DNA from: Halopenitus persicus
GTDB lineage: Archaea > Halobacteriota > Halobacteria > Halobacteriales > Haloferacaceae
Assembly (NCBI RefSeq): GCF_002355635.1
Contig: NZ_AP017558.1
Coordinates: 1,302,001-1,366,000, forward strand
DNA length: 64,000 bases
Direction: 5' to 3'
Part shown: one piece after another, positions 1-64,000 of the stretch
Layout: each line of letters begins with the position of its first letter
Numbering within the stretch: the first letter of the stretch is position 1
Notes under the pieces: model-generated
Seen by the model: the letters and a program-made list of their open reading frames with translations, nothing else
Told to the model about the DNA's origin: nothing
The model's database searches: none
Position numbers and translations under genes: made by a program

Positions 1-570
1 CCCTTCGAGTACACCTGCGGGGACCATCCGACGACCGACGAGTCCCTGGCGGCCCTCGAAGCCGCGCTCGAGGGCGAGCCGGCCTACAGCAAGCGCGAGC
101 GCGAACACAACACGGTTCGTGCCCTCGCGGACTACCAGTTCGGCCCGGCGGGGAGCGGGGGACCGGCAGGAGGCGCGAGCACCGACGCGGGACTCTTCGG
201 CGACGACCTCCACACGACCGGCCGCTACCCGAAGCTACAGGCGTGGTCGGGGCCGGCCGGCGACGCGGGGACGCAGCTGGCGACGATGGTGCCCCAGTAC
301 GGCGTCCTGTCGCTCACGCTCGCGGGCGCGCGGCGCTGGGTCGACAGCGACGTCCCGACGAAGCGGGTCGAGATCGACGGATTCGTCCCCCAGGGGTCGG
401 TGCTCGCGCCCGGCGTCGTCGACGCCGACGACGCGATCCGCGTCGGCGACGAGGTCGTGGTCGAGGGACCGGCGGCGTTCGCCGTCGGCCGCGCCGAGAT
501 GCACGGTGCGGAGATGGCCGACTCGACGCGCGGGATCGCGGTGACGGTCAGACACACCGAGGAGCGGTGA
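1..570 (+). CDS. arcS: Archaeosine synthase ArcS, C-terminal part (cut by window edge)
   Basis: This is the last 189 residues of archaeosine synthase; the gene runs in from outside the window. ArcS acts on position 15 of tRNA in the cytoplasm, adding lysine to the preQ0 base inserted by TgtA, on the way to archaeosine. The visible part is a short linker followed by a PUA RNA-binding domain over roughly the last 80 residues (RVEIDGFVPQ, GDEVVVEG, RGIAVTVRH). PUA domains also end other RNA enzymes, so the name rests on the overall likeness to the haloarchaeal ArcS tail. Its pathway partner tgtA is at 31339-32820. The next gene is convergent, 31 bases away. Confidence 0.8.
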   Translation, partial: PFEYTCGDHPTTDESLAALEAALEGEPAYSKREREHNTVRALADYQFGPAGSGGPAGGASTDAGLFGDDLHTTGRYPKLQAWSGPAGDAGTQLATMVPQYGVLSLTLAGARRWVDSDVPTKRVEIDGFVPQGSVLAPGVVDADDAIRVGDEVVVEGPAAFAVGRAEMHGAEMADSTRGIAVTVRHTEER

Positions 571-601
571 CGGCCGTTCCGGCGTGAACGGAGGCGAGGT
601 C

Positions 602-925
602 CTACCACGTCTCGATCCGGCCCTCACGGACGTCCTCGAGACAGCCGGCACAGTCCGGGTGGTCGGCATCGAAGCAGGCCGGCGTCCCGTCCTCGGCGAC
701 CGGAACCGCTCGGGTCTCGGCGTGTCGCCGGCAGACGATCCGGGCGTTCCCGTCCGCGTCGGTCGGCAGATCGAACCGGTCGGCCCCCGATCGGTCCGCA
801 GCCGGATCGTCGGCTCCGGGGTCGGCGTCCTCGATCCCCGACCGATACGCGCGTCTGGCCGCCTCGAACTCCCGGCCGGCCCGTCTGAGTCCTCGGCGAA
901 GCGCGCGCTCGAGGCCGTCGTCCAT
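602..925 (-). CDS. Conserved haloarchaeal protein with four cysteines
   Basis: A 107-residue protein of unknown function that looks conserved in haloarchaea; from memory it resembles the family catalogued as DUF7091. The first half is rich in Arg and Glu and probably helical. The second half has four cysteines spaced C-X18-C-X7-C-X2-C (IVCRR, PACFD, PDCAGC), which suggests a bound metal, but no known zinc-finger fold can be assigned. The start ATG at 925 is the only good one. It lies 51 bases downstream of the next minus-strand gene region and converges on arcS. Confidence 0.7.
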   Translation of the reverse strand: MDDGLERALRRGLRRAGREFEAARRAYRSGIEDADPGADDPAADRSGADRFDLPTDADGNARIVCRRHAETRAVPVAEDGTPACFDADHPDCAGCLEDVREGRIETW

Positions 926-976
926 ATCGGCGAATGGGTCGGCTACCCAATCAGTCTTCGGACGGCGGGCGGACCA

Positions 977-2650
977 TCACTCCTCCCGTCGCTGCCGCAT
1001 GCTCTGCCGGGTGAACTGCGGGCGGGCACGGATCCCCTTCCGCGATCGGAACGACCGATACAACGCGATCGCGAGCGGCATCGAGAGGCCCAACGAGAGC
1101 GCCGCGAGCTCCCAGGCGTTCGCGAACGAGTAGAGGATCGTCGCCGAGAGGACGCCGACGGCGAGCAGCACCGAGTAGGCGATCCGCATCGCCAGCTTGT
1201 CGAGCACGTGGGTGTCGTCCTCGATGGTGACGTTGAGATGGACGTCTCCGCGCTCGGCCCGGTCGAGGACGCGGTCGAGCTTCGGCGGGACGGTGACGAG
1301 GGAGCGGGCGGTTTCCTGGAGCTGGTCGCCGGCCTCGGCGGCCATATCGCGCGCGGTCTGCTCGTAGTAGCCCTCCTCGCGGAGGTAGTCGGTGGCCGTC
1401 TCGATGAAGTCGAACTCGGGATCGAGGGTGACGCAGACCCCCTCGACGACGGTCGCGACCCGGAGCACCAGCGCGAGGTTCCGGGGCAGCCGCAGCGGGA
1501 ACTCGTAGATCGTCGACTCGACCTGTTCGATGATCTGGTTCACCCGGTACTGCTCGATGTCCTCGCCGCGGGCGTCGGCGATGGCCAGTTCCATCACCTC
1601 CCCCATCACCTCTCGGTCGGCCTCCGGCGAGAGGGTCCCGATCGCGATCAACGTGTCGAGGATCGCGTCGATGTCCTGGTTCGCGACGGCGACGTAGAAC
1701 TCGACGATCTGCTCCTGCACGTACGGGTCGACGCGGCCGGACATCCCGAAGTCGTAGAAGACGATCGACCCGTCCTCGGCGACCGCGAGGTTCCCCGGAT
1801 GCGGATCGGCGTGGAAGACGCCGTCGTCGATGATCATCTGCAGGTACGCGCGCTGGAGCGTCTCCGCGACGGCGGTCGGGTCCAGCCCGTTCGCCTCCAG
1901 GTCGTCGATCCGGTCGATCTTGGTGCCCGGGACGTACTCCATCGTGAGGACGCGTTCGCCGGACGCCTCGGGATAGGCCGCGGGGATGCGGACCGAGTCG
2001 TCGCCCGCGAAGTTCCCCCGTATCTCCGCGAGCATCCGGCGCTCGCGGTCGTAGTCCATCTCCTGGCGAATCGTCTTGGCGAACTCCTCGGAGAGGTTCT
2101 CCAGCGAGAAGGCCCGTCCGCTGTCGATGAACCGCTTGACGATCGGGAGCGACCACCGGATCACGCGCAGGTCGGCGTTCACGAGCGGTTCGATCCCGGG
2201 ACGGCGGACCTTGACCGCGACCGGGTCGCCCTCGTAGGTCGCGGTGTAGACCTGTCCCAGGCTCGCGCCGCTTATCGGGTCGGCGTCGAACTCGTCGAAG
2301 ACCGCGTCGACGGGGCCGAGCTCGTCCTCGAGCACCTCCCGTGCCTCCGCCCACGGGGCCGGCGGCACGTCGTCCTGGAGCCGGGAGAGGACCTCGATGT
2401 AGACCGGCGGCAGAACGTCGGGCCGGGTCGACAGCAGCTGCCCGAGCTTGATGAACGTCGGGCCGAGCGTGAGCAGGACGTCCAACAGGGTGGCGGCGCG
2501 CTCGCGCTGCGCCTCGGCGTCGACCTCGCGGGAGCCGCCGAACAGGAGGAACCGCCGCCGGTCGCGCCAGTAAGCGACGATCAACGGCGAGAACCGCCGC
2601 AGGACGACCAGAAAACGCCAGTAGGAACGGAGAGCGACCAGCGTGATCAC
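977..2650 (-). CDS. ABC1/AarF/UbiB-family atypical kinase, membrane-anchored
   Basis: A 557-residue protein of the ABC1 (AarF/UbiB/ADCK) kinase-like family. Relatives bind ATP and support isoprenoid quinone or lipid metabolism at the membrane; the true substrate is unknown here. Visible motifs: the family-defining KLGQ at residues 68-71, the loop SGASLGQVY at 127-135 in place of the kinase P-loop, VAVKV with the ATP-binding Lys at about 147, HADPHPGN at 280-287 and the DFG metal motif at 300-302. Two hydrophobic segments near residues 490-535 likely anchor it in the membrane. It starts 3 bases after the Hsp20 gene stops, so the two are probably one transcript. Confidence 0.9.
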   Translation of the reverse strand: MITLVALRSYWRFLVVLRRFSPLIVAYWRDRRRFLLFGGSREVDAEAQRERAATLLDVLLTLGPTFIKLGQLLSTRPDVLPPVYIEVLSRLQDDVPPAPWAEAREVLEDELGPVDAVFDEFDADPISGASLGQVYTATYEGDPVAVKVRRPGIEPLVNADLRVIRWSLPIVKRFIDSGRAFSLENLSEEFAKTIRQEMDYDRERRMLAEIRGNFAGDDSVRIPAAYPEASGERVLTMEYVPGTKIDRIDDLEANGLDPTAVAETLQRAYLQMIIDDGVFHADPHPGNLAVAEDGSIVFYDFGMSGRVDPYVQEQIVEFYVAVANQDIDAILDTLIAIGTLSPEADREVMGEVMELAIADARGEDIEQYRVNQIIEQVESTIYEFPLRLPRNLALVLRVATVVEGVCVTLDPEFDFIETATDYLREEGYYEQTARDMAAEAGDQLQETARSLVTVPPKLDRVLDRAERGDVHLNVTIEDDTHVLDKLAMRIAYSVLLAVGVLSATILYSFANAWELAALSLGLSMPLAIALYRSFRSRKGIRARPQFTRQSMRQRREE

Positions 2651-2653
2651 CCG

Positions 2654-3010
2654 TCAGCGCTCGTCGATCGCTATCGGTTGCCCGTCCGCCGAGCGGCGCT
2701 TCGGGACCGTGAGCTCGAGCACGCCGCGGTCCATCGTCGCCGCCGCCTCCGCGCCGACGCCGTCGGGGGGTAAGGGGAGGTCCACGTCGAGGAACAGCGG
2801 CCGATCCTCCCGGACGTACCGGTACCCCTCCGGGGTCGCCTTCTCCCGGCGGGCCTCGATGTCGATCCGACCCGCATCGGCGACGACCTCGGTCGTCTCG
2901 CTGGTCGCGCCGGGGAGATCGACGACCAGAACGTATGCGTCCTCCGACTCGAGGAGATCGGCGAACACCGCCTCGGGGAGGTCCCGAAGCGCATCGCGGA
3001 GCGCGGACAT
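2654..3010 (-). CDS. Hsp20/alpha-crystallin family small heat shock protein
   Basis: A 118-residue small chaperone made almost only of the alpha-crystallin domain (from DAYVLVVDLPGA to GVLELTVPKR), with about 20 residues before it and a very short tail. Such proteins hold unfolding proteins in solution. The tail lacks a clear I-X-I/V oligomer motif (it ends QPIAIDER, where IAI could serve). The ATG at 3010 was chosen because the longer open frame runs through moeA on the other strand. It is the first gene of a likely pair with the ABC1 kinase, and it is divergent from moeA with 174 bases between. Confidence 0.88.
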   Translation of the reverse strand: MSALRDALRDLPEAVFADLLESEDAYVLVVDLPGATSETTEVVADAGRIDIEARREKATPEGYRYVREDRPLFLDVDLPLPPDGVGAEAAATMDRGVLELTVPKRRSADGQPIAIDER

Positions 3011-3054
3011 ACCAACCGATACACGCGGGAGGTCGAAAAAGGGTGTGGTCGCGG

Positions 3055-3125
3055 GAGACGGCCAGCGAGACGCGACGCCGGCTGGTCGGCGGGACGCCGC
3101 GCTGGCTGGTCGGCGGGACGTGACG
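3055..3125 (+). repeat. Imperfect tandem repeat in the hsp20/moeA divergent region
   Basis: GCTGGTCGGCGGGACG occurs twice about 31 bases apart, in the 174-base gap between two divergent genes. No TATA-like box is part of it. It is one of many short tandem repeats in this window. Confidence 0.6.
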
Positions 3126-3184
3126 GAGGAACGCGAGCCGACCCACGGAGACGGCCTTTTGCCCGCCGAGCGGAAAGGGGGCGT

Positions 3185-4471
3185 ATGAACACGAAGCGAC
3201 ACGAGGCCGGGTTCAAGGACCGAACCCGCGTCGCGGCCGCGCGCTCGACGCTGCTCGAGGCCGTTCGATCCCACGAGCGAACCGAGCGGGTGCCCGTCGC
3301 GGACGCCGACGACCGGATCGTCGCGGAACCGATCACGGCGCCGAACCCGGTTCCCGGATACGACCGGGCGGCGATGGACGGCTACGCGGTTCGCGCCCGC
3401 GACACCTTCGGCGCGAGCGACCGGTCGCCGGCGGTGCTCCGGGAAACGACCGGGTCGGTCGGCCCCGAGGAGGCCGCGCGCGTCCACACCGGAAGCGACC
3501 TCCCGGAGGGAGCCGACGCCGTCGTGATGATCGAACGGGTCGAGGGGGTCGAGGGAATCGACGAGATCGAGACCTTCGACGCGGTCGCCGAGGGGGAAAA
3601 CGTCGGCGCGGCCGGCGAGGACGTCGCCGAGGGGGCACACCTCTACGACCCCGGACACCGGCTCCGCCCGTCCGATCTCGGCCTTCTGAAGTCGGTCGGC
3701 CTCGAGACGGTGCCGGTCGTCGAGCCGCCGCGGGTCGCGGTGATCCCGACCGGCGAGGAGCTCGTGCAGGCGGATCCGGCTCCCGGAGAGGTGATCGAGA
3801 CGAACGGGCTCACCGTGTCCCGGCTCGTCGACAGGTGGGGCGGCGACGCGCGGTACCACGACGTCGTCACCGACGACGAGTCGCTGCTTCGGGCGGCGAT
3901 CGAGGACGCGATCGGATCGGGCGCCGACCTCGTCGTCACGACCGGGGGCTCGTCGGTCGGCGAGCGCGACCTCCTTCCGGAGGTGATCGACGACCTCGGC
4001 GAGGTGCTCGTCCACGGGGTCGCGCTCAAGCCAGGACATCCCGTTTGCCTGGGCGCCGTCGAGGACACGCCCGTGATCTCGCTGCCGGGGTATCCGGTGG
4101 CCTGCATAATCAACGCGGTGCAGTTCCTCCGACCGGCGGTCAAGCGGTCGCTCGGCACGACGGGCAATCCCCACCCGGCGCGGCGGGCCCGGCTCACACG
4201 CAAGATCGCAAGCGAGCCCGGAACGCGGACGTTCGCTCGCGTCCGGATCGAGGCACCGACGGAGGAGGGAGCGACCGCCGGGACGAACGGCGGGGACGCG
4301 ACCCCGGAGGACGACGAGTCGCTTCCCGAGGCGACGCCGACGCGCGCGAGCGGGTCGGGCGTGCTCTCGAGCGTCGCGCTCGCGGACGGCTGGGTCGTCG
4401 TTCCCGAGGAGCGGGAGGGGATCGACGCGGGAACGGTCGTCGACGTCGAGTGCTGGGAGGGCACGGAATGA
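3185..4471 (+). CDS. moeA: Molybdopterin molybdenumtransferase MoeA (first of two)
   Basis: A 428-residue MoeA protein. MoeA inserts molybdate (or tungstate) into adenylylated molybdopterin, the last step of basic molybdenum cofactor synthesis in the cytoplasm. Seen: the conserved PGYDRAAMDGYAVR block at residues 57-70, the MPT-binding domain with TTGGSSVGERDL, and the following KPGHPVCLG and SLPGYPVACI blocks, then a C-terminal beta domain interrupted by an acidic low-complexity stretch (TNGGDATPEDDESLPEAT). A TATA-like CCTTTTGC lies about 27 bases upstream of the ATG. The stop overlaps the next moeA start (ATGA), so the two are translationally coupled. Confidence 0.93.
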   Translation: MNTKRHEAGFKDRTRVAAARSTLLEAVRSHERTERVPVADADDRIVAEPITAPNPVPGYDRAAMDGYAVRARDTFGASDRSPAVLRETTGSVGPEEAARVHTGSDLPEGADAVVMIERVEGVEGIDEIETFDAVAEGENVGAAGEDVAEGAHLYDPGHRLRPSDLGLLKSVGLETVPVVEPPRVAVIPTGEELVQADPAPGEVIETNGLTVSRLVDRWGGDARYHDVVTDDESLLRAAIEDAIGSGADLVVTTGGSSVGERDLLPEVIDDLGEVLVHGVALKPGHPVCLGAVEDTPVISLPGYPVACIINAVQFLRPAVKRSLGTTGNPHPARRARLTRKIASEPGTRTFARVRIEAPTEEGATAGTNGGDATPEDDESLPEATPTRASGSGVLSSVALADGWVVVPEEREGIDAGTVVDVECWEGTE

Positions 4472-6612
4472 CCGACCGCAAGGAGTTCCGGGACCTCGCC
4501 GCGCCGGCAGCCGCCCACGAGGCGATCGACTCGCTCGATCTCGATCCGGGCGTCGAGGAGGTCCCGCTGGCCGACGCGCGCGGGCGAGTGCTCGCCGAGC
4601 GGATCGACGCGGACCTCGACGTGCCGGGATTCGACCGGGCCTCGATGGACGGCTACGCGGTCCGCGCCCGAGACACCTTTGGGGCCGACGAGGCGGACCC
4701 GGCCACGCTCGAACTCGTCGGTGCGGTCCACGCCGGCGAGGAACCGGCCGTGACCGTCGAGCACGGGACGTGCGCCGAGATCTCCACCGGCGCGGTGATG
4801 CCCGACGGCGCCGACGCGGTCGTGATGGTCGAGCGGACCGACGTGGCGGACCGGACCGCGGACTCGGCCGCCGGCGGTGACGGGGACCGGATCGCGATCC
4901 GGACGTCGGTCGCGCCGGGGGACCACGTGATGGTCGCGGGCGCGGACGTCGCCGCGGGCGCCAGGGCGCTGGGGCCGGGCACGCGGCTCACGCCCCGCGA
5001 GATCGGCCTCCTGTCGGCGCTGGGGGTCGAGACGGTGCCGGTGCGTGGACGCCCCCGCGTCGGGATCGTCTCGACCGGCGACGAGCTGGTCCGCCCCGGC
5101 GAGCAGCTCGACAGCGACCGGGGCCAGATCTACGACGTGAACTCGACGACCATCGCGGCGGGCGTCGAGGAGGCGGGCGGCGAGCCGGTCCTGTACCCGC
5201 ACGCGGGCGACGACTACGACGAGATGGAGCGGCTGCTCACCAGAGCCGCCGAGGAGTGCGACCTGGTCGTGTCATCCGGCTCGACCTCCGCGAGCGCGGT
5301 CGACGTCATCTACCGCGTGATCGAGGACCGGGGGGAGCTGCTGTTACACGGCGTCGCGGTCAAGCCGGGCAAGCCGATGCTCGTCGGCCGGCTCGACCGG
5401 TCCGCGGGCGATGACCAGTCCGGAAACGACGACCGGTCCGCGGGCGATGACCGGGGAGAGTCGGCCTACATCGGCCTGCCCGGCTATCCGGTGTCCGCGC
5501 TCACCATCTTCCGGACGTTCGTTGCGCCCGCGATCCGGAAGGCGGCCGGTCAACCCGAACCGCGGACCGCGACGATCGAGGGGGAGATGGCCGTCCGCGA
5601 ACGCTACGGCGAGGGGCGACTCCGCTTGATGCCGGTCGGCGTGCTCGAGCGAGACGGTGACGGTGCTCCCGGAACGGGAACGGAGACGAAGACGGAAGCG
5701 GAGACGAAGACGGAAGCGGAGACGAAGGCGGGCGCGAAGATCGGTGGAGATCGCCCGCTCGTGTATCCCGTCGACAAGGGGTCGGGCGCGACGACGAGCC
5801 TCGTCGAGGCCGACGGCGTGGTGGCCGTGGATCCGGATACCGAGTACCTCGAGGCGGGCGAGCCGGTCACGGTGCAGCTGTTCTCGCCGGACGTCCGTCC
5901 CCCGACGCTGCTCGGCGTCGGCGAGGACGACCCGGCGCTCAACCGGCTGCTCGACCGGCTCGGCCGGCCGCGATACCTCTCGGTCGGGACGCGGGAGGGG
6001 CTGCGACGCCTGCGCGGCGGGCTCCCGGACGTCGCCGTCGCGGCCGGCCCGACGGACCGCGCGGGCGACGCCGTCGACGTCGGCGGCTGGACGCGCGAGT
6101 GGGGACTGATCGTTCCGGCGGGGAACCCGAAGGGGGTCGAGGGGCTCGCGGATCTTGTCGATCCGGAGCGCGACCTGCGGTTCGTCAACCGCGGCAGCGA
6201 CTCCGGGCTGCGCGCGAGCCTCGAGGCCGCGCTCGAGGACGTCGCGGCCGAGCGCGGGACGGACCGGCGGGAGTTGGAGGCTGCGATCGACGGCTTCGAC
6301 CTGACGGTTCGCGCCTTCGAGAGCCCGGCACGGCGGGTGCTGTCCGGGGACGCCGACGTCGGCCTCGGGCTCCGCGCGACGACGGAGCGGCTCGGAACCG
6401 GGTTTCGGCCGGTCGGGACGCAGGACGTTCGGGTCCTCGCGAACCCGGAGCGGGTCGAATCGGACGCCGTCGGTGAACTCGAGGCAACGCTCACGGCCGC
6501 ACTCGGGGAGTCGGCTGCGGACGGATCGGGCGTGGGAGAGGGCCCGGACGCGGACGGAAACCGACCGACGGTCCTCGATGACCTCGCGGGATACGCCGTC
6601 CGCGAGGAGTGA
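4468..6612 (+). CDS. moeA: MoeA fused to a PBP-like substrate-binding domain (second moeA)
   Basis: A 714-residue fusion. Residues about 1-450 are a second MoeA with the MDGYAVRARDTFG block and LPGYPVS; residues about 480-714 form a periplasmic-binding-protein (LysR-substrate/PBP-like) domain (RPPTLLGVGEDDPALNRLL onward). This architecture is known in archaea and is thought to sense or bind molybdate or tungstate. The MPT-binding stretch reads VVSSGSTSASAVDVI instead of the TTGGxSVGxxD form of the first copy, so catalysis may differ. Two in-frame repeat tracts sit in the linkers (5395-5460 and 5680-5735). The ATG at 4468 overlaps the stop of the first copy. Confidence 0.9.
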   Translation: MTDRKEFRDLAAPAAAHEAIDSLDLDPGVEEVPLADARGRVLAERIDADLDVPGFDRASMDGYAVRARDTFGADEADPATLELVGAVHAGEEPAVTVEHGTCAEISTGAVMPDGADAVVMVERTDVADRTADSAAGGDGDRIAIRTSVAPGDHVMVAGADVAAGARALGPGTRLTPREIGLLSALGVETVPVRGRPRVGIVSTGDELVRPGEQLDSDRGQIYDVNSTTIAAGVEEAGGEPVLYPHAGDDYDEMERLLTRAAEECDLVVSSGSTSASAVDVIYRVIEDRGELLLHGVAVKPGKPMLVGRLDRSAGDDQSGNDDRSAGDDRGESAYIGLPGYPVSALTIFRTFVAPAIRKAAGQPEPRTATIEGEMAVRERYGEGRLRLMPVGVLERDGDGAPGTGTETKTEAETKTEAETKAGAKIGGDRPLVYPVDKGSGATTSLVEADGVVAVDPDTEYLEAGEPVTVQLFSPDVRPPTLLGVGEDDPALNRLLDRLGRPRYLSVGTREGLRRLRGGLPDVAVAAGPTDRAGDAVDVGGWTREWGLIVPAGNPKGVEGLADLVDPERDLRFVNRGSDSGLRASLEAALEDVAAERGTDRRELEAAIDGFDLTVRAFESPARRVLSGDADVGLGLRATTERLGTGFRPVGTQDVRVLANPERVESDAVGELEATLTAALGESAADGSGVGEGPDADGNRPTVLDDLAGYAVREE
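5395..5735 (+). repeat. In-frame repeats inside the second moeA
   Basis: Two repeat tracts lie within this span. Near 5395-5460 a 36-base unit beginning GACCGGTCCGCGGGCGATGA occurs twice. Near 5680-5735 an 18-base unit ACGGAAGCGGAGACGAAG occurs two to three times and encodes a Thr-Glu-Ala-Glu-Thr-Lys linker. Both tracts keep frame. Confidence 0.75.
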
Positions 6613-6630
6613 GAGACGGCCGAGTGCCGG

Positions 6631-7023
6631 TTACTCCCGCGGCACCGCCACCACGGGGCGGTCCGAATCGAGCAGGATACGCTGGGCGACGCTGCCGAAC
6701 AGCGCCTTGCCGACCGGCGACCGGCTGCCGACGGCGAGGACGATCTCGTCGGCGTCGAACTCCGCGGCCGCCGTGAGGACGTCCTCGCCCGGCTCGTTTC
6801 CGCGTACGAACTGATGGGTCTCGACGGTCACGTCCGCGAGCCTGGCGGTCACGACGTTGAGCGCCTCCTCGCCGTCCCGGACGTCGTCGGCGCTCGTCTC
6901 GTCCCCGCCGCGCAGCGAGTTGACGGCGTGGACGGTGTCCGCGGCCGTGGCGCGGTTGGCGAGGTAATCACAGCTCGCGGCGCTGGCGTGAACCGAGTCG
7001 GTCGGAACCAGGAACGTGGTCAT
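6631..7023 (-). CDS. Universal stress protein UspA family
   Basis: A 130-residue single-domain universal stress protein. The fold binds ATP in many members and is linked to stress survival, but no precise role can be given. Seen: N-terminal beta strand and first helix (TTFLVPTDSVHASAASCDYL) and the C-terminal nucleotide loop region DEIVLAVGSRSPVGKALFGSVAQ ending in PVVAVP, matching the G-2X-G-9X-G-(S/T) pattern only loosely. It converges with moeA (18 bases between stops). It is one of two UspA genes in the window (see 42744-43169). Confidence 0.88.
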   Translation of the reverse strand: MTTFLVPTDSVHASAASCDYLANRATAADTVHAVNSLRGGDETSADDVRDGEEALNVVTARLADVTVETHQFVRGNEPGEDVLTAAAEFDADEIVLAVGSRSPVGKALFGSVAQRILLDSDRPVVAVPRE

Positions 7024-7113
7024 AGCACCGATCCGTTGCCGAGGGGGCTTAATCGTTTCCGCGGAAGCCCCCGCTCACGGCCGCAGCCGGGTGTACGCGG
7101 ACCGCGGTCGAGG

Positions 7114-7503
7114 TCACTCCCCCGGCAGATCGTCGGCGGCGGTGGGGACCTCCTCGACCTGGCCGGCGAGCGTCGCCGCGTCGCCCGCGACGGTCGAGGG
7201 CTCCACGCCGGCCTCGTTCGAGACGAGCCGGAGATGCGCCGCGAGCAGCGCGAGCGGCTGGAGCGCCTCCTGTTCGCGGTCGTCGGCCCGCTGTGAGAAG
7301 GTCGTCTCCACCTCGCCGTCGCTGACGACGCCGACGAACAGCGCGTCCGCGTCGGTCGAGAGGAGCTCGCGGGCACGGTCGACCTCCCGGGCGAACGCGT
7401 CCGAATCGGGGGCTGCGTCCGAATCGGGGTCCCGTTCGTGGTCTGCCGGATCGCCGTCGTCGGGTGTCTCTTCGGAGTCTGCTACATCGTCCGGTGAGGA
7501 CAT
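7114..7503 (-). CDS. Haloarchaeal hypothetical protein with acidic N-terminus
   Basis: A 129-residue protein of unknown function. The first 40 residues are an acidic, disordered tract (repeated Asp, Pro, Ser). The rest looks folded (DAFAREVDRARELLSTDADALFVGVV...) with alternating helix and strand and no cysteines. The ATG at 7503 begins just before the acidic tract; a longer open frame in this register is antisense to the Rieske gene and was discarded. It sits 90 bases upstream of the UspA gene on the same strand. Confidence 0.65.
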   Translation of the reverse strand: MSSPDDVADSEETPDDGDPADHERDPDSDAAPDSDAFAREVDRARELLSTDADALFVGVVSDGEVETTFSQRADDREQEALQPLALLAAHLRLVSNEAGVEPSTVAGDAATLAGQVEEVPTAADDLPGE

Positions 7504-7610
7504 ACCGATCGGTCGCGGGCGAGGGCCAAAAGGGCGCGGGTCGGTCGGGCCGATCGCGTCGATCGACGGTCGGGCCGGCCGGCTCGACCGCAGTCTCGGA
7601 CGGCGTGGAG

Positions 7611-8450
7611 TCAGTCGTCCGGTCGCGGCCGGGCGATGAACAGCGTCTGGACGATGCTGAACGGGTCGTACACCGACTGGTGACACTGGCAGTAGACGCC
7701 GTTCTCGGCGTCGTAGCGGGCGGACTCCTCGTTCTTCTTGTAGCCCGGAACGCAGCAGAAGTGGGTACACACGTTGAGCCAGGCGAGGAATCCGTTCTCG
7801 GTGGAGGCGGCGAGCCACTCGTCGTCCTGTGCCGCCTCCTCGATCAGCGGCGACCGAATGACCGTCACGGTGAGCGTGTCCTCGGAGTCCTGTGACCGCC
7901 AGTTCGTGCTCGCGGGTTTGCCCATTCCGTCCCGGCCGATGCCATTGCCCCACTCCTCGTAGTCGTCGAAGGAGTCGACGTGGATCCGTTCGCCGGTCTC
8001 GTACTCCTCGCTTTGCCAGTCGTAACCGCCGGGCGCTGACCGGAGGAGGTTGTCGGACTCGAACTCGGGCTGGATGTTCTCGTATCCCTCCATCCCGCAG
8101 TACTGGAACCACTCGCCGGAGTAGGTCACGTCGCCGGCCATCTCCTCCTGGGCGACGGTGATCTCGACGCCGTTCTGTGTGACCGTCGTGACCTCGGGCC
8201 ACTTCCCGCGAATGTATCCATCGTCGGTGATCTCGATCGGGACCTGCGGCATACCGCGTGGCGCCGGCCCGCCGACGAGCTCGATCGCCATCGCGGTCGT
8301 CTGTCCACCGCCCGCCCCGGTGGAGCTTGTCAGGGAATTGACGGTCGCCGACCCCGTCGCGCCGACGCCCGCGAGGACGCCCCCGCCGACGACGCCCTTC
8401 ACGAACCGCCGCCGACCGGATTCTGGTGGGTACTTGTCGTCCGCGCTCAT
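7611..8450 (-). CDS. Rieske 2Fe-2S protein with Tat signal
   Basis: A 279-residue Rieske iron-sulfur protein, probably the subunit that passes electrons to cytochrome b in a haloarchaeal quinol-oxidising complex. The N-terminus has a Tat-type signal (GRRRFVKGVVGG at about 12-23) followed by a hydrophobic anchor. The cluster site is clear: C228-T-H230 in CTHFCC and C254-Q-C-H257 in CQCHQSV, with C232/C233 and C256 available for the stabilising disulfide. Residues 60-200 are a long insert before the cluster. No cytochrome b gene is adjacent. It is divergent from engB. Confidence 0.88.
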   Translation of the reverse strand: MSADDKYPPESGRRRFVKGVVGGGVLAGVGATGSATVNSLTSSTGAGGGQTTAMAIELVGGPAPRGMPQVPIEITDDGYIRGKWPEVTTVTQNGVEITVAQEEMAGDVTYSGEWFQYCGMEGYENIQPEFESDNLLRSAPGGYDWQSEEYETGERIHVDSFDDYEEWGNGIGRDGMGKPASTNWRSQDSEDTLTVTVIRSPLIEEAAQDDEWLAASTENGFLAWLNVCTHFCCVPGYKKNEESARYDAENGVYCQCHQSVYDPFSIVQTLFIARPRPDD

Positions 8451-8539
8451 ACTTTGAAGCTCGCTCGCGCAGGTGAAAAGCGTGACGAACCACCAGTCCC
8501 AGGGTCACGCCGGATCGATCGTCGTGTGTCGGTCGGTCC

Positions 8540-8608
8540 GACGTGCGAAACATCGCCGTCCCGAACGCCGGCGTGCGAGGTATCGCCGTCCCGAACGCCG
8601 ACGTGTGA
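8540..8608 (+). repeat. 30-bp tandem repeat in the Rieske/engB divergent region
   Basis: A unit of about 30 bases containing ATCGCCGTCCCGAACGCCG occurs twice with a third partial copy (ACGTGTGAG). It lies just upstream of the engB TATA box, in the space between divergent genes. Confidence 0.75.
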
Positions 8609-8639
8609 GAGAGGAATGGCGCCGTCCCTACACGCGGTG

Positions 8640-8646
8640 TTTAAAA
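8640..8646 (+). promoter_or_regulatory. TATA box of engB
   Basis: TTTAAAA is centred 26 bases before the ATG at 8669 and only 17 before the ATG at 8660. Haloarchaeal transcription usually begins about 25-28 bases after the box centre, so this supports a leaderless mRNA starting at 8669 and decides the engB start. Confidence 0.65.
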
Positions 8647-8668
8647 GGGTGCGGGAGATATGAACGGT

Positions 8669-9292
8669 ATGTTCGAGGACCGGCCGAACCGCGACGCGGA
8701 AGTCGTTCTCGTCGGGCGGTCGAACGTCGGGAAGTCGACGGTGATGCGGGAGCTGACCGGCCACGACGTCTCGACCGGCGGCAAGCCGGGCGTAACGCGC
8801 CAGCCGAACCACTACGACTGGACGGCCCAGGACTTCATGGTCACCGACCTTCCCGGATTCGGCTTCATGTCCGGCGTCGAGGACGATCGGCGGGAACGGA
8901 TACAGACCGACATCGTCCGGTATCTCGAGGAGTACGCCGACCGGATCCTCGCCGGGGTGCTCGTGCTTGACGGAAACAGCGCGGTGGAGATCATCGACCG
9001 CCACGAGGACCGCGGCGAGGTGCCACACGACGTCGAGATGTTCGGCTTCCTTCGGGAGATCGGGATCGAGCCGGTCGTCGCCGTCAACAAGATGGACAAG
9101 GTCGACGACGAGGACGAGCGGTTGAACGCGATCTGCGACCGGCTCGGACTCTACCCGCCGTGGCAGCAGTGGCAGGGTGAAACGATCGCGCCGATCTGCG
9201 CCAAACGCGGCTCGATGGAACCGCTGTATGAGTGTCTGCGAACCCACTTCCACGAGGCGAAGCGCGATGACCTTCTCGGATTCGTGAGCTGA
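8669..9292 (+). CDS. engB: GTP-binding protein EngB
   Basis: A 207-residue Ras-like GTPase of the EngB (YihA) family. In bacteria EngB helps large ribosomal subunit assembly; the archaeal role is inferred. Seen: G1 GRSNVGKST, the G2 Thr in [10 protein letters not shown]3 DLPGFG and G4 NKMD ([13 protein letters not shown]), with G5 near PICAKRGS. The start at 8669 (MFEDRPNRD) is preferred over 8660 because of the TATA spacing and the usual start of relatives. It is divergent from the Rieske gene and convergent with the FNT gene. Confidence 0.9.
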
Positions 9293-9351
9293 GACGTCGA
9301 CGCGGTCACGTCGTCCTCGGGACGATAAAAAGGGTACTCGAGCGGGTCGGA

Positions 9352-10161
9352 TCAGTTTCCGCCGCGAACGACGTGTCCGTACTTCAGCAGGGCGACGAAC
9401 ACCCCGCCGCCGACCAGGTTCCCGACGGTGGCCAACGAGAGGAAGGCGAGATAATCGAGAACCGTGATCGACGGGGACATGAACAGCCCGAAGAGGACCT
9501 CGACGTTGCCCGCGATCGAGTGGGGGAGATGCAGGATCCCGATCGTCGCGGTCACGATCCAGATGATGAGGATCCGGCTCGTCGTCTCCTGTGCGGCCGT
9601 GATCAGCCAGGCGAGCAGTCCCATCAGCCATCCGGCGAAGACCCCGGCGACGAACAGCCAACCGAGGTCGTGCGTGACGAGTTTGAGCGCGATCGCCTCG
9701 AATGCGGCCGGAGTTACCACGCCGAGCCCGGGCATCAGGAGGACGGCGAGCAGGGTGAACAGGAGTCCGCCGATGAGGTTTCCGACGTACACGAGCCCCC
9801 ACAGACGGAGCAATCCACGCAGCGACGCCTGCCCGTCCAGAACCGGCACTACCGCCAGCGTGGTGTGTTCGGTGAACAGCTCCGACCGCCCCAGGATGAC
9901 GAAGACGAACCCGATCGAATACGCGCTGGCGAGCAGCAGTTCGGTCGGGAGGTCGCCGAAGCCTCCCGTCGAAAGCGTGAGGATGGTCGCCATCAGTAAC
10001 GGCCCGAAGCCGATGTCCATACCCGCGGAGACGCCCGAGAGCAGCAGCCCCGATCGCTCCCGGTTGATCTCGTGCAGGCCGCTCTCGATCAGCGACTCCA
10101 GAACGTCCCGCGTCGGTTTCTGCTCCATCACCGCCGTGTTGGTTGATTCGCTATCGGACAC
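9352..10161 (-). CDS. Formate/nitrite transporter (FNT) family channel
   Basis: A 269-residue membrane protein of the FNT family, which forms pentameric channels for formate, nitrite or hydrosulfide. About six hydrophobic segments follow a charged cytoplasmic N-terminus of about 35 residues. Family features include ILGRSELFTEHTTLAVVPVL after the second segment and the late AGNVEVLFGLF and LATVGNLVGGGVFVALL blocks. Substrate cannot be told from sequence: no focA, nir or sulfur gene is next to it. Confidence 0.88.
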   Translation of the reverse strand: MSDSESTNTAVMEQKPTRDVLESLIESGLHEINRERSGLLLSGVSAGMDIGFGPLLMATILTLSTGGFGDLPTELLLASAYSIGFVFVILGRSELFTEHTTLAVVPVLDGQASLRGLLRLWGLVYVGNLIGGLLFTLLAVLLMPGLGVVTPAAFEAIALKLVTHDLGWLFVAGVFAGWLMGLLAWLITAAQETTSRILIIWIVTATIGILHLPHSIAGNVEVLFGLFMSPSITVLDYLAFLSLATVGNLVGGGVFVALLKYGHVVRGGN

Positions 10162-10385
10162 GAGAGCATGCTCCCGCGTCGTGTTTCGAATCCTCGATAT
10201 GCAAACGTTTCCCTCCCGGCCACCGTTGCGCGTTTCGGCGGCGACCGCCGGTCCCGAAAGCGGTTACGCGATCGGTCCACATCGGCGGGGGCGAGCGAAC
10301 ACGCCGCCTCGAGCCGGACGGATCGATCGGGCTCGGAGACGAGATCGATCCCAACCACTATGCCGGTCGACGCCACGGATGAGGT

Positions 10386-11483
10386 ATGTACGCGACGGCA
10401 CCCGATCTGCTCCGGCTGGCGATCGTGCCGGTCTTCGCGTGGGCCGCGCTCCGCGACGTCCGAACGCGGCGACTCCCGAACCGGCTATGGCCCCCGGTGT
10501 ACCTCTTCGGCGCGGTGCTGCTGGCGGTCGACCTCCTGGTCCGGTGGCCGATCGGCGGCGCCGTCGACCGCCTGTTCCTGCTCCGGGTCGCGATCAGCCT
10601 CCTGTTCATCGCGCCGCTGGGCGTGGTGTTCTGGTACGTCGGCGGGTTCGGCGGCGCCGACGCCAAGGCGCTCGTGGCGCTTGCGATCGTCTTCCCGACG
10701 TTTCCGACGTACATCCTCCCGATCGCCGGGATCCCGGCGCTCCCGGCGGTCGAGCCGACGCTCGGCGTGTTCTCCCTCACGATCCTCACGAACACCGTCC
10801 TCGTCGGCGCCTGCTATCCCGTCGGGCTCGGGATCTACAACGCCCTTCGCGGCCGGCGGTCGCCGGTGATGTTCCTCGCGCGACCGATCGCCATCCACCG
10901 GCTGCTCGGAGTCCACGGTCGGCTCTTCGAGACGCGCGACGGCTACACCCGAAACGGCCTCGACCTCGACGCGCTCCGGATGTACCTCCGGTGGCGCGGG
11001 ACGACGTTGACCGCGATCCGGGAGGACCCAGACCGGCACCGCGACCCCGAGAGCGTGACCGAGACGTTCCACCCGACCGACGGCGCCACGCACCTCGAAC
11101 CGGCGACCGACGAGGGGAGATCGGCCGACGACGAACGGGCCGGCGACGACGAACGGGCCGGCGACGACGAACGGGCCGGCGACGAACCCGACGGGACCAC
11201 GGCTGAACGCGAGGGAACCGAACCCGCGGGGAACGTGGAAAGCGATACCGTCGATGACCCCTGGGCCGCCGAGCGGTTCCTCGCGGCGATCGAGGGGTCG
11301 GCCTACGGCACCGACCCCGAAACGCTTCGTTCGGGGCTCGAAACCGTGACCGAACCGGATCGCGATCGCGTGTGGGTCTCGCCGGGGATGCCGTTCGTCG
11401 TCCCGATGTTCCTCGGGATCGTCGTCTCGCTCACCTACGGGGACGTCCTCTTCGCCGTCCTTCGAGGTCTCGGACTGACGTAG
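10386..11483 (+). CDS. Prepilin/preflagellin peptidase (PibD-like, A24 family)
   Basis: A 365-residue membrane aspartic protease of the type IV prepilin peptidase family, expected to cut signal peptides of archaella and pilins. The two catalytic aspartates are visible: one in the first loop (AALRDVRTRRLPN, Asp about 23) and one in the GxGD-like FGGADAKAL near residue 95. About five membrane segments follow, then a long acidic cytoplasmic tail and a final hydrophobic segment (PFVVPMFLGIVVSLTYGDVL). The tail carries an in-frame 18-base repeat coding ADDERAG-type units. It is divergent from the FNT gene. Confidence 0.85.
   Translation: MYATAPDLLRLAIVPVFAWAALRDVRTRRLPNRLWPPVYLFGAVLLAVDLLVRWPIGGAVDRLFLLRVAISLLFIAPLGVVFWYVGGFGGADAKALVALAIVFPTFPTYILPIAGIPALPAVEPTLGVFSLTILTNTVLVGACYPVGLGIYNALRGRRSPVMFLARPIAIHRLLGVHGRLFETRDGYTRNGLDLDALRMYLRWRGTTLTAIREDPDRHRDPESVTETFHPTDGATHLEPATDEGRSADDERAGDDERAGDDERAGDEPDGTTAEREGTEPAGNVESDTVDDPWAAERFLAAIEGSAYGTDPETLRSGLETVTEPDRDRVWVSPGMPFVVPMFLGIVVSLTYGDVLFAVLRGLGLT
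11123..11186 (+). repeat. 18-bp in-frame tandem repeat in prepilin peptidase
   Basis: The unit GCCGGCGACGACGAACGG (first copy slightly different) occurs about 3.5 times and encodes DDERAG units in the cytoplasmic tail. Copy number can change without breaking frame. Confidence 0.9.
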
Positions 11484-11512
11484 CCGGGCAGACGTCCTGG
11501 CTCACCGGCAGT

Positions 11513-12466
11513 TCATCCCTCGGTCTCGATCGCGACCTCGCGTGAGCGGTCCCCGTCGCGCCAGTGGATCCGGAGCCGCAGCGTAGGGTCCTCCATTTCG
11601 GCGATCTCGGGAGCGGTAACCGCGTGTTCGTAGGTGTGGGTGGCAGTTTCGCCGGCCGGAACCGACAGGGTGACCGACTCCTCGGGGGCGTAGGCGATGC
11701 GCGGCCCGACCCGGTTGATCGCGGCGACGAAGGTTCCGTCCACGTCGCCGACGTTCTCGACGGCGATCGTCGCGGTGACGGTCTCGCCCAGCGTGATCGC
11801 GTCCGGTGCGTCGACCGAGACCGTAAAGTCGGTCGGCTCTCGAGCGAGCGTCGCCGCCGTCTCGGCGGGAAGCGCGTGTTCGCCGGCGACGCTGCCGTCC
11901 TCGCCGACCCCGTCCTCGCCGGCTCCGTCCTCGTCGACAGTCCAGACGAGCCGTGCGTCCGACGCGGCGGGAAGCGGCTTCGGAACCGGAAACGCGACCC
12001 AGCCACGCGCAGCCGGATCGGGCTCGGGCCACCCGTACGCCTCGCCGAAGTCGGCGAGCGTCCCCGGGTTCGCGCCGATCTCGGTCGTCGCCGAAACCGT
12101 CTCCGCCGGCGTTTCGAGCGCGAAGGACTCCGGCGGATGCGCCGGCGGGTCCTCGACGGCCACGTCGGCGACCACGTACTGCGTCCCGCGGCCACCGTAC
12201 ACGCCGTAGGAGTCCGGCGAGTCCATCGCGACGAGCTCCGGACGGACGGTCACGTCGTGGACGGTGACGCCGGTTGCGTCGGGGCCATCGGGGGTGTCGG
12301 TTCCGTCCGTCGTCGGCTCGTCGTCGGTCCCGTGGGGCGTCTCGTCGGGCGAGGGATCGGTTTCGTTTCCGTCACCGTCCCCGAGGGAGCCTCCGAGGCA
12401 GCCCGCGATCGATGCGATCGTCGGGACCGCGGCCCCGGCGAGTACCCGTCGTCGGGTCGGATTCAT
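11513..12466 (-). CDS. Tat-exported lipoprotein, unknown function
   Basis: A 317-residue secreted lipoprotein. The N-terminus MNPTRRRVLAGAAVP has the twin-arginine motif, and SIAGC is the lipobox with the lipidated Cys at about 23. A Ser/Thr/Asp/Pro-rich spacer to residue 65 is followed by a beta-rich body with one stretch resembling a CARDB-like adhesion fold (ITLGETVTATIAVENVGDVDGTF, then SVPAGETATHTYEH). No enzyme motif is seen. It converges with the prepilin peptidase and is divergent from the Bat-type regulator. Confidence 0.8.
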   Translation of the reverse strand: MNPTRRRVLAGAAVPTIASIAGCLGGSLGDGDGNETDPSPDETPHGTDDEPTTDGTDTPDGPDATGVTVHDVTVRPELVAMDSPDSYGVYGGRGTQYVVADVAVEDPPAHPPESFALETPAETVSATTEIGANPGTLADFGEAYGWPEPDPAARGWVAFPVPKPLPAASDARLVWTVDEDGAGEDGVGEDGSVAGEHALPAETAATLAREPTDFTVSVDAPDAITLGETVTATIAVENVGDVDGTFVAAINRVGPRIAYAPEESVTLSVPAGETATHTYEHAVTAPEIAEMEDPTLRLRIHWRDGDRSREVAIETEG

Positions 12467-12601
12467 ACCGGCGTTACGGGACCCGTCCTCAAAAGAGCGC
12501 GAATGGAACAAAGGCTCGTTTGAGCCATTTCGACGGCTGACGTGGCGGCATGCCGCGAGCAGTCGATGCATCCATTACACGCCGGAGAAACACGCGTGGA
12601 T

Positions 12602-13288
12602 ATGGGACTCGTGGCCGAGTTCGACATCCACTGCGAGGCGCTGCCGCTCACCGGGGTTGCGGACGCAGTCGAGGGAGCGACGGTGACGCTCGAACTCCAG
12701 TACAACCACGGCGACCGACCCCCGTTTCTCGTCACGGTACAGGAGGGGGATCGAACGGCGGTCGAGAACGCGTTCGGAAGCGCCGCCGACGTCGGGAAGT
12801 GGACGCACATCGGGGACGCCGGCGACACGCGTCGGTACCAGGTGCTCCCGGCGTTCAGCTTCGAGGAGCAGCTCGGCGCCGCGCTCGACGACCTGAGCGG
12901 GCTCGAGGCGCTCGCGACGACCGACGCGATCATCGACCGGATCGAGGTGCGTCCGGGCGGCTGGCGCCAGACGGGATGGTTCGCCGACCGGGAGACGTTC
13001 GGCCGGTTCGCGTCGTTCTGGCGACGGAACGCCGGCTTCCGGTTACACCGCCTGACGAATCAAAGCGATCCCGAGCCGCCCGGCGAGGGGCTCACCGACC
13101 GCCAGGACGAAGCCCTCCGAACGGCTTACGAACGTGGTTACTTCGACGTTCCGCGCGGCGCATCCCTCGCGGAGATCGCTGCCGAACTGGGGATCTCGAC
13201 GTCGGCGACCTCCGAGCGGCTCCGGCGGGCACAAACCGAACTCATCGAGGGGACCGTCGCGACGACGTGGCCGCCGCTCCCCACTTAA
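12602..13288 (+). CDS. Bat-type helix-turn-helix transcription regulator
   Basis: A 228-residue protein of the bacterio-opsin activator-like (HTH_10) family common in haloarchaea. The C-terminus from about 165 is the HTH_10 module (LTDRQDEALRTAYERGYFDVPRG, then ASLAEIAAELGISTSATSERLRRAQ). The N-terminal 150 residues are a sensor-like domain typical of these proteins, ligand unknown. The start at 12602 is chosen because the longer frame upstream overlaps the promoter area of the divergent lipoprotein gene. Target genes cannot be told; the adjacent hydrolase at 13338 is one candidate. Confidence 0.85.
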   Translation: MGLVAEFDIHCEALPLTGVADAVEGATVTLELQYNHGDRPPFLVTVQEGDRTAVENAFGSAADVGKWTHIGDAGDTRRYQVLPAFSFEEQLGAALDDLSGLEALATTDAIIDRIEVRPGGWRQTGWFADRETFGRFASFWRRNAGFRLHRLTNQSDPEPPGEGLTDRQDEALRTAYERGYFDVPRGASLAEIAAELGISTSATSERLRRAQTELIEGTVATTWPPLPT

Positions 13289-13337
13289 AGACCCGGACGA
13301 TCGAGGGACATCCATTCGCGGGTCGCTCGGATACGGG

Positions 13338-14144
13338 ATGACGCCGATGCAGACAGTGACCACCGACGACGGAAGTCGCATCGAGTTCGAACGACACGGG
13401 TCCGGACGACCCCTGATCCTCCTGCACGGCGGGATGGCGCCCCCGGAGTATTGGACCCCGGTGATCCCGCATTTCGAGGAGGACGCGTCCATCGTCCCGC
13501 AACGACCGGGATTCGGAACGTGTCTTGACGACCCGGCGGACACGACGGCCGAGGAGGTGCTCGACCGGGAGGTCCGGTACGTCCGGAACCTCATCGACGC
13601 CGTCGAGGAAGACCCGGTCGTCTTCGGCCATTCCTACGGCGCGCTCACCGCCATCGAGGCGGCGACGGATGCCGACGTCGCGGCCGTCGTCGCGTACGAA
13701 CCGGCGGTTCTGCCCGAGGACCACCGCGAGACGGCCGCACTCGCCGACCGAATGGCGGCACTGATCGAGGACGGGCGGCGCCACGAGGCGGTGAAACGAT
13801 ACGTCGAGCGGGTCCTCCATCCCGACGGGATCGACGACCTCGACGCCTGGCTGTCGGAGTGGCCGGTGTGGCCCGACTGCGTGGCCCTCGCCGAGGAGGT
13901 CGTCAGGATGAACCGCGCCGTCGAACGGTATCGGCTCCCGGATCGGCTCGACGTCGACGCTCCCGTGCTCGTGTCGTCCGGAACCCACGGTCCCGACTTC
14001 CTCCGAAAAAGTGCCCGATCGATCCACGACGCGCTCCCCCACAGTCGGTTCGTCGAGTTCGACGGGATCGGTCACGGCGGTCCGGGCGATGCTCCCGAGG
14101 TGATCGCGGCTGCGGTCGATTCCTTCCTTCGACATCGGTCGTGA
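13338..14144 (+). CDS. Alpha/beta hydrolase
   Basis: A 268-residue alpha/beta-fold hydrolase. Visible: the oxyanion HGG motif (LILLHGGMAPPEYW, about 27-40), the nucleophile elbow GHSYGA with Ser99, and the late catalytic His in FDGIGHGG near residue 245. The substrate is unknown. An internal ATG nine bases downstream (MQTVTTDDG) is an equally plausible start. It lies 49 bases after the Bat-type regulator on the same strand. Confidence 0.85.
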   Translation: MTPMQTVTTDDGSRIEFERHGSGRPLILLHGGMAPPEYWTPVIPHFEEDASIVPQRPGFGTCLDDPADTTAEEVLDREVRYVRNLIDAVEEDPVVFGHSYGALTAIEAATDADVAAVVAYEPAVLPEDHRETAALADRMAALIEDGRRHEAVKRYVERVLHPDGIDDLDAWLSEWPVWPDCVALAEEVVRMNRAVERYRLPDRLDVDAPVLVSSGTHGPDFLRKSARSIHDALPHSRFVEFDGIGHGGPGDAPEVIAAAVDSFLRHRS

Positions 14145-14242
14145 CGGCGACGGACACGACGACCCCGGTCACGACGACCTCGGTGGACCACGGCGTCGGG
14201 TGACGCCCAAACGACTACGTCCGCCGCCGTCGACGTCGTCGT

Positions 14243-14752
14243 ATGGAACCGGTCAACGAGGCGGATCTGGAGTGGAGCGAACTGGATCGCGACGACGCGA
14301 TGTTTCGCAGGAAACAGCTCGGCGAGGCGGCCGGCGGCGAGGAGCTCGGCTGTAGCCTGTACGAACTCCCGCCCGGGGAACGGTCGTGGCCCTACCACTA
14401 CCACGCCGCCAACGAGGAGGCGCTGTACGTGCTCGCGGGGACCGGATCGCTGCGGGTGAACGGCGGGACACACCGGCTGGAGGCGGGCGACTACGCCGCG
14501 TTCCCGGCCGACGAGACGGGCGGGCATCGCGTGATCAACGACGGCGACGGGGTGCTCCGGTACCTGATGGTCTCGACGATGCGGGACCCGGACGTCACCG
14601 TCTATCCCGACCGGGACCGGATCGGGGTCTACGTCGGCTCCCCGCCGGGGAGTCGCGACCGACGATCGGTGCAGGGGTACTACGCGATCGACGACGAGGT
14701 CGATTACTGGGCGGGGTCGGACGCGGAGCCGGATGGGAGCCGATCCGAGTGA
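14243..14752 (+). CDS. Cupin domain protein
   Basis: A 169-residue single-domain cupin. Metal-ligand motifs are HYHAANEEALYVLAGTG (H, H, E) in motif 1 and GDYAAFPADETGGHRVIN (H) in motif 2, in a small beta barrel. Such proteins act as sugar isomerases, dioxygenases or binding proteins, and the sequence does not say which. It sits between the hydrolase and hisI, all on the plus strand but with separate spacing. Confidence 0.85.
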   Translation: MEPVNEADLEWSELDRDDAMFRRKQLGEAAGGEELGCSLYELPPGERSWPYHYHAANEEALYVLAGTGSLRVNGGTHRLEAGDYAAFPADETGGHRVINDGDGVLRYLMVSTMRDPDVTVYPDRDRIGVYVGSPPGSRDRRSVQGYYAIDDEVDYWAGSDAEPDGSRSE

Positions 14753-14797
14753 GCGAGCCCCAAAAGGCCTATTCGGCCGCTCCGTCTCGGTTCGGGT

Positions 14798-15181
14798 ATG
14801 AGTGAGGCCGAGAACGTGGGCGAGGCGGTGACGGTCGACTTCGGCGAGGACGGGCTCGTCCCCGCGATCGCCCAGGACGTCGACTCCGGCGAGGTGCTGA
14901 TGCTCGCGTACGTCACCGAGGAGGCGCTCGACCGGACGCTGGAGACCGGCGAGGCGCACTACTACTCGCGGTCCCGCGAGGAGCTGTGGCACAAGGGCGG
15001 GACGTCCGGACACACCCAGGAGATCGCCGAGGTCCGCGTCGACTGCGACGCCGACACGCTCCTGTATCTCGTCGACCAGTCCGGCGGCGCCTGCCACACC
15101 GGCCATCGGTCGTGCTTCTACCGGACGGTGGAGGGCGAACACGTCGGCGAGCGCGTCTTCGACCCCGACGAGGTGTACTGA
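14798..15181 (+). CDS. hisI: Phosphoribosyl-AMP cyclohydrolase HisI
   Basis: A 127-residue enzyme of histidine biosynthesis that opens the adenine ring of phosphoribosyl-AMP. The whole family pattern is present: [13 protein letters not shown], the substrate block [18 protein letters not shown], the Mg-binding [11 protein letters not shown] and the zinc-binding CHTGHRSCF. It is a stand-alone HisI without the fused HisE phosphohydrolase seen in many bacteria. No other his gene is near, which is usual in haloarchaea, where the pathway is scattered. A poorly resolved AAAAGG element lies near 14763. Confidence 0.95.
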
Positions 15182-15225
15182 TCGATGGTCGCCGCCGCGA
15201 CCCCGACGCCACGGGGGACGACGAC

Positions 15226-16371
15226 GTGAACGACGCGGTCGCAACCGTCGAGCCGGTCGCGGCGGCCGCGAGCGCGGCCGCGGAGCTGCGGGAACGATAC
15301 GACGAACGCCGGTCGATCGAGGCGCGGATCGACGACGTGGGTCGCGGCCGCGTCGAGGCCGCCGCGGACGCGTATCGGCACGCCATCCGCGTGCTCGACC
15401 GGTACGAGGAGGACGCGACCGGCACCGGCGACTTCGGCTCCTACGTCCGCTTCGAGGGCGAGTTCGAGGCCGCCACCGACGTCGACGACGACGTGCCCGC
15501 AAGCGAGGCGTTCGCGGCGGCGAACGAGGCGGTCGACAAGCGGCGCCTCTCGGAGTCCGACTTCGACGCCGCCCGGGAGGCGCTCGAGCCGGCCGGCGAG
15601 TACGTCTCCCTGCTCGAGCGGCGCGACGAGGCGGTCGACGACTTTCGGCGGGCGAGACACGACGCCCGCGAGGCTCGCGACCGGCTGGCCGACCACCTGA
15701 CGGACCGTGAGGCGGTCGCCGACCGGGACCACGTCGACCTCGACGCGCCGGTCGAGACCATCAGCGAGCCGGTCGACGCCTACAACGAGGCGGTTCGGGA
15801 GGCGTTCGAGTCGTTCCTGCGGAACGAAAGCACACGCGAGGTCTTCGACCTGCTCGAGACCGCCGAGCGCTACCCGCTCGTCGATATCGACCAGCCGCCG
15901 CGGGACCTTCGGGAGTACGCCGCCGACCACGCCGCCGGCGAGGAACCGCTGCCGACGCTGCTCGAGTACGCCGACTACTCGCAGTCGAAGCTGGACCACT
16001 ACGTCGACGACCCGGGCGCGCTCCGGACCGCGGTGGCGGTTCACCGGACCTGGATCGACCGTCTCGACGGCGAGCCGTTCACGCTCGCGTGGCCCCCGAA
16101 ACCGGCGGAGGAGCTGCGCTACCGGATCAAGGAACTGACCCCGCTCGCCTCGCGGTTCGCGGACGAGGAGACGGTCGCTCTCCTGCGGACGGTCCGCGAC
16201 CGGACGCGCGAGGACGACTACGAGACGATACGCGAGGCCGCGGTCACGCGGGCGGAACTCGACGAGACGGACCGGGAACTGCTCGCCTCCGGCGACATCC
16301 ACGACCGGGTGGCGGCCGCTCGCGACGTGCTCGATCTGATCGAGACGGTGCTCGCGGAGACCGCGGAGTAG
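15226..16371 (+). CDS. Haloarchaeal coiled-coil protein, unknown function
   Basis: A 381-residue very acidic protein, mostly predicted helix with long heptad-like stretches (AAAASAAAELRERYDERRSIEARI, RDEAVDDFRRARHDAREARDRLADHL in part). No catalytic motif, signal or membrane segment is seen. I do not recognise it beyond a conserved haloarchaeal family. The GTG at 15226 is the first usable start after hisI, 44 bases away, because no in-frame ATG exists between hisI and the conserved region. It converges with glmM. Confidence 0.72.
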   Translation: MNDAVATVEPVAAAASAAAELRERYDERRSIEARIDDVGRGRVEAAADAYRHAIRVLDRYEEDATGTGDFGSYVRFEGEFEAATDVDDDVPASEAFAAANEAVDKRRLSESDFDAAREALEPAGEYVSLLERRDEAVDDFRRARHDAREARDRLADHLTDREAVADRDHVDLDAPVETISEPVDAYNEAVREAFESFLRNESTREVFDLLETAERYPLVDIDQPPRDLREYAADHAAGEEPLPTLLEYADYSQSKLDHYVDDPGALRTAVAVHRTWIDRLDGEPFTLAWPPKPAEELRYRIKELTPLASRFADEETVALLRTVRDRTREDDYETIREAAVTRAELDETDRELLASGDIHDRVAAARDVLDLIETVLAETAE

Positions 16372-16427
16372 AACGCCGAAACGAATCGCGGCTGACCGGA
16401 GAAACGACGTGCGGATAACCGGAGCCG

Positions 16428-17786
16428 TTACCGCGCGTCCTCCAGCGCCGCGAGGATCCCGTCCGCGAGCTCCTCGGCGCGATCCGCGGAGCGGGCCTCG
16501 GCGTAGACGCGGACCTTGGGCTCGGTCCCCGAGGGGCGGACGAGCACCCAGGCGTCGCCGTAATCGAGCCGATAGCCGTCGGTGGTGTTCGGCTCGGCGT
16601 CGGCCTCGCGGACGTACGCCTCCGCGGCGCCCAGCAGCCGGTCGAGCTCGGCCTCGGAGTCGTACGAAACGTTGTGCCGGACGTTGACGTACTCGGCGTA
16701 GGGAGCGACCGCCTCGCTGGCGGTCCGGCCGTCCGCGAGCAGCTCGAGGAACCGCGCGGCGATGTAGGCGCCGTCCCGCGAGAGTCGATACTCGGGGAAG
16801 AAGACGCCGCCGTTGCCCTCGCCGGCGATGGGGACCCGCCTCCCGGACGCCTCCAGTTCCCGGACGCGGGTGATGATGTTCGTCGCGCCGATCGGCGTGA
16901 GCTCGAGATCGGCGCCGACGGCCTCGCACACGTCGACGAGCCGCTGGGAGACGTTGACCGCCGAGACCGCGGCGTCACCCGCAGAGAGGGCCTCGACCGC
17001 CAGCGCCGCCAGCGAGGCGTCGCCCTCGATGTACGCGCCGGTCTCGTCGACGAAGACGGCCCGGTCCGCGTCGCCGTCGTGTGCGATCCCGAGGTCGGCG
17101 TCGCTCGACCGGACGAGCCGCCGGAGGTCCCCGAGGTGGGCTGGAACCGGTTCGGGAAGCCGCCCGGGGAAGCGGCCGTCCGGCTGGGCGTTCACGGTAC
17201 GGACCGAACAGCCGAGACGGCGATATATCTCCGGGTTGGTCAGCGATCCGGCCCCGTGGCCCGGGTCGACGGCGACGGTGAGGTCGGCGTCGGCGATCGC
17301 CGTCCGGTCGACGGCGTCGACGACGGACTCGACGTAGGCGTCGTTCACGCCGTCGATCCGGGTCGTCTCGCCGGCACCCCGCCAGTCGGTCTCGGCGAAT
17401 TCCTCGCCGAGAACGTGGTTCTCGACGCGCTCGAGCGCGTCGACCTGGAGCTCGACGCCGTCGGCGCCGACCAGCTTGATGCCGTTGAACTCCGGGGGGT
17501 TGTGGGAGGCGGTCACGAGGACGCAGGGGATCTCCCGAACCGCGCAGTACCGGCCGACGGCCGGCGTCGGGACCACGCCGAGCCGGTCGACGTCGCAGCC
17601 GACCGCGGCAAGGCCGGCCGCAGCGGCGTTACAGAGCAGCTCGCCGGTCGTCCGCGTGTCCCGCGCGACGGCCACCCGATCGGCGTCCCACACCGTGCCC
17701 GCCGCTTTCGACACCCGCAGGGCGAACTCCGGCGACAGGTCGGCGATCGCGACCCCGCGCGTCCCGCTCGAGCCGAACAGCTTCAT
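16428..17786 (-). CDS. glmM: Phosphohexomutase, phosphoglucosamine mutase type
   Basis: A 452-residue alpha-D-phosphohexomutase. It moves phosphate between C6 and C1 of a hexose, most likely glucosamine phosphate for UDP-GlcNAc supply. Motifs: phosphoserine loop TASHNP (Ser94), metal loop DGDADR at 237-242, sugar loop GEGNGG near 313 and phosphate-binding RPSGTEPKVRVY near 415. Substrate choice between glucosamine, glucose and mannose phosphates is inferred. The ATG at 17786 (MKLFGSSGTRG) fits the family N-terminus; the longer frame does not. Confidence 0.88.
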   Translation of the reverse strand: MKLFGSSGTRGVAIADLSPEFALRVSKAAGTVWDADRVAVARDTRTTGELLCNAAAAGLAAVGCDVDRLGVVPTPAVGRYCAVREIPCVLVTASHNPPEFNGIKLVGADGVELQVDALERVENHVLGEEFAETDWRGAGETTRIDGVNDAYVESVVDAVDRTAIADADLTVAVDPGHGAGSLTNPEIYRRLGCSVRTVNAQPDGRFPGRLPEPVPAHLGDLRRLVRSSDADLGIAHDGDADRAVFVDETGAYIEGDASLAALAVEALSAGDAAVSAVNVSQRLVDVCEAVGADLELTPIGATNIITRVRELEASGRRVPIAGEGNGGVFFPEYRLSRDGAYIAARFLELLADGRTASEAVAPYAEYVNVRHNVSYDSEAELDRLLGAAEAYVREADAEPNTTDGYRLDYGDAWVLVRPSGTEPKVRVYAEARSADRAEELADGILAALEDAR

Positions 17787-17961
17787 ACCGGAAGCACGGC
17801 CGGGGAGCGGAAAGCGATTCCGAACCGACGCGTCTCGAGGACCCCGAACGAGACGTCCCGAACGAGACGTCCCGATCAGTCCGAGGAAACCGACCACGGA
17901 CGCCGCCAAAAGCGTCGAGCGATGTCGGGACGTTCATACGACCACGGCGGGTAGTCGACGT

Positions 17962-18561
17962 ATGGAGCTGTCACGACGGGCGTTGCTCTCGAGCGTCGGG
18001 ACCGCCGGAACGGTCGCCGTCGCTGGCTGTCTCGATTTCGCCTCCGGAGAGGGTCCACAGGGTCCGTCCGGGGAGATCGACGAGCTGCGGTGTGACGATG
18101 ACTCGTTCCGGCGGCTCGACCAGCGATTTCCCGAGGACGGGGCCACGTACGTCACGGCGCGCACGCCGGCCGACGTCCGGTTCGAACTCGCGCTCCAGGG
18201 TGCCGAGAAAACCTACGGGAGCGACCTGCGGGTCGTCCTCCGGTGTCTCGATCAGGACGTCGACGTCGAGATCGCGAGCGACGAGCACGTCGCGATCCAA
18301 CGACGAACCGCGGCCGGCTGGCAGGACGTCCGCGGCACGATCGACGGTAGCGAGGCGGTGTACCCCGATGACACGAAGACCGTCGGCTCCGGCGGGGGCT
18401 ACACGTGGTCGCTCACGCTTCGGGAGGAGCCGGTCGCCGACACGCTGTCGACTGCCGACCTCGATGTCTGTCCGGCCCTCGGGGTCGGAACGCACCGGTT
18501 CGTCTACTGGGGGCTCCCGGGAGACGTCGCGATCGGCAGACAGTTCGAGATCATCGGCTAG
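17962..18561 (+). CDS. Tat-exported lipoprotein, unknown function
   Basis: A 199-residue secreted lipoprotein. MELSRRALLSSVG is a twin-arginine signal and VAGC (Cys about 24) is the lipobox. The mature part is beta-rich and acidic, with ADVRFELALQGAEKTYGSDL and a later CPALGVGTHRFVYWG, and resembles no enzyme that I recognise. The 175 bases between this gene and glmM carry an imperfect repeat of CCCGAACGAGACGT near 17842-17875. It converges with lipA. Confidence 0.75.
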   Translation: MELSRRALLSSVGTAGTVAVAGCLDFASGEGPQGPSGEIDELRCDDDSFRRLDQRFPEDGATYVTARTPADVRFELALQGAEKTYGSDLRVVLRCLDQDVDVEIASDEHVAIQRRTAAGWQDVRGTIDGSEAVYPDDTKTVGSGGGYTWSLTLREEPVADTLSTADLDVCPALGVGTHRFVYWGLPGDVAIGRQFEIIG

Positions 18562-18586
18562 CAACCGGCCGGACGGGCTCGACGCC

Positions 18587-19525
18587 TCACGCCTCCCCGG
18601 CCGAACGGGCTCGACGCCGTGCGTGTTCGACGGAGCGCCCCTCGCGCAGCAGGGCGTCGACGAACAGCTCGCCGGCCTTGTAGGACGAGCGCACCATCGG
18701 CCCGGACGCGCAGTACAGGAACTCGAACTCGTCCTCGGCGACTCGACGCCAGGTTTCGAAGACGTCGGGGTGGACGTACTCGAAGACGCCGAGGTGTGAC
18801 CGTGACGGCTGCAGGTACTGGCCGAAGGTGACGATGTCGACGTCGATCTCGCGAAGGTCCGAGAGGGTCCGATAGACCTCGTGGTCGTATTCCCCGACGC
18901 CGAGCATCAGGCTCGTCTTCGTGTGGACGTCCGAGGTTCGGTTCACGCGGTCGAGCACCGACAGCGACTGGTCGTAGCCGGCGCGGCGGTCACGAACCGG
19001 CCACTGGAGCCGTTCGACCGTCTCGACGTTGTGGGCGATCACGTCGGGCTCCGCGTCGATGATCCGGTCGATCGCGTCGGGGTCGCCTCCGAAGTCGGGG
19101 ATCAGCACCTCGACGAGGATCTCGGGATCGCGGTCGTTGATCGCCCGGATCGTCTCGGCGAAGTGTGCCGACCCGCCGTCATCCAGGTCATCGCGGTCGA
19201 CGGAGGTCAAGACGACGTACTCCAGACCGATCTCCGCGACCGCGTCGGCGACGTTCTCGGGTTCCTCGGGATCGAGTGGGTCCATGCCGCCGGTTTCGAC
19301 GTCACAGAAGTTACAGCCGCGGGAGCAGCGGTCGCCCATCAGCATAAACGTCGCCGTGCCGGGGCCGTCGCGACCGGACCAGCACTCGCCGAGGTTCGGA
19401 CAGTTGGCCTCCTCACAGACCGTGTTGAGGTTCCGGTCACGGAGGGTCGACCGGATCTCGGTGAACCGCGTTCCGGACGGTGGACGCATCTTGAGCCAGT
19501 CCGGCTTCCGCCGCCTCGATTCCAT
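18587..19525 (-). CDS. lipA: Lipoyl synthase LipA
   Basis: A 312-residue radical-SAM lipoyl synthase. It inserts two sulfur atoms into octanoyl groups on lipoyl-domain proteins of 2-oxoacid dehydrogenases or the glycine cleavage system. Both Fe-S clusters are visible: the auxiliary cluster C37-X4-C42-X5-C48 in CEEANCPNLGEC and the radical-SAM cluster C67-X3-C71-X2-C74 in CSRGCNFC. The C-terminal RSSYKAGE supplies the conserved serine ligand. The ATG at 19525 sits about 26 bases from an AAAAAGG promoter-like element. It is divergent from htpX. Confidence 0.95.
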   Translation of the reverse strand: MESRRRKPDWLKMRPPSGTRFTEIRSTLRDRNLNTVCEEANCPNLGECWSGRDGPGTATFMLMGDRCSRGCNFCDVETGGMDPLDPEEPENVADAVAEIGLEYVVLTSVDRDDLDDGGSAHFAETIRAINDRDPEILVEVLIPDFGGDPDAIDRIIDAEPDVIAHNVETVERLQWPVRDRRAGYDQSLSVLDRVNRTSDVHTKTSLMLGVGEYDHEVYRTLSDLREIDVDIVTFGQYLQPSRSHLGVFEYVHPDVFETWRRVAEDEFEFLYCASGPMVRSSYKAGELFVDALLREGRSVEHARRRARSAGEA

Positions 19526-19618
19526 ACCGAACCTTGGATCCGAGACGGAAAAAGGGTACGGGAAACCGGTACGGCCGGGTTCGGCAGCCTTTAACATCCG
19601 CACCGGATATCCGGACGT

Positions 19619-20491
19619 ATGGAGTGGAGCACTGACTGGGGACTCAGGGGCAGAATGGCGTTCACGATGTTCCTGCTGTTCGCCCTCTATCTCGTCTTCA
19701 TCGCGTTCCTCCTGGAGACGGGGATGATCAGTATGGGCGGGGCGATCGTCTTCATGGGCGCGTTCTCGTTCATCCAGTACTACTACAGCGACAAACTCGC
19801 CCTTCGGAGTATGGGCGCCCGAACGGTGGAACCGGACGAAGCCCCGGAACTCCACCGGACGATCGAGCGATTGAGCCAGCAGGCCGACCTTCCCAAGCCG
19901 ACCGTCGCGATCGCCGACACCCAGGTGCCGAACGCGTTCGCGACCGGCCGGAACCAGCGGAACGCGACCGTCTGTGTCACCACCGGGCTGTTGAACACGC
20001 TGAACCAGGACGAGCTCGACGGCGTGATCGCCCACGAGCTTGCCCACGTTAAGAATCGGGACGTGATGGTGATGACCATCGCGTCGTTCCTCTCGACGAT
20101 CGCCTTCTTCGTTGTCAGGTGGGGCTGGCTCTTCGCCGGCGACGACCGGAACGCGCCCCCCGTCTGGGTCGCGATCGCGGTCTCGCTCGTGATCTGGATG
20201 ATCTCGTTTCTTCTCATCCGCGCGCTCTCGCGGTACCGGGAGTTCGCCGCGGACCGGGGCGCGGCCAGCATCACCGGCAATCCGAGCGCGCTCGCGTCGG
20301 CGCTTCAGCGCATCGACGGCCGGATGGACCGCGTGCCGTCCGAGGACCTGCGCCAGGAGGCGGAGATGAACGCCTTCTTCATCATCCCGATCCGGTCGGG
20401 GATCATCGGCAAGCTCGCCAGCACGCACCCGTCCACGGAGCGGCGGATCGAGCGGCTTCGCGATCTCGAGCGCGAACTGGAAACCGCGTGA
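19619..20491 (+). CDS. htpX: Membrane zinc metalloprotease HtpX (M48)
   Basis: A 290-residue M48 peptidase for membrane protein quality control. The HEXXH zinc site is AHELAH (H139, E140, H143) and the third ligand is the Glu of REFAADRGAA near residue 206. Two membrane segments precede the catalytic part (residues 14-32 and 40-54) and two lie between about 150 and 200. TTTAAC at 19590-19595 is about 27 bases before the ATG, fitting a leaderless transcript. The following gene, 41 bases on, is PspAB, a pairing known from other genomes. Confidence 0.93.
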   Translation: MEWSTDWGLRGRMAFTMFLLFALYLVFIAFLLETGMISMGGAIVFMGAFSFIQYYYSDKLALRSMGARTVEPDEAPELHRTIERLSQQADLPKPTVAIADTQVPNAFATGRNQRNATVCVTTGLLNTLNQDELDGVIAHELAHVKNRDVMVMTIASFLSTIAFFVVRWGWLFAGDDRNAPPVWVAIAVSLVIWMISFLLIRALSRYREFAADRGAASITGNPSALASALQRIDGRMDRVPSEDLRQEAEMNAFFIIPIRSGIIGKLASTHPSTERRIERLRDLERELETA

Positions 20492-20532
20492 GAAAGGCCC
20501 TAATCCCTCCGGCCCCTACGCCGGGACAGTAG

Positions 20533-21138
20533 ATGGGACTCTTCGAGACGATCCGGTCCGTGTTCGGCACGAACGCGGAGTCGGACGCCACGCGTGCAGC
20601 CGACCCCGAGGACCTGTTCGGGATGTCGACGGCCTATATGACGATGGAGGCCGACCTCGGATACGACCACGCCGGGGAGGCGGCGCTGTGCTTCTCCGGC
20701 GTCGACTCGACGGCGTTCGCCGACGCGGTCGACGAGGTCGAAGCCATCCTCGACGCCGGCGAAGCGGAAACGGGTACCGGATTCCACCAGCATACGGACG
20801 ACCACGGCTACCGGTGGTTCGTCCTCGAGGACGACGATCCCGAGGACCTCGTGACGAGCGTCCACTTCGCGGCCGACACGTTCGTCGAGTCCGGGTTCGG
20901 GTCGCGGCTGCTTGCTGCCGTCTTCGGATTCGAGACGGACGACCGGCGAGCCTACTGGATCTATTCCTTCCGCCGAGGGGCGTATTACCCGTTCGTCCCG
21001 ACCGGATCCAGCGACCGCGACGAACGCGTCGAGTTCAAGCTCCAGTCGGTTCTCGAGTCCGAACTCGACGTCGAGGACGACGAGTCCTACTGGTATCCGC
21101 TGTGGCCGGACGCGTCCGGCGATCATCCCTGGGAGTGA
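20533..21138 (+). CDS. pspAB: PspA-associated protein PspAB
   Basis: A 201-residue acidic soluble protein resembling the PspAB family, whose genes often follow htpX in haloarchaea and actinobacteria. Features are the start MGLFETIRSVFG, a central FHQHTDDHGYRWFVLEDDDPEDLV and the late YPLWPDASGDHPWE. Its biochemical role is unknown; membrane stress is inferred from the link to HtpX and PspA. No pspA gene is adjacent here. Confidence 0.75.
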   Translation: MGLFETIRSVFGTNAESDATRAADPEDLFGMSTAYMTMEADLGYDHAGEAALCFSGVDSTAFADAVDEVEAILDAGEAETGTGFHQHTDDHGYRWFVLEDDDPEDLVTSVHFAADTFVESGFGSRLLAAVFGFETDDRRAYWIYSFRRGAYYPFVPTGSSDRDERVEFKLQSVLESELDVEDDESYWYPLWPDASGDHPWE

Positions 21139-21143
21139 GTCGG

Positions 21144-21632
21144 ATGGCGGACTCGCCCCGAGACGACGCCCGGTATGGTGGCCGGGACCGATCACCGAAG
21201 CCGGTCCTTCGAGCGATCGCGGTGCAGGCGGCGATCCTCTCGGCGGCAACTCACGTCCTCTGGGCGTGGCCGCGTCTCGGCACGGGCACCGACCCGCGAC
21301 CCGCCACGTTCGTTCTGGCGGCGGCGTTCACCGTGCTGATCGCGGCCGCGACGGTTCGGGGTGGGGAGTACCGCCGGCTGTACGCCCTCGGTGCCGGGAC
21401 GCTCGCGGCGTTCCTCGTCGGCTTCCTCCTGTGGCATCGGACGGCCCCGATCGAGGCGCTGATCGGCGATCCGTACGCGCTCGTCGGAAAGGTCGCGGAG
21501 GCGATCGGCGTGATCGCGTTCGTCGCGCTGTACCGGCTGGCGCCGCCGACTCCGGTGGTGCTCGAGCGCCTGCGGACGGATGCCGAGGAAACGAAGACGG
21601 AGGACGTCGAGAAAACGGGGACGAAGGAGTGA
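21144..21632 (+). CDS. Small membrane protein, unknown function
   Basis: A 162-residue protein with about four hydrophobic segments (VLRAIAVQAAILSAATHVLW, ATFVLAAAFTVLIAAAT, LGAGTLAAFLVGFLLW, AIGVIAFVALYRLA) and a charged C-terminal tail. No family can be named. It starts 5 bases after pspAB and its stop overlaps the GTG of the IMPACT gene (GTGA), so all three probably share a transcript. Confidence 0.75.
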   Translation: MADSPRDDARYGGRDRSPKPVLRAIAVQAAILSAATHVLWAWPRLGTGTDPRPATFVLAAAFTVLIAAATVRGGEYRRLYALGAGTLAAFLVGFLLWHRTAPIEALIGDPYALVGKVAEAIGVIAFVALYRLAPPTPVVLERLRTDAEETKTEDVEKTGTKE

Positions 21633-22261
21633 CCGACCCGTACCTGACGGTCGCCGAACGGGCACGGATCGCCTTCGAGGTTCGGGGATCGGAGTTCATC
21701 GGCCACGTCGGACCGGCGTCGTCGGTCGAGGCGGCGGAAACGTTCATCGACGCGATCGGGACGGAATACGCCGATGCAACGCATAACGTTCCGGCCTACC
21801 GCGTGCCCGCGACGTCGCCCGAGGAACGATCGACTGACGGGAACGTGATGATCCGGGAGTACGCCAACGACGACGGAGAGCCCTCCGAATCCGCGGGAAA
21901 GCCGGCGCTAAACGTCCTCCAGGGACGTGAGATCCGCAACGTGGTCGTCGTCGTCACGCGGTACTACGGCGGGACGAACCTCGGCGTGGGCGGCCTCGTA
22001 CGGGCCTACGGACGCGCGGCGAGGGAGGCCATCGACGCGGCCGGCGTCCGCGAGGAGGTTCCACACCGTCGGCGAACGGTGACGACCACCTACGACGACT
22101 CAGGGACCGTCCGGGGGATCCTGGAGTCGGCGGACGTGAGCTTCGAGGCCGACTACGATGTCGACGTGAGCTTCGAGGTTCGGGTTCCGGTCACGGACGC
22201 TTCGGAACTCGAGGACCGGCTCCGAAGCGCGACCAGCGGGCGCGTCTCGATCGACGACTGA
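21629..22261 (+). CDS. IMPACT/YigZ family protein
   Basis: A 210-residue protein of the UPF0029 (IMPACT, YigZ) family. Eukaryotic IMPACT controls Gcn2; prokaryotic members are of uncertain function. The conserved core is HNVPAYRV, then DGEPSESAGKPAL and VVVVTRYYGGTNLGVGGLVRAYG. The C-terminal 70 residues match the ferredoxin-like second domain. The GTG at 21629 overlaps the previous stop; the conserved region begins only about ten residues later, so the start is well fixed. Confidence 0.9.
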   Translation: MTDPYLTVAERARIAFEVRGSEFIGHVGPASSVEAAETFIDAIGTEYADATHNVPAYRVPATSPEERSTDGNVMIREYANDDGEPSESAGKPALNVLQGREIRNVVVVVTRYYGGTNLGVGGLVRAYGRAAREAIDAAGVREEVPHRRRTVTTTYDDSGTVRGILESADVSFEADYDVDVSFEVRVPVTDASELEDRLRSATSGRVSIDD

Positions 22262-22499
22262 TCGGTGGCCGCCGCGAACGGAGCCGTCGCGGCAGCATCC
22301 GTCACGAAATAGCGAGCAGGCGATGGGAATTCCGGGCGCACCGAACGGCAAGATTCGTCGCTCGGGCCGATACGTGGATCCCACGGCGGCACATCGCGCA
22401 CCCGCCTCGCCGACCGTGGGGCAAGCGGTCAGGACATACGGCGGTTGGGTCGGTATCGGGTATATACCTCCGCACGGGGCCGGACCCGAACTGGCCGAG

Positions 22500-22718
22500 T
22501 CAGTCGACGATGATGTCGGAGCCGTTCTCGGAGATCCCGCCGGAATCCGGCTCCATCTCCCGCTGGTAGCGGTCGATCCACTCGGCGAAGCAGTCGGGAC
22601 AGAGCCGCTGGGTGTCGATGTTCGCGCGGTCGACGCTCAGCCGAATCGTTCGGGCGAGCGCGTCCGGCGTCGGGTCCCCGCAGGCGCTACAGGGCTCGTC
22701 TGGCTCCGCGTCGGTCAT
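22500..22718 (-). CDS. Small zinc-finger-like protein
   Basis: A 72-residue acidic protein with two CXXC-type pairs (CSACG near residue 10 and CPDC near 40), the usual layout of a small treble-clef or ribbon zinc finger. The function is unknown; haloarchaea have many such micro-proteins. A TCTTAAAAGG stretch at about 22740-22749 gives a TATA-like box 25 bases upstream of the ATG. Confidence 0.75.
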   Translation of the reverse strand: MTDAEPDEPCSACGDPTPDALARTIRLSVDRANIDTQRLCPDCFAEWIDRYQREMEPDSGGISENGSDIIVD

Positions 22719-22800
22719 ACCGGTACCTATCCGGGCAGTCTCTTAAAAGGGACGGGGCGGTCGGTGCGGAGGCGGGGGCTGCTGCCGGTCGGTGACGAAA

Positions 22801-23478
22801 TCACGTCGTGCGGAACGCCCGATCGCCGGCGTCGCCGAGGCCAGGAACGATGAAACCGTCGTCGTCGAGATGGTCGTCGATCGAGACCGTGAGCAGGTCG
22901 GCCTCGGGAGCGGCGTCCCCGACCCGAACGAGACCGTCGGGCGCCGAGACGGCCGAGAGAACGAACAGGTTCTCGTAGCCGTCGGCCTCCGAGAGCACGT
23001 GATCGAGGACGGCACACATCGTCGAGCCGGTGGCGAGCATCGGGTCGGCAACGATGACCGTGTCGTCGTCGGTTATCTCGGGAAGCTTCACGTAGTCGAT
23101 CGTGATCGGGAACTCGCCGTCGTCGTTCATTCCGGCGTCCTCGTCGCGTCCCGCGGAGATGACTCCCTGTTTGGCTCGGGGGAACGCCTTGAGCAACCCT
23201 TCGACGAACGGGGTCGCGGCGCGCAACACGTTGATGATCACGACGTCGTCGAGCCCCTTCACGCGCTCGCCAGTGGTTTCCGCAAGGGGGGTCGTGACGG
23301 GGACGTACTCGGTGTCCATCGCGCCGTCGATGATCTCGTAGCCGCAGATCCGGCCGAGCTTGACGAGCCCCTTTCGAAAGGCGACCTGCTCGGTCTCGAC
23401 GTCCCGGAGCCGCGAGAGGGTGTCCTTCGCCAGCGCGTGCGTGATGAGGTAGGCGTCGTCGCGGTCTTCGATCGTCAT
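22801..23478 (-). CDS. upp: Uracil phosphoribosyltransferase
   Basis: A 225-residue pyrimidine salvage enzyme making UMP from uracil and PRPP. The PRPP-binding motif [14 protein letters not shown] is near residues 145-158. The N-terminal [21 protein letters not shown] and C-terminal uracil-binding region are typical. CTTTAAAA at 23503-23510 lies 28 bases upstream of the ATG, so the transcript is probably leaderless. The 145 bases to the helicase gene hold both divergent promoters. Confidence 0.95.
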
Positions 23479-23502
23479 TGTCGGCGATACCGGTCGCCGA
23501 GT

Positions 23503-23510
23503 CTTTAAAA
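23503..23510 (-). promoter_or_regulatory. TATA box of upp
   Basis: TTTTAAAG on the minus strand is centred 28 bases before the upp ATG. It fits leaderless transcription. Confidence 0.55.
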
Positions 23511-23623
23511 ACCCGGTTTCAGCCGCTCGGGGATCGAGACGGACGGGACCCTCACGCCCGGTCGGGGATCCGAGCCCGTGGGTGACCCGACCCCTTTTAG
23601 CCGATGCCGGCCAATCACCGGTC

Positions 23624-25933
23624 GTGTCAGACCCGGCGTACCTGCGGTTCTTCCCGTACGAGGAGCCCTATCCGAACCAGCGCGAGGCGATGGACAGGGT
23701 CGCCAACGCGCTCTCGCGCGGCCAGGACGTCCTCTTCGAGGGCGCGCCGGGAACCGGAAAGACCCTTTCGGCGCTCGTTCCGGCGCTGGAGCACGCACGC
23801 GAACACGACCGGACGGTCGTCATCACCACGAACGTCCACCAGCAGATGCGCCAGTTCGTCGAGGACGCGCGGGCGATCACGCGAACGGAGCCGATCCGCG
23901 CGGTGGTTTTTAAGGGGAAGTCGTCGATGTGTCACATCGACGTCGACTACCAGGAGTGCCAGACCCTGCGGGACACGACGCGGTCGCTGGTCGAGACCGA
24001 GTCCGACAAGGGCGAACTCGAACGCCGCCAGCGTGAGCTCCTCGCGGAGAGCCGTGACGGCGACGCGTCGGCCGCGCAGGCCCGGGAAGCCGTGATGGAG
24101 GAGCTCGACGAGCTGGAGGACGAGCTGGCGGAGATCGACGCCGCGAACGTCTGTGACCACTACTACAACAACCTCACCCGGGACACGGACGCGTTCTTCG
24201 AGTGGCTCTTCGAGGACGTCCGGACGCCCGAGGACGTCTACGAGTACGCGGAGCAGCGCGAGCTGTGCGGCTACGAGCTGCTGAAGGAGGGAATGGAGGG
24301 GGTCGACCTCGTCGTCTGCAACTACCACCACCTGCTCGACCCGACGATCCGCGAGCAGTTCTTCCGCTGGATCGATCGCGACCCCTCGGACATCATCACC
24401 GTGTTCGACGAGGCGCACAACGTCGAGGACGCCGCGCGCGAGCACGCGACGCGAACGCTCACGGAGAACACCCTCGAATCGGCGCTCGAGGAGATCGACG
24501 GGACCGACGACTCGAGAGCCGAGGCCGCGGAGAACGTCGTTTCGGCGTTCCACGAGGCGCTCGTCGAGACGTACGATGCGGGGCTCGGGTTCGGCGCCCG
24601 GGAGTCGGTCGGCGACCGGTGGGAGGACGTCTCGATAGCCAACGAGGACCGACGCGACGACCTCACGCTCGCGTTCCTCGACCGATACGAGGGCCGGGGG
24701 ATCGACGTCGAGACTGATCTCGCGGTTCAGCTCGGACGATCGCTCGACGAGGAGTACGAACGCCAGTATCGGGAGGGCGAAACCACGAGCCGGAAGGAGT
24801 CGGGGACTCTGCAGGCTGCACGGTTCATCTCGACGTGGATGGACGAGGGCGTGGAGTTCGGCCAGTATCCGGTCGTTGCAGTGCGGCGCAACGAGGCCAC
24901 GGACGAGGTCTACGGCCGGGCGGAGCTGTACACCTGTATCCCGCAAGCGGTCACGAGCGAGCTGTTCGAGGAGGTCGCCGCGTCGGTCCTGATGAGCGCG
25001 ACGCTGCGCCCGTTCGACGTGACCGCCGACGTGCTCGGGCTCGAGGACGTCGCGAGCCTCGCCTACGAGCTCGCGTACCCGGAGTCAAACCGGATCACCT
25101 ACGCCGTCGACACGCCGCCGCTGTTCGCCTCCGACCGCTCGGACCCGGACGTTCAGGAGACCGTAGGGGAACTCCTTCGGGATGCCATCCGGTTCACGCC
25201 CGGGAACACGCTGGTCTTCTTCCCGTCGTATGCGGAGGCCGAACGGTACCACGAGCGGCTCCGAAGCGGGATCGACGGCGGTCCGGCGGCCCACATCGAC
25301 GGGCGTGAAGCGAGAGAGGGACGATCGGGATCGACCGGAACGGGAGCGAGCGCGACCGGAGCGGGAGCGAACCCGACGGGAACGGGAGCGAGCGCGACCG
25401 GAGCGGAGTCGCTCGGGACGCTCCTCCTCGATGGATCGAGCGCGGAGACCGAGGACCTGCGCCGGCGGTTGGTCGAGAGCGACGACTGCGCGCTGTTCAC
25501 CTCGCTGTGGGGGACGCTCGCCGAGGGCGTGAGCTTCGACGACGACGCGGCACGGACCGTGATCGTCGTCGGCGTTCCGTATCCGCACCTCTCGGACCGG
25601 ATGGAGGCGGTCCAGGCCGCCTACGACCGCGCGTTCGCGGACGGGTCCGGAACCCGCGATCCGGGATGGACCTACGCCGTCGAGGTGCCCACGATCAGGA
25701 AGACGCGACAGGCACTCGGTCGCGTCATCCGGGGACCCGACGACTTCGGAGTTCGGATCCTCGCCGACCGACGCTACACCGATGCGGACATGGGGAAGTA
25801 CTCGGTCAGGGATCGGTTCCCGCCCGAGGAGCGCTCGGAGCTCATCGACATCGCGCCGGAGAAGGTGAAGTTCGGGGCGTTGAACTTCTTCACCGACCAC
25901 GACGCCTACGACGGGGATCCGCCGAGCCCGTAG
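23624..25933 (+). CDS. XPD/DinG-like Fe-S superfamily 2 helicase
   Basis: A 769-residue DNA helicase of the Rad3/XPD/DinG group, expected to unwind DNA 5' to 3' in repair. Walker A is APGTGKT at 41-47 and the DEAH box is [12 protein letters not shown]. The Fe-S domain has its four cysteines at about 103, 112, 177 and 215 (SMCH, QECQ, NVCDH, ELCGYE). Motif VI is the late [15 protein letters not shown] Gly/Thr/Ala/Ser repeat insert (about 565-595) lies inside helicase domain 2. The GTG at 23624 is chosen because a CTTTTAG box lies about 27 bases before it. Confidence 0.9.
25330..25410 (+). repeat. In-frame repeat inside the helicase gene
   Basis: Units near ACGGGAGCGAGCGCGACC recur about four times and encode a Gly/Thr/Ala/Ser linker within helicase domain 2. 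It is unusual for a low-complexity insert to sit inside this domain; frame is kept. Confidence 0.7.
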
Positions 25934-25959
25934 CAGCGGGACGGGAATCAGCGAACTGG

Positions 25960-26030
25960 AGACCGGCGGACCGGAAACCGGCGGACCGGAAGCCGGCGGA
26001 TCGGAAACCGGCGGACCGGAACAGCCCGGC
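25960..26030 (+). repeat. 15-bp tandem repeat between helicase and nob1
   Basis: The unit CCGGAAACCGGCGGA (small variants) is repeated about four to five times in the 121-base gap between two convergent genes. No terminator hairpin is separate from it; the repeat itself can fold weakly (CCGG...CCGG). Confidence 0.85.
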
Positions 26031-26054
26031 CAAAGCGGGACCCGGACGACCGCC

Positions 26055-26513
26055 TCAGCTTGGATTCTTGCGGGTTAAGTCGCTGCCGCAGACCGGACAC
26101 CGGTCACGGTCGTCCTCGAACGTCCGGCCGCAGCCGGCGCACTGAAACAGCCACTCGCGCTCCTCGGTGATCCCCTCACGCGCGATCGCGTCGACGGTGA
26201 CGCCGAGTCGCTCGGCGACGTTCTGCATCGCGTAGTCGTCGGTGACCAGCGTCGCGTCGAGTTCGACCGCGGCGGCGATCAGCCGAGCGTCGGTCGTCGA
26301 GAGCACGTCGGCGTCGCCCGACTCGCGCGCCGCGCGCTCGACGCGCCTGATGGCGTCCGCGTCGGGGACGTGCACGCGCATCCCCGACCCCTCCATCGCG
26401 TCGAAACGGAGGGCGTGACCGCCCTCGAGTTCCTCGTGGACCGCCGGGATCGACGCCGTCGGCCCGTCGACGTCGTACTCGTGGATGAACGCCGACGAGT
26501 CGAGGACGTGCAT
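26055..26513 (-). CDS. nob1: rRNA maturation endonuclease Nob1
   Basis: A 152-residue PIN-domain nuclease with a C-terminal zinc ribbon. Nob1 cuts the 3' end of 16S rRNA in the small subunit precursor. PIN acidic residues are D5 (VLDSSAFI), E28/E29, D75 (STTDARL) and D92/D93 (LVTDDYAM). Zinc ligands are C125, C128, C139 and C142 (CAGC, CPVC). The ATG at 26513 overlaps by one base the stop of the PRC-barrel gene, so the two are co-transcribed. Confidence 0.95.
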   Translation of the reverse strand: MHVLDSSAFIHEYDVDGPTASIPAVHEELEGGHALRFDAMEGSGMRVHVPDADAIRRVERAARESGDADVLSTTDARLIAAAVELDATLVTDDYAMQNVAERLGVTVDAIAREGITEEREWLFQCAGCGRTFEDDRDRCPVCGSDLTRKNPS

Positions 26514-26758
26514 TACCGCGAAACGACGATGTAGTCCTTGACTGCCTGCACGTTCCCGACCGGGATCTTCAGCCGGCCGCGGTCGTCGGCGGCGAACCCG
26601 ACCCGTCCGGGGTCGAGCTGCTCGTGCGGCGAGACGAGGAGGTTCCGCAGCTCGCCCGTCTTCAGGTCCATCGTGATGTTGTACAGGTCGCCGAGTTCGG
26701 TCCCGTCCGAACCCATTACCGCCTTGCCCGAGAGGTTCTCGGCGAGGATGTCGGCCAT
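26513..26758 (-). CDS. PRC-barrel domain protein
   Basis: An 81-residue single PRC-barrel protein (LSGKAVMGSDGTELGDLYNIT as core, ending VKDYIVVSR). PRC-barrels occur in photosynthetic reaction centres and in the ribosome maturation factor RimM, and free-standing archaeal ones may aid rRNA processing; the pairing with nob1 supports a ribosome role, by inference. The ATG at 26758 fits; the box TTAAA at 26784-26788 is 28 bases upstream. Confidence 0.9.
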   Translation of the reverse strand: MADILAENLSGKAVMGSDGTELGDLYNITMDLKTGELRNLLVSPHEQLDPGRVGFAADDRGRLKIPVGNVQAVKDYIVVSR

Positions 26759-26782
26759 ACTGTGACCGATCCGGGCAGTCCC

Positions 26783-26789
26783 CTTAAAC
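26783..26789 (-). promoter_or_regulatory. TATA box of the PRC-barrel/nob1 operon
   Basis: GTTTAAG on the minus strand is centred 28 bases before the ATG at 26758, the usual distance for a leaderless haloarchaeal transcript. Confidence 0.55.
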
Positions 26790-26957
26790 GCCACGGGGCG
26801 TCAGACGGCCGACGGACGCGATCGACTCGCGTCGTCGCCCGACGTCGCGGGCCGGGAAGGGCCACGGGCACCTCGCCGCCGCGCGTCTCGGCGTTCTGAA
26901 ACACTTAACTGGCGTCCACGACTCGAACACGGTAGTAACCTTCTCGGGGGCATTTCG

Positions 26958-28751
26958 ATGACCGACGACACACACTCCGACACCCTTCGAACGCCGATCG
27001 TCGCCGTGCTCGGTCACGTCGACCACGGCAAGACTAGCCTGCTCGATAAGATACGCGGATCGGCCGTCAGCGAGGGAGAGGCGGGTGCGATCACCCAGCA
27101 CATCGGGGCGACCGACATCCCGCTGTCGACGATCTCCACGATGGCCGGCGAGCTCGTTCAGCCGGAGGACTTCGACCTCCCCGGGCTGCTGTTCATCGAC
27201 ACGCCGGGCCACCACTCCTTTTCGACCCTCCGTGCGCGCGGCGGCGCGCTCGCGGACATCGCGGTGCTGGTCGTCGACGTGAACGACGGCTTCCAGCCGC
27301 AGACGGAGGAGGCGATCGACATCCTCCGACGGACCGGAACGCCGTTCGTCGTCGCCGCCAACAAGATCGACACCACGCCGGGATGGAACCCGCGGGAGGG
27401 AGCGCCGGTCCAAGAGACCTACGAGGCGCAGTCGGACCGTGCCCGGTCGATGCTCGACGAGAACCTCTACGCGCTCATCGGCGAACTCTCCGACGCCGGG
27501 TTCTCCGCGGACCTCTACTGGCGCGTCCAGGACTTCCAGAAGAACATCGGCGTCGTGCCCGTCTCCGCGCTGACCGGCGAGGGAGTGCCGGACCTACTGA
27601 CCGTGCTGATGGGTCTGTCCCAGCGGTTTATGAAGGAGGAGATGGCGATCGACGTGTCGGGACCGGGCGTCGGGACGGTCCTCGAGGTGAAGGAGGAGCG
27701 GGGGTTCGGAGCAACGGTCGACGCCGTGATGTACGACGGCGTGATCCGAACGGACGACCAGGTCGTCATCGGCGGCCAGGACGAACCGATCGTCACCGAC
27801 ATCCGTGCGCTGTTGCAGCCGCAGCCGCTCGCGGAGATCCGGACCGAAAAACAGTTCGAAAAGGTCGATTCGGTCGCCGCCGCCGCGGGCGTGAAGATCG
27901 CCGCACCCGATCTCGAGGACGCGATGGCCGGAGCGCCGGTTCGGGTCGTTCGCGACCGCGACCTCGACGACGTTGTCGCGGAGGTGACTGCGGAACTCGA
28001 GGAGATCGACGTCGACACCGCCGATGACGGCGTCGTGATCAAGGCGGACACGCTCGGCTCGCTCGAGGCGATGGCGAGCGCGCTCGAGGAGGCGGAGATC
28101 CCGATCATGCGTGCCGAGGTCGGCGACATCGCGCCGCGGGACGTCGCGATCGCCGAGACCGCGAACCAGGACGAGCACAAGGCGATCCTCGGGTTCAACG
28201 TCGACGTGCTCCCGAACGCCAGGGACGAACTCGAGGTCGCCGACGTCAAGCTGTTCACCGACGAGGTCATCTACCAGCTCATCGAGGAGTACGACACCTT
28301 CGTCGAGGAGCGCAAGCGCGCCCAACAGGAGACCGTCCTCGATAAGATCGTCAGGCCGGCACGCTTCCGGCTGTTGCCCGACCACACCTTCCGCCAGAAC
28401 GACCCCGCGGTCGTCGGCGTCGAGGTGCTCGCTGGAACGCTCCAGAACAACCGGCACGTGGTCGCCTTCGAGAACGGCGAGCCGGACCGCCGAGGTCAGC
28501 TCTCGGGGATCCAGAAACAGGGCGAGGACGTCGAGGAGGCTCGCGCCGGCGAGCGGGTCAGCGTCGCCATCGACGGCCCCACGGTCGGCCGCCAGATCGA
28601 GGAGGGCGACGTCCTCTGGACGGAGATCCCCGAAAAGCACGCGAAGATCCTCGAACAGGAGCTCGCCGACGACATCACGGCCGACGAGCTGGAGGCGCTC
28701 CACGGCTACCTCGACAAGCGCCGGAGCCGCGACCCCTTTTGGGGAAAATGA
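26958..28751 (+). CDS. infB: Translation initiation factor aIF5B (IF-2)
   Basis: A 597-residue GTPase that helps join ribosomal subunits and position initiator tRNA. G1 is GHVDHGKT at 19-26, G3 DTPGHHSF and G4 NKID. Domains follow the archaeal order: G domain to about 230, beta barrel II, alpha/beta domain III and C-terminal domain IV ending in [11 protein letters not shown]. Length is normal and there is no intein. CACTTAAC lies about 58 bases before the ATG, so the mRNA probably has a short leader. The gene is divergent from PRC-barrel/nob1. Confidence 0.96.
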
Positions 28752-28787
28752 GGCGATCGGGAACCCGCGGCCGACCGCACCGTCTCG

Positions 28788-29171
28788 TCACTTCGCCGTC
28801 GGCGTGATCTCGCCGACCGCGTCCATGACCTGAAGGGCCGCGCTGGCCGCGAGTCCCTTCGCGACCTCCTCCGTGTCGGTGTCGGCCAGCCCCGTCTCGA
28901 GGTCCTCGACGTCCGGGGCGAAGCCGGCGGAAACGGGGTGGCCGGCGGGCGGATTCACCGCGACGGTCGCCTGCGGGCCGTTGCTGCCGACCGACAGCTC
29001 GGACCCAACGACGTAACTGTCGGGAAGGTACGACTCCGTCCGCGAGACGATCCCGGCGACTGCGGTTCGAAGTTCGCGTTCCTGAGCCGCGGAGAGCTCG
29101 ACTGCGTCACGGTCCGGTTCGCCGGCCGGGGTGACGCCCGGTGCGCCCGCGTACGGGTTGTTGCCGTTCAT
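28788..29171 (-). CDS. Haloarchaeal conserved protein (DUF5811-like)
   Basis: A 127-residue protein of unknown function. The start MNGNNPYAGAPGVTPAG and a core with YLPDSYVVGSELSVGSNGPQ and VNPPAGHPVSAGF are typical of a haloarchaeal family I remember as DUF5811. It has no signal, membrane segment or metal motif. It converges with aIF5B, 36 bases between stops. The 181 bases to the next gene hold no ORF. Confidence 0.75.
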   Translation of the reverse strand: MNGNNPYAGAPGVTPAGEPDRDAVELSAAQERELRTAVAGIVSRTESYLPDSYVVGSELSVGSNGPQATVAVNPPAGHPVSAGFAPDVEDLETGLADTDTEEVAKGLAASAALQVMDAVGEITPTAK

Positions 29172-29352
29172 TGAGATTGGGATCGATAGGGGGACCGCGT
29201 TCAAAAAGGCGTCGCCGAACTCGGCGTCGATCCGGCCGATTCGCCCGAACTCGGCTGACCGGGGTGGATCCGGATCGGGACGGCACCCGGATCGAGCCGG
29301 ATCATCGCGTCGGCTCGTCGCGTCGGCTCGGCAGTAGTCGGACCGGATCGAC

Positions 29353-29907
29353 TCACACGATCGGCTCGGAGTCGCCGTAGGCCGCGACCACGACGACGCA
29401 CGTGTGGGCGTCCGGGGAGGGCGTCGCCGACTCGACGAGCGTCTCGCGGTCGGGAAGGTCCCAGTCACGGAGGGTCGCGCCCGCGTCGAGCCCCTCGTGG
29501 ATCCGGTCCCGAACCGTCGCCGGCTCCGTGCCCGTCACCTCGTAGAACAGCCCCGGACCGGGGCCGGTCGCCCACCCGAGCCCGGCGGCGATCGTCGACG
29601 GCCGGTCCGCGTCCGGGTCGTCCTCCGTGGTCGTCCCGGCGTCCGTGGTCGTCCCGGCGTCCGTGGTCGTCCCGGCGTCCACCGCCGGTCCGAGGTGTCG
29701 TTTCGCCTGGACGACCGTGAGCCGGTTGCCGGCCGGACCCAGGTCTGGCGCGCGATCGACGCTCGTGACGGTGGCGTCCGCGGGAACGATCGAGGAGACG
29801 GTGACGAGGTTGTAGTTGTGCAGATTCGCGTCCGCGAGTGCCGCGTCGTAGGCCGCCATCGCCGTCGGGGCGACGCCGACGCCGGCGGCGACGTGGATCG
29901 ATGCCAT
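29353..29907 (-). CDS. pdaD: Pyruvoyl-dependent arginine decarboxylase
   Basis: A 184-residue proenzyme that makes agmatine from arginine, for polyamine and agmatidine supply. Self-cleavage at the double serine in NLVTVSSIVP (S38-S39) should create the pyruvoyl group. The later GLFYEVTG and TCVVVVAAYG blocks fit the family. A Thr/Asp/Ala/Gly linker (DAGTTT repeated three times, residues about 77-94) made by an 18-base DNA repeat interrupts the usual sequence. The N-terminal Met is 37 residues before the cut site. Confidence 0.9.
   Translation of the reverse strand: MASIHVAAGVGVAPTAMAAYDAALADANLHNYNLVTVSSIVPADATVTSVDRAPDLGPAGNRLTVVQAKRHLGPAVDAGTTTDAGTTTDAGTTTEDDPDADRPSTIAAGLGWATGPGPGLFYEVTGTEPATVRDRIHEGLDAGATLRDWDLPDRETLVESATPSPDAHTCVVVVAAYGDSEPIV
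29624..29682 (-). repeat. 18-bp in-frame tandem repeat inside pdaD
   Basis: The unit TCCGTGGTCGTCCCGGCG (plus strand) occurs three times and encodes the DAGTTT linker of pdaD. Confidence 0.9.
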
Positions 29908-30018
29908 CGTCGAAGATCGGCGACCGACGCGCTAAGCGGTTTCGAAACGGGAACGGTCGGAAAAACGGGACGGAACGGCGATCGGTCGGGCCGACGGCGA
30001 GACGGGTCCGACCGCCGG

Positions 30019-31242
30019 TCAGTACTGATAGTGGATGTTGCGGTCGGCGGCCTCCTCGGCCGAGTCGAGCTTCTCGACCGCGTCCGCGAAGTCCGCGCGG
30101 GTGACCTCGGTCCGGCCGTCGCGGATCGCGAACATTCCGGCCTCGGTGGCCAGCGATGCGAGATCCGCGCCGCTGAACTCCTCGAGGTCCGCGACGAGTC
30201 CCGAGAGGTCGAGATCGTCCGCGACGTTCATGCCCTCGGTGTGTATCTCGAGGATCCGTTCGCGGGCGGCGGCGTCGGGCTTGGGGACCTCGATGAGCCG
30301 GTCGAACCGGCCCGGCCGGAGGATCGCCTCGTCGAGCATGTCGAACCGGTTCGTGGCAGCCATGATTCGGATCTCGCCGCGGTCCTCGAAGCCGTCCATC
30401 TCGGAGAGCAGCTGCATCATCGTCCGCTGGACCTCGGCGTCGCCGGAGGTCTTCGAGTCCGTCCGCTTGGAGGCGACCGCGTCGATCTCGTCGATGAAGA
30501 TCACCGCGGGCTCGCGGTCGGCAGCGAGCTCGAAGAGGTCACGGACCAGCCGTGACCCCTCGCCGATGAACTTCCGGACGAGCTCGGAGCCGGCCATCTT
30601 GATGAAGGTGGCGTCGGACTCGTTGGCGACCGCCTTCGCGAGCATCGTCTTGCCGGTCCCCGGCGGGCCGTGCAGCAGAACGCCGCTTGGGGGTTCGACG
30701 CCGACGATATCGAACGTTTCCGGGTTCTCGAGGGGGTCCTCGACCGCCTCGCGAACCTCGCGGATCTGGTCGTCGATGCCGCCGATGTCCGCGTAGGTCA
30801 CGTCGGGGGAGGCGTCGACCTCCATCGCCTGGGCCCGCGCATCCGTCTCGTCGTCGAGCACGGTCTGGATCGCGAAGGAGTCGTTTATCGCGACGCGGTC
30901 GCCGGGGTCGAGCTCGTCGGTCACCGAGGTGGCCGTCTCGGTCAGCACCTCCTGGTTGTTCCCGTGCTGTTTGATCACGACGCCGTCGTCGGTGTGCTCC
31001 TCGACGGAGGCGATGTATAGCGAGGAGGTCTTCAGGACCTCGTTTTCCCGTTTCAGTTCGTCGACGTCGTGCTGGAGGTCCTCGCGTCGGCCTTCGGCGT
31101 CCTCGAGCCGCTGTTCGAGCTCGTCGTTTACCTGCACGATCCGCCGGAAATGCTTGCGGATCGCTTCGAGCCGTTCCCCCTCGCTCATCTCGGGGTCGAG
31201 TTCGAGGCGGGGACGGTCCGGCAGTGACGGACTATGGGACAT
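30019..31242 (-). CDS. pan: Proteasome-activating nucleotidase (PAN)
   Basis: A 407-residue AAA+ ATPase that unfolds proteins and feeds them to the 20S proteasome. Domains in order: coiled coil (about 20-76), OB domain (77-140), AAA+ with Walker A GPPGTGKT at 192-199 and Walker B VIFIDEID at 247-254, and the helical lid. The C-terminus is NIHYQY; the proteasome-docking HbYX motif needs Tyr second from the end, whereas here Tyr is last and third from last. It lies downstream of tgtA on the same strand, 96 bases away. Confidence 0.95.
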   Translation of the reverse strand: MSHSPSLPDRPRLELDPEMSEGERLEAIRKHFRRIVQVNDELEQRLEDAEGRREDLQHDVDELKRENEVLKTSSLYIASVEEHTDDGVVIKQHGNNQEVLTETATSVTDELDPGDRVAINDSFAIQTVLDDETDARAQAMEVDASPDVTYADIGGIDDQIREVREAVEDPLENPETFDIVGVEPPSGVLLHGPPGTGKTMLAKAVANESDATFIKMAGSELVRKFIGEGSRLVRDLFELAADREPAVIFIDEIDAVASKRTDSKTSGDAEVQRTMMQLLSEMDGFEDRGEIRIMAATNRFDMLDEAILRPGRFDRLIEVPKPDAAARERILEIHTEGMNVADDLDLSGLVADLEEFSGADLASLATEAGMFAIRDGRTEVTRADFADAVEKLDSAEEAADRNIHYQY

Positions 31243-31338
31243 TCGTTGCCGGTGGTACGGTTTCGGCGTACATGTGCCTTTGGGTCACGGCCCTTTTCCG
31301 CCGACCGGAGGACGGACGGGCGTCGTGACCGCGACGAA

Positions 31339-32820
31339 CTAGTGTCCGATCGCCGCGAGGTTCTCGAGCGCGACCGACGCGGGAAGCCGGTCGAGGACCG
31401 CTGCCTCCCAGTCGTCGTGTGCGAACGTGATCGCGGTCGTCGGGTGCTCACGGGCGAGCCGGGCGACGCCGTCGACAGCCGCGCGGCGCAGCGCCGCGTC
31501 GGGGCGGTCAGGTGCCTCGGCGGTCAACGGATAGGTTTCGGAGAGCGCGGGCGGGACGGGACCGAACGGCGGCTTGACCCGCCAGACCGCGTCGTACTCG
31601 TGGTCCGAGGGGGGCTTCGAGACGGTGAGCAGCAGCGACGCGGGGACCGACAGCCGGTCGAGCCGGTCGTGGTGGCGCGCGATCTCGGGCCGGCGCGCGG
31701 ATTCGGCCGACAGCGAGAAGAACGTTCCCTTCGAGACCGGGTCGGTCGCCTCGAGCTGCTCGCGGTGGTCCAGCAGTGCGCGGTAGCCGTCCCACATCGA
31801 CGGATGACCGCGGGCGCGTCGTTCGACGAGCTCCAAGAGGGACCCCGACCGAACTGCCTCCTTCACCCGACGCAGCTCCTCGAGGGTGACGTGGAGGTTG
31901 TGCTCGGCGAGCAGCCGTTCCCGCTCGGTCTCGTCGGTATCGCGGAGAGCGGCGGGCGTGTGGTCGGCACAGACCGGACAGGAACACGGCAGATACGTGA
32001 GGTCATCGAGGTGTTCGGTCCCCGAGACGGTCAAGTACCGTCCGTCGCGGGCCATCAGCGCGTAGGCCGCCGAGTCGAACAGATCACAGCCGCAGGCGAC
32101 CGCGAGCGCGAGCATCATCGGGTGGCCCGCGCCGAAGAGGTGGACCGGACAGTCCGGGTCGAGCCCGCGCTTGGCGCCCAGCACGACGTCGACGACGTTC
32201 GCATATCGATAACCGTTCATCAAGGGGACGACCGCCCCGACCGGGAAGACGTCGAGGTCGGTCCCGGCGGCGTGGCGGCCGGCACGTTCCCGGAGGTCGG
32301 GATACGTCGACCCCTGGACGGGGGCGTTCACGAGCATCTCGCCGGTATCGACGGCGGCGGCATCAGCCAGCGCGGTCTCGGTCGTCTCGAGATCGGCCGC
32401 TGCCCGATCGCGCTCGACGTCGGGCGGCGTCGGCACGTCGACCGGCGTGGCGATGTCGGAGCCGATCGCGTGCTGAAACTCGAGGATCTCCGTGGTCGTC
32501 ACGTCGATGTCGCCGTACTCGGCGAGCTGGAACGACCCGGAGTCGGTCATGATCGCACCGTCGAACCCCAGGAGGTCGTGCAGCCCCTCCTCGAGGGCGC
32601 GCTCCCGAACCCGGTCGGTGCTGTGGATGATGTAGGAGTTGGTGATCAGGGCGTCGACGCCGAACTCCGACCGAAGGCGTTCGGGATCGATCGTGAGCAC
32701 GTTCGGGTTGATCACCGGCAGGAGGGCCGGGGTTTCGACGGTCACGCCGGCTCGCGGAACCGTCAGGCGGCCGATCCGGCCGGCGCCGTCGTGGTCCCGG
32801 ATCTCGAACTGCTCGCGCAT
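31339..32820 (-). CDS. tgtA: tRNA-guanine(15) transglycosylase TgtA
   Basis: A 493-residue enzyme that swaps guanine 15 of tRNA for preQ0, the first tRNA-bound step to archaeosine. Seen: the catalytic DSGSFQL region, the second active-site block with GAGHPMM, and the zinc site CSCPVCADH (three Cys and a His). Archaeal C-terminal domains extend the protein, but the PUA domain normally found in full TgtA is missing or degenerate, leaving it shorter than the roughly 580-residue methanogen forms; haloarchaeal TgtA is usually this length. The ATG at 32820 was chosen ([12 protein letters not shown]). Confidence 0.93.
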
Positions 32821-32889
32821 ATCGCGTCTGGGTCGGGACCGGCGGTAAGGGTTGCGTTCGGCGGACACGGCCGAGGGCTGCAGTCGCGG

Positions 32890-34707
32890 TCAGCCGAGCA
32901 CGACGGGACCGAACAGCATCACGAGCAGGGCGACGAGCATCGTCAGCCCGACCCCGGTGGTGATCGTCCGGGTGAGCCGCGGCTTCGCGTCGATCGGCAA
33001 GCGCGAGACGACCGCCTCCGTGGCGGTCCGGAGGATCCGCCCGCCGTCGAGCGGAAAGGCCGGGATGCAGTTGAAGAACGCGAGCTGGAGGTTGATCCAG
33101 CCGGTCCAGAAGAGCGCGTTCGCGCCGAGGAAGACGACCGGGTCGCCGAGCGTCGAAAGCGGTCCGGTCACCTCGTAGAACTGGACGTTCGTCCCGACGA
33201 AGCCGGCGAAGTTGTACTGGACCGACGGGTCGACGATCGAGTAGAACGGGAGGACGGTGATCAGAAGCAGCGTGCCGAGGAACGTGTCGCTCGCCGCACC
33301 GGTCAGCATCGAGAGGTACTGGCCGGCCGGATATCCGGTCACGCCGAGGCTGTCGACCGACACGCCGGAGAACCCGGCGGCGATCTGGACGCCGAGGTAC
33401 GCGTCGCCCCCCGTCGCGGAGTCGTCGCCAGATCCCGCGGTCTCGCCGCTGGCTGTGCTCGACCCGAGGGTGACGGCGAACTCCTCCCGGTCGCCGTCGA
33501 CGTAGCCGACCACGGTCACCTCCTCGCCGGGGTCGCGCGCGTCGATCGCCGCGCTGAGGTCCCCACGGTCGACGACACGGTCGTCCCCGACCGCGGTGAT
33601 GACGACGCTCTCGCCGGCCGGCGCGCCCGCAGTGGCGTTGAGCGGTCCGTCGGGAACGACGACGGCGAGGGCGCCGATCGGGCCCTCGACGGTCGTTCCG
33701 TTCGCCGTTCCGATGGCGGCGACGTGGTCGGCGGCGACCGCCTCGCGGAACGCCGCTTCGGTCCGAACCGGGTCCCCGTCGACGGTCGCGATCGTGTCGT
33801 TGACCGCCAGGCCGTCGGAGCCGTTGGAGTCGACGAGCGGCGACGTCTCGGCGACGCCAGTCACGAGCAGCGACCGGTCGACGGTTCGCTCGGTTCCGTC
33901 GTGGAGCGTGACGGTGACCCGATCGTCGGCGTTCCCGGCGAGTCGGCGGGTGAGGTCGGTCCCGTTGTCAACCGGGTCCCCACCCAGCGCGACGATCCGG
34001 TCGCCGGACCCGATACCGGCCTCCGCGGCCGGCGACCCCGGATACGCGCCGCCGACCGCCGCGCCGGAGGCGACCGAGACCGCGCCGCCGACCGGACCGA
34101 AGAGGAGCCCGAACGCCACGAGGACGACGAGGAAGTTCGCCGTGACGCCGGCGGCGAACATCCGGGTTCGGCTCCCGCGGGTCGCCGACGTCGTCGACTC
34201 GTCGTCGGGTTCGACGAAGGCGCCGACCGGGATCAGCGTGAACAGCGCCAGCCCCATCGAGTCGATCTCGATGTCCTCGACGCGGCACAACAGCCCGTGT
34301 GCGCCCTCGTGGACGACGAGGGCGACGAGCAGCCCCAAGACTATCTCGAAGGCCACTGAGAGGGGAAGGAAGTCGTTGACGCCGGGGATGATGAGGACGT
34401 TCTGGGGCGTGTTGATGCCGGTCGGCTCCGGCGGGTTCGAGAGCACGCTGAGGGCGTTCGCGATCAGCAGCAGGAACGTGCCGACCATGATGACGAGCGC
34501 GACGCCGACCCCGAGGTTCGCGATCGCCCGCCAGAGGCGTTTCGGCGCGGAGAGCCGGTCGAGAAGCGCCTTTCCGCGTTTCGTGTGGATCGTCGTCATC
34601 GGTCCGGAAACCCGCACGGACTCGGGAAGCAGCCCACGGTTCTGCAGCCACGCCGCCGCCGCGGTGTACGCGAGCACCCCGAGAAGGATCCACAGCAGGG
34701 TATTCAT
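32890..34707 (-). CDS. Site-2 protease, M50 family, with PDZ-like domains
   Basis: A 605-residue intramembrane zinc protease of the RseP/S2P type. The zinc site is VVHEGAHGLL (H133, E134, H137) and the second motif is FPLDGGRIL near 560. A long extracytoplasmic insert (about 215-420) holds two PDZ-like segments (IGSGDRIVALGGDPVDNG, VNDTIATVDGDPVRTE). Such proteases release membrane-bound regulators. Its substrate is unknown and no anti-sigma partner exists in archaea. Position: upstream of tgtA, 69 bases apart, same strand. Confidence 0.92.
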   Translation of the reverse strand: MNTLLWILLGVLAYTAAAAWLQNRGLLPESVRVSGPMTTIHTKRGKALLDRLSAPKRLWRAIANLGVGVALVIMVGTFLLLIANALSVLSNPPEPTGINTPQNVLIIPGVNDFLPLSVAFEIVLGLLVALVVHEGAHGLLCRVEDIEIDSMGLALFTLIPVGAFVEPDDESTTSATRGSRTRMFAAGVTANFLVVLVAFGLLFGPVGGAVSVASGAAVGGAYPGSPAAEAGIGSGDRIVALGGDPVDNGTDLTRRLAGNADDRVTVTLHDGTERTVDRSLLVTGVAETSPLVDSNGSDGLAVNDTIATVDGDPVRTEAAFREAVAADHVAAIGTANGTTVEGPIGALAVVVPDGPLNATAGAPAGESVVITAVGDDRVVDRGDLSAAIDARDPGEEVTVVGYVDGDREEFAVTLGSSTASGETAGSGDDSATGGDAYLGVQIAAGFSGVSVDSLGVTGYPAGQYLSMLTGAASDTFLGTLLLITVLPFYSIVDPSVQYNFAGFVGTNVQFYEVTGPLSTLGDPVVFLGANALFWTGWINLQLAFFNCIPAFPLDGGRILRTATEAVVSRLPIDAKPRLTRTITTGVGLTMLVALLVMLFGPVVLG

Positions 34708-34839
34708 CAGTCGTGTTTCGTGATCGGCCGGGGTAAGGAGTTCGGTTGCGGAGACCGCCGGGCAGGGCGGTCATCCGCGGGGCCATTCCGGTTCCGAGCA
34801 GAAACAACACCCAAATACCCCTCCGTCCTACCGTGGGGT

Positions 34840-35058
34840 ATGACACCGGTCGAGTTCCTCGCGGAACTGGTCTTCGGCGTGTATCAGCTCGCAACCATCT
34901 TCCTCGAGAACGTGGTGGCCAACGGCGACCCGCTCTCGATCGTTGCGTTCCTCGTGGGACAGGTGCTGCTCGTCGGCTCCATCGTCGCCATCGCCTACCT
35001 CGCGGTCGGCGCGCTTGCGAGCACCGTCGGCATCCAGCTTCCCTCGCCCGGGAAGTGA
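34840..35058 (+). CDS. Small two-helix membrane protein
   Basis: A 72-residue protein with two hydrophobic segments (FLAELVFGVYQLATIFL and IVAFLVGQVLLVGSIVAIAYLAVGAL). The function is unknown. The ATG at 34840 has a CCAAATACC promoter-like element about 26 bases upstream. It is divergent from the site-2 protease and could be related to it only by position. Confidence 0.7.
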   Translation: MTPVEFLAELVFGVYQLATIFLENVVANGDPLSIVAFLVGQVLLVGSIVAIAYLAVGALASTVGIQLPSPGK

Positions 35059-35193
35059 ATCGCTCCCGGACGGACGACGAATAGTCCGTCCCGCCGCGAT
35101 CAGGACGACGTTCGGTCCCGGATATCGTCCCCGTTCGATCCCGATTTTTCCTCCTCCTCCCCCTCCACGCCGGGAAGACGTCGCCCTCCTCCG

Positions 35194-36183
35194 CTACGCC
35201 GAGAAGACGTCACCGAGCGCCGACGCCGCCACGTCGATCGACGCGTCGGCGTCCGGCCCGATCGGCGACCCGACCACGAGTCCGTCGACGTGCTCCCCGA
35301 GATCCATCGCGCGGTCGCGAACGTCCGCGGGTGACCCGGCGAGACAGAACGCGTCGATCATCGCGGGCGTCACCGCCTCGAAGGCGGCGGAGAACTCCCC
35401 GGCGCTGACTCGGTCGCCGACGGTTTCGGCCGCCTCGCGATCGATCCCGTGGCGGTCGAGCACCGGCGGGGCGGCCCCGGCAGCGATGAACGCGACCGCG
35501 GGACGGGCGGCCTCGCGTGCCGCGTCGGAATCCTCGTCGACGCTGACGCTGGCGTACGCGACCAGCTCGAACGCGCCGCGGTCGTCCGGGCGGTCCTCGA
35601 GCCCGTCGGCGACCTGCTCGCGCGCCCAGCGCAGGTCGGCCGGATGGGACCCGTTGAACAGCAGCCCGTCGGCGTGCTTGGCGGCCATCCGGCACATGTG
35701 GGGTCCCTCGCCGCCGACGTAGACCGGGAGGTCGCTCCCCTGCGGCGGCTCGTAGTTGAGGCCGGCGTCGGTCGCCTCGAAGCTGCCGTCGTGGTCGATC
35801 CGCTCGCCGTCCCAGAGTCGTTGGGCGGACTTGAACGCCTCCAGGACGGGGCGAAGCCCCCGCCGCTCGTCGAGTCCGAGGTTCGAGAGGGTGGACGGGT
35901 CGCCGGGGCCGATCCCGAACACGGCCCGTCCGCCGGACGCCTCGTCGAGCGTCGCGAGCCGCGAGGCGAGCGTGACCGGATGCGTCTCGAGCGGGTTGGC
36001 GACGCCGGGACCGAGCCGGATCGTCTCCGTCTCGGCCGCGAGCCGCGAGAGGAACGCCCAGGGGTCGCGGTTGTTGTAGTGACACGTCGAAAACACGGCG
36101 TCGTAGCCGGCGGCCTCAGCCGCGCGTCCGCGTTCGACGAGTCGATCCAGTTCGTCCTCCGGCGTGAGTTCGATTCCGAGCAT
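35194..36183 (-). CDS. LLM-class F420-dependent oxidoreductase
   Basis: A 329-residue TIM-barrel enzyme of the luciferase-like family that uses coenzyme F420 in many archaea (Mer-like). Seen: MLGIELTPEDELDRLVERGRAAEAAGYDAV at the start, then TIRLGPGVANPLETHPV, GRAVFGIGPGD and DLPVYVGGEGPHMCRMAA blocks. The substrate is unknown. Sixteen bases upstream lies cofE, which completes F420 synthesis, so a shared transcript and F420 use are likely. Confidence 0.87.
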   Translation of the reverse strand: MLGIELTPEDELDRLVERGRAAEAAGYDAVFSTCHYNNRDPWAFLSRLAAETETIRLGPGVANPLETHPVTLASRLATLDEASGGRAVFGIGPGDPSTLSNLGLDERRGLRPVLEAFKSAQRLWDGERIDHDGSFEATDAGLNYEPPQGSDLPVYVGGEGPHMCRMAAKHADGLLFNGSHPADLRWAREQVADGLEDRPDDRGAFELVAYASVSVDEDSDAAREAARPAVAFIAAGAAPPVLDRHGIDREAAETVGDRVSAGEFSAAFEAVTPAMIDAFCLAGSPADVRDRAMDLGEHVDGLVVGSPIGPDADASIDVAASALGDVFSA

Positions 36184-36199
36184 ACTGAGTCACCAAACG

Positions 36200-36967
36200 T
36201 CAGGTTCCGTCCCCGCCATCGTACCGCCACTCGCGGAGCGCCTGCCGAACGAAGTCGGTCTCGACGTCACGGAAGTGCGCGTCCGATCCCGCGTGGTCGC
36301 CGAACTCGAAGTCACGAACGACCACGACCGGCGTCCCGGCGTCCCCCTCGCCGGCGATCAGGTTGGCAGCTGCCGCGAGCTCGTCGACCACGTTCTGCAC
36401 GGTGACGCCGAGCTCGCGACCGTCGCGGTCGCGCTCGCCGCGCCAGTCGCGGCTGGCGGGCAACCCCGACCAGCCGATCGCGACCCCACGCTGACCGTGG
36501 CGGAACGGTCGACCGCAGGTGTCGGTGACGACCACACGGCCGGCGGGCAGCCCCGACCGGATCCGCTCCGCACTCTCAGCCGGTCGCTTCGGCAGCAACA
36601 GGAGGTCGCCGTCGGGAACGTTCGACCGGTCGATGCCGGCGTTGACGCCGACGTGGCCGAACCGGCTCGCGGTGAGCAGGAACGGCTCCTCGAGAATGAT
36701 CTCGGTCGATTCCTCGAGGACCGCCTGTGCGAATCGGGGATCCTTGGAATCGCCGGTGGCCGACTCGAGCCGGTCGGCGAGCTCCCTGGCTCGTGGACTC
36801 GGGGGGAAGTCGTCGTAGTCGTGAACGCGACCCTCGGCCTTCGAGACGACCGTGCTCGCCACGCAGACGACGTCGTCGGGACGGAGGTCGACGCGCTCGT
36901 CGATCAGCGCGGCGAGGTCGTCGCCGGCCCGTATCTCGGGCATATCGGGGACCGCGAACAGTTCCAT
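36200..36967 (-). CDS. cofE: Coenzyme F420-0:L-glutamate ligase CofE
   Basis: A 255-residue GTP-dependent ligase that adds glutamates to F420-0. Family blocks: PDMPEIRAGDDLAALI at the start, DDVVCVASTVVSKAEGRV, then VVVTDTCGRPFRHGQRGVAIGWSG and GDAGTPVVVVRDFEF. It is upstream of the LLM oxidoreductase on the same strand, 16 bases apart. The start at 36967 agrees with the family N-terminus. Confidence 0.94.
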   Translation of the reverse strand: MELFAVPDMPEIRAGDDLAALIDERVDLRPDDVVCVASTVVSKAEGRVHDYDDFPPSPRARELADRLESATGDSKDPRFAQAVLEESTEIILEEPFLLTASRFGHVGVNAGIDRSNVPDGDLLLLPKRPAESAERIRSGLPAGRVVVTDTCGRPFRHGQRGVAIGWSGLPASRDWRGERDRDGRELGVTVQNVVDELAAAANLIAGEGDAGTPVVVVRDFEFGDHAGSDAHFRDVETDFVRQALREWRYDGGDGT

Positions 36968-37095
36968 ACGGACGTGGATCGGTCGGCCCGACGAAAAACC
37001 CCGACGATACTGGCGGAGACGGCCGGAACTCGGGGGCGTCTATCAAATACCCGGAAAGAATAAGTGAGGGACGGAAGCCTATCTAAGCGACTGCG

Positions 37096-38187
37096 ATGCC
37101 ATCGAACAACAGGGACGACTCGGATCGGGACGAGGAGTCCGACGACGGTGAGTGGCAGTTCGGGTCGAGCGACGACGATCGGGGGGGAGCGGACCGGTCG
37201 GGTGGCCGGTCACGGTCCGGACGATCGGATCGGTCGCGTCGATCCCAGGAACGACGCGACGACGCCGACAGCGGCGACGCGAACCGCCGAAGTCGACGGA
37301 ACAGGAGATCGACGCGCCGTTCCGAACGCGACGACGGGTCGCGGGAGCGAAACCCGACGGAGCGGACGGGCGCGCGATCGAACGCCCGCGAACAAGAGAA
37401 CACGCGGGGAGGCGACGCCGAAAGCCAGGAATCCACCTCGGGTGGATCCGGATCGGCCCCGGCGTCCAACAGCGGGGGAGCTTCGGGACCCGGCGGCCAC
37501 GCGTCCGAGAAACGATCCGGCGGCGGATCGAGCCCCCAACGCGGCGGATCGAACGCGACAGGGGATGCAGGTGAAACTGCCGAAGCGGCGGGATCGGCCC
37601 GGACGCAGAGCCAGCCGCAAGCCGGCGGGCAGCCGACCGCGGAAGGTCCGGAAGGCCAACCACAGGCCGGCGGACGGCGGGCGGCAGGAACGCAACCCGA
37701 GACCGGAAACCGATCGGCGGGGCGGCCGGCCGGCCAGCAACCGCGAGGGGCGGGTGGCGGCGGTCAACCCGGTCCGGACGAGGTCTACTGTACCAGCTGC
37801 GGCGAGGTCATCAAGGAGCGTGCCGAGATCTGTCCGAGCTGCGGCGTTCGGCAACAGGCCGCAATGTCGGCTCCCGCCGGCGCGCCGGCCACGGGCGGGG
37901 CCCCTGCCGGTGGCGGAGGCGCCGGCGGTGCTGCCGGCGGCGGAATGTCGGAGATGCGAAAGCGAAAGCTGCAGAAGGTCGCCGGGAAGGACAAGACGAC
38001 CGTGATGCTGGTGAGTTTCCTCCTCACCCCGGTCGGATACCTGATGGTCGACGAGACGATGTATGCCGTGATCAACCTGTTGACCGGGAACTACTTCTTC
38101 CTCGGCTGGCTCATCGTCCCGTTCCACACGAAGGGAATCATCGAAAGTGCCCGGCAAGAACTCGAACAGGCCGGCGCAACCTGGTGA
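37096..38187 (+). CDS. Zinc-ribbon membrane protein with long disordered N-terminus
   Basis: A 363-residue protein. Residues 1-225 are a low-complexity tract rich in Ser, Gly, Arg, Asp, then Gln, without predictable fold. Residues about 230-255 are a zinc ribbon (CTSCGEVIKERAEICPSCG). A Gly/Ala/Pro linker follows and then two hydrophobic segments (MLVSFLLTPVGYLMV, INLLTGNYFFLGWLIV). The role is unknown. Its C-terminus and ribbon match the next gene, ten bases on, so the two are tandem paralogues with very different N-termini. Confidence 0.8.
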   Translation: MPSNNRDDSDRDEESDDGEWQFGSSDDDRGGADRSGGRSRSGRSDRSRRSQERRDDADSGDANRRSRRNRRSTRRSERDDGSRERNPTERTGARSNAREQENTRGGDAESQESTSGGSGSAPASNSGGASGPGGHASEKRSGGGSSPQRGGSNATGDAGETAEAAGSARTQSQPQAGGQPTAEGPEGQPQAGGRRAAGTQPETGNRSAGRPAGQQPRGAGGGGQPGPDEVYCTSCGEVIKERAEICPSCGVRQQAAMSAPAGAPATGGAPAGGGGAGGAAGGGMSEMRKRKLQKVAGKDKTTVMLVSFLLTPVGYLMVDETMYAVINLLTGNYFFLGWLIVPFHTKGIIESARQELEQAGATW

Positions 38188-38197
38188 GAGATCCCGA

Positions 38198-38812
38198 ATG
38201 AGCGTCACCGAAGTCTACTGTCGAAGCTGCGGCGAACGGATCAAGGCCGACGCCGAAATCTGCCCGAACTGCGGCGTCCGGAACCAGGCCTACCAGGGCG
38301 GGCAGCCGACGCGGGGCGGCGGGAGACGTCGCGGTGCGGGCGGCGGTGGACAGCCACGCGGCGGGACCACGACCCAACGATCCTCGCCGTCCGACAGCTG
38401 GGTGTACGGCGTCGGCGTCGGCGCCGCCCTCTGGGTGATCGTCGCGCTCCTGCAGTTCCGCGCGATGTCGGCCGTGCAGGGTATCCAGGGCGGAGGCTCC
38501 CCGCTTGCGGCCGGGAGCCAGGCGCTCACCTCGCTGCTCGTTGGCGGACCGGTCCAACTGATCGCGTGGATCGTGTTGCCGATCGCGTTCTACTACGACA
38601 TCAAGTACGTGAAATACGCGACCGACTGGAGCCCATCGACCGGTCTCTTCGTCGGATTGGCCGCACTGGCGCCGATCCTGAGCAGCATCGTCGGAATGGT
38701 TGCGATGGTCGGGATGGGTATCCAGGGAATGTTCGTCGGCAGCATCCTCGTGCCGCTGGCCGTCGCCGGGCTCTCGGGGTACTACCTCAAGCGCCGGTAC
38801 GACTTGGTCTAG
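38198..38812 (+). CDS. Zinc-ribbon membrane protein
   Basis: A 204-residue paralogue of the previous gene. The zinc ribbon is at the very N-terminus (CRSCGERIKADAEICPNCG, about 8-27), followed by a Gly/Arg/Gln linker and about four hydrophobic segments (VYGVGVGAALWVIVALL, IAWIVLPIAFYYDI, GLFVGLAALAPILSSIVGMV, VGSILVPLAVAGLSGYYL). The function is unknown. The ATG at 38198 is close behind the stop of the first copy, so co-transcription is expected. Confidence 0.82.
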   Translation: MSVTEVYCRSCGERIKADAEICPNCGVRNQAYQGGQPTRGGGRRRGAGGGGQPRGGTTTQRSSPSDSWVYGVGVGAALWVIVALLQFRAMSAVQGIQGGGSPLAAGSQALTSLLVGGPVQLIAWIVLPIAFYYDIKYVKYATDWSPSTGLFVGLAALAPILSSIVGMVAMVGMGIQGMFVGSILVPLAVAGLSGYYLKRRYDLV

Positions 38813-39208
38813 ATCGGGGTACTCAAGCCCCGTCGGGTTCTATCGTCACCGGGCGGCGGTGACGAGGGGTTACCCCCACCGAGCCCCGTGTGACGATGGG
38901 TTTTCTCCCGAGCCGCCCGTTTCGACACGTCCGTCAGGGACCGATCGGCGATTTCGAGACGCTTCGCCAACCCGAAGCGAAAGTGAACGAGACGCCGCTA
39001 ACGAGGCTGCAGCCATTCGATCTCGACTCGAAGGAGCCGGGTACCTGACGCTGCCGCTCGGCCGATGGTTTATCCCCGATCGCGCACCACCCCGCCGCGT
39101 GACGTAACCGACCGTCCACGTCGGTCGAGGCGGGAGCCCGGCACGCCGTCGTGGAACGCCTTCACGGTGCCGGCTGTTCGCCAATCCGAGCCGGGAGACG
39201 GGGAGCCC
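38813..39208. other. Intergenic stretch without a gene
   Basis: A 396-base region between the zinc-ribbon gene and the convergent aldo/keto reductase. The short open frames here have no likely start or family. CGGGGTT...AACCCC-like and GGGGTTACCCCC elements near 38868-38880 could act in termination. Nothing else is seen. Confidence 0.6.
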
Positions 39209-40270
39209 TCAGTACGAGGCAGCCCGTTTGTCGAGCCCTGCGGCCTGGATGTCCTCGCCGTCGACGGAGGTCCGCAGCTCGTCCATCCCGTCGAAGCGGT
39301 CGATCCCGAAGTTCTCGGCGTATAACTCCTGGACGTGCTCGTACTCGTCTGCGGAGAGCGAGGGCACGTCGCTGGCCGCCGCCCACTCGTCGATGTCGTC
39401 GGTCGTCCGGAAGGTGGGGGTCACCGAGGCGACCTCGTCGTGGAAGAGCAGCCACCGGATGGCGGCCTGGCTCATCGTCCGCTCGCCGTCACGCTCGAGG
39501 AACCGGATCGCCTCCAGCTTCTCCCAGCCGGTCTCGTACCACTCGTCCGGGCGGTAGGACCGATGGTCGCCCTCTCCGAGTTCCGTCTCCGGCGTGACCT
39601 GCTCGTTGAGCAGCCCCGAGGAGTGGGGCACGCGCGCGAGGACCGACGTGGCGGCGTCAATCTCGCGGATCGTCTCGATGAAGTGCATGCCGGGCTCCTG
39701 CTCGAACAGGTTGAACACCGTCTGCACCGCGTCGAAAACCTCGTACTCGGCGGCCGCGTCGCCCTCCGCCAGCCACCCGATCGACGGGCCGAGCGCCCAG
39801 CCGATCGACTCGGCACGGCCGTCGGCCTTGAACTCGCGGAGCACCTCGAGCACCTCCGGCGTCACCTCCTCGACGTTGGCGTTGTGCAGCTGGAGGAACT
39901 CCACGTGGTCGGTCCCGAGTCGGTCGAGCGACTTGTCGAATGCCTCCCGGAGATACTCGGGGGTGAGCTCCTTGGGGAGCTCGCCGTGACCGGCCTGCGG
40001 ATTGTTGTAGAAGTCGTAGCCGATCTTCGTCGCGAGCGTCACCTCCTCGCGGTGCTCGCCGAGCGCGCGGCCGAGGAGCTCCTCGGAGTTCCCGTGGCCG
40101 TAGACGTCGCCGGTGTCGAAGTAGGTGATCCCGCGATCGAGGGCGTGTTGGACCATCTCGACCGCCTGGTCCTCGGTGCGGTCGCCCCACCAATCGGTCC
40201 CGATGACCCAGGCGCCGAAGCCGATCTCGCTCACTGCAACCCCGGAGTTCCCGAGCTCGCGGTCGTGCAT
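39209..40270 (-). CDS. Aldo/keto reductase
   Basis: A 353-residue NADP-dependent reductase of the aldo/keto reductase fold. Catalytic residues: D52 and Y57 (FDTGDVYGHG), K82 (LATKIGYD) and the His in EFLQLHNAN near 124. Substrate unknown; similar haloarchaeal enzymes act on sugars or aldehydes. The ATG at 40270 (MHDRELGNSG) fits the family. It is divergent from the acetyltransferase. Confidence 0.92.
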   Translation of the reverse strand: MHDRELGNSGVAVSEIGFGAWVIGTDWWGDRTEDQAVEMVQHALDRGITYFDTGDVYGHGNSEELLGRALGEHREEVTLATKIGYDFYNNPQAGHGELPKELTPEYLREAFDKSLDRLGTDHVEFLQLHNANVEEVTPEVLEVLREFKADGRAESIGWALGPSIGWLAEGDAAAEYEVFDAVQTVFNLFEQEPGMHFIETIREIDAATSVLARVPHSSGLLNEQVTPETELGEGDHRSYRPDEWYETGWEKLEAIRFLERDGERTMSQAAIRWLLFHDEVASVTPTFRTTDDIDEWAAASDVPSLSADEYEHVQELYAENFGIDRFDGMDELRTSVDGEDIQAAGLDKRAASY

Positions 40271-40443
40271 ACGTTCGCGTTGGGGATCGCCCCACTTAGC
40301 GCGTGTGGTTCGGCCGTCCGACCGGGGCGATCGCCCGAAGGGTCGTCGACCGATCGGGACGCCGCAGAACGCGCTCCGAGCGCGGGAAAGCGACGATGTC
40401 GCACAACCGAATCCCTTTGTGGATCGCCGGTCAACGGCCACCG

Positions 40444-41355
40444 ATGACAAAGCGACACGTGTCCCTCCCCGACGACGCGGAGGCGGGAGTTCAGGCGTTC
40501 ATCGACGAGGTGGACGACCGGCTCTCCTCGTCGGAGGACACCTGCGACGTCGTTCGAGACGTCCTGATCGACCTCCACGGGGACCGCGAGGCGTGGGACG
40601 CCTGGCAGGCGGGCGCGGACGTCTCGCGGGCCGAGCGGGTACGGCTCCAGAGCTACGACCCGTGTAACGCGACGCTCGAGTCCGAGTACTACGCCGAAAA
40701 GGACGAGGAGGCCTTCAAGCGCTCGAAATACCTCCAATGGCTCTGGCGGCAGTTCGACGCGACGCCGATGGCCGACAACATCCACTTCGCGCTCCGGTTC
40801 CGGCAGATGCTCGGACGTCACCTCTTTGCGGACTGCGGGGAGAACTGCCGGTTCTTCAAGGGCATCTCGTTCACCTACGGTCACAACATCGAGATCGGCG
40901 ACAACGTCGTGGTCCACGACGACGTCCACCTCGACGACCGCGGGAAGCTGACGATCGGGGATCGCGTCTCCATCTCCGACGGCGCCCACATCTACAGCCA
41001 CGACCACGACATCGTCGACCAGACGTCGATCCGGAACTTCCACACGATCGTCGAGGACGACGCCCGCGTCACCTACGACTCGATGGTGCGTGCCGGCTGT
41101 CGGATCGGCGAGAACAGCGTCGTCGGTGCGCGGGCGGTCGTGCAGGGCGACGTGCCGGACCACCACGTCGTCGTCGGCATGCCCGCACAGAGCATCCGCG
41201 TGAAACCCGGCTGGGAGTCGGTCGCGGCTGAGATCGACGACGGACGGCTCGAGAACAACCAGGATGCACGGGAGATTCCCGCCGAAATTCCGGACGACAT
41301 CGAGCAGTTCGACGAGTTCGAGCGCGGCCTCACGCGTCCGGAGGCCGAGGAGTAA
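40444..41355 (+). CDS. Hexapeptide-repeat acyltransferase
   Basis: A 303-residue transferase of the left-handed beta-helix (LbH) family. The repeats run from about 135 to 240 (GHNIEIGDNVVVHDDVHLDD, LTIGDRVSISDGAHIYSHDHDI, GCRIGENSVVGARAVVQGDVP), with the catalytic His in SHDHD. An N-terminal helical part of about 130 residues is unusual for simple acetyltransferases. Likely acceptors are sugars or amino acids; none can be named. A CCCTTTGTGG box is about 30 bases before the ATG. Confidence 0.85.
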   Translation: MTKRHVSLPDDAEAGVQAFIDEVDDRLSSSEDTCDVVRDVLIDLHGDREAWDAWQAGADVSRAERVRLQSYDPCNATLESEYYAEKDEEAFKRSKYLQWLWRQFDATPMADNIHFALRFRQMLGRHLFADCGENCRFFKGISFTYGHNIEIGDNVVVHDDVHLDDRGKLTIGDRVSISDGAHIYSHDHDIVDQTSIRNFHTIVEDDARVTYDSMVRAGCRIGENSVVGARAVVQGDVPDHHVVVGMPAQSIRVKPGWESVAAEIDDGRLENNQDAREIPAEIPDDIEQFDEFERGLTRPEAEE

Positions 41356-41490
41356 CTGGTCGAGACGACCACACCCGAACCGGCTGATGACGGAGTGCCG
41401 AGGTCCGAACATCGCGCTGGCGAAAAGCGGAACGCGACCACTGAGAGAGGTACAATCCCCCCGGCGATGTTTCTCACGACGTTCGAAGAA

Positions 41491-41555
41491 TGCGCCGTCC
41501 GGGAGTCCCGTGAGCGAAGCGAACGGGACGTCGGACGGCGCACGACCGCAGGGAG
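41491..41555 (-). repeat. Foldback copies of the tRNA-Gly 3' end
   Basis: Directly after the tRNA (reading the minus strand) come a 13-base spacer (41543-41555), an inverted copy of the last 11 tRNA bases (41532-41542), a second stem (41523-41528 with 41506-41511) around the loop GAGCGAAGCGA (41512-41522), and a direct copy of the last 14 tRNA bases (41491-41504). The inverted and direct copies pair perfectly over 11 bases. It could also act as a terminator. The same design follows tRNA-Leu. Confidence 0.9.
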
Positions 41556-41626
41556 TGCGCCGTCCGGGAATTGAACCCGGGCTATTAGCTTGGGAAGCTA
41601 ATGTCCTACCACTGGACCAACGGCGC
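41556..41626 (-). tRNA. tRNA-Gly (anticodon CCC)
   Basis: A 71-base cloverleaf with no intron. Acceptor GCGCCGT pairs with ACGGCGC, the D stem is GTCC/GGAC, the anticodon stem is TTAGC/GCTAA around TTCCCAA (anticodon CCC), and the T stem is CCGGG/CCCGG around TTCAATT. The discriminator is A and no CCA is encoded. A TATA-like GTTCAAGTA lies about 31 bases upstream. Confidence 0.95.
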
Positions 41627-41652
41627 GTGCACGACGACGTTTCCGTCGGGCG

Positions 41653-41661
41653 TACTTGAAC
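41653..41661 (-). promoter_or_regulatory. Likely TATA box of tRNA-Gly
   Basis: GTTCAAGTA on the minus strand is centred about 31 bases upstream of the tRNA 5' end, the usual distance for haloarchaeal tRNA promoters. Confidence 0.5.
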
Positions 41662-41776
41662 GTAGCGCTTCACGGCGATCGACCGCCGGCACCCGGAGGC
41701 CAGTCGGCCCGCAGTCGGGGATCGGTCCCGCTGGACGCCTCCGGTTCGGCCCGCGGGATACACGTTCGGCGTCCCG

Positions 41777-42736
41777 TCAGGATCGACGCACGCTCGACGC
41801 CCCTGAACCAACCCGACGACGGAGCGCGTCGGTCGCTGCAGCAGCGTGACGGGCGTTCGTGTGTTCTTCGCCGAAGGCGGTACACGCGCTCGCGACGGCT
41901 TCCGGATCGGACTCGAACGTGATGGGCCCCTCCGTTCGGTCGACGGCATCGGGGGCGTCACGTGGAGCGTACTCGACGTCCCAAAGCACCAGCGGCGTCG
42001 GTGGTGCCGGACCGATCCCGTCGGGACCGGACGCCGGCTCGGGGGCGAGCAGGCGATCGATCCGCGAAATCGGGGCGTCCCCGGTTCCGATCGCGCGGAC
42101 GAGCGTGACGAGCCGCCTGACGAACTCGCGCGGAAAGCCGTCCGCGCTGACCTCGATGACGAGCAGGTCGCCGTCGCGGTCGGCTTTCGTCGCGACCGTC
42201 CGCACCGTCCCCGTCTCGTCCGGCGTCAGGTTGTGGAAATCGTGTTCGCCGGCGAGCCGAGCGAGCGCCGTCCGGACGCGGTCGTCGTCGACGAGGGGGG
42301 CGACCGCGGGCGGCTCCGAAGCGACGCCGGCACCGGTTGACCCGTCACCAGTTAGTCCCGGATCGGTCGGGGCGTACAGGTGATAGCGGTAGGTTCGGCG
42401 GGTCGCGTCGTGGGTCGCGTGGAAACCGTCCGGAACGTCGGCCGCGGCCCAGACCCGCACCTGCTTGGGGAGCTGCCCGTTGAACGCCCGAGGGGTGAGC
42501 CAGTCGGGAGCCTCGAAGGCGATCGTCTGGGCGGCCGCGGACACTCCGGCGTCGGTTCGACCCGCAGCGGCGTAGCCCGTCGGACGTGGGCGGCGGCCCG
42601 ACGGACCGCGCGGGAGGTCGGCGACGCCGAGGTCATCGAGCGCATCGAAGAGCACGTCCTCGACGGTGGGCACGTCGGGCTGTCGCTGGAAGCCGGAGAA
42701 GGGCCGACCGTCGTAGGCGATGCGAAACGCGCGCAC
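41777..42736 (-). CDS. truA: tRNA pseudouridine(38-40) synthase TruA
   Basis: A 319-residue enzyme that makes pseudouridine at positions 38-40 of tRNA. The catalytic Asp is D62 in AAAGRTDAGVSA. Other blocks: RIAYDGRPFSGFQRQP at the start, RRTYRYHLY and GEHDFHNLT, then DGFPREFVRRLVTLVRAIG. Haloarchaeal members carry the extended acidic linkers seen here. GTG at 42736 is the first start after the UspA stop (7 bases), so the two genes are one transcript. Confidence 0.93.
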   Translation of the reverse strand: MRAFRIAYDGRPFSGFQRQPDVPTVEDVLFDALDDLGVADLPRGPSGRRPRPTGYAAAGRTDAGVSAAAQTIAFEAPDWLTPRAFNGQLPKQVRVWAAADVPDGFHATHDATRRTYRYHLYAPTDPGLTGDGSTGAGVASEPPAVAPLVDDDRVRTALARLAGEHDFHNLTPDETGTVRTVATKADRDGDLLVIEVSADGFPREFVRRLVTLVRAIGTGDAPISRIDRLLAPEPASGPDGIGPAPPTPLVLWDVEYAPRDAPDAVDRTEGPITFESDPEAVASACTAFGEEHTNARHAAAATDALRRRVGSGASSVRRS

Positions 42737-42743
42737 GCCGGGG

Positions 42744-43169
42744 TTACTCCATCGGAATCGACACGACCGGCACCGGCGACTGCCGGATGATGCGTTCCGT
42801 GATCGAGCCGAGGAGGATCCGTTCGAGGCCCTCACGGGAGTGGGTCGGCATCACCACGAGATCGACGTCGAGGTCCTCGATCGCGGTTCGGATCGCCTCG
42901 TGGGGGGTGCCACGGTGGACGTGGGTGTGGACCTCGATCCCGCGGTCGCTCAGTTCGGTCTCAGCCTCGTGAACCCGGTCGTGGGCCGCCGTCTCGAGGC
43001 GTTCGGTGAGCGTCTCCAGCTGCGGATCGCCGAGGGCCTGCTCGAGGGTGTCGACGACCGCAAGCACGTGGACGCGGGCGTCGTAGTGCTTCGCCAGCGA
43101 CGCGACGTGCGGGACCGCCCGCGAAGTGTCGCCGTCGGGTGCGACCGGCAACAGGATGTCGTCGTACAT
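42744..43169 (-). CDS. Universal stress protein UspA family
   Basis: A 141-residue UspA protein with the full ATP-binding pattern: MYDDILLPVAPDGDTSRAV, then VVMPTHSREGLERILLGSITERIIRQSPVPVV near the C-terminus (G-2X-G-9X-G-S/T form is MPTHSREG...LGSITE). The role is stress survival by analogy. It precedes truA by 7 bases on the same strand. Confidence 0.92.
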   Translation of the reverse strand: MYDDILLPVAPDGDTSRAVPHVASLAKHYDARVHVLAVVDTLEQALGDPQLETLTERLETAAHDRVHEAETELSDRGIEVHTHVHRGTPHEAIRTAIEDLDVDLVVMPTHSREGLERILLGSITERIIRQSPVPVVSIPME

Positions 43170-43267
43170 ACCGCACCGATCGCAGGGGGACGTGAAAACG
43201 ATCGGGGGTGGAACGGGAAACGGGGGAGACCGACACGTCGTGGCGGATTGCCGCGGCGGAGCTGGCG

Positions 43268-43606
43268 CTAGGGAACGACGAACCGGAGGAGCCACAGCGT
43301 GGCCATCCCGACGCCGATCGTGGCGAACATGTCCTCGGTCCGCCAGGCGACCGCGCCGGCGACGAGGCCGGCGAGGAGCCGGTCGTCGAGGAGCGTTGCC
43401 TCGAGCGTCGGGCCGACCGATATCAGGGCGGGCGCGACCAGCCCGGCGAGCACGGCGGGCGGGACGAATCGAAGCGCGCGCTCCACTGCCGGCGGGACGT
43501 CGTCGATGCGCCCGAACAGGTGAATGAACGAGAGTCGGATCAGGTAGGTCGCCACGCCGATGAGGACGATCGCGACCCAGATCGCGATCGGACCGTGGTC
43601 GGTCAT
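43268..43606 (-). CDS. azlD: AzlD family transporter subunit
   Basis: A 112-residue membrane protein of the AzlD family with four hydrophobic segments. It pairs with AzlC to export branched-chain amino acids. MATYLIRLSFIHLFGRIDDVPPAVERALRFVPPAVLAG is the family pattern in part (YLIR and FVPPAVLA). The start overlaps the AzlC stop (ATGA). Confidence 0.9.
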   Translation of the reverse strand: MTDHGPIAIWVAIVLIGVATYLIRLSFIHLFGRIDDVPPAVERALRFVPPAVLAGLVAPALISVGPTLEATLLDDRLLAGLVAGAVAWRTEDMFATIGVGMATLWLLRFVVP

Positions 43607-44280
43607 CGGTTCCGGACCGCCTCCGTGAGCAGGCCGGCCGCGATCCCCACGAGCGCGCCGGTCGGCAGGCCGAGGTTGAACGGCGCGCTGACGAGCACCA
43701 CCGCGATGGCGCCCGAGACGATCGCGGCGACGGTTCGCGGTCGGTCCTTCATCACCGGAACGAGGATCGCGAGGAAGACCAGCGGAACGGCGAACGAGAG
43801 CCCCCACGAGTCGGGGATGCCAGATCCGAGGACGACGCCGAGGGCGGTACAGACCATCCAGACGATCGAGATCGGGGTCGCGACGCCGAGATAGTACCAC
43901 CGTTCGTCCTCGACCGCGTCCGCCTCGTACGCCGTCAGCGAGAGCGCGTATGCCTGGTCGGTGAGGAAATACGCCAGAAACGCCCGAGTGCGGCGTCGAT
44001 AGTCGTCGAAGTGCGGCGCGATCGACGCCGAGTACATCACCATTCGGAGGTTGATGATGATCGCGGTGAAGACCGCGACGGCGATCGGGGCCGACTCCCC
44101 CAACAGCTCGATCGCGGCGAGCTGGGAGGACCCGGCGTAGACGAACGCGGACATCCCGATCGCCTGCAGCGGCGTCAACCCCGCGTCGATGGCCGCGATT
44201 CCGACGACCATCGCGAAGGGAACGACGCCGAGGAGGACGGGCAACACGTCTCGGGCGCCCGCGCGGAAGTCCGCGTTCAT
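43603..44280 (-). CDS. azlC: AzlC family branched-chain amino acid exporter subunit
   Basis: A 225-residue AzlC-type membrane protein with about six to seven segments. Family blocks: DVLPVLLGVVPFAMVVGIAA, GMSAFVYAGSSQLAAIELLG, NLRMVMYSASIAPHF. It forms the large subunit of the AzlCD exporter; the substrate is taken from the family. Downstream azlD overlaps by four bases. Confidence 0.92.
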   Translation of the reverse strand: MNADFRAGARDVLPVLLGVVPFAMVVGIAAIDAGLTPLQAIGMSAFVYAGSSQLAAIELLGESAPIAVAVFTAIIINLRMVMYSASIAPHFDDYRRRTRAFLAYFLTDQAYALSLTAYEADAVEDERWYYLGVATPISIVWMVCTALGVVLGSGIPDSWGLSFAVPLVFLAILVPVMKDRPRTVAAIVSGAIAVVLVSAPFNLGLPTGALVGIAAGLLTEAVRNR

Positions 44281-44353
44281 ACGGCCGGGTCAGTCCGGGC
44301 ACCTGAAAGCCGTATCGGAGTCGGACGGTGCCGCCGGGTTTCACTGCAGGGGA

Positions 44354-44435
44354 GCTGCTTCGAGGGGACTACTTCGGGAGGGCTGCTTCGAGGGGACTAC
44401 TTCGGGAGGGCTGCTTCGAGGGGGCTGCTTCGAGG
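44354..44435. repeat. 28-bp tandem repeat upstream of azlC
   Basis: A 28-base unit containing GCTGCTTCGAGGGGACTACT occurs twice with two partial copies (GCTGCTTCGAGG). It fills most of the 165-base gap between azlC and the next gene upstream, and may affect their expression. Confidence 0.85.
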
Positions 44436-44445
44436 CGAGCAAGTC

Positions 44446-44922
44446 TCACTCGGTCGTGTCGTCGGTCCCGATCACGACCGCGGACCGGATCTCGAGCGCC
44501 GCCTCGAACTCCGCGCGCCGGTCGTGGACCGATCCCGACCGCTCCAGCTGCGTCTCGTGGGTTCGTCGGGCGGCCTCGCGGGGACGTTCGCCGAGCCCGA
44601 GTCCGTCAGCGAGCGAGCGCCAGTGGTCGAGGTCCACGAGGAAGACCTCGCGGTCCGGTTCCCGAAGGACGCGCTCGTGCTCGCGCCGGTAGTCGTCGAT
44701 CCGGTCGGCGAGACGGGACTGGAGCGGACGCAGGATGGCCGGAAGTCGGGAGAGGGGAACGCTCGCGAGGGTACCGGCCTGGACGATGACGGTCCCGTCG
44801 AACGGGAGGGTCTCCGTGGAGCGTTCGAGGGGGGCCGGGTCGGCGTCGACCTCCCGAGCCGACCGATCCGCAGGAGACCGATCCGCAGGAGACCGATCCG
44901 AGGGAGTACGGTCGGGAGTCAT
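44446..44922 (-). CDS. Haloarchaeal hypothetical protein
   Basis: A 158-residue protein of unknown function. The first 30 residues form a Ser/Asp/Arg repeat (DRSPADRSPADRS), made by a 15-base DNA repeat at 44868-44900. The body is helical and charged (VPLSRLPAILRPLQSRLADRIDDYRREHERVL). The ATG overlaps the stop of the MoaD-like gene (4 bases), so the two are translated from one message and may work together. Confidence 0.65.
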   Translation of the reverse strand: MTPDRTPSDRSPADRSPADRSAREVDADPAPLERSTETLPFDGTVIVQAGTLASVPLSRLPAILRPLQSRLADRIDDYRREHERVLREPDREVFLVDLDHWRSLADGLGLGERPREAARRTHETQLERSGSVHDRRAEFEAALEIRSAVVIGTDDTTE

Positions 44923-45539
44923 CCGCCCGCCCGCATCGCCTTCTGTGAAAACCGCTCAATCAGATCGTCGAGGACCGCCGGATCGCCGGTGAAGCCCACC
45001 GTCACCTCGGTGAGCGTCAGGGATCCGGCGACGGCGACCGGCTCGGCCGACAGCTCCGCGGTCCAACCGTCGCCCTCGACTCGCGTCGCCTCCGCGGGGT
45101 CGTCGGTGTCGACGAGGGTTCCGCCGAGGTTGCGGAGGTAGTGAGCCGCCAGCCGCCGCGAAATTCCCCGATACGACCGCTCGCGGCGGTCCATAGCGTC
45201 GCTTCCGTCATTATCGGCGTCGCTCCCACCAGCGTCGGCGTCGCTCCCACCAGCATCGACGGTTCCGCCGGCAACGGGCGGGAAGATCGAGAGCGTGTCG
45301 TCCCGCGAGAGCGGCGTATCGAGTCCCTGCATATGTAGCACCTCGCGACCGTTCTTCAGGACGTTTATCTGTGGCGCGAGCGCCCCGTCATCGATCAGGT
45401 TCCCCCGCAGCCCCTCGTATTCGTCCTCCAGCGCCGCCAGCACGTCCCCGACGTTCGCGCCGTCGTCGACCTCGAAGTGAACGGTCTTCGAACCCGCAGC
45501 TTCCCGAAACGTCGCGAAGAATCGCAACTCCAGTTCCAT
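44919..45539 (-). CDS. MoaD/SAMP-like domain fused to a MoaD-related C-terminal domain
   Basis: A 206-residue fusion. Residues 1-92 are a ubiquitin-like beta-grasp domain of the MoaD/ThiS/SAMP family ending in PPVAGG, the motif that in SAMP1/MoaD is the free C-terminus activated by an E1-like enzyme. Here it is followed by a Gly/Ser/Asp/Ala linker (93-115) and a second domain (116-206) that resembles the MoaD-related C-terminal domain (DUF1952). Unless cleaved, the Gly-Gly cannot form a thiocarboxylate or isopeptide bond. CTTAAATA at 45563-45570 is 27 bases upstream. It may serve molybdopterin synthesis or protein tagging. Confidence 0.82.
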   Translation of the reverse strand: MELELRFFATFREAAGSKTVHFEVDDGANVGDVLAALEDEYEGLRGNLIDDGALAPQINVLKNGREVLHMQGLDTPLSRDDTLSIFPPVAGGTVDAGGSDADAGGSDADNDGSDAMDRRERSYRGISRRLAAHYLRNLGGTLVDTDDPAEATRVEGDGWTAELSAEPVAVAGSLTLTEVTVGFTGDPAVLDDLIERFSQKAMRAGG

Positions 45540-45562
45540 ACGCCACCAAGGGACGGCGGACG

Positions 45563-45570
45563 CTTAAATA
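45563..45570 (-). promoter_or_regulatory. TATA box of the MoaD-like gene
   Basis: TATTTAAG on the minus strand is centred 27 bases before the ATG at 45539, a good haloarchaeal box for a leaderless transcript. Confidence 0.65.
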
Positions 45571-45586
45571 CGGTCGGTGGGCGGGA

Positions 45587-45640
45587 GGGTCGGCCAGTGG
45601 GATGGAGAGGGTCGGCCAGTGGGATGGAGAGGGTCGATGG
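45587..45640 (+). repeat. 22-bp tandem repeat upstream of the MoaD-like gene
   Basis: A 22-base unit containing GGTCGGCCAGTGGGATGGAG occurs twice with a partial third copy. It lies just upstream of the MoaD-like gene's promoter, in the 172-base gap. Confidence 0.85.
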
Positions 45641-45711
45641 ACCGGGACGAGCGGCGGAATCGATCCCGACCCGGCAGGGTAGCCGACGGATTCGCCCCGC
45701 GCCGAGCGCGG

Positions 45712-46095
45712 TCAGCCGCCGAACCGGATCCCGTCCTCGACGATCCGGTAGTTCCGCTCGCGATCGAGCTCCTCGGCGAGCCACTCGTGGTCGTACAGCT
45801 GGGCGATCAGCTCCGCGTAGAGGTTCCGCCAGGTGATCGCGTAGATCGGCGACTGGCCCCACGCGCGCAGCTCGGGCACGAACGCGTCGTACCGTTCCAT
45901 CCGGTCCTCGAGGAACTCGATCGCGTCGACCACGACGCTCGCCGCCTCGGCGGTCGTGGCCGCGTCCTCGATCTCGGCGTTGAGCCGGGACTCGATGCCC
46001 GAGACCGCCCGGTGGACGTCCTGCTTCGTCGCCTGGCTGTCCTCGGGGAGGCCGTCGATGACCCCCTGCGGGATCGCGAGTGAGATCTCGCTCAT
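45712..46095 (-). CDS. Haloarchaeal hypothetical protein
   Basis: A 127-residue helical, acidic protein of unknown function: MSEISLAIPQGVIDGLPED at the start, then helices (AEAASVVVDAIEFLEDRMERYDAF in part) and WGQSPIYAITWRNLYAELIAQLY. It has no membrane segment, metal site or known fold. It is 205 bases from the crcB pair and divergent from it. Confidence 0.65.
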   Translation of the reverse strand: MSEISLAIPQGVIDGLPEDSQATKQDVHRAVSGIESRLNAEIEDAATTAEAASVVVDAIEFLEDRMERYDAFVPELRAWGQSPIYAITWRNLYAELIAQLYDHEWLAEELDRERNYRIVEDGIRFGG

Positions 46096-46300
46096 ACTCG
46101 GTGTGGGATCCGCAGCGGAAAAAACGTCCCGGGGATCGACTCGGTGGCGTCTGACGTCGGGGATCGACGCGACGATCGCGGGCCACGTGGAACGGTGCGT
46201 TTATGCGTTGGTTTCGCCGAGGATTGGCGAGAAGGGACCGGATCGAGTCGGTTCCGTCACGTCCGCATCGCGACTGACGGCTCTCGGCCCGGATGCACGA

Positions 46301-46714
46301 ATGCGACGGAGACAACTCGTTCGTCACGGAAAAGCGGTGGTCCTGATCGCGATCGGCGGAGCCCTCGGGGCAACCCTCCGGCACGCGGTCGGCGCAGCCG
46401 CGGGTGGAGCGCTGTTCGTGACGCTGACCGTCAACGCCGTCGGGAGCTTCGGGCTCGGCCTGTTGCTCTTCGACGCTCGGGCGGACGACGTCCTCTCGAA
46501 ACGGTCGCGGTACGTCCTCGGAACCGGCTTCTTCGCGTCGTTCACCACCTACAGCACGTTCGTCGCCGACGTCTTGCAGACCGCGCCGGGACTCGCGGTC
46601 CTGTACGTCGTCGCCAGTTACGCGGCGGGGTTCGGCGGCGTGATCGCGAGCCGAACGGTCGTGTCGGCGGCTTCCGGGGGTGGAATTCGGCCGCCGACGT
46701 CGGGTGATGGGTGA
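46301..46714 (+). CDS. crcB: Fluoride channel CrcB (first of two)
   Basis: A 137-residue four-segment membrane protein of the CrcB/Fluc family, which exports fluoride. Blocks: GGALGATLRHAVGA, TVNAVGSFGLGLLL and GFFASFTTYSTFVADV (the F/S/T track of the pore). A second crcB follows with a TGATG overlap; such tandem pairs form heterodimeric channels in some lineages. No fluoride riboswitch core was found in the 205 bases upstream. Confidence 0.9.
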   Translation: MRRRQLVRHGKAVVLIAIGGALGATLRHAVGAAAGGALFVTLTVNAVGSFGLGLLLFDARADDVLSKRSRYVLGTGFFASFTTYSTFVADVLQTAPGLAVLYVVASYAAGFGGVIASRTVVSAASGGGIRPPTSGDG

Positions 46715-47055
46715 TGGAGGTGCTCCTCGTCAGCATCGGTGGCGCCGCGGGGGCGACGCTACGATATCTGGTCGGACAGCTCGTCGACGGAACGTCGTTT
46801 CCGTGGGCGACGCTCGTGGTGAACGCCCTCGGGAGCTTCGTTCTCGGAGCGGTGACGGTCGGGGTGAGCGACGCCGACGCACTGCTGATCGTTAGCGTCG
46901 GGTTCTGTGGCGCGTTCACGACGTTCTCGTCGTTCAGCTTTCAGACCGTCAGCCTCTGGGACCGGGGCGAGAAGCGGACCGCGGTCCTGAACGCGGTCGG
47001 AAACCTCGTCGTCTCGCTGGTCGCGTTCGCGGCCGCGTGGCAGCTCGTCCCGTGA
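46714..47055 (+). CDS. crcB: Fluoride channel CrcB (second of two)
   Basis: A 113-residue CrcB with four membrane segments: GAAGATLRYLVGQL, TLVVNALGSFVLGAV, GFCGAFTTFSSFSFQTV. The ATG at 46714 overlaps the stop of the first copy. A GTG at 46711 is the alternative start. Dimer partners probably sit in opposite orientation, as in known dual-topology pairs. Confidence 0.9.
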   Translation: MEVLLVSIGGAAGATLRYLVGQLVDGTSFPWATLVVNALGSFVLGAVTVGVSDADALLIVSVGFCGAFTTFSSFSFQTVSLWDRGEKRTAVLNAVGNLVVSLVAFAAAWQLVP

Positions 47056-47106
47056 CGTACCGGGTCGTCAGAACGGCCGCTTACGGGACCGTCTCGGGAG
47101 GTCGGC

Positions 47107-48477
47107 TTACGAATCCTCGTCGAGGAAGTAGCCCTCGTCGGCGAACGGCTCGTCCTCGCCCGCCACGGCGAGGACGTCGAGGTGGAGCACCGTTGCCTCG
47201 ACGTCGAGCAGGCCGGCGAGGCTCGGCTCGGTGCGGCCCTCGTCACTCGAGACGAGCTCCTTGATGTAGAGGCCACCCTCGCCGTGGATGTCGACGATCG
47301 CGTGGCGGGGATCATCCGGATCGAAGTCAGGGATCGCGTCGTCAGCCGGGGCGCTGGCCGCGGGATCCGGACGGTCCGGGAGGTCCGCGAGCGACTCGCG
47401 AACGGTGACGTCGTACACCTCGCGCTCGCGCGTCAGGTTGGCTCGTCGATGGTCGACGCGATTCGGGGTGTACTGCTCGATCGTGGCACCCTCGAGCTCC
47501 GCGGCGGCTGCGCGGAGATCATCGAGGGAGACGGCCTCATCGAACGCGACGAACGCCCGATAGCGCTTCGACGCGTCGAGCCCCTTGACGCGCTCGACCA
47601 TCTCGTGGGTGGCGAGCCGAAGCCCCTCGACCTCGACGGCCCCGTCGGCGAAGGCGTTGACGTCCGCCTCGAGGCGCTCGACGTCGATCCGGCGCCGGCG
47701 CGGCTCCTCGACCTCGATGACGAACGGCCGGCCGGTTCCGAGCATCCGGGCGTCGACGTCCTCGCGGCCGGCCCCGTGGAAGACGCCGTCGGTTCCGTCC
47801 ATCACGTCCTCGGCGATGGGAGCCACGTACTCCTCGACGCTGTGTTCATAGAGGTAGCCGGTCCCGTCACAATGCTCGCAGGGTTCCCGGCCGGCGCGGC
47901 CGGACCCGTGACATTCCCGACAGGGCCACTCGGTCTGCGGGATGTCCCGCTCCAGCTTCCGGTACCGCCCGTAGACGAACGCGGAGTTGATCTTCGCGTC
48001 GACCCGGTCGGCGTCGAGGTCGATCGTGAACTGCACGTTCGGGCGGTCGAAGGAGACCTCGGCGCCGGTCAGCCGCCCGACGCGTTTGCCGACCTCGCGA
48101 TTGAACTCCGAGTTGAACGCCTCGCCGGCGTCGGGGTCGAGCCCGCACTCCTCACGAAGGAACCGGCCGTTCTCCTCGATCAGCGGCGGGGTCCGGGTGC
48201 CGACGTTGTAGGTGTCGAACGCGACCCCCTCGACGGCGGCCGCCGCGCGTTCGGCCCAGTCGTCGAACTCGGTACACCGACCCTCACACACCCAGCAGTC
48301 GTCCGGTTCGGGTGGCTCGAAGGGCTCGTCCGATGCGAGCGCGAGCGACGTCCGCAGCGCGCGCCCGCGTTCGGCGTTCGTGAGCCCGAAGCTCCGGTCG
48401 GCGACGAGCCGGCCGAGACAGGCGTCACAGACCGGCCCCGTCGCGACCGCGTCGGCGGCGACCTCGAGTACGTCCAT
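47107..48477 (-). CDS. pus10: tRNA pseudouridine synthase Pus10
   Basis: A 456-residue archaeal enzyme making pseudouridine 54 and 55 in tRNA. The N-terminal zinc site is C17-X2-C20 with C61-X2-C64; the THUMP-like region follows; the catalytic Asp is D242 in DVDARMLGTGRPF. A second CXXC-pair (CRECHGSG, CEHCDGTG, about 186-206), DnaJ-like in appearance, is usual in archaeal Pus10. The ATG at 48477 is the family start. It converges with the crcB pair. Confidence 0.95.
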   Translation of the reverse strand: MDVLEVAADAVATGPVCDACLGRLVADRSFGLTNAERGRALRTSLALASDEPFEPPEPDDCWVCEGRCTEFDDWAERAAAAVEGVAFDTYNVGTRTPPLIEENGRFLREECGLDPDAGEAFNSEFNREVGKRVGRLTGAEVSFDRPNVQFTIDLDADRVDAKINSAFVYGRYRKLERDIPQTEWPCRECHGSGRAGREPCEHCDGTGYLYEHSVEEYVAPIAEDVMDGTDGVFHGAGREDVDARMLGTGRPFVIEVEEPRRRRIDVERLEADVNAFADGAVEVEGLRLATHEMVERVKGLDASKRYRAFVAFDEAVSLDDLRAAAAELEGATIEQYTPNRVDHRRANLTREREVYDVTVRESLADLPDRPDPAASAPADDAIPDFDPDDPRHAIVDIHGEGGLYIKELVSSDEGRTEPSLAGLLDVEATVLHLDVLAVAGEDEPFADEGYFLDEDS

Positions 48478-48949
48478 ACCCGAGCGAGGGCGTCGCGCCG
48501 CTAAAGCGTGCGGATCCGGGGGCGTGGCAGCGTGGAGCGGAGCCGGTGAAAAGTCGAGGTGGTGGACACGAAGGAGGTGAAACGATCGATCGCTGAAAGG
48601 TGCGTAGTGACCGCTAGCGCATCTATCAGAACAGGTTGTGTTGAGAACGGTCCGGTGACTACAGGGTGCGAGTCGATTATCTGGGGACGCTCTTCCGTAG
48701 GAGATTGTTGATACAGCTCTCCGGCGAAGAGCTGGACCAGAAACTGCCTGTCTGATCACCCAACAACCGGGTTCTAGTCACACTTCGATCATCACAGAAT
48801 CGCAAGGATGCTCTACATCAACAATGTGCTACACAAGAGCGTAGATCTCAATTCTGCCGGGAGACCACCCTCACCTGACGATCTGCTGCTCATCCCAGCC
48901 AATTCGTCCGGCTTCAGTGGCCGACCCTTATCTATTGAGTATCCATCGG
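48478..48949. other. AT-richer intergenic stretch, no gene seen
   Basis: A 472-base gap with clearly lower GC than the surroundings. Open frames here lack a start context or family. One hairpin is clear: CAGCTCT at 48714-48720 with AGAGCTG at 48728-48734. The piece may be a remnant of an inserted element, but no transposase fragment or terminal repeats are recognisable. Confidence 0.5.
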
Positions 48950-49437
48950 TTAGCCTTGACAGAGACACTCGTATGATACCCGAGTCATATCGACGAGGTG
49001 CCGGTGGATGTCGTCGGCAAGCTGGTGCATCGCCTCAGCTTGCTCCTTCGTTGCGATGCCAAGCCTGTAGTAGGTCTTCGTTCGGTTCCGGGTCCACAGC
49101 TCGGCGAGGTCGTCCCCGAACGCGTCGTCATAGAGGCCGATCTCGGCGCCACGCTGGTAGAGCCGTCGGTGGCTACTGATGACCTCCTGGGGGACATTGC
49201 TCCGTCGTAGATCAACCGGAATTGGATGGTGCGCTCGATGGCGACGAACGCCGACTCGATCACGACCGTGTAGTACCCTTGTTCGAGGAGATTTGCTCCG
49301 ACGTCCAATAGCCGGCATGCACGGCGAAGTTGGACCAACTCCGCGTCGTCCACGTCCAACCCCTCCTCGATCGTTCCGGGGCTGCCCTCGAAGGTCCGCT
49401 CGGCGTCCACCAATTGATCCCGGATGTCGTCATTCAT
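48950..49437 (-). pseudogene. HEPN-domain protein (toxin of HEPN/MNT pair), frameshifted
   Basis: A HEPN-family gene split into two frames. The N-terminal frame runs from ATG 49437 through RTIQFRLIYDGAMSP; then the sequence continues in the next frame with QEVISSHRRLYQRG and ends at 48950. The break is a run of five C in the gene (49189-49193); six would restore one 162-residue protein. The HEPN RNase motif R-X4-6-H is not intact: RNRTKTYYRLG has Tyr where His is expected. It overlaps the MNT gene by eight bases. A sequencing error or programmed slip cannot be excluded. Confidence 0.75.
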
Positions 49438-50095
49438 CCGTGTACACCCCTTTCCGAAGCTCGGAGAGCTGGTCGGAGCCGATCAGCGTGATCCCGGCCT
49501 CGAACTGGGGACGAAGCTGATCGCCGATTCGTCGAACGCTGTCAGTCGATTCGACGAGCGGCTGGAACGTGTATCGATTCCCCTCGAACCGTTGATCCTC
49601 GAGATCGCTGACGATCGCCTGGATAGTCCGACGAGCTACCGTCTTGTCGTCGTCGACGATCACTAACAGATCGATGTCGCTGGCCCTGTCCGCCTCCCCC
49701 CGAGCGACGCTGCCGAACAGGACGGCTCCGACCAACTCGTCCACCTCGTCCCGGATTCGTTGCAGGAATGCTCGAATTGGATGGTGAAACTCGCTTTGCG
49801 GGATCGAGAGAATCGGGTCCGGTTTCGTGAGCCGGTCACGGTTGATCCGGACCTGCTGGGTCCGCCCGTCCCGTGTCGTCTCGACGACCTCGAGCTCGGA
49901 CAGCAGCCGAACCGCCTTCGAGATCGTTCCTTTGTGTGCCCCCGTGACGGTCGCGAGATCGCTCATCGAGTACGCCGCATACGGTTGGTCGATGAGCACG
50001 TCGAGAACGTCCTGCATTGCCTGGTATCGGAACACCCGTTCCTCCGGAAACGGATACTGCAACTCCAGCGAGATCGACTCTTTCCTATTAGGCAT
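49430..50095 (-). CDS. HTH-MNT nucleotidyltransferase (antitoxin of HEPN/MNT pair)
   Basis: A 221-residue fusion of an N-terminal winged helix (residues about 25-90, MSDLATVTGAHKGTISKAVRLL) and an MNT-type nucleotidyltransferase. The active motif is GSVARGEADRASDIDLLV (GS at 128-129, D140, D142). In HEPN/MNT systems the MNT protein neutralises the HEPN RNase, often by AMPylating it. The third metal Asp is not obvious. MPNRKESIS at 50095 is the chosen start because an operator flanks it. The HTH probably represses its own promoter. Confidence 0.85.
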   Translation of the reverse strand: MPNRKESISLELQYPFPEERVFRYQAMQDVLDVLIDQPYAAYSMSDLATVTGAHKGTISKAVRLLSELEVVETTRDGRTQQVRINRDRLTKPDPILSIPQSEFHHPIRAFLQRIRDEVDELVGAVLFGSVARGEADRASDIDLLVIVDDDKTVARRTIQAIVSDLEDQRFEGNRYTFQPLVESTDSVRRIGDQLRPQFEAGITLIGSDQLSELRKGVYTDE

Positions 50096-50110
50096 ATAAT
50101 TCCTATTAGG
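50084..50110 (-). promoter_or_regulatory. Operator of two CCTATTAGG dyads at the MNT start codon
   Basis: CCTA-T-TAGG palindromes at 50084-50092 and 50102-50110, 18 bases apart, flank the ATG of the MNT gene (50093-50095). They are bounded by TTT and AAA. The layout suggests autorepression by the winged helix. Confidence 0.65.
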
Positions 50111-50403
50111 AAACAGTCTGAAAACTCTAGCGGTACCTCGCACGATTCCAACGGTTCGTTAGCCTCATAGTAGACTATATTTAATAATATATGACAATAA
50201 CAGACCTTCATCGGAACGGTGACTTCGGTATATATGACCCACCTCTCCAAATAATTTATATTATTCTTTATATATTATATGATTAGTCGACACGATTTCG
50301 ACGCCGTTTCGGCTCCGGATTGGCCAGCGACTGACTCCCGCTTGACCGAATCCGGACGCGCGGCGAGTGTCGGTCACCCCCACGGAGGGCCGCGTTCGCG
50401 GCG
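50111..50403. other. AT-rich region between MNT and ABC genes, no gene seen
   Basis: This stretch of almost 300 bases is very AT-rich (for example near 50170-50280, rich in TATATA) in a genome that is otherwise about 68 percent GC. No open frame is credible. It likely holds the MNT promoter and the ABC operon promoter (see TTTAACC at 50404). Confidence 0.7.
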
Positions 50404-50410
50404 TTTAACC
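50404..50410 (+). promoter_or_regulatory. TATA box of the ABC exporter operon
   Basis: TTTAACC is centred 27 bases before the ATG at 50434, consistent with a leaderless transcript. Confidence 0.6.
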
Positions 50411-50433
50411 ACGCCCACGGCGTCGATCCGTGT

Positions 50434-51660
50434 ATGACGAACGCGTTGGAGATCACGGATCTCCGCAAGCAGTACGGGGACGTGGAGGCGCTGAAGGGGG
50501 TGTCGCTGTCGGTGCCCGAGGGCTCCTTCTTCGGCCTGTTGGGCCCGAACGGGGCGGGCAAGACGACCTTTATCAATATCCTGGTCGGGTTGGTCCGGGC
50601 GTCGGGCGGGGAAGCGTCCGTCTTCGGCCACGACGTGGAGGATGACTACCGGGAGGCACGCGACCGGATCGGGCTCGCGCCCCAGGAGTTCAACGTCGAC
50701 CGGTTCTTCCCCATCCGCGAGGTGCTCGAGCACAAGGCGGGCTACCACGGGGTCCCGCCTGAGGAGGCCAGCCGGCGCGCCGACGAGGCGCTCAAGGAGG
50801 TCGGGATCTGGGACAAACGCGACACGCGGTTCGACTGGCTCTCGGGCGGGATGAAGCGCCGATTCATGCTCGCGCGGGCGCTCGTGACCCAACCGGACCT
50901 GCTCATCCTCGACGAGCCGACCGCCGGCGTGGACGTCCAGTTGCGTCGTGACCTGTGGGACCTCGTCACCGAGCTCAACGACCGCGGAACCACGATCCTG
51001 CTCACCACCCACTACATCGAGGAGGCCGAGCGGCTGTGCGACGAGGTCGCGATCCTCGATGCCGGGGAGATCGTGACGATCGCCTCGCCCGAGGAGCTGA
51101 TGGACCGGGGCAACGACCGGATCGTCGTCACGCTCCGGGACGACGCCGCGGATCTCGCGTCGGTTGCCGCCTCGGTTCGGGCGGACGACGACCGCGTCGA
51201 CGAGGTGGCCGCCGAGGACGACCGCCTCGTCGTCACGGCCCGGCAGGGTGGGCTGGTGGCACCGGATCTCGTCCGGGAGCTCGACCGCGCCGGCCACGAG
51301 ATCCTCGATCTGGAGATCAAACGCACCTCGCTGGAGGAGGTGTTCGTCGACCTCACCCGCCGGGAGGAGACCACGGACGCGGCCGGCGAAGGGGCCGAAC
51401 CGGCCGGCGAAGGGGTCGAACCGGCCGGCGAAGGGGTCGAACCGGCCGGCGAAGGGGTCGAACCGGCCGGCGAAGGGGTCGAACCGGCCGGCGAACGGAC
51501 CGGCGCGGAAAATACTGCCGCCGACGCGGACGGCGCCGCTGCGGGCGCGGACGACGCTGATGCCGACGCGGACGGCGCCGAAGCCGAACCCCTGATCCGG
51601 GACGGCGGGTCGGTCAGCGTATCGGTCGACGGATCGGTCGACCGGGAAGGGGGACGATAA
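50434..51660 (+). CDS. ABC-2 type exporter, ATP-binding subunit with repeat tail
   Basis: A 408-residue ATPase. Walker A is GPNGAGKT (37-44), the signature is LSGGMKRRFMLARAL near 138 and Walker B is LLILDEPTAGVD. Residues about 318-356 are a 7-residue repeat (PAGEGVE, 5 copies) followed by an Asp/Ala-rich tail, unlike most family members, which end near 310. Similar exporters carry drugs, polysaccharides or lipids. The stop overlaps the permease start by one base. Confidence 0.92.
   Translation: MTNALEITDLRKQYGDVEALKGVSLSVPEGSFFGLLGPNGAGKTTFINILVGLVRASGGEASVFGHDVEDDYREARDRIGLAPQEFNVDRFFPIREVLEHKAGYHGVPPEEASRRADEALKEVGIWDKRDTRFDWLSGGMKRRFMLARALVTQPDLLILDEPTAGVDVQLRRDLWDLVTELNDRGTTILLTTHYIEEAERLCDEVAILDAGEIVTIASPEELMDRGNDRIVVTLRDDAADLASVAASVRADDDRVDEVAAEDDRLVVTARQGGLVAPDLVRELDRAGHEILDLEIKRTSLEEVFVDLTRREETTDAAGEGAEPAGEGVEPAGEGVEPAGEGVEPAGEGVEPAGERTGAENTAADADGAAAGADDADADADGAEAEPLIRDGGSVSVSVDGSVDREGGR
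51380..51496 (+). repeat. 21-bp in-frame tandem repeat in ABC ATPase
   Basis: The unit GAACCGGCCGGCGAAGGGGT plus one C (21 bases) occurs about five times and encodes the PAGEGVE repeat. Confidence 0.95.
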
Positions 51661-52457
51661 TGGCCGCAGAGGACTCACGGGTCGACCTCACCGGCTTCCT
51701 CACGCTGACGAAGCGGGAGATCCTCCGGTTCATCCGGCGGCCGCGCAACACGTTCGCGCCGCCGTTCATCACGAACGTGCTGTACTTCTCGGTCTTCGGC
51801 GTGATCCTCGGCCAACGCGTCGGGACGATCGCCGACGTCCCCTACATCCTGTTCATCCTGCCGGGGCTGATCGTGCTCGGGGCGGTCTCGAACAGCTTCG
51901 AGAACGCCTCCTTCTCCATCTTTCACGGCCGGTGGAACGAGTACATCCACGAGGTGCTCACCTCGCCGCTGTCGTACACCGGGATGGTCTGGGCGTACAT
52001 TCTCTCGGCGGCGATCCGGGGGCTGCTCGTGGGCGGACTGATCGCGGTCATCGGCTGGGGGATCATCTCCGGGCTGTATCGGCCGGTTCCCGTCGCGGAA
52101 CCCGGCTATCTCATCGCCTTCATGCTCGTGATCACGCTGCTGTTCGCGAGCTTCGGCGTGATCGGCGGGCTCGTCGCGCACGACTTCGATGACCTCACGG
52201 TGATGAACCAGTTCATCCTCCGACCGCTCGTCTTCTTCGGCGCGGTCTTCTACTCGCTCGAGGACCTCACGCCGCTGCTGCGCGACGTCTCGCTGGTCAA
52301 CCCGATGGTCTACATGGTCAACGGCGTCCGGTTCGGCTTTCTGGGCACCGCCGAGGTCGACCCGCGGTTCTCGCTGGTCGTCCTGTCGGGATTGACCGCC
52401 GCCATCGTGCTGGTCGACGTCGCGCTGTTCCGGCGCGGCTACGGGCTGACGGACTAG
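51660..52457 (+). CDS. ABC-2 type exporter, permease subunit
   Basis: A 265-residue membrane protein with six hydrophobic segments and the ABC-2 pattern (NTFAPPFITNVLYFSVFGVI; PYILFILPGLIVLGAV; NEYIHEVLTSPLSY). It pairs with the ATPase just upstream. No substrate gene is adjacent, so the cargo is unknown. Confidence 0.93.
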   Translation: MAAEDSRVDLTGFLTLTKREILRFIRRPRNTFAPPFITNVLYFSVFGVILGQRVGTIADVPYILFILPGLIVLGAVSNSFENASFSIFHGRWNEYIHEVLTSPLSYTGMVWAYILSAAIRGLLVGGLIAVIGWGIISGLYRPVPVAEPGYLIAFMLVITLLFASFGVIGGLVAHDFDDLTVMNQFILRPLVFFGAVFYSLEDLTPLLRDVSLVNPMVYMVNGVRFGFLGTAEVDPRFSLVVLSGLTAAIVLVDVALFRRGYGLTD

Positions 52458-52567
52458 CGGGCTGCCGTCGGACTCACGCGTCCGGCGGGTCGTGGCCGTG
52501 GTCCGAGGTAGTCACAAACCCCGCCACTATCTGCGGGCTATTACGCGTCGGGATGGTAAAGGGAGGT

Positions 52568-53962
52568 ATGTCCGACGGGATCCATCTCAACCTCTTCACG
52601 ATGAACTCGGTGGAGCACGTCTCCCCGGGATCGTGGACCTATCCGGGCGACCAGTCACACCGCTACACCGACAGGGAGTACTGGACCGAGGTCGCGCGAA
52701 CCGCCGAGCGCGGCGGCTTCGACGCGGTCTTCTTCGCCGACGTCCGTGGCGTCTACGACGTCTACGGCGACGACCGCGAGACCGCAGTCCACAAGGCGGT
52801 CCAGACGCCGGCCAACGACCCGCAGCTCGTCGTGCCGGCGATGGCCGAGGTCACCGACGATCTCGGGTTCGCGATCACCCGGTCGACGACCTACACTCAC
52901 CCCTACCAACTCGCCCGGGAGTTCAGCACGCTCGATCACCTCACCGACGGCCGCGTCGCGTTGAACGTCGTGACCTCCTATCTGGAGTCGGCCGCCGAGA
53001 ACCTCGGGCTCGACGAGCGGATGGACAAGGGGACGCGCTACGACCGTGCCGACGAGTTCCTCGACGTCTGTTATGCCCTGTGGGAGGACTCCTGGGAGGA
53101 CGACGCCGTCGAGATCGACCGCGAGGCGCGCCGGTACACCGACCCCGGAAAGGTCCACGCGATCGACCACGAGGGCGAGCACTTCTCGGTGCCCGGTCCG
53201 CACGGCTGCGAACCCTCGCCGCAGCGCACGCCGGTCATCTACCAGGCCGGCTCCTCCGACCGCGGTCGGGAGTTCGCGGCCGCGAACGCGGAGGCCGTCT
53301 TCGCGAGCCAGCCCACCGAGGAGGGGATCCGGGAGTACATGGCCGACGTGAAGGAGCGCGCCGCCGACCACGGCCGCGACCCCGAGAGCCTGCGCTTCTT
53401 CATCGGCGTCGTCCCGATCGTCGGCGAGACCGAGGCCATCGCCGAGGCGAAACACGAGGCGTACCGCGACCACGTCGACGTCGAGGCGACGCTCGCGCTG
53501 CTGTCCGGCTTCCTCGACATGGATCTGTCCGAGCTCGATCCCGACCAGAAGGTCGAACACATCGAGACGGACGCGATCCAGGGGACGATGAACGCGTTCA
53601 CGAAGTCCCAGCCCGACCACGACTGGACGGTCCGGGAGGTCGCGGAGTTCTGCGGGCTCGGGACCACCTCCCCGACGATCGTCGGCACCCCCGACGAGAT
53701 CGCCGACGAGCTGGCCTACTGGCACGAGGAGGTCGGCGTCCACGGCTTCAACGTCAAGGAAGTCGTCCGTCCGGACTCGCTGCAGGACTTCGTCGACCTG
53801 GTCGTCCCGGAACTCCGGGAGCGCGGACTCGTCTCGGACGCCGATGGAAGCGATGGCGGTCACGGGACCCTCCGCGAGCGGCTCCGAGGGGCCGGAAATC
53901 CACACCTCCGATCCGACCATCCCGCGAAGCGCCGATCGGCGTCGCCGCCCCGGTCCGACTGA
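52568..53962 (+). CDS. NtaA/DszA-type flavin-dependent monooxygenase
   Basis: A 464-residue enzyme of the LLM flavin monooxygenase family (NtaA/SnaA/DszA group), which uses reduced FMN to oxidise C-N or C-S compounds. Blocks: GGFDAVFFADVRGVYDVYG, TRSTTYTHPYQLAREF, GRVALNVVTSYLESAAENLG, PVIYQAGSSDRGREFAAANA. The flavin reductase partner is not nearby. The ATG at 52568 is preferred over 52553 because it begins with the conserved MSDGIHLNLFT. Confidence 0.9.
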   Translation: MSDGIHLNLFTMNSVEHVSPGSWTYPGDQSHRYTDREYWTEVARTAERGGFDAVFFADVRGVYDVYGDDRETAVHKAVQTPANDPQLVVPAMAEVTDDLGFAITRSTTYTHPYQLAREFSTLDHLTDGRVALNVVTSYLESAAENLGLDERMDKGTRYDRADEFLDVCYALWEDSWEDDAVEIDREARRYTDPGKVHAIDHEGEHFSVPGPHGCEPSPQRTPVIYQAGSSDRGREFAAANAEAVFASQPTEEGIREYMADVKERAADHGRDPESLRFFIGVVPIVGETEAIAEAKHEAYRDHVDVEATLALLSGFLDMDLSELDPDQKVEHIETDAIQGTMNAFTKSQPDHDWTVREVAEFCGLGTTSPTIVGTPDEIADELAYWHEEVGVHGFNVKEVVRPDSLQDFVDLVVPELRERGLVSDADGSDGGHGTLRERLRGAGNPHLRSDHPAKRRSASPPRSD

Positions 53963-53998
53963 CCGAGGGGACAGGGAATTGCTGCCGCCCCCGGCACG

Positions 53999-54005
53999 CT
54001 TAAGT
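53999..54005 (+). promoter_or_regulatory. TATA box of the candidate small RNA
   Basis: CTTAAGT, a strong haloarchaeal TATA form, is centred 26 bases before the first hairpin at 54028. Confidence 0.6.
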
Positions 54006-54026
54006 TCCCGCAGCCATTGGATTCAC

Positions 54027-54118
54027 GTGACGCTTCGCTTGGAGGGCCGAAGCGTCAGCGGGGACCTATTTAGGGCGGCACGCCCGTGCCGTTTCGGCAC
54101 GGGCGCTCCCCTTTCGTT
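54027..54118 (+). ncRNA. Candidate small RNA with two perfect hairpins
   Basis: A CTTAAGT box predicts a start near 54027, exactly where a 10-base-pair hairpin begins (54028-54037 with 54048-54057, loop CTTGGAGGGC). After a 23-base single-stranded stretch containing CCTATTTAGG, an 11-base-pair hairpin (54081-54091 with 54095-54105, loop TTT) is followed by a T-rich run, a likely terminator. No reading frame spans it. It is not a tRNA, 7S or RNase P RNA that I recognise. Confidence 0.55.
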
Positions 54119-54125
54119 TTCACGA

Positions 54126-54287
54126 CCGACGAGCGACGGCTTCGTCACGACGGACGGCTTCGGTCACGAGCCACGGCTTCGTCACGACGGACGGCTTCGG
54201 TCACGAGCCACGGCTTCGTCACGACGGACGGCTTCGGCCACGAGCCACGGCTTCGTCACGACGGACGGCTTCGGCCACGAGGAACGG
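54126..54287 (+). repeat. 37-bp tandem repeat array
   Basis: A 37-base unit beginning GACGGACGGCTTCGGTCACG starts at 54149, 54186, 54223 and 54260. Each unit is itself two related halves (CGGCTTCGGTCACGAG and CACGGCTTCGTCACGAC). There are no variable spacers, so it is not a CRISPR array. It lies between the small RNA and a convergent gene. Confidence 0.95.
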
Positions 54288-54314
54288 TGACCCCGCCGAA
54301 CGCGACCCCGCGAC

Positions 54315-55076
54315 CTACTCCGAGTCGTCGGCGCGGTGCTCGTCGATCGCCTCGTCGATCGTGAGCTCGCCCGCCGCGACCCGGCGCGCGAGGGTCTCGT
54401 CGATGGTACGGCCGCCGGCCGACCGCCGCCGGGATTCGTCCTTGATCCGCTGGAGCTCGCCGGCCGTGGGTTCGATCTCCCGTTGTGCCGTCGGATCCCC
54501 CTCGATCCGGGCGACGTTGACCGCGGCGAGCACGTCGCCCATCCCACGTGCGCCGGTGCCGAGGTACGGCGTGGTGCCCGTCTCGTCGACGAGCTCGACC
54601 GCGAGATCGTCGGGCAGGTCGTTGATGATCCGGGCGCCCTTCAGCCGGTCGCCGTCGCCGACGCGCACAAGGGGATCGGGCTCGCCGTCGGTCTCTGAGA
54701 CGATCGTGTCGACCGCCTCGGACAGCGGCACCTGGAAGACGGCCACGACCGTTCCCCCGACGAGGACGGCGATCCCGGGCGAGGGACCCGGGTCGACGCC
54801 GACCACGGTCCGGCCGCCACCGCCGCGAAGCGCGGCCAGCGCCTCGTCGACCGCGGCGCGGGGGTCCTCGGGGTCGGCGGTGACGAACGCGACGTCGTCG
54901 CGGCCGCCGAGGTCGACCCGGTCCTCGGGCGTCGCGATCACGACCGACGCGCGGTCGGGGAGCCGGTCGTCGACCGCCGGCCCCGGCTCGATCGTGGTGA
55001 AGGTGACGCCGCGGTCGCGCAGCTCCGCGAGGACGGTCTGGTATAGCCGGAAGTCGTCGGTCGCGACGACGATCAC
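54315..55076 (-). CDS. RuvC/RNase H-fold protein, haloarchaeal
   Basis: A 253-residue protein. The block VVGVDPGPSPGIAVLVGGTV (about 90-108) is the first strand and Asp of a RuvC/YqgF-like RNase H fold; the C-terminal part has helices with ELQRIKDESRRRSAGGRTIDE. Similar haloarchaeal proteins are uncharacterised, and a nuclease or nucleic acid-binding role is inferred from the fold only. The ATG at 55076 is chosen because longer frames overlap the ferredoxin gene. Confidence 0.7.
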   Translation of the reverse strand: MIVVATDDFRLYQTVLAELRDRGVTFTTIEPGPAVDDRLPDRASVVIATPEDRVDLGGRDDVAFVTADPEDPRAAVDEALAALRGGGGRTVVGVDPGPSPGIAVLVGGTVVAVFQVPLSEAVDTIVSETDGEPDPLVRVGDGDRLKGARIINDLPDDLAVELVDETGTTPYLGTGARGMGDVLAAVNVARIEGDPTAQREIEPTAGELQRIKDESRRRSAGGRTIDETLARRVAAGELTIDEAIDEHRADDSE

Positions 55077-55198
55077 TGGCGGCGCTAGTTCCGGCTGCGG
55101 CGTAAGCGTGTCGCCGAGCGTCGACTGGACGTCCGTCGCGCGGACGGCGGTGAGACCGGACCGATAGACGAAAGGCGGTCGGTCCCCGATCCACGCCC

Positions 55199-55540
55199 AT
55201 GAGCGAGGAGCGCGAGGACGTCGTTCGCCCGAGCGACATCGGCGGCGAGGGGCCGCCGGTCGAGGAGAAGCCGTACAAGATCGTCTTCGAGGCGAACAAG
55301 TGTTTCGGCGCGGGCCGGTGCGCGGAGGCGGCCGACAACTGGGAGATGGACATCGGAACCGGGCTCGCCAAGCCCCGGTCCTACTACATCGGCGAGGACG
55401 AACTCGCCGAGAACGTCGAGGCGGCGCGGCTGTGTCCCGCCAAGAAGGGTGACGGCATCATCCACGTGGTCGACCGCCGGACCGACGAGGAGATCGCGCC
55501 GGATCCGCACGGCGACGGCACGCTCTCGGTCGATTGGTGA
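55199..55540 (+). CDS. Ferredoxin, 3Fe-4S/4Fe-4S single-cluster type
   Basis: A 113-residue small electron carrier. Cluster cysteines C35-X5-C41 (KCFGAGRCAEA) and C79-P (ARLCPAKKG) fit a single-cluster ferredoxin of the 3Fe-4S kind, where only three Cys are used. The N-terminal 25 residues and acidic C-terminus are haloarchaeal additions. No partner enzyme is adjacent. The divergent neighbour is the RuvC-fold gene. Confidence 0.9.
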   Translation: MSEEREDVVRPSDIGGEGPPVEEKPYKIVFEANKCFGAGRCAEAADNWEMDIGTGLAKPRSYYIGEDELAENVEAARLCPAKKGDGIIHVVDRRTDEEIAPDPHGDGTLSVDW

Positions 55541-55576
55541 CACGCCGAATCGCTTGGTGACGCGGCAGGTCGACGC

Positions 55577-56179
55577 TCAATCCGCGGTCGAGTCGACCGT
55601 CGCGGCGTGATTCGGCTCGGTCGAGCTCGTCGCCGGTTCGCGCTCCTCGACGGACACGGTCGCCATCTCGTCGACGTCGAGGACGAACGCCGCAGCCGAG
55701 TCGTCGGGCTCGACTGATTCGACCGATTCGACCGTTCCCGAGAGGGTCAGTCCGGCGTTCGGCGTCGGCCCGATGGAGATCTCGTCCCCGGGAGACGGCG
55801 AGGGCATCCCGGTCCGGACGGTGACGGTCGCCCGGCACCGGTCGGGAGCGTTGACCGAACGAAAGTCGATCGATTCCACCACGGCCTCGGTCGCGATCCC
55901 CTCGTGGTCGACCGGAACGACGGCGACCTTCTCGAGCCCTCGCGTATCGAGGGTACGATAGGCCTCGACGGTCGGCTTGTAGCCGCCCCGCGGTCCGGGG
56001 ATCCCGTCGAGCAACTGGAGCGCGGTCAGCTGCTGCATCTCCGTGCGGATCGTGTACGGGTTCCGATCGACCCGTTCGGCGATCTCGTCCGTGCGTACCG
56101 CGTCCTCGCGCGTGGCGATCAGGTCGACGACCGCGGCGAGGATCTCGGTCTGGTCCGGCGTGAGCGTGTTCGAGGACAT
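55577..56179 (-). CDS. Winged-helix transcription regulator
   Basis: A 200-residue protein. Residues about 1-80 are a winged helix (VRTDEIAERVDRNPYTIRTEMQQLTALQLLDGIPGPRGGYKPT). The rest is beta-rich with acidic linkers and no recognised ligand domain. The region upstream is AT-rich and shows AGAC-ATTA-GTCT-like inverted repeats near 56239-56258, perhaps an operator. The family is common but its target is unknown. Confidence 0.8.
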   Translation of the reverse strand: MSSNTLTPDQTEILAAVVDLIATREDAVRTDEIAERVDRNPYTIRTEMQQLTALQLLDGIPGPRGGYKPTVEAYRTLDTRGLEKVAVVPVDHEGIATEAVVESIDFRSVNAPDRCRATVTVRTGMPSPSPGDEISIGPTPNAGLTLSGTVESVESVEPDDSAAAFVLDVDEMATVSVEEREPATSSTEPNHAATVDSTAD

Positions 56180-56436
56180 TGAAAGCCGTTCAACCAGAGG
56201 AGTGATTCCGGAACAATAACTCCAACCCTGATATACCTATAAGACATTAGTCTATCAGCGGAAATACCATTTATATATTGGTTTAAATGACGGATAAACT
56301 GATCAATCAAATATATCGATCGTGGGCAGTCGAGGAACGGGCCGAACATCCAAATCGAGGGACGTCGGGGCCGCCGATCACGGGACGGGAGGCCACCGAA
56401 AGTGGTTTGTGCCCGCCCGGGAAAGCCGCAGGACGC

Positions 56437-56521
56437 GCGGGGGTGGCTGAGCCTGGCCAAAAGCGGCGGACTTAAGATCCGCTCCCGTAGGGGTTCGAGG
56501 GTTCAAATCCCTTCTCCCGCA
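56437..56521 (+). tRNA. tRNA-Leu (anticodon TAA)
   Basis: An 85-base class II tRNA without intron. Acceptor GCGGGGG pairs with CTCCCGC, the anticodon stem is GCGGA/TCCGC around CTTAAGA (anticodon TAA), the variable arm is TCCCGTAGGGGTTC and the T stem GAGGG/CCCTT encloses TTCAAAT. The discriminator is A and no CCA is encoded. Its 3' end is repeated downstream. Confidence 0.96.
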
Positions 56522-56779
56522 TCCACGGCGCGAGCAGCGGCGCGAGCGCCGTGGGTAGCTGAAGGATTTGAACGAGGGAAGTCGCAGCGCCGAGCGGAGC
56601 GAGGCGATCGTCTTCCCGGGGTTCAAATCCCTTCTCCCGCATCCACGGCGCGAACAGGTCGTGAGCGGCACGTCTCGGCGGGGGTTTGAACGAGGCCGGT
56701 CGCGCGCAGCGACGCGAGCACGTCCGGACGTCGTTCAAATCCCGTCTCCCGCATCCACGGCGCGAACAGGTCGTGAGCG
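56499..56779 (+). repeat. tRNA-Leu 3'-end array: alternating direct and inverted copies
   Basis: Direct copies of the tRNA 3' end and its flank sit at 56499-56533 (the tRNA itself), 56619-56653 (35 bases identical, exactly 120 downstream) and 56733-56779 (one mismatch in the tRNA part). Between them are inverted pieces: GCGCCGTGG at 56546-56554, GGATTTGAAC at 56564-56573 and TTTGAACGA at 56685-56693. Spacer loops hold GAGC(G/A)-AGCGA-type sequence. No complete second tRNA can be folded. It occupies most of the 361-base gap before larC. Confidence 0.95.
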
Positions 56780-56882
56780 CCGAATGGACTCGATCGGCGA
56801 CCGTCGTAAGCCGGCGTCCTCTTATAAACAGTCAAACACCCACTTATAAGTAGCCAGATGAGGCCGGTGCGTCGCGGGTCGG

Positions 56883-58403
56883 TCACTCGGCCCGATCGGA
56901 GTCCGTCTCCGCTTCGCCACTCACGTCACGAGCGGCGGCCTCCGCGCGGCGCATCACCTCGCGTATCGGGAGGCCGGCGTCGGCGGCGACGGCGGCCGCG
57001 TCGTCGTACTCGGCGCTGACGTCGTAGACGTCGCCGTCGGCGGTGGCGCCGAGCTTGACGGTCACCTCGTGGGCCGTCCCGTCGACCTCGATCGTGACCG
57101 ACCGGAACGACCGGTCGGCGATCCACCGGTGGGTGGCGGCGGTCTCGCGGATCCCCAGGGTCCCGGTCTCGCGGGCGAGCCGTTCGGCGACCGCGTCGGC
57201 GTCGCCGGGCTTGCAGATGACCGTGACGAGGTGGCCGGGGCGGGACTTCTTCATCGTCGTGGGGACGATCGTGACGTCCCGCGCGCCGGCGGCCGTGAGC
57301 GTCTCCTGGAGCCCGCCGAGGACCTCCGGCGGCGCGTCGTCGAGGGTCGTCTCGAGGACCGTGACCTCGTCGTGGGTCAACCCGGAGCCGTGTCCGGATG
57401 CGGAGCGGTCGGCGTCCGCGTCGTGACGTGCGTGGGGGCCGTGCTGCGGGTGCGTCTCGTGACTTCCATGATCGTCGGCGTCCTCGACCGCCGTTCCGCC
57501 GATCGCGCGGAGCACGTTCGGATGATCCGGGAACGAGGCGGTTCCGGCGCCGTAGCCCGCGGCCGCAACCGACAGGGCCGGCAGGGAATCGACGGGCTCG
57601 GCGACCGCACCGAGGATCGCAGCGCCGGTGGGCGTCACCAGCTCCGCGTCGACGGGGCCGCCGACGAGCGCGAGGCCGGCACGCTGGGCGACCTCGACGA
57701 CCGCCGGGACCGGAACCGGGTAGACGCCGTGGCTCATCCGAACCTCGCCGCCGCCGGCCGCGATCGGACTGGTGAGAACCCGGTCGACCCCGAGGTCGGC
57801 CAACAGGAGACACGCGCCGACCACGTCCGCGACCGCGTCGTCCGCGCCGACCTCGTGGAAGTGCGTCTCCGCGAGGTCGGTCCCGTGGACGGCCGCCTCG
57901 GCCTCGCCGAGCAGCTCGAAGGCCGCCAGCGCGTTCGCCTCGACGGCCGCGGGAAGCCCCATCGACTCGACGAGGTCGACGACCTCCGGATACGTTCGAT
58001 GGACGCCCGCACCCTCGGCGTGTTCGTCGCGGTGATCGGGGGAGTCCTCGGAGTGCTCGGAGCGTGGATGGTCGTGTGCGTGGTCGTGGCCGTGTGCGTG
58101 GTCGTGACCGTGTGCGTGGTCGTGGCCGTGTGCGTGGTCGTGGCCGTGTGCGTGGACATCCGAGTGACTATGGTCGGTTGCATCCTCGCCGTCGCCGTCA
58201 GCGTCTCCTCCCTCATCCGTCAGCAGCACGTCGACGGTCGTCGCCCGGATCCCGTTCATCGTCGTCTCGCCGACCGCGAACCGCACGGGAAGCGCCGCCT
58301 CCACCGGCTCGAGGACGGCCGGGTCGGCGCCGGCCGCGATCAGGGCGGCACAGATCATGTCGCCGGCCGCGCCGGTTCGGCCGTCGAACGCGAGCGTGTC
58401 CAT
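56883..58403 (-). CDS. larC: LarC, nickel-pincer cofactor synthesis protein
   Basis: A 506-residue LarC, which inserts nickel into the pyridinium cofactor of lactate racemase and related enzymes. The N-terminus MDTLAFDGRTGAAGDM and the C-terminal TMKKSRPGHLVTVICKPGD are family marks; ETHFHEVGADDAVADVVGA is a further block. Residues about 78-135 are a His-rich tract (HDHAHG repeats), fitting nickel binding. The tract is coded by an 18-base repeat at 58071-58155. larB and larE are not in the window. The ATG at 58403 fits relatives. Confidence 0.93.
   Translation of the reverse strand: MDTLAFDGRTGAAGDMICAALIAAGADPAVLEPVEAALPVRFAVGETTMNGIRATTVDVLLTDEGGDADGDGEDATDHSHSDVHAHGHDHAHGHDHAHGHDHAHGHDHAHDHPRSEHSEDSPDHRDEHAEGAGVHRTYPEVVDLVESMGLPAAVEANALAAFELLGEAEAAVHGTDLAETHFHEVGADDAVADVVGACLLLADLGVDRVLTSPIAAGGGEVRMSHGVYPVPVPAVVEVAQRAGLALVGGPVDAELVTPTGAAILGAVAEPVDSLPALSVAAAGYGAGTASFPDHPNVLRAIGGTAVEDADDHGSHETHPQHGPHARHDADADRSASGHGSGLTHDEVTVLETTLDDAPPEVLGGLQETLTAAGARDVTIVPTTMKKSRPGHLVTVICKPGDADAVAERLARETGTLGIRETAATHRWIADRSFRSVTIEVDGTAHEVTVKLGATADGDVYDVSAEYDDAAAVAADAGLPIREVMRRAEAAARDVSGEAETDSDRAE
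58071..58155 (-). repeat. 18-bp in-frame tandem repeat in larC
   Basis: The unit GTGTGCGTGGTCGTGGCC (plus strand) occurs about five times, with one variant, encoding the HGHDHA repeat. Confidence 0.93.
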
Positions 58404-58681
58404 ACCGAATCGACGGCCGCGCCGCCTAAAGAGCCTCGCGCTCGTCGGCAGGGGGACGACGATTCCGTTGTCCGAGTAGTCGGCGACACGATGCGATCGG
58501 GAACGGAAAAAAGGCACGGAGGCGACGGGGTTTTGTACCCCCTCCACATACCGTGGGATATGATGACACACGAACGGGATCGTGTGACCGTCGGATCGCC
58601 GGACGGAACGTCGCGATCGGCGGGAGCAACAGGCTTAACCCCGAACCGCGAGGAATCATCGATACCCCCCGCGAGTCAATC

Positions 58682-60910
<2,229 letters not shown>

Positions 60911-61021
60911 CCGGCTGACCGCGACGCCATCGCTTCGAGCCGACCGAACCACGTTCGGGAGCGTTCCCGAACGCGTGGGAGCGTCGAACCGCCTAAGTAC
61001 GCTCGTGCCCGACTCTCGGGT

Positions 61022-61948
61022 ATGAGTTACCGGCCGTCCTGGCTCACGTTCGGACGCTACGCCGCCGTGACGACGGCGATGACGACCGTGCTGGTCGCGC
61101 TCGGCGTCTACACCTCCGGCACCGGGTCCGGGCTCGCCTGTCAGGCCCAGTGGCCGCTGTGTTCCGACCAGTTGATCCCGACGTTGACGATCAACCCGGA
61201 CTTCATCGAATGGTTCCACCGCGTGTGGGCGATGATCACCGGCTTCCTGATCATCGGCCTGGCGGGGTGGTCGTGGGCCGGAAGCCGCTCGCGGCGAACC
61301 CGGATCGCGGCCACGCTCGCCGTGGTGATCCTCCCCATCCAGATCGTCGTCGGCGCGATCACGGTGACGATCGGCGGACTTGTGCCGGGCGGATACACCG
61401 TCTCCACGCACGCCGCCCACCTGATCGTCGCGCTGCTGATCGTGACCCTGCTCGGGGTGGTGCTGCTCGGGCGGTCCGACGAGGGGACCGGCGGAGATGG
61501 CGGCGGGGCGGCGTCGACCGGCCCGCGAACGCTCCGGATCGCGGCCGGCATCGGCCTCGGCGGCGTTCTCTTCGGCGCGCTCTTCTCGCGGGCGGTGCCG
61601 CTCGTGACCTACTCGCCGGGCGCGCAGGCCGCGTTCTACCTGTGTTCGGTCGTGGGCTATCTCGGGGTGCTCGCGCTGGTCCTCCGGACGCCGACGGCGG
61701 CGATCCCCGACCGAACCGCCCGGCGCGTGCGGACCCTCGCCGGCGTCGGGCTCGCCGCGCTGTTCGTGACGCTCCTGTTGGGACGCGACCTCGTGATCTA
61801 TCCCGGATTCTGGGAGGGCGTCAATCGGATCCTGTTGGCGGTCGTCGTGGTCGCCACGACCGCTGCGGGATGGACGCTCGTCGGGGCCGACCGACCGCCC
61901 GAATCGGAACCCGAGTCGGTCGGCGGCGCCGCCTCCCGGAGTGAGTGA
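61022..61948 (+). CDS. ctaA: Heme A synthase CtaA (Cox15)
   Basis: A 308-residue membrane enzyme that oxidises heme O to heme A for terminal oxidases. Eight hydrophobic segments in two four-helix halves are visible; EWFHRVWA supplies a heme His and TVSTHAAHLIVALLI another. The Cys pair CQAQWPLC in the first loop is typical. CCTAAGTA about 27 bases upstream is the likely promoter. No cta partner gene is adjacent. Confidence 0.93.
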   Translation: MSYRPSWLTFGRYAAVTTAMTTVLVALGVYTSGTGSGLACQAQWPLCSDQLIPTLTINPDFIEWFHRVWAMITGFLIIGLAGWSWAGSRSRRTRIAATLAVVILPIQIVVGAITVTIGGLVPGGYTVSTHAAHLIVALLIVTLLGVVLLGRSDEGTGGDGGGAASTGPRTLRIAAGIGLGGVLFGALFSRAVPLVTYSPGAQAAFYLCSVVGYLGVLALVLRTPTAAIPDRTARRVRTLAGVGLAALFVTLLLGRDLVIYPGFWEGVNRILLAVVVVATTAAGWTLVGADRPPESEPESVGGAASRSE

Positions 61949-61954
61949 CCGGCG

Positions 61955-62040
61955 ATGACCGGAGCCGAACGCCGATGACCGGAGCCGAACGCCGATGACC
62001 GAATCGAATCCGAACGCCGATGACAGAGCCTGAACGCCGA
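61955..62040 (+). repeat. Tandem repeat of mini-ORFs before the FAD oxidoreductase
   Basis: A 20-base unit (GCCGATGACCGGAGCCGAAC with variants, one of 25) is repeated about four times. Each unit carries an ATGA, so stop and start codons overlap down the chain: ATGs at 61955, 61975, 61995 and 62020 end at ATGAs, the last one being the real gene start at 62040. Confidence 0.85.
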
Positions 62041-63437
62041 TGACCGGAACCGACCGCGAGACGGCCGACAGCGGCCACGATGCCGCCGGGAGCGAGCCGG
62101 GAGCGAGCGACGCCGACGAACCGGCGTTCGCGGTCGTCGGCGGGGGGATCGTCGGCGCGAGCGTCGCCTACCATCTGAGCGAGCGGACCGACGAGCCGAT
62201 CACCGTCTACGATCGCGGCGAGCCGGGCGGGGAGACGACGCGCAAGTCGACCGCGATGATCGGCGTCTCGGGACCGAAGACGCTCCACGAGCTGCGCACG
62301 TACGGGATCCGGCTGTACAACGACCTCCTCGAGGATCCGACTGCGGCCCCGCGATATCGGGGTGCGGGGCGGCTCAGGGTGACCACCGATCCGGACGTCG
62401 CCGCGGGCTTCTCGCGGCTGGTGGAGGAGGCGGCAGAGCGGACGGACGGGGACGCGCCCGAGTCGACGCCGGTCGGGGGAATCGACGCGGCGACGCTCGC
62501 CCACGGCACCGCGGCGTTCGTCCCGGGCGAGGAGATCCGCGGACGGCTGCTCGTCCCGCCGGTGAACGCCGAGGAACTCGAGGGGGCACTGTACCGACCC
62601 GAATACGGATATATCAGCGGCGACGGCGACACGCTGGGTGCCGGAGAGCTGGCCCGCGAGTTGCTCGAGCGGGCGCAACGGAACGGCGTCACGGTCGAAT
62701 CCGAGACCGAGGTGACGGAGATCCGCACCGCGGGGGGACGCGTGGTCGGGATCGAGACGCGGCCGACCGGACGCACGGAGGCGACCGCGACTGCCGATGC
62801 GGGATCGAGCGCGAGGTCGGAGGCGGAACCGAACGCGACCGCCGTCGAGACGCGGAACGTGATCTGTGCCGCGGGGCCGTGGAATCCGAGACTCGCCGCG
62901 ACCGCGGGGGTCGAGGTTCCGGTCGAGCACGTCCGCTCGCCGGTGTTCGAGCTGGATCTCGACCGACCCCTCCCGTACACGCTCCCGATGATCAAGTCCC
63001 ACGAGTCGTCGGTCGGCATCCACCCGAAACGACGGGACCGGATCCTGGTGACGTACACGCCGCGGCGTGACGGCGACCGGAAAGCCGACGAAAGCGGGAG
63101 GGACGGCGACACGCTCCGGGATCCGTCGGCGGTCTCGAACGTGCCCCGAGAGTCCGAGCGACGAACCGCGCTCCGGTGGGCGGAGCGGCTGGTGCCGCAG
63201 CTTGCGGACGCGACGCTGGCGAACGAGTGGGTCGGGATCGGGACGAAAACGCCCGACGGTGCGCCGATAGTCGGCCCAACGCCGGTCGGGGGACTCTCGC
63301 TTGCGGTCACCGGGGCGGGGATCCAACTCGCGCCGGCGGTCGGCGACCTCCTAGCCCGGCGGCTCGTCGACGGCGAGACGACGCCCCGCCACGAGGCGCT
63401 CGCGTCGTCGCGGTTCGCGGACGAGCCGGGACGATAG
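62040..63437 (+). CDS. FAD-dependent oxidoreductase (DAO family)
   Basis: A 465-residue enzyme of the D-amino-acid-oxidase-like family. The FAD motif is VVGGGIVGASVAYHL (G34, G36, G39). Blocks ETTRKSTAMIGVSGPK, PVNAEELEGALY and ICAAGPWNPRLAATAGVEVPVEHV are family-typical, and a C-terminal TPDGAPIVGPTPVGGLSLAVTGAGIQLAPAVGDLLA matches in part. Substrate unknown (amino acid or amine). An N-terminal acidic tail of 28 residues precedes the FAD site. The ATG at 62040 ends the ATGA chain of mini-ORFs. Confidence 0.88.
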   Translation: MTGTDRETADSGHDAAGSEPGASDADEPAFAVVGGGIVGASVAYHLSERTDEPITVYDRGEPGGETTRKSTAMIGVSGPKTLHELRTYGIRLYNDLLEDPTAAPRYRGAGRLRVTTDPDVAAGFSRLVEEAAERTDGDAPESTPVGGIDAATLAHGTAAFVPGEEIRGRLLVPPVNAEELEGALYRPEYGYISGDGDTLGAGELARELLERAQRNGVTVESETEVTEIRTAGGRVVGIETRPTGRTEATATADAGSSARSEAEPNATAVETRNVICAAGPWNPRLAATAGVEVPVEHVRSPVFELDLDRPLPYTLPMIKSHESSVGIHPKRRDRILVTYTPRRDGDRKADESGRDGDTLRDPSAVSNVPRESERRTALRWAERLVPQLADATLANEWVGIGTKTPDGAPIVGPTPVGGLSLAVTGAGIQLAPAVGDLLARRLVDGETTPRHEALASSRFADEPGR

Positions 63438-63500
63438 CGCGGGCCATCGTCGGTCGATTCGGACCGGGAGCAGGGACCGACGCCGCTCGATCCGGGCGGG

Positions 63501-64000
63501 TCAAGCGAAGTCGCCGAGCCCGAGCTGGTCGTCGTCACCGTCATCCTCCGGTGTGCCCGTGGAGGCGTCATCGGAGGCGGTTTCGACCGCGGTGGCTCCT
63601 GAGTCGGTCGATCCCGCGGAAGCGGAGTCGCCGTCCGACGCGGCAGCATCCCCCGAGCCGGTGGCGGCGTCTTCGTCGGTCCCGTCGGCTTCGACATCCC
63701 CGTCGTCCGTCGCCGCGTTCCGGTCCGGAACGCCGGCGAAGGCGCCGGCGGCGTGCTCCTCGAGCAGCTCCTCGCGGCGGCCCTGCGCGTCCTCGACGAT
63801 CCCGGCCACCTTGTTCGTCGACTCGCCGGAGCCGGTGACGAAGGCCACCTCCGAGGCGTCGAGGTCGTAGGCGGCCGCCATCCCGACGGTCAGCTCGCGG
63901 GGCGAGCAGTGGTGGGTCATTGCGGCGAGAAACGGCAGGATCTCCCGCCGGGCGGTCGCCATGCTGCAGCCCTCGGCGGCGGCGATCCGCTGGACGACCG
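63501..64000 (-). CDS. rfcL: Replication factor C large subunit, C-terminal part (cut)
   Basis: The last about 166 residues of the archaeal clamp-loader large subunit; the rest lies beyond the window edge. The piece continues past the first in-frame ATG (63962): the frame reads VVQRIAAAEGCSMATARREILPFLAAMTHHCSPREL, part of the RfcL collar domain. The C-terminus is a long acidic Ser/Ala/Asp tract ending DDDQLGLGDFA, whose QLGLGDF fits a PCNA-interacting (PIP-like) motif. RfcL with RfcS loads PCNA onto DNA. Confidence 0.82.
   Translation of the reverse strand, partial: VVQRIAAAEGCSMATARREILPFLAAMTHHCSPRELTVGMAAAYDLDASEVAFVTGSGESTNKVAGIVEDAQGRREELLEEHAAGAFAGVPDRNAATDDGDVEADGTDEDAATGSGDAAASDGDSASAGSTDSGATAVETASDDASTGTPEDDGDDDQLGLGDFA

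Follow-up and report, generated by a model that had tools for sequence, protein, structure and literature searches.

Hairpin-joined inverted and direct copies of tRNA 3' ends behind haloarchaeal tRNA genes

Why is the end of a tRNA gene found a second time shortly behind that gene, with an inverted copy of it in between? This question is raised by tRNA-Gly(CCC) in a 64-kb stretch (the window) of the 3.1-Mb genome of Halopenitus persicus. Read on the minus strand, TCCCGGACGGCGCA, which comprises nt 60-73 of the tRNA (41569-41556), occurs again 65 bp downstream, at 41504-41491. Between the two lie an inverted copy of 11 bases and a loop, and both the coordinates and the numbers of an earlier sequence-only reading of this locus were right. 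The tRNA gene is bounded by 41555-41626 according to ARAGORN and by 41556-41626 according to Rfam; its discriminator base A73 is at 41556. The resulting unit has the order D-h1-I-h2-D, i.e. the resident tRNA end, a spacer, an inverted copy, a conserved hairpin core, and a direct copy. The parts of this unit and of its neighbours are listed in Table 1.

Table 1. Features of the two tRNA-associated arrays in the window.
Feature	Position	Strand	Basis and remarks
tRNA-Gly(CCC), resident tRNA	41556..41626	minus	ARAGORN and Rfam; nt 60-73 at 41569-41556
h1, spacer CTCCCTGCGGTCG	41543..41555	minus	Sequence; plus strand holds GA-CC-GCA-GG-GA
I, inverted copy of tRNA-Gly nt 63-73, TGCGCCGTCCG	41532..41542	minus	Repeat search
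h2, 27-nt hairpin core, loop TTCGCTTCGCTC	41505..41531	minus	Fold; loop on plus strand GAGCGAAGCGA, 41512-41522
D, direct copy of tRNA-Gly nt 60-73, TCCCGGACGGCGCA, without CCA	41491..41504	minus	Repeat search
Decayed type I unit, no direct copy left	41430..41490	minus	Comparison with sister-species locus L054
tRNA-Leu(TAA), resident of the second array	56437..56521	plus	ARAGORN and Rfam
Type I unit 1 after tRNA-Leu	56522..56641	plus	R2 match 56564-56641, 64.7 bits; sequence
Type I unit 2 after tRNA-Leu	56642..56753	plus	R2 match 56682-56753, 76.7 bits

Two covariance models were used, R1 for type II units and R2 for type I units. R1 matches the Gly unit at 41491-41546 with 82.5 bits. The unit folds with -41.7 kcal/mol as RNA (z -4.8) and with -28.3 as DNA of the plus strand (z -4.6); in both cases none of 200 shuffles was as low. 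The start of its spacer, CTCCCTGCGGTCG, recurs at several other tRNA-Gly genes. In the decayed unit behind it, an h1-like TTCTTCGAACGTCGTGAGAAACATCGCC, a remnant of the inverted arm (GGGGATTGTACC) and a remnant of the core (AGTGGTCGC) are left. Two long open reading frames, 41264-41659 (plus strand) and 40231-41961 (minus strand), cross the Gly unit and read motifs such as SIPGRRTPCGRAPSDVPFASLTGLPDGAF; like strings occur at locus L082. Such arrays are a source of spurious haloarchaeal ORFs.

A second array follows tRNA-Leu(TAA). In its first unit, h1 comprises 56522-56563, I starts at 56564, the loop GAGCGGAGCGA is located at 56592-56602, and D extends to 56641; the flank TCCACGGCGCGAACAGGTCGTGAGCG is present once more behind the second unit. 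Compared to the Gly unit, the copies begin at a tRNA position 7-8 nt upstream, and the loop motif is on the tRNA strand instead of the opposite strand. The sequence-only reading had assigned the same design to both loci. This needs a correction: the two are related but differ in architecture, the Leu array being of type I and the Gly unit of type II. The shared part exceeds the loop: it is a core conserved throughout the order, with covarying stems.

The direct copy of type I units is identical to the tRNA over 21-24 nt, mostly from nt 52/53 to nt 73; their inverted copy spans the T-loop and the T-stem and often also the acceptor end. Type II units have a direct copy of 13-15 nt, from nt 59-61 to nt 73; their inverted copy pairs with the acceptor end, and a hairpin of about 27 nt usually comes next. 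The first base of D is nt 52/53 in 69 of the 95 type I units and nt 59-61 in 35 of the 36 type II units, and these two start points coincide with both edges of the 7-nt T-loop. The T-loop is the most conserved stretch among tRNAs, and the left boundaries could partly reflect homology and not cleavage. The right edge is not fixed, as the direct repeat extends past nt 73 into the flank in 15 of 95 type I units. Across all units, the length of the duplication varies (13-15, 21-24, up to 47 nt). The units are 65-130 bp long and contain no genes, and both types alternate in several arrays.

Units were found at 17 of the 59 tRNA genes of this genome, some of them two or three in tandem. Within the 64-kb window, the loop motif alone is unremarkable, since GAGCGAAGCGA has four matches at up to one mismatch versus 4.8 expected. 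Of its 17 exact copies in the genome, 10 follow the 3' end of a tRNA at a distance of up to about 400 nt, where 0.13 would be expected (p about 1e-17); the same holds for four of the five copies of GTGAGCGNAGCGAAC. For the sequence-only reading, a motif equally common away from tRNA 3' copies would have been a refutation; given this strong enrichment, its claim survived. With R2, type I units were detected in 56 genomes out of the 60 that represent the same order (haloarchaea), whereas about 236 genomes from the rest of the phylum had no match. Of the 24 nearest genomes, 20 were matched by R1 and 19 by R2. The genome itself is placed among haloarchaea by these order-level searches and by plasmid matches to Natronorubrum and Natrinema. 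Strong matches of the models are almost all located behind tRNAs, and most apparent orphans had tRNAs that ARAGORN had missed, several of them with introns. A match of R1 at position 1150 of the own genome lies inside a coding sequence and was discarded as due to chance. A chance origin of the units is ruled out by the genome-wide enrichment and the covariance models; the units are haloarchaea-specific and non-coding.

The number of units differs at 14 of about 36 comparable tRNAs between this genome and two congeners. For example, a congener has a clean empty site at tRNA 2076763, where nt 73 runs straight into the flank that is found here behind the direct copy; the repeat at this locus is 15 nt. 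At 466002, the unit is absent in both congeners, and the direct repeat is 47 nt here, of which 25 nt are flank. Units are quickly inserted or lost as a whole directly behind the discriminator base, and an individual difference may reflect either gain or loss.

Several further loci of this and related genomes are of note. The own tRNA 2583878 and the congener locus L223 have a type I unit in common; in the congener, the direct copy switches to another 3' end, CTCCCATCCCA, with unrelated DNA behind it, as would result from the integration of an element at the copy. A tRNA-Pro-like gene at L094 (own genome, about 1528179), with the anticodon region CTTCGGGTGG and the T-loop ATTCGAATT, is missing from the Rfam genome search; its array contains, among others, a copy that starts at the anticodon arm, with hairpins set inside the T-arm. 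At L082, L083 and L092, integrated elements of several kb separate tRNA-Gly from the array, with repeats that start near the anticodon loop; the integrase ORF of L082 looks frameshifted. Dense, low-scoring divergent tRNA genes, perhaps virus- or plasmid-borne, are present at C1:1153325-1154999 of the own genome and at C16:55753-58049 of G001. Tandem repeats of GCGAGCGCAGCGAACACCCTCCCCGTCTC with the same loop motif are located away from tRNAs at L093 (own genome, 1475210-1475280), and about seven tandem copies of TTCCCTCGAGCGACCGTCGGCCA are found in the 3' flank of the own tRNA-Leu at 2071864.

The relation between arms and resident tRNA was analysed for 131 distinct units with identified tRNA (95 of type I and 36 of type II), which belong to about 20 tRNA species. 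Over its last 12 nt, the direct copy has at most one mismatch to the resident in 85 of 95 type I and 35 of 36 type II units. For tRNAs of other isotypes, the corresponding fraction is 0.0009 (type I) and 0 (type II), with a mean of 5.9 mismatches. With 120 of 131 direct copies this close to the adjacent tRNA, the proposal of the sequence-only reading that something copies the neighbouring tRNA end is supported. The inverted arm of type I tracks the T-loop variants of the resident at nt 57 (71/4/1/16, p 2.5e-13) and at nt 59/60 (70/1/0/16, p 1.4e-16); these p-values are optimistic because many units stem from related genomes, but the effect is nearly exceptionless over about 20 tRNA species. 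For type II, the best 8-nt inverted match has on average 0.8 mismatches to the copy of the same unit versus 2.7 for other isotypes. Where D and the resident disagree in the T-loop, the inverted arm sides with the resident in nine of 11 cases and with D in one, which is a weak signal as several D arms were parsed one base out of register. The arms are derived from the adjacent tRNA. An origin of the inverted arm from the 5' acceptor strand was rejected, because the arm at tRNA 1618103 is CGTCCTGAC, the perfect reverse complement of the 3' end, and not GTCCTGG. Reverse transcription of mature tRNA was likewise rejected: the copies contain no CCA, so that the copying takes place at the DNA level.

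The cores behave differently from the arms. Their median similarity is 0.58 both for pairs from the same genome but different tRNAs and for pairs from different genera but the same tRNA. Core similarity is independent of the tRNA, and of the genome beyond the genus, and the cores look as if they had been shuffled between tRNAs and genomes. The second unit of tRNA-Leu 495439 is chimeric, with a tRNA-Val-like inverted arm and core and a Leu direct copy.

The stems of the hairpins covary. In the type II seed alignment, the covariation is 0.368 versus 0.140 in shuffles. It is 0.476 versus 0.153 for 41 distinct type II matches and 0.323 versus 0.131 for 109 distinct type I matches; these two alignments were fitted to the model and are hence biased towards it, and the signal is lost if the partners are slid by 1-3 columns. 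In none of the three comparisons did any of 500 shuffles reach the observed value. Whereas the stems vary freely, unpaired features are kept, namely a T.T mismatch (in 54 of 94 type I sequences), the GA loop, and the internal CAG/AC loops.

Loop motif and mismatches indicate which strand folds. The motif is on the tRNA strand in 48 of 95 type I units and on the opposite strand in four; for type II, it is on the opposite strand in 32 of 36 units and on the tRNA strand in none. In stem 2 of type I, read on the tRNA strand, 64 G.A mismatches are opposed to two T.C. The free stems of type II contain 17 A.C versus three G.T in the same reading, i.e. wobbles of the opposite strand, and the mismatches tolerated in type II (C.A, T.C) are wobbles and G.A pairs if the opposite strand is read. 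In both types, the GA-NN-NNN-N'N'-GA loop is on the same strand as the folding strand deduced from the mismatches. Type I thus bears the marks of single-strand folding of the tRNA strand, and type II those of the opposite strand. Folding as RNA would require an antisense transcript for type II, and single-stranded DNA is therefore favoured.

The best explanation, which we adopt tentatively and at somewhat less than even chances, is that strands are broken or exchanged at the edges of the T-loop and that fold-back copying then produces the units. The candidate enzyme would act at the T-loop edges of tRNA genes, and a haloarchaeal tyrosine recombinase of the tRNA-integrase type would be most plausible. 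Enzymes of this kind make two cuts 6-8 nt apart. At the end left by the break, a mini-hairpin (GA-NN-GNA-NN-GA) would fold. DNA synthesis starting there would copy the resident tRNA end backwards to generate I, and would then return to the template at the T-loop edge and copy forwards to generate D. Template exchange would re-use existing cores and spread h2 between tRNAs, and local copying would fit the arms to the new resident. Fold-back priming at breaks is known to yield templated inverted insertions of 5-34 bp (PMC11724301), and the inverted copy of the units is likewise one of DNA directly adjoining the presumed break. Tyrosine integrases are known to cleave 7-nt tRNA loops at their borders, and some of their haloarchaeal families occur only in Halobacteria (PMC8371274). 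Pure fold-back synthesis leaves the order-wide conservation of h2 unexplained; the cores must be copied from other arrays or selected. Further points against this reading are the attP of six haloviruses that have such integrases, which lack the hairpin, the longer repeats used by integrated elements beside arrays, and the variable right edge of the direct repeat. It is also conceivable, and we hold this with more reserve, that an active, hitherto undescribed strand-specific system repeatedly writes backward and forward copies of the local tRNA end, joined by a recognised single-strand hairpin, at both T-loop edges, and in this way builds CRISPR-like arrays.

The strongest rival, although rather unlikely in our estimation, regards the hairpins as folded single-strand recombination sites resembling integron attC. 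A haloarchaeal recombinase would recognise unpaired bases of the folded strand and exchange this strand with the tRNA at the T-loop edge, and the units would be tiny gene-less cassettes. Strand-specific folding, variable stems next to constant unpaired features, tandem arrays that gain and lose units, cores common to different tRNAs, and the exchange point G|TT are all in line with such sites. However, the short units lack genes, no unit-specific integrase is known, the attC core GTTRRRY is not found, and the arms follow the target, whereas attC arms travel with the cassette. It is improbable that the units are attR scars of integrative elements (proviruses or plasmids) whose body was deleted. 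The usual att sites are indeed tRNA 3' ends, of which the units contain a direct repeat; the SNJ2 integrase att, 14 nt at the tRNA 3' end (PMC8371274), is as long as the type II copies; and integrated elements lie between tRNA and array at three loci. But among the type I loci retrieved, nearly all apparent orphans had a tRNA just upstream, and L195 is the one candidate for the right-hand end of a larger element; the attP of six haloviruses with such integrases contained no hairpin when R2 was applied to the whole record and R1 around the integrase. Furthermore, none of 37 viral contigs that match the core pattern (IMG/VR) has an inverted copy. On these grounds, and as blastn gave no phage match, a viral attP origin was rejected. 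The type II sequence pattern had no match in viral contigs, and the integrated elements beside arrays use longer repeats, starting at the anticodon arm.

We give just as little credit to a mobile hairpin that a transposase or Cas1-like enzyme inserts with target-site duplication, its inverted arm being corrected later. The precise empty site with its 15-nt repeat is as expected for such an event, and casposons, too, duplicate 14-15 bp when they integrate at the 3' end of a tRNA (PMC6614799); yet the duplications of the units vary in length, the casposon duplication starts about 8 bp behind TCAAATC, near nt 70 and not at nt 52 or 60, fixed terminal repeats are absent, and the inverted arm already matches the resident almost without exception. 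Least probable of all is that the units are RNA elements under selection in the tRNA trailer, with a role in processing or termination or as decoys. The conserved, covarying structure would be compatible with it, but most tRNAs have no unit, sister species lose units freely, the strand that folds in type II is the antisense one, and the transcript strand has no excess of G-U pairs.

The units suggest that tRNA genes undergo a DNA-copying or recombination process that has so far gone unrecognised. If cuts at both T-loop edges are indeed involved, the arrays would preserve the traces of past integrase reactions that were aborted, and would allow one to ask directly how tRNA genes persist although elements constantly integrate into them. 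In practical terms, the arrays complicate annotation, through spurious ORFs and false tRNA fragments, and provide a strain marker that evolves fast.

A description of the units was not found in the literature searched, which covered the field in part. Within this partial coverage, target-written arms around a shared core match no known repeat class. To our knowledge, a shared core with arms that are always rewritten to the resident gene is unlike known transposable or palindromic repeats. REP and MITE families consist of one sequence, whereas the units share unpaired core features only and differ in stems and arms. Integron attC sites are folded in a strand-specific manner, with variable stems, conserved unpaired bases and tandem arrays. 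The units resemble them in that one strand folds and unpaired bases are conserved; they differ in lacking genes, in arms copied from the target, and in a T-loop that reads GTTCRAA and not G|TTRRRY. The SMRs and PATEs of Haloquadratum are also haloarchaeal non-coding inverted-repeat elements of about 100 bp, are targeted to palindromes, and are mobilised in an unknown manner (PMC3119063). They have a fixed sequence and no target duplication, in contrast to unit arms, which follow the target tRNA. Casposons share the tRNA 3' end as a target and a duplication of 14-15 bp, but are large and gene-bearing, with fixed terminal repeats and a duplication offset by about 10 nt (PMC6614799); the duplication of the units starts at nt 52/53 or 59-61 and ends at nt 73, and unit ends differ between tRNAs. 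The att sites of SNJ2-type and other tRNA integrases of Halobacteria are likewise located at tRNA 3' ends, with identity blocks that are 14 nt long or bounded by the T-loop (PMC8371274). The viral attP examined have a direct copy only, from the anticodon arm onward, without inverted copy or hairpin, whereas the units have both. Fold-back insertions in yeast are similar in that a local inverted copy of 5-34 bp is made by fold-back synthesis (PMC11724301). However, those are single random events, whereas the units have a fixed place at tRNA 3' ends and a core, and their inverted and direct copies are made repeatedly.

Follow-up and report, generated by a model that had tools for sequence, protein, structure and literature searches.

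In both archaea and bacteria, mobile DNA classically enters the genome at the 3' ends of tRNA genes, and REP/BIME sequences are short, clustered intergenic hairpins with conserved internal mismatches. Casposons produce 14-bp duplications at tRNA-Leu and tRNA-Pro ends, 14 bp being the length duplicated by the casposase, while CRISPR repeats measure 25–50 bp (PMC6977970). Archaeal integrases prefer the tRNA 3' end (PMC8371274). In Haloquadratum, SMR-A is a palindromic, non-coding element of ~110 bp, of unknown mobilisation, which targets with strict preference the near-terminal palindromes of IS605-type elements, and which has fixed terminal repeats and causes no target duplication (PMC3119063). 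The array described here shares a part of its features with casposons, integrons, small mobile repeats and tRNA attachment sites, while each of these fails at least one defining feature.

The window, which is the whole stretch of 64 kb that was analysed, contains a tRNA-Leu(TAA) gene followed by two units, each displaying the order flank hairpin, inverted arm, core and direct copy of the tRNA 3' end (Table 1). The preliminary description of this DNA had reported tRNA 3'-end copies alternating with inverted pieces; this was confirmed, with a copy spacing of 120 and then 112, although what had been seen as plain alternation of orientation is the regular four-part order given above. The 35 identical bases mentioned at that time are shared by the first pair, when the flank (12 nt) and the 2–3 G preceding the block are counted, and the loops are AGCG-rich, in agreement with the motifs described earlier. 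Chance would give only ~3e-8 exact copies of the 21-nt block in 64 kb, practically none. The GGATTTGAAC and GGGTTTGAAC arms are each predicted to form a stem with the following direct copy, and in the predicted RNA fold the arm, the GC-rich core and the next copy make up one large stem. The RNA fold of the whole array has a z score of -3.1, with none of 100 shuffles being equally stable.

Table 1. Coordinates of array features in the window
Feature	Position	Strand	Basis or remark
tRNA-Leu(TAA)	56437–56521	+	ARAGORN; Rfam tRNA match
Source block G53–N73 of tRNA-Leu(TAA), 21 nt	56501–56521	+	Sequence copied downstream
Unit 1 flank hairpin H1 (TCCACGGCGCGAG...GCGCCGTGG)	56522–56554	+	Predicted stem
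Unit 1 inverted arm (GGATTTGAAC)	56564–56573	-	Complements tRNA T-loop/T-stem; covariation across units
Unit 1 hairpin core, class C (GTCGCAGCGCCGAG...GGCGATCGTC)	56574–56620	+	Core also present in sister genome G001
Direct copy 1, tRNA 3' end G53–N73, exact	56621–56641	+	Sequence comparison
Copy 1 flank, duplicated (TCCACGGCGCGAACAGGTCGTGAGCG)	56642–56667	+	Sequence comparison
Unit 2 inverted arm (GGGTTTGAAC)	56682–56691	-	Sequence comparison
Unit 2 hairpin core, class B (GTCGCGCGCAGCG...GAGCACGTC)	56692–56732	+	Core-only search: tRNA-adjacent units, 22/60 genomes
Direct copy 2, tRNA 3' end, 1 mismatch	56733–56753	+	Sequence comparison
Copy 2 flank, duplicated; array ends here	56754–56779	+	Sequence comparison
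13-nt acceptor copy (CCCGGACGGCGCA), type II unit, hairpin before copy	41491–41503	-	Behind tRNA-Gly(CCC), 41555–41626

Other genomes were searched with the pattern GGATTYGAA-N25..55-GTTCRAATCC, using the reversed pattern as a control, and with the array DNA as a query. Of 60 relatives searched in this way, 48 showed the array plan; the reversed control gave no match. Genomes such as G007, G010, G015, G025, G044 and G166 had no pattern match. In a sample of the phylum the arm pattern occurs in 51/53 genomes of the order versus 1/242 outside the order. When 84,980 species genomes were scanned with the class A pattern, the matches listed belonged to haloarchaea and to one MAG titled only Euryarchaeota; 112 of the 124 units of class A were located downstream of a tRNA on the same strand, at a median of 60 bp. 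The class B core-only search, which uses no tRNA sequence in the query, led to places that carry tRNA-type tails, and 28 of 31 rows were found 50–370 bp 3' of a same-strand tRNA, corresponding to 25 of 28 distinct places as one L259/L278 array is doubly listed. The collected set comprises 326 units from 226 tRNA loci and 14 isotypes; Trp, Tyr, His, Cys, Ile and Asn tRNAs are absent among the array-bearing genes of this biased sample. Since the plan recurs at other tRNAs of the genome and across the order, it is not peculiar to the tRNA-Leu(TAA) locus, and the concern that the array might be unique to this place by chance proved clearly false. A chance event or local oddity is ruled out by the order-wide pattern matches and the 326-unit set. 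Rfam returned only tRNA, rRNA and sub-threshold matches and no family for the arrays, and no description of such arrays was found in the open-access literature, an earlier account in other papers being possible; the initial impression that they belong to no named family held in both sources. The arrays resemble a hitherto undescribed insertion family whose members accumulate beside tRNA genes and shuffle among related species.

The direct copy matches T54–N73 of the local tRNA, exactly in 215 of 326 units, with a mean of 0.75 mismatches to its own tRNA versus 6.83 to other tRNAs; units were collected at no more than 4 mismatches to their own tRNA, a threshold that cuts the tail of the distribution and leaves the own/other contrast unaffected. 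A target-end duplication is thus present at the tRNA 3' end, with a block of 20–21 bp and two sharp edges: on the left, identity is 1.00 at position 53, 0.86 at 52 and 0.25 at 51, and on the right it goes from 0.91 at N73 to 0.52 at the next base, the background being 0.53. Within the size limits of the search, gaps between copies range from 45 to 244 bp, and the units of the 326-unit set carry no gene. Both boundaries of the core fall at tRNA position T54, with the inverted arm on the left and the direct arm on the right. Cores form shared classes which are found at different isotypes, the commonest being TCAGGGAG...GACCGTGG. Flank hairpin loops of type GARCGNAGYGAG are common to many units across the order, and loops of this type may occur more widely in haloarchaeal intergenic regions.

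In 210 units the inverted arm was recognised with at least 10 of its 12 positions, compared with 0 shuffled sequences and 7 direct-orientation controls. The arm and the local tRNA covary: at position 57, which was left out when locating the arm motif for this test, the two are paired in 232 of 248 cases (A/T 153, G/C 79, mixed A/C 8 and G/T 5; p=3e-48), and positions 62–65 are also above independence. For the inverted arm to covary, either selection must keep a folded recognition site paired or the local tRNA end must be used in a copying step, and the self-templated copying proposed at first could still explain the array in this respect, as the origin of the arm. A primer-binding site was set aside because the complementarity is highest in the T-loop and weakens in the direction of the acceptor end.

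Arrays are polar and variable. Among those with at least two units (n=76), the tRNA is matched better by the proximal copy in 37, by the distal copy in 5, and equally well by both in 34 (p=4e-7), with a ratio of about 31:3 when one array per similarity cluster is retained. At tRNA-Gly(GCC) the unit order is a-b-c in G046 versus a'-a-c-b in G114, while tRNA-Ser(TGA) is followed by 2 units in G046 versus 5 in G114, with cores re-paired with other flanks. The window genome (G000) and its sister G001 differ at Arg-TCT, Leu-CAA, Leu-TAG, Glu, Ala-GGC, Gly and Val, with arrays at several tRNAs present in one genome and absent or degraded in the other; at tRNA-Leu(TAA) itself, the core order is the same in G001 and flank parts are swapped.

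In terms of the described systems, the proposed ordered growth of the arrays beside a fixed leader resembles CRISPR, which grows leader-proximally with repeat duplication. In contrast to casposons and CRISPR, the duplicated block is T54–N73, 20–21 bp long, and the insert is a hairpin with a target-complementary arm; unlike casposons, the arrays have neither an encoded polymerase or Cas1 nor fixed terminal inverted repeats, their arms varying with the host tRNA. Cas1 (PF01867) is absent from 41 of 60 genomes, including the array-rich G016, G038 and G046, and was therefore rejected as the driver; it is present in 14/41 near-complete genomes with the pattern and 4/6 without it. Integrons offer a likeness in the order of parts, namely fixed-site growth, cassettes that terminate in imperfect hairpins having both an inverted and a direct arm, a mismatched spacer, a variable loop and cassette re-ordering (here between G046 and G114). 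However, the present units are gene-free, their arms are the tRNA T-loop GTTCRAATCC and not the GTTRRRY box of attC, and these arms follow the host tRNA; the integron integrase (TIGR02249) was over the cut-off in 0 of 40 genomes and is rejected as the driver. Like SMR-A and PATEs, the arrays are short, non-coding, haloarchaeal and palindromic with a strict target preference, but the targets are tRNA 3' ends (112/124 for class A) that become duplicated, and the arms copy each tRNA. With REP/BIME they share clustered short intergenic hairpins with conserved internal mismatches, but almost all of them follow a tRNA gene on its 3' side, their orientation is fixed, and their arms are local tRNA copies. 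Finally, duplication of the tRNA 3' end with rebuilding of the tRNA is shared with tyrosine-integrase attachment sites (e.g. SNJ2-like), whereas no integrase or cargo lies between the copies, an inverted arm and shared cores are found, and the block starts at T54, the integrase site being here the 13-nt acceptor end.

These data raise the possibility, to which we give a probability of roughly 0.45, that the array consists of non-coding insertion cassettes strung together at the tRNA 3' end. A new cassette would enter beside the tRNA by recombination or insertion that duplicates or needs T54–N73, and the block would be duplicated or reused in such a way that the tRNA 3' end is rebuilt, while older cassettes would be displaced downstream, decaying and swapping parts at their T-loop-derived arms. 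The folded hairpin, with its arms, mismatched spacer, inner stem and variable loop, may be recognised by a putative trans-acting enzyme. Taken together, the sharp edges, the local copy, the shared cores, the proximal polarity and the shuffling fit a site-specific T54–N73 reaction better than slippage. Slightly more tentative is the proposal of a new class, in which a gene-free mobile cassette would target the T-loop-to-3'-end block of many tRNA isotypes, with a folded recombination site armed by the local tRNA, growth on the tRNA side, shuffled arrays and a putative haloarchaeal recombinase. Several observations weaken the cassette reading. No excised, free or viral cassette was found in phages, which gave 0 matches to the unit pattern, or among the first 80 IMG/VR matches listed, which contain one unit behind tRNA-Glu (L137), taken to be host flank, the others being mostly phage tRNAs or chance. 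No enzyme could be tied to the arrays when Cas1, the integron integrase and nearby integrases were considered; proximal polarity could also reflect gene conversion being commoner next to the tRNA; target duplication alone leaves the covarying inverted arm unexplained; hairpin energy is no worse in distal units; and duplication extends into the flank in a minority of units (57/324). Plasmids gave two matches, one within a tRNA-Cys and the other ~65 bp 3' of a tRNA-Val, and a phage or plasmid origin of the arrays was rejected given these two matches, the zero count in phages and the single L137 unit among the first 80 IMG/VR matches.

The main rival to site-specific insertion is slippage combined with gene conversion, although we consider it rather unlikely. 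Direct-inverted-direct duplications would arise by slippage or by a switch of template at the end of the tRNA, and gene conversion, facilitated by T-loop arms common to all tRNAs, would spread cores between tRNA loci with no dedicated enzyme. Haloarchaeal cells are polyploid. The arms are always local and the cores are bounded by universal T-loop arms suited to ectopic exchange, both as expected from such passive events, and so are the duplicated stretches that take in 25–64 bp of flank at Glu-TTC and Leu-CAA and the block duplications, a 4-fold near-identical repeat in G016 and a 2-unit repeat in G114. What passive copying does not predict is the sharp T54 and N73 edges in hundreds of units, the origin of most inserts from a few shared core classes, and the proximal polarity.

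An RNA-level function is improbable. The hairpins would act within the tRNA precursor, in 3' processing, termination or regulation, with the stem kept by compensatory changes, and the arrays would then represent a widespread and variable tRNA trailer. Covarying stems, the fixed orientation relative to the tRNA and the conservation of cores between sister species while flanks drift are consistent with this, but the arrays are patchy, being present at ~10 of ~45 chromosomal tRNA genes in the window genome with different sets in the sister G001, they contain from 1 to 5 units, and they match no Rfam family. Besides, the arm mismatches show no clear G.U excess (G.T 119 versus A.C 105) and lend no support to the processing or termination tail suggested earlier. 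In the cores, the A.C excess (69 versus 12), which had the look of bottom-strand folding, is not significant after clustering and comes down to one fixed C.A mismatch of class B; an RNA stem under G.U-tolerant selection was rejected. After clustering, stem mismatches have no strand bias, which slightly favours DNA over RNA.

Array-bearing tRNAs serve as attachment sites. A tyrosine integrase gene adjoins an array split from its tRNA in L076, L086, L401 and L449, the integrase element sitting between tRNA and array in these cases, at least four in number. Where junctions were read (L076, L086 and L449), the elements have in common with the tRNA the 13-nt acceptor end 61–73 and not T54–N73. L449 (G114) and L127 (G046) form a clean occupied/empty pair at tRNA-Arg(TCG) with a 13-nt core (CCTGCAACGCCCA), in which the array marks the displaced flank and G046 retains the uninterrupted site. 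The integrases seen lie outside the arrays, none being located between duplicated copies, where the unit length leaves no room, and nothing suggests that they are the makers of the arrays. It is very unlikely that ordinary tyrosine integrases targeting tRNAs account for the arrays, whether as footprints (additional attachment sites that integrative elements left behind) or as decoys (additional sites maintained against such elements): the use of array-bearing tRNAs, the uninterrupted G046 site for the G114 insertion and a degraded element after the downstream copy in L114 point to it, but the elements with read junctions share only the 13-nt end. Decoying would also be inefficient, as four or more elements inserted at the tRNA and not at the array copy; the decoy sites of the preliminary description are hence left with the L114 case and stay weakly possible. 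Its remark that terminators or simple attachment-site duplication do not account for the alternating orientation stands. Ordinary attachment-site duplication by one element is ruled out and the arrays are not the remains of one integrated element, given that the elements involve nothing but the 13-nt acceptor end and displace the array.

Gene-free arrays at tRNA 3' ends in nearly every haloarchaeon tested suggest an undescribed recombination activity, and ordered growth by a fixed leader recalls CRISPR and integrons, whose genes are missing here. As the arrays differ between sister species, the question is testable in the laboratory. The tRNA-end copies can also mislead annotation through spurious ORFs and false attachment-site calls.

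Some units depart from the common plan. Two orphan units in two species of Natrinema (L314 and L358) occupy the same site beside the same neighbour gene, with no tRNA near and no integrase seen. On the Haloarcula halophila plasmid NZ_CP119561.1 (~2885–3070, L253), a class B core lies inside the T-arm of tRNA-Cys at G53/T54; this tRNA belongs to a plasmid tRNA cluster and is broken, or possibly spliced. The window genome also carries ~15 densely packed tRNA genes (G000:C1:1153325-1154999, L094), probably of viral or plasmid origin, apart from the chromosomal tRNAs. At its tRNA-Leu(CAA) (L103), unit 1 holds a longer copy of the tRNA, which begins at the anticodon stem, and includes a variable-region hairpin. 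The type II kind of unit listed in Table 1 also occurs at other tRNAs in the G000/G001 comparison, and beyond the 13-nt copy of tRNA-Gly(CCC) an apparent degenerate T-loop unit (GGGATTGTACC) is visible (window 41491–41626, minus strand).
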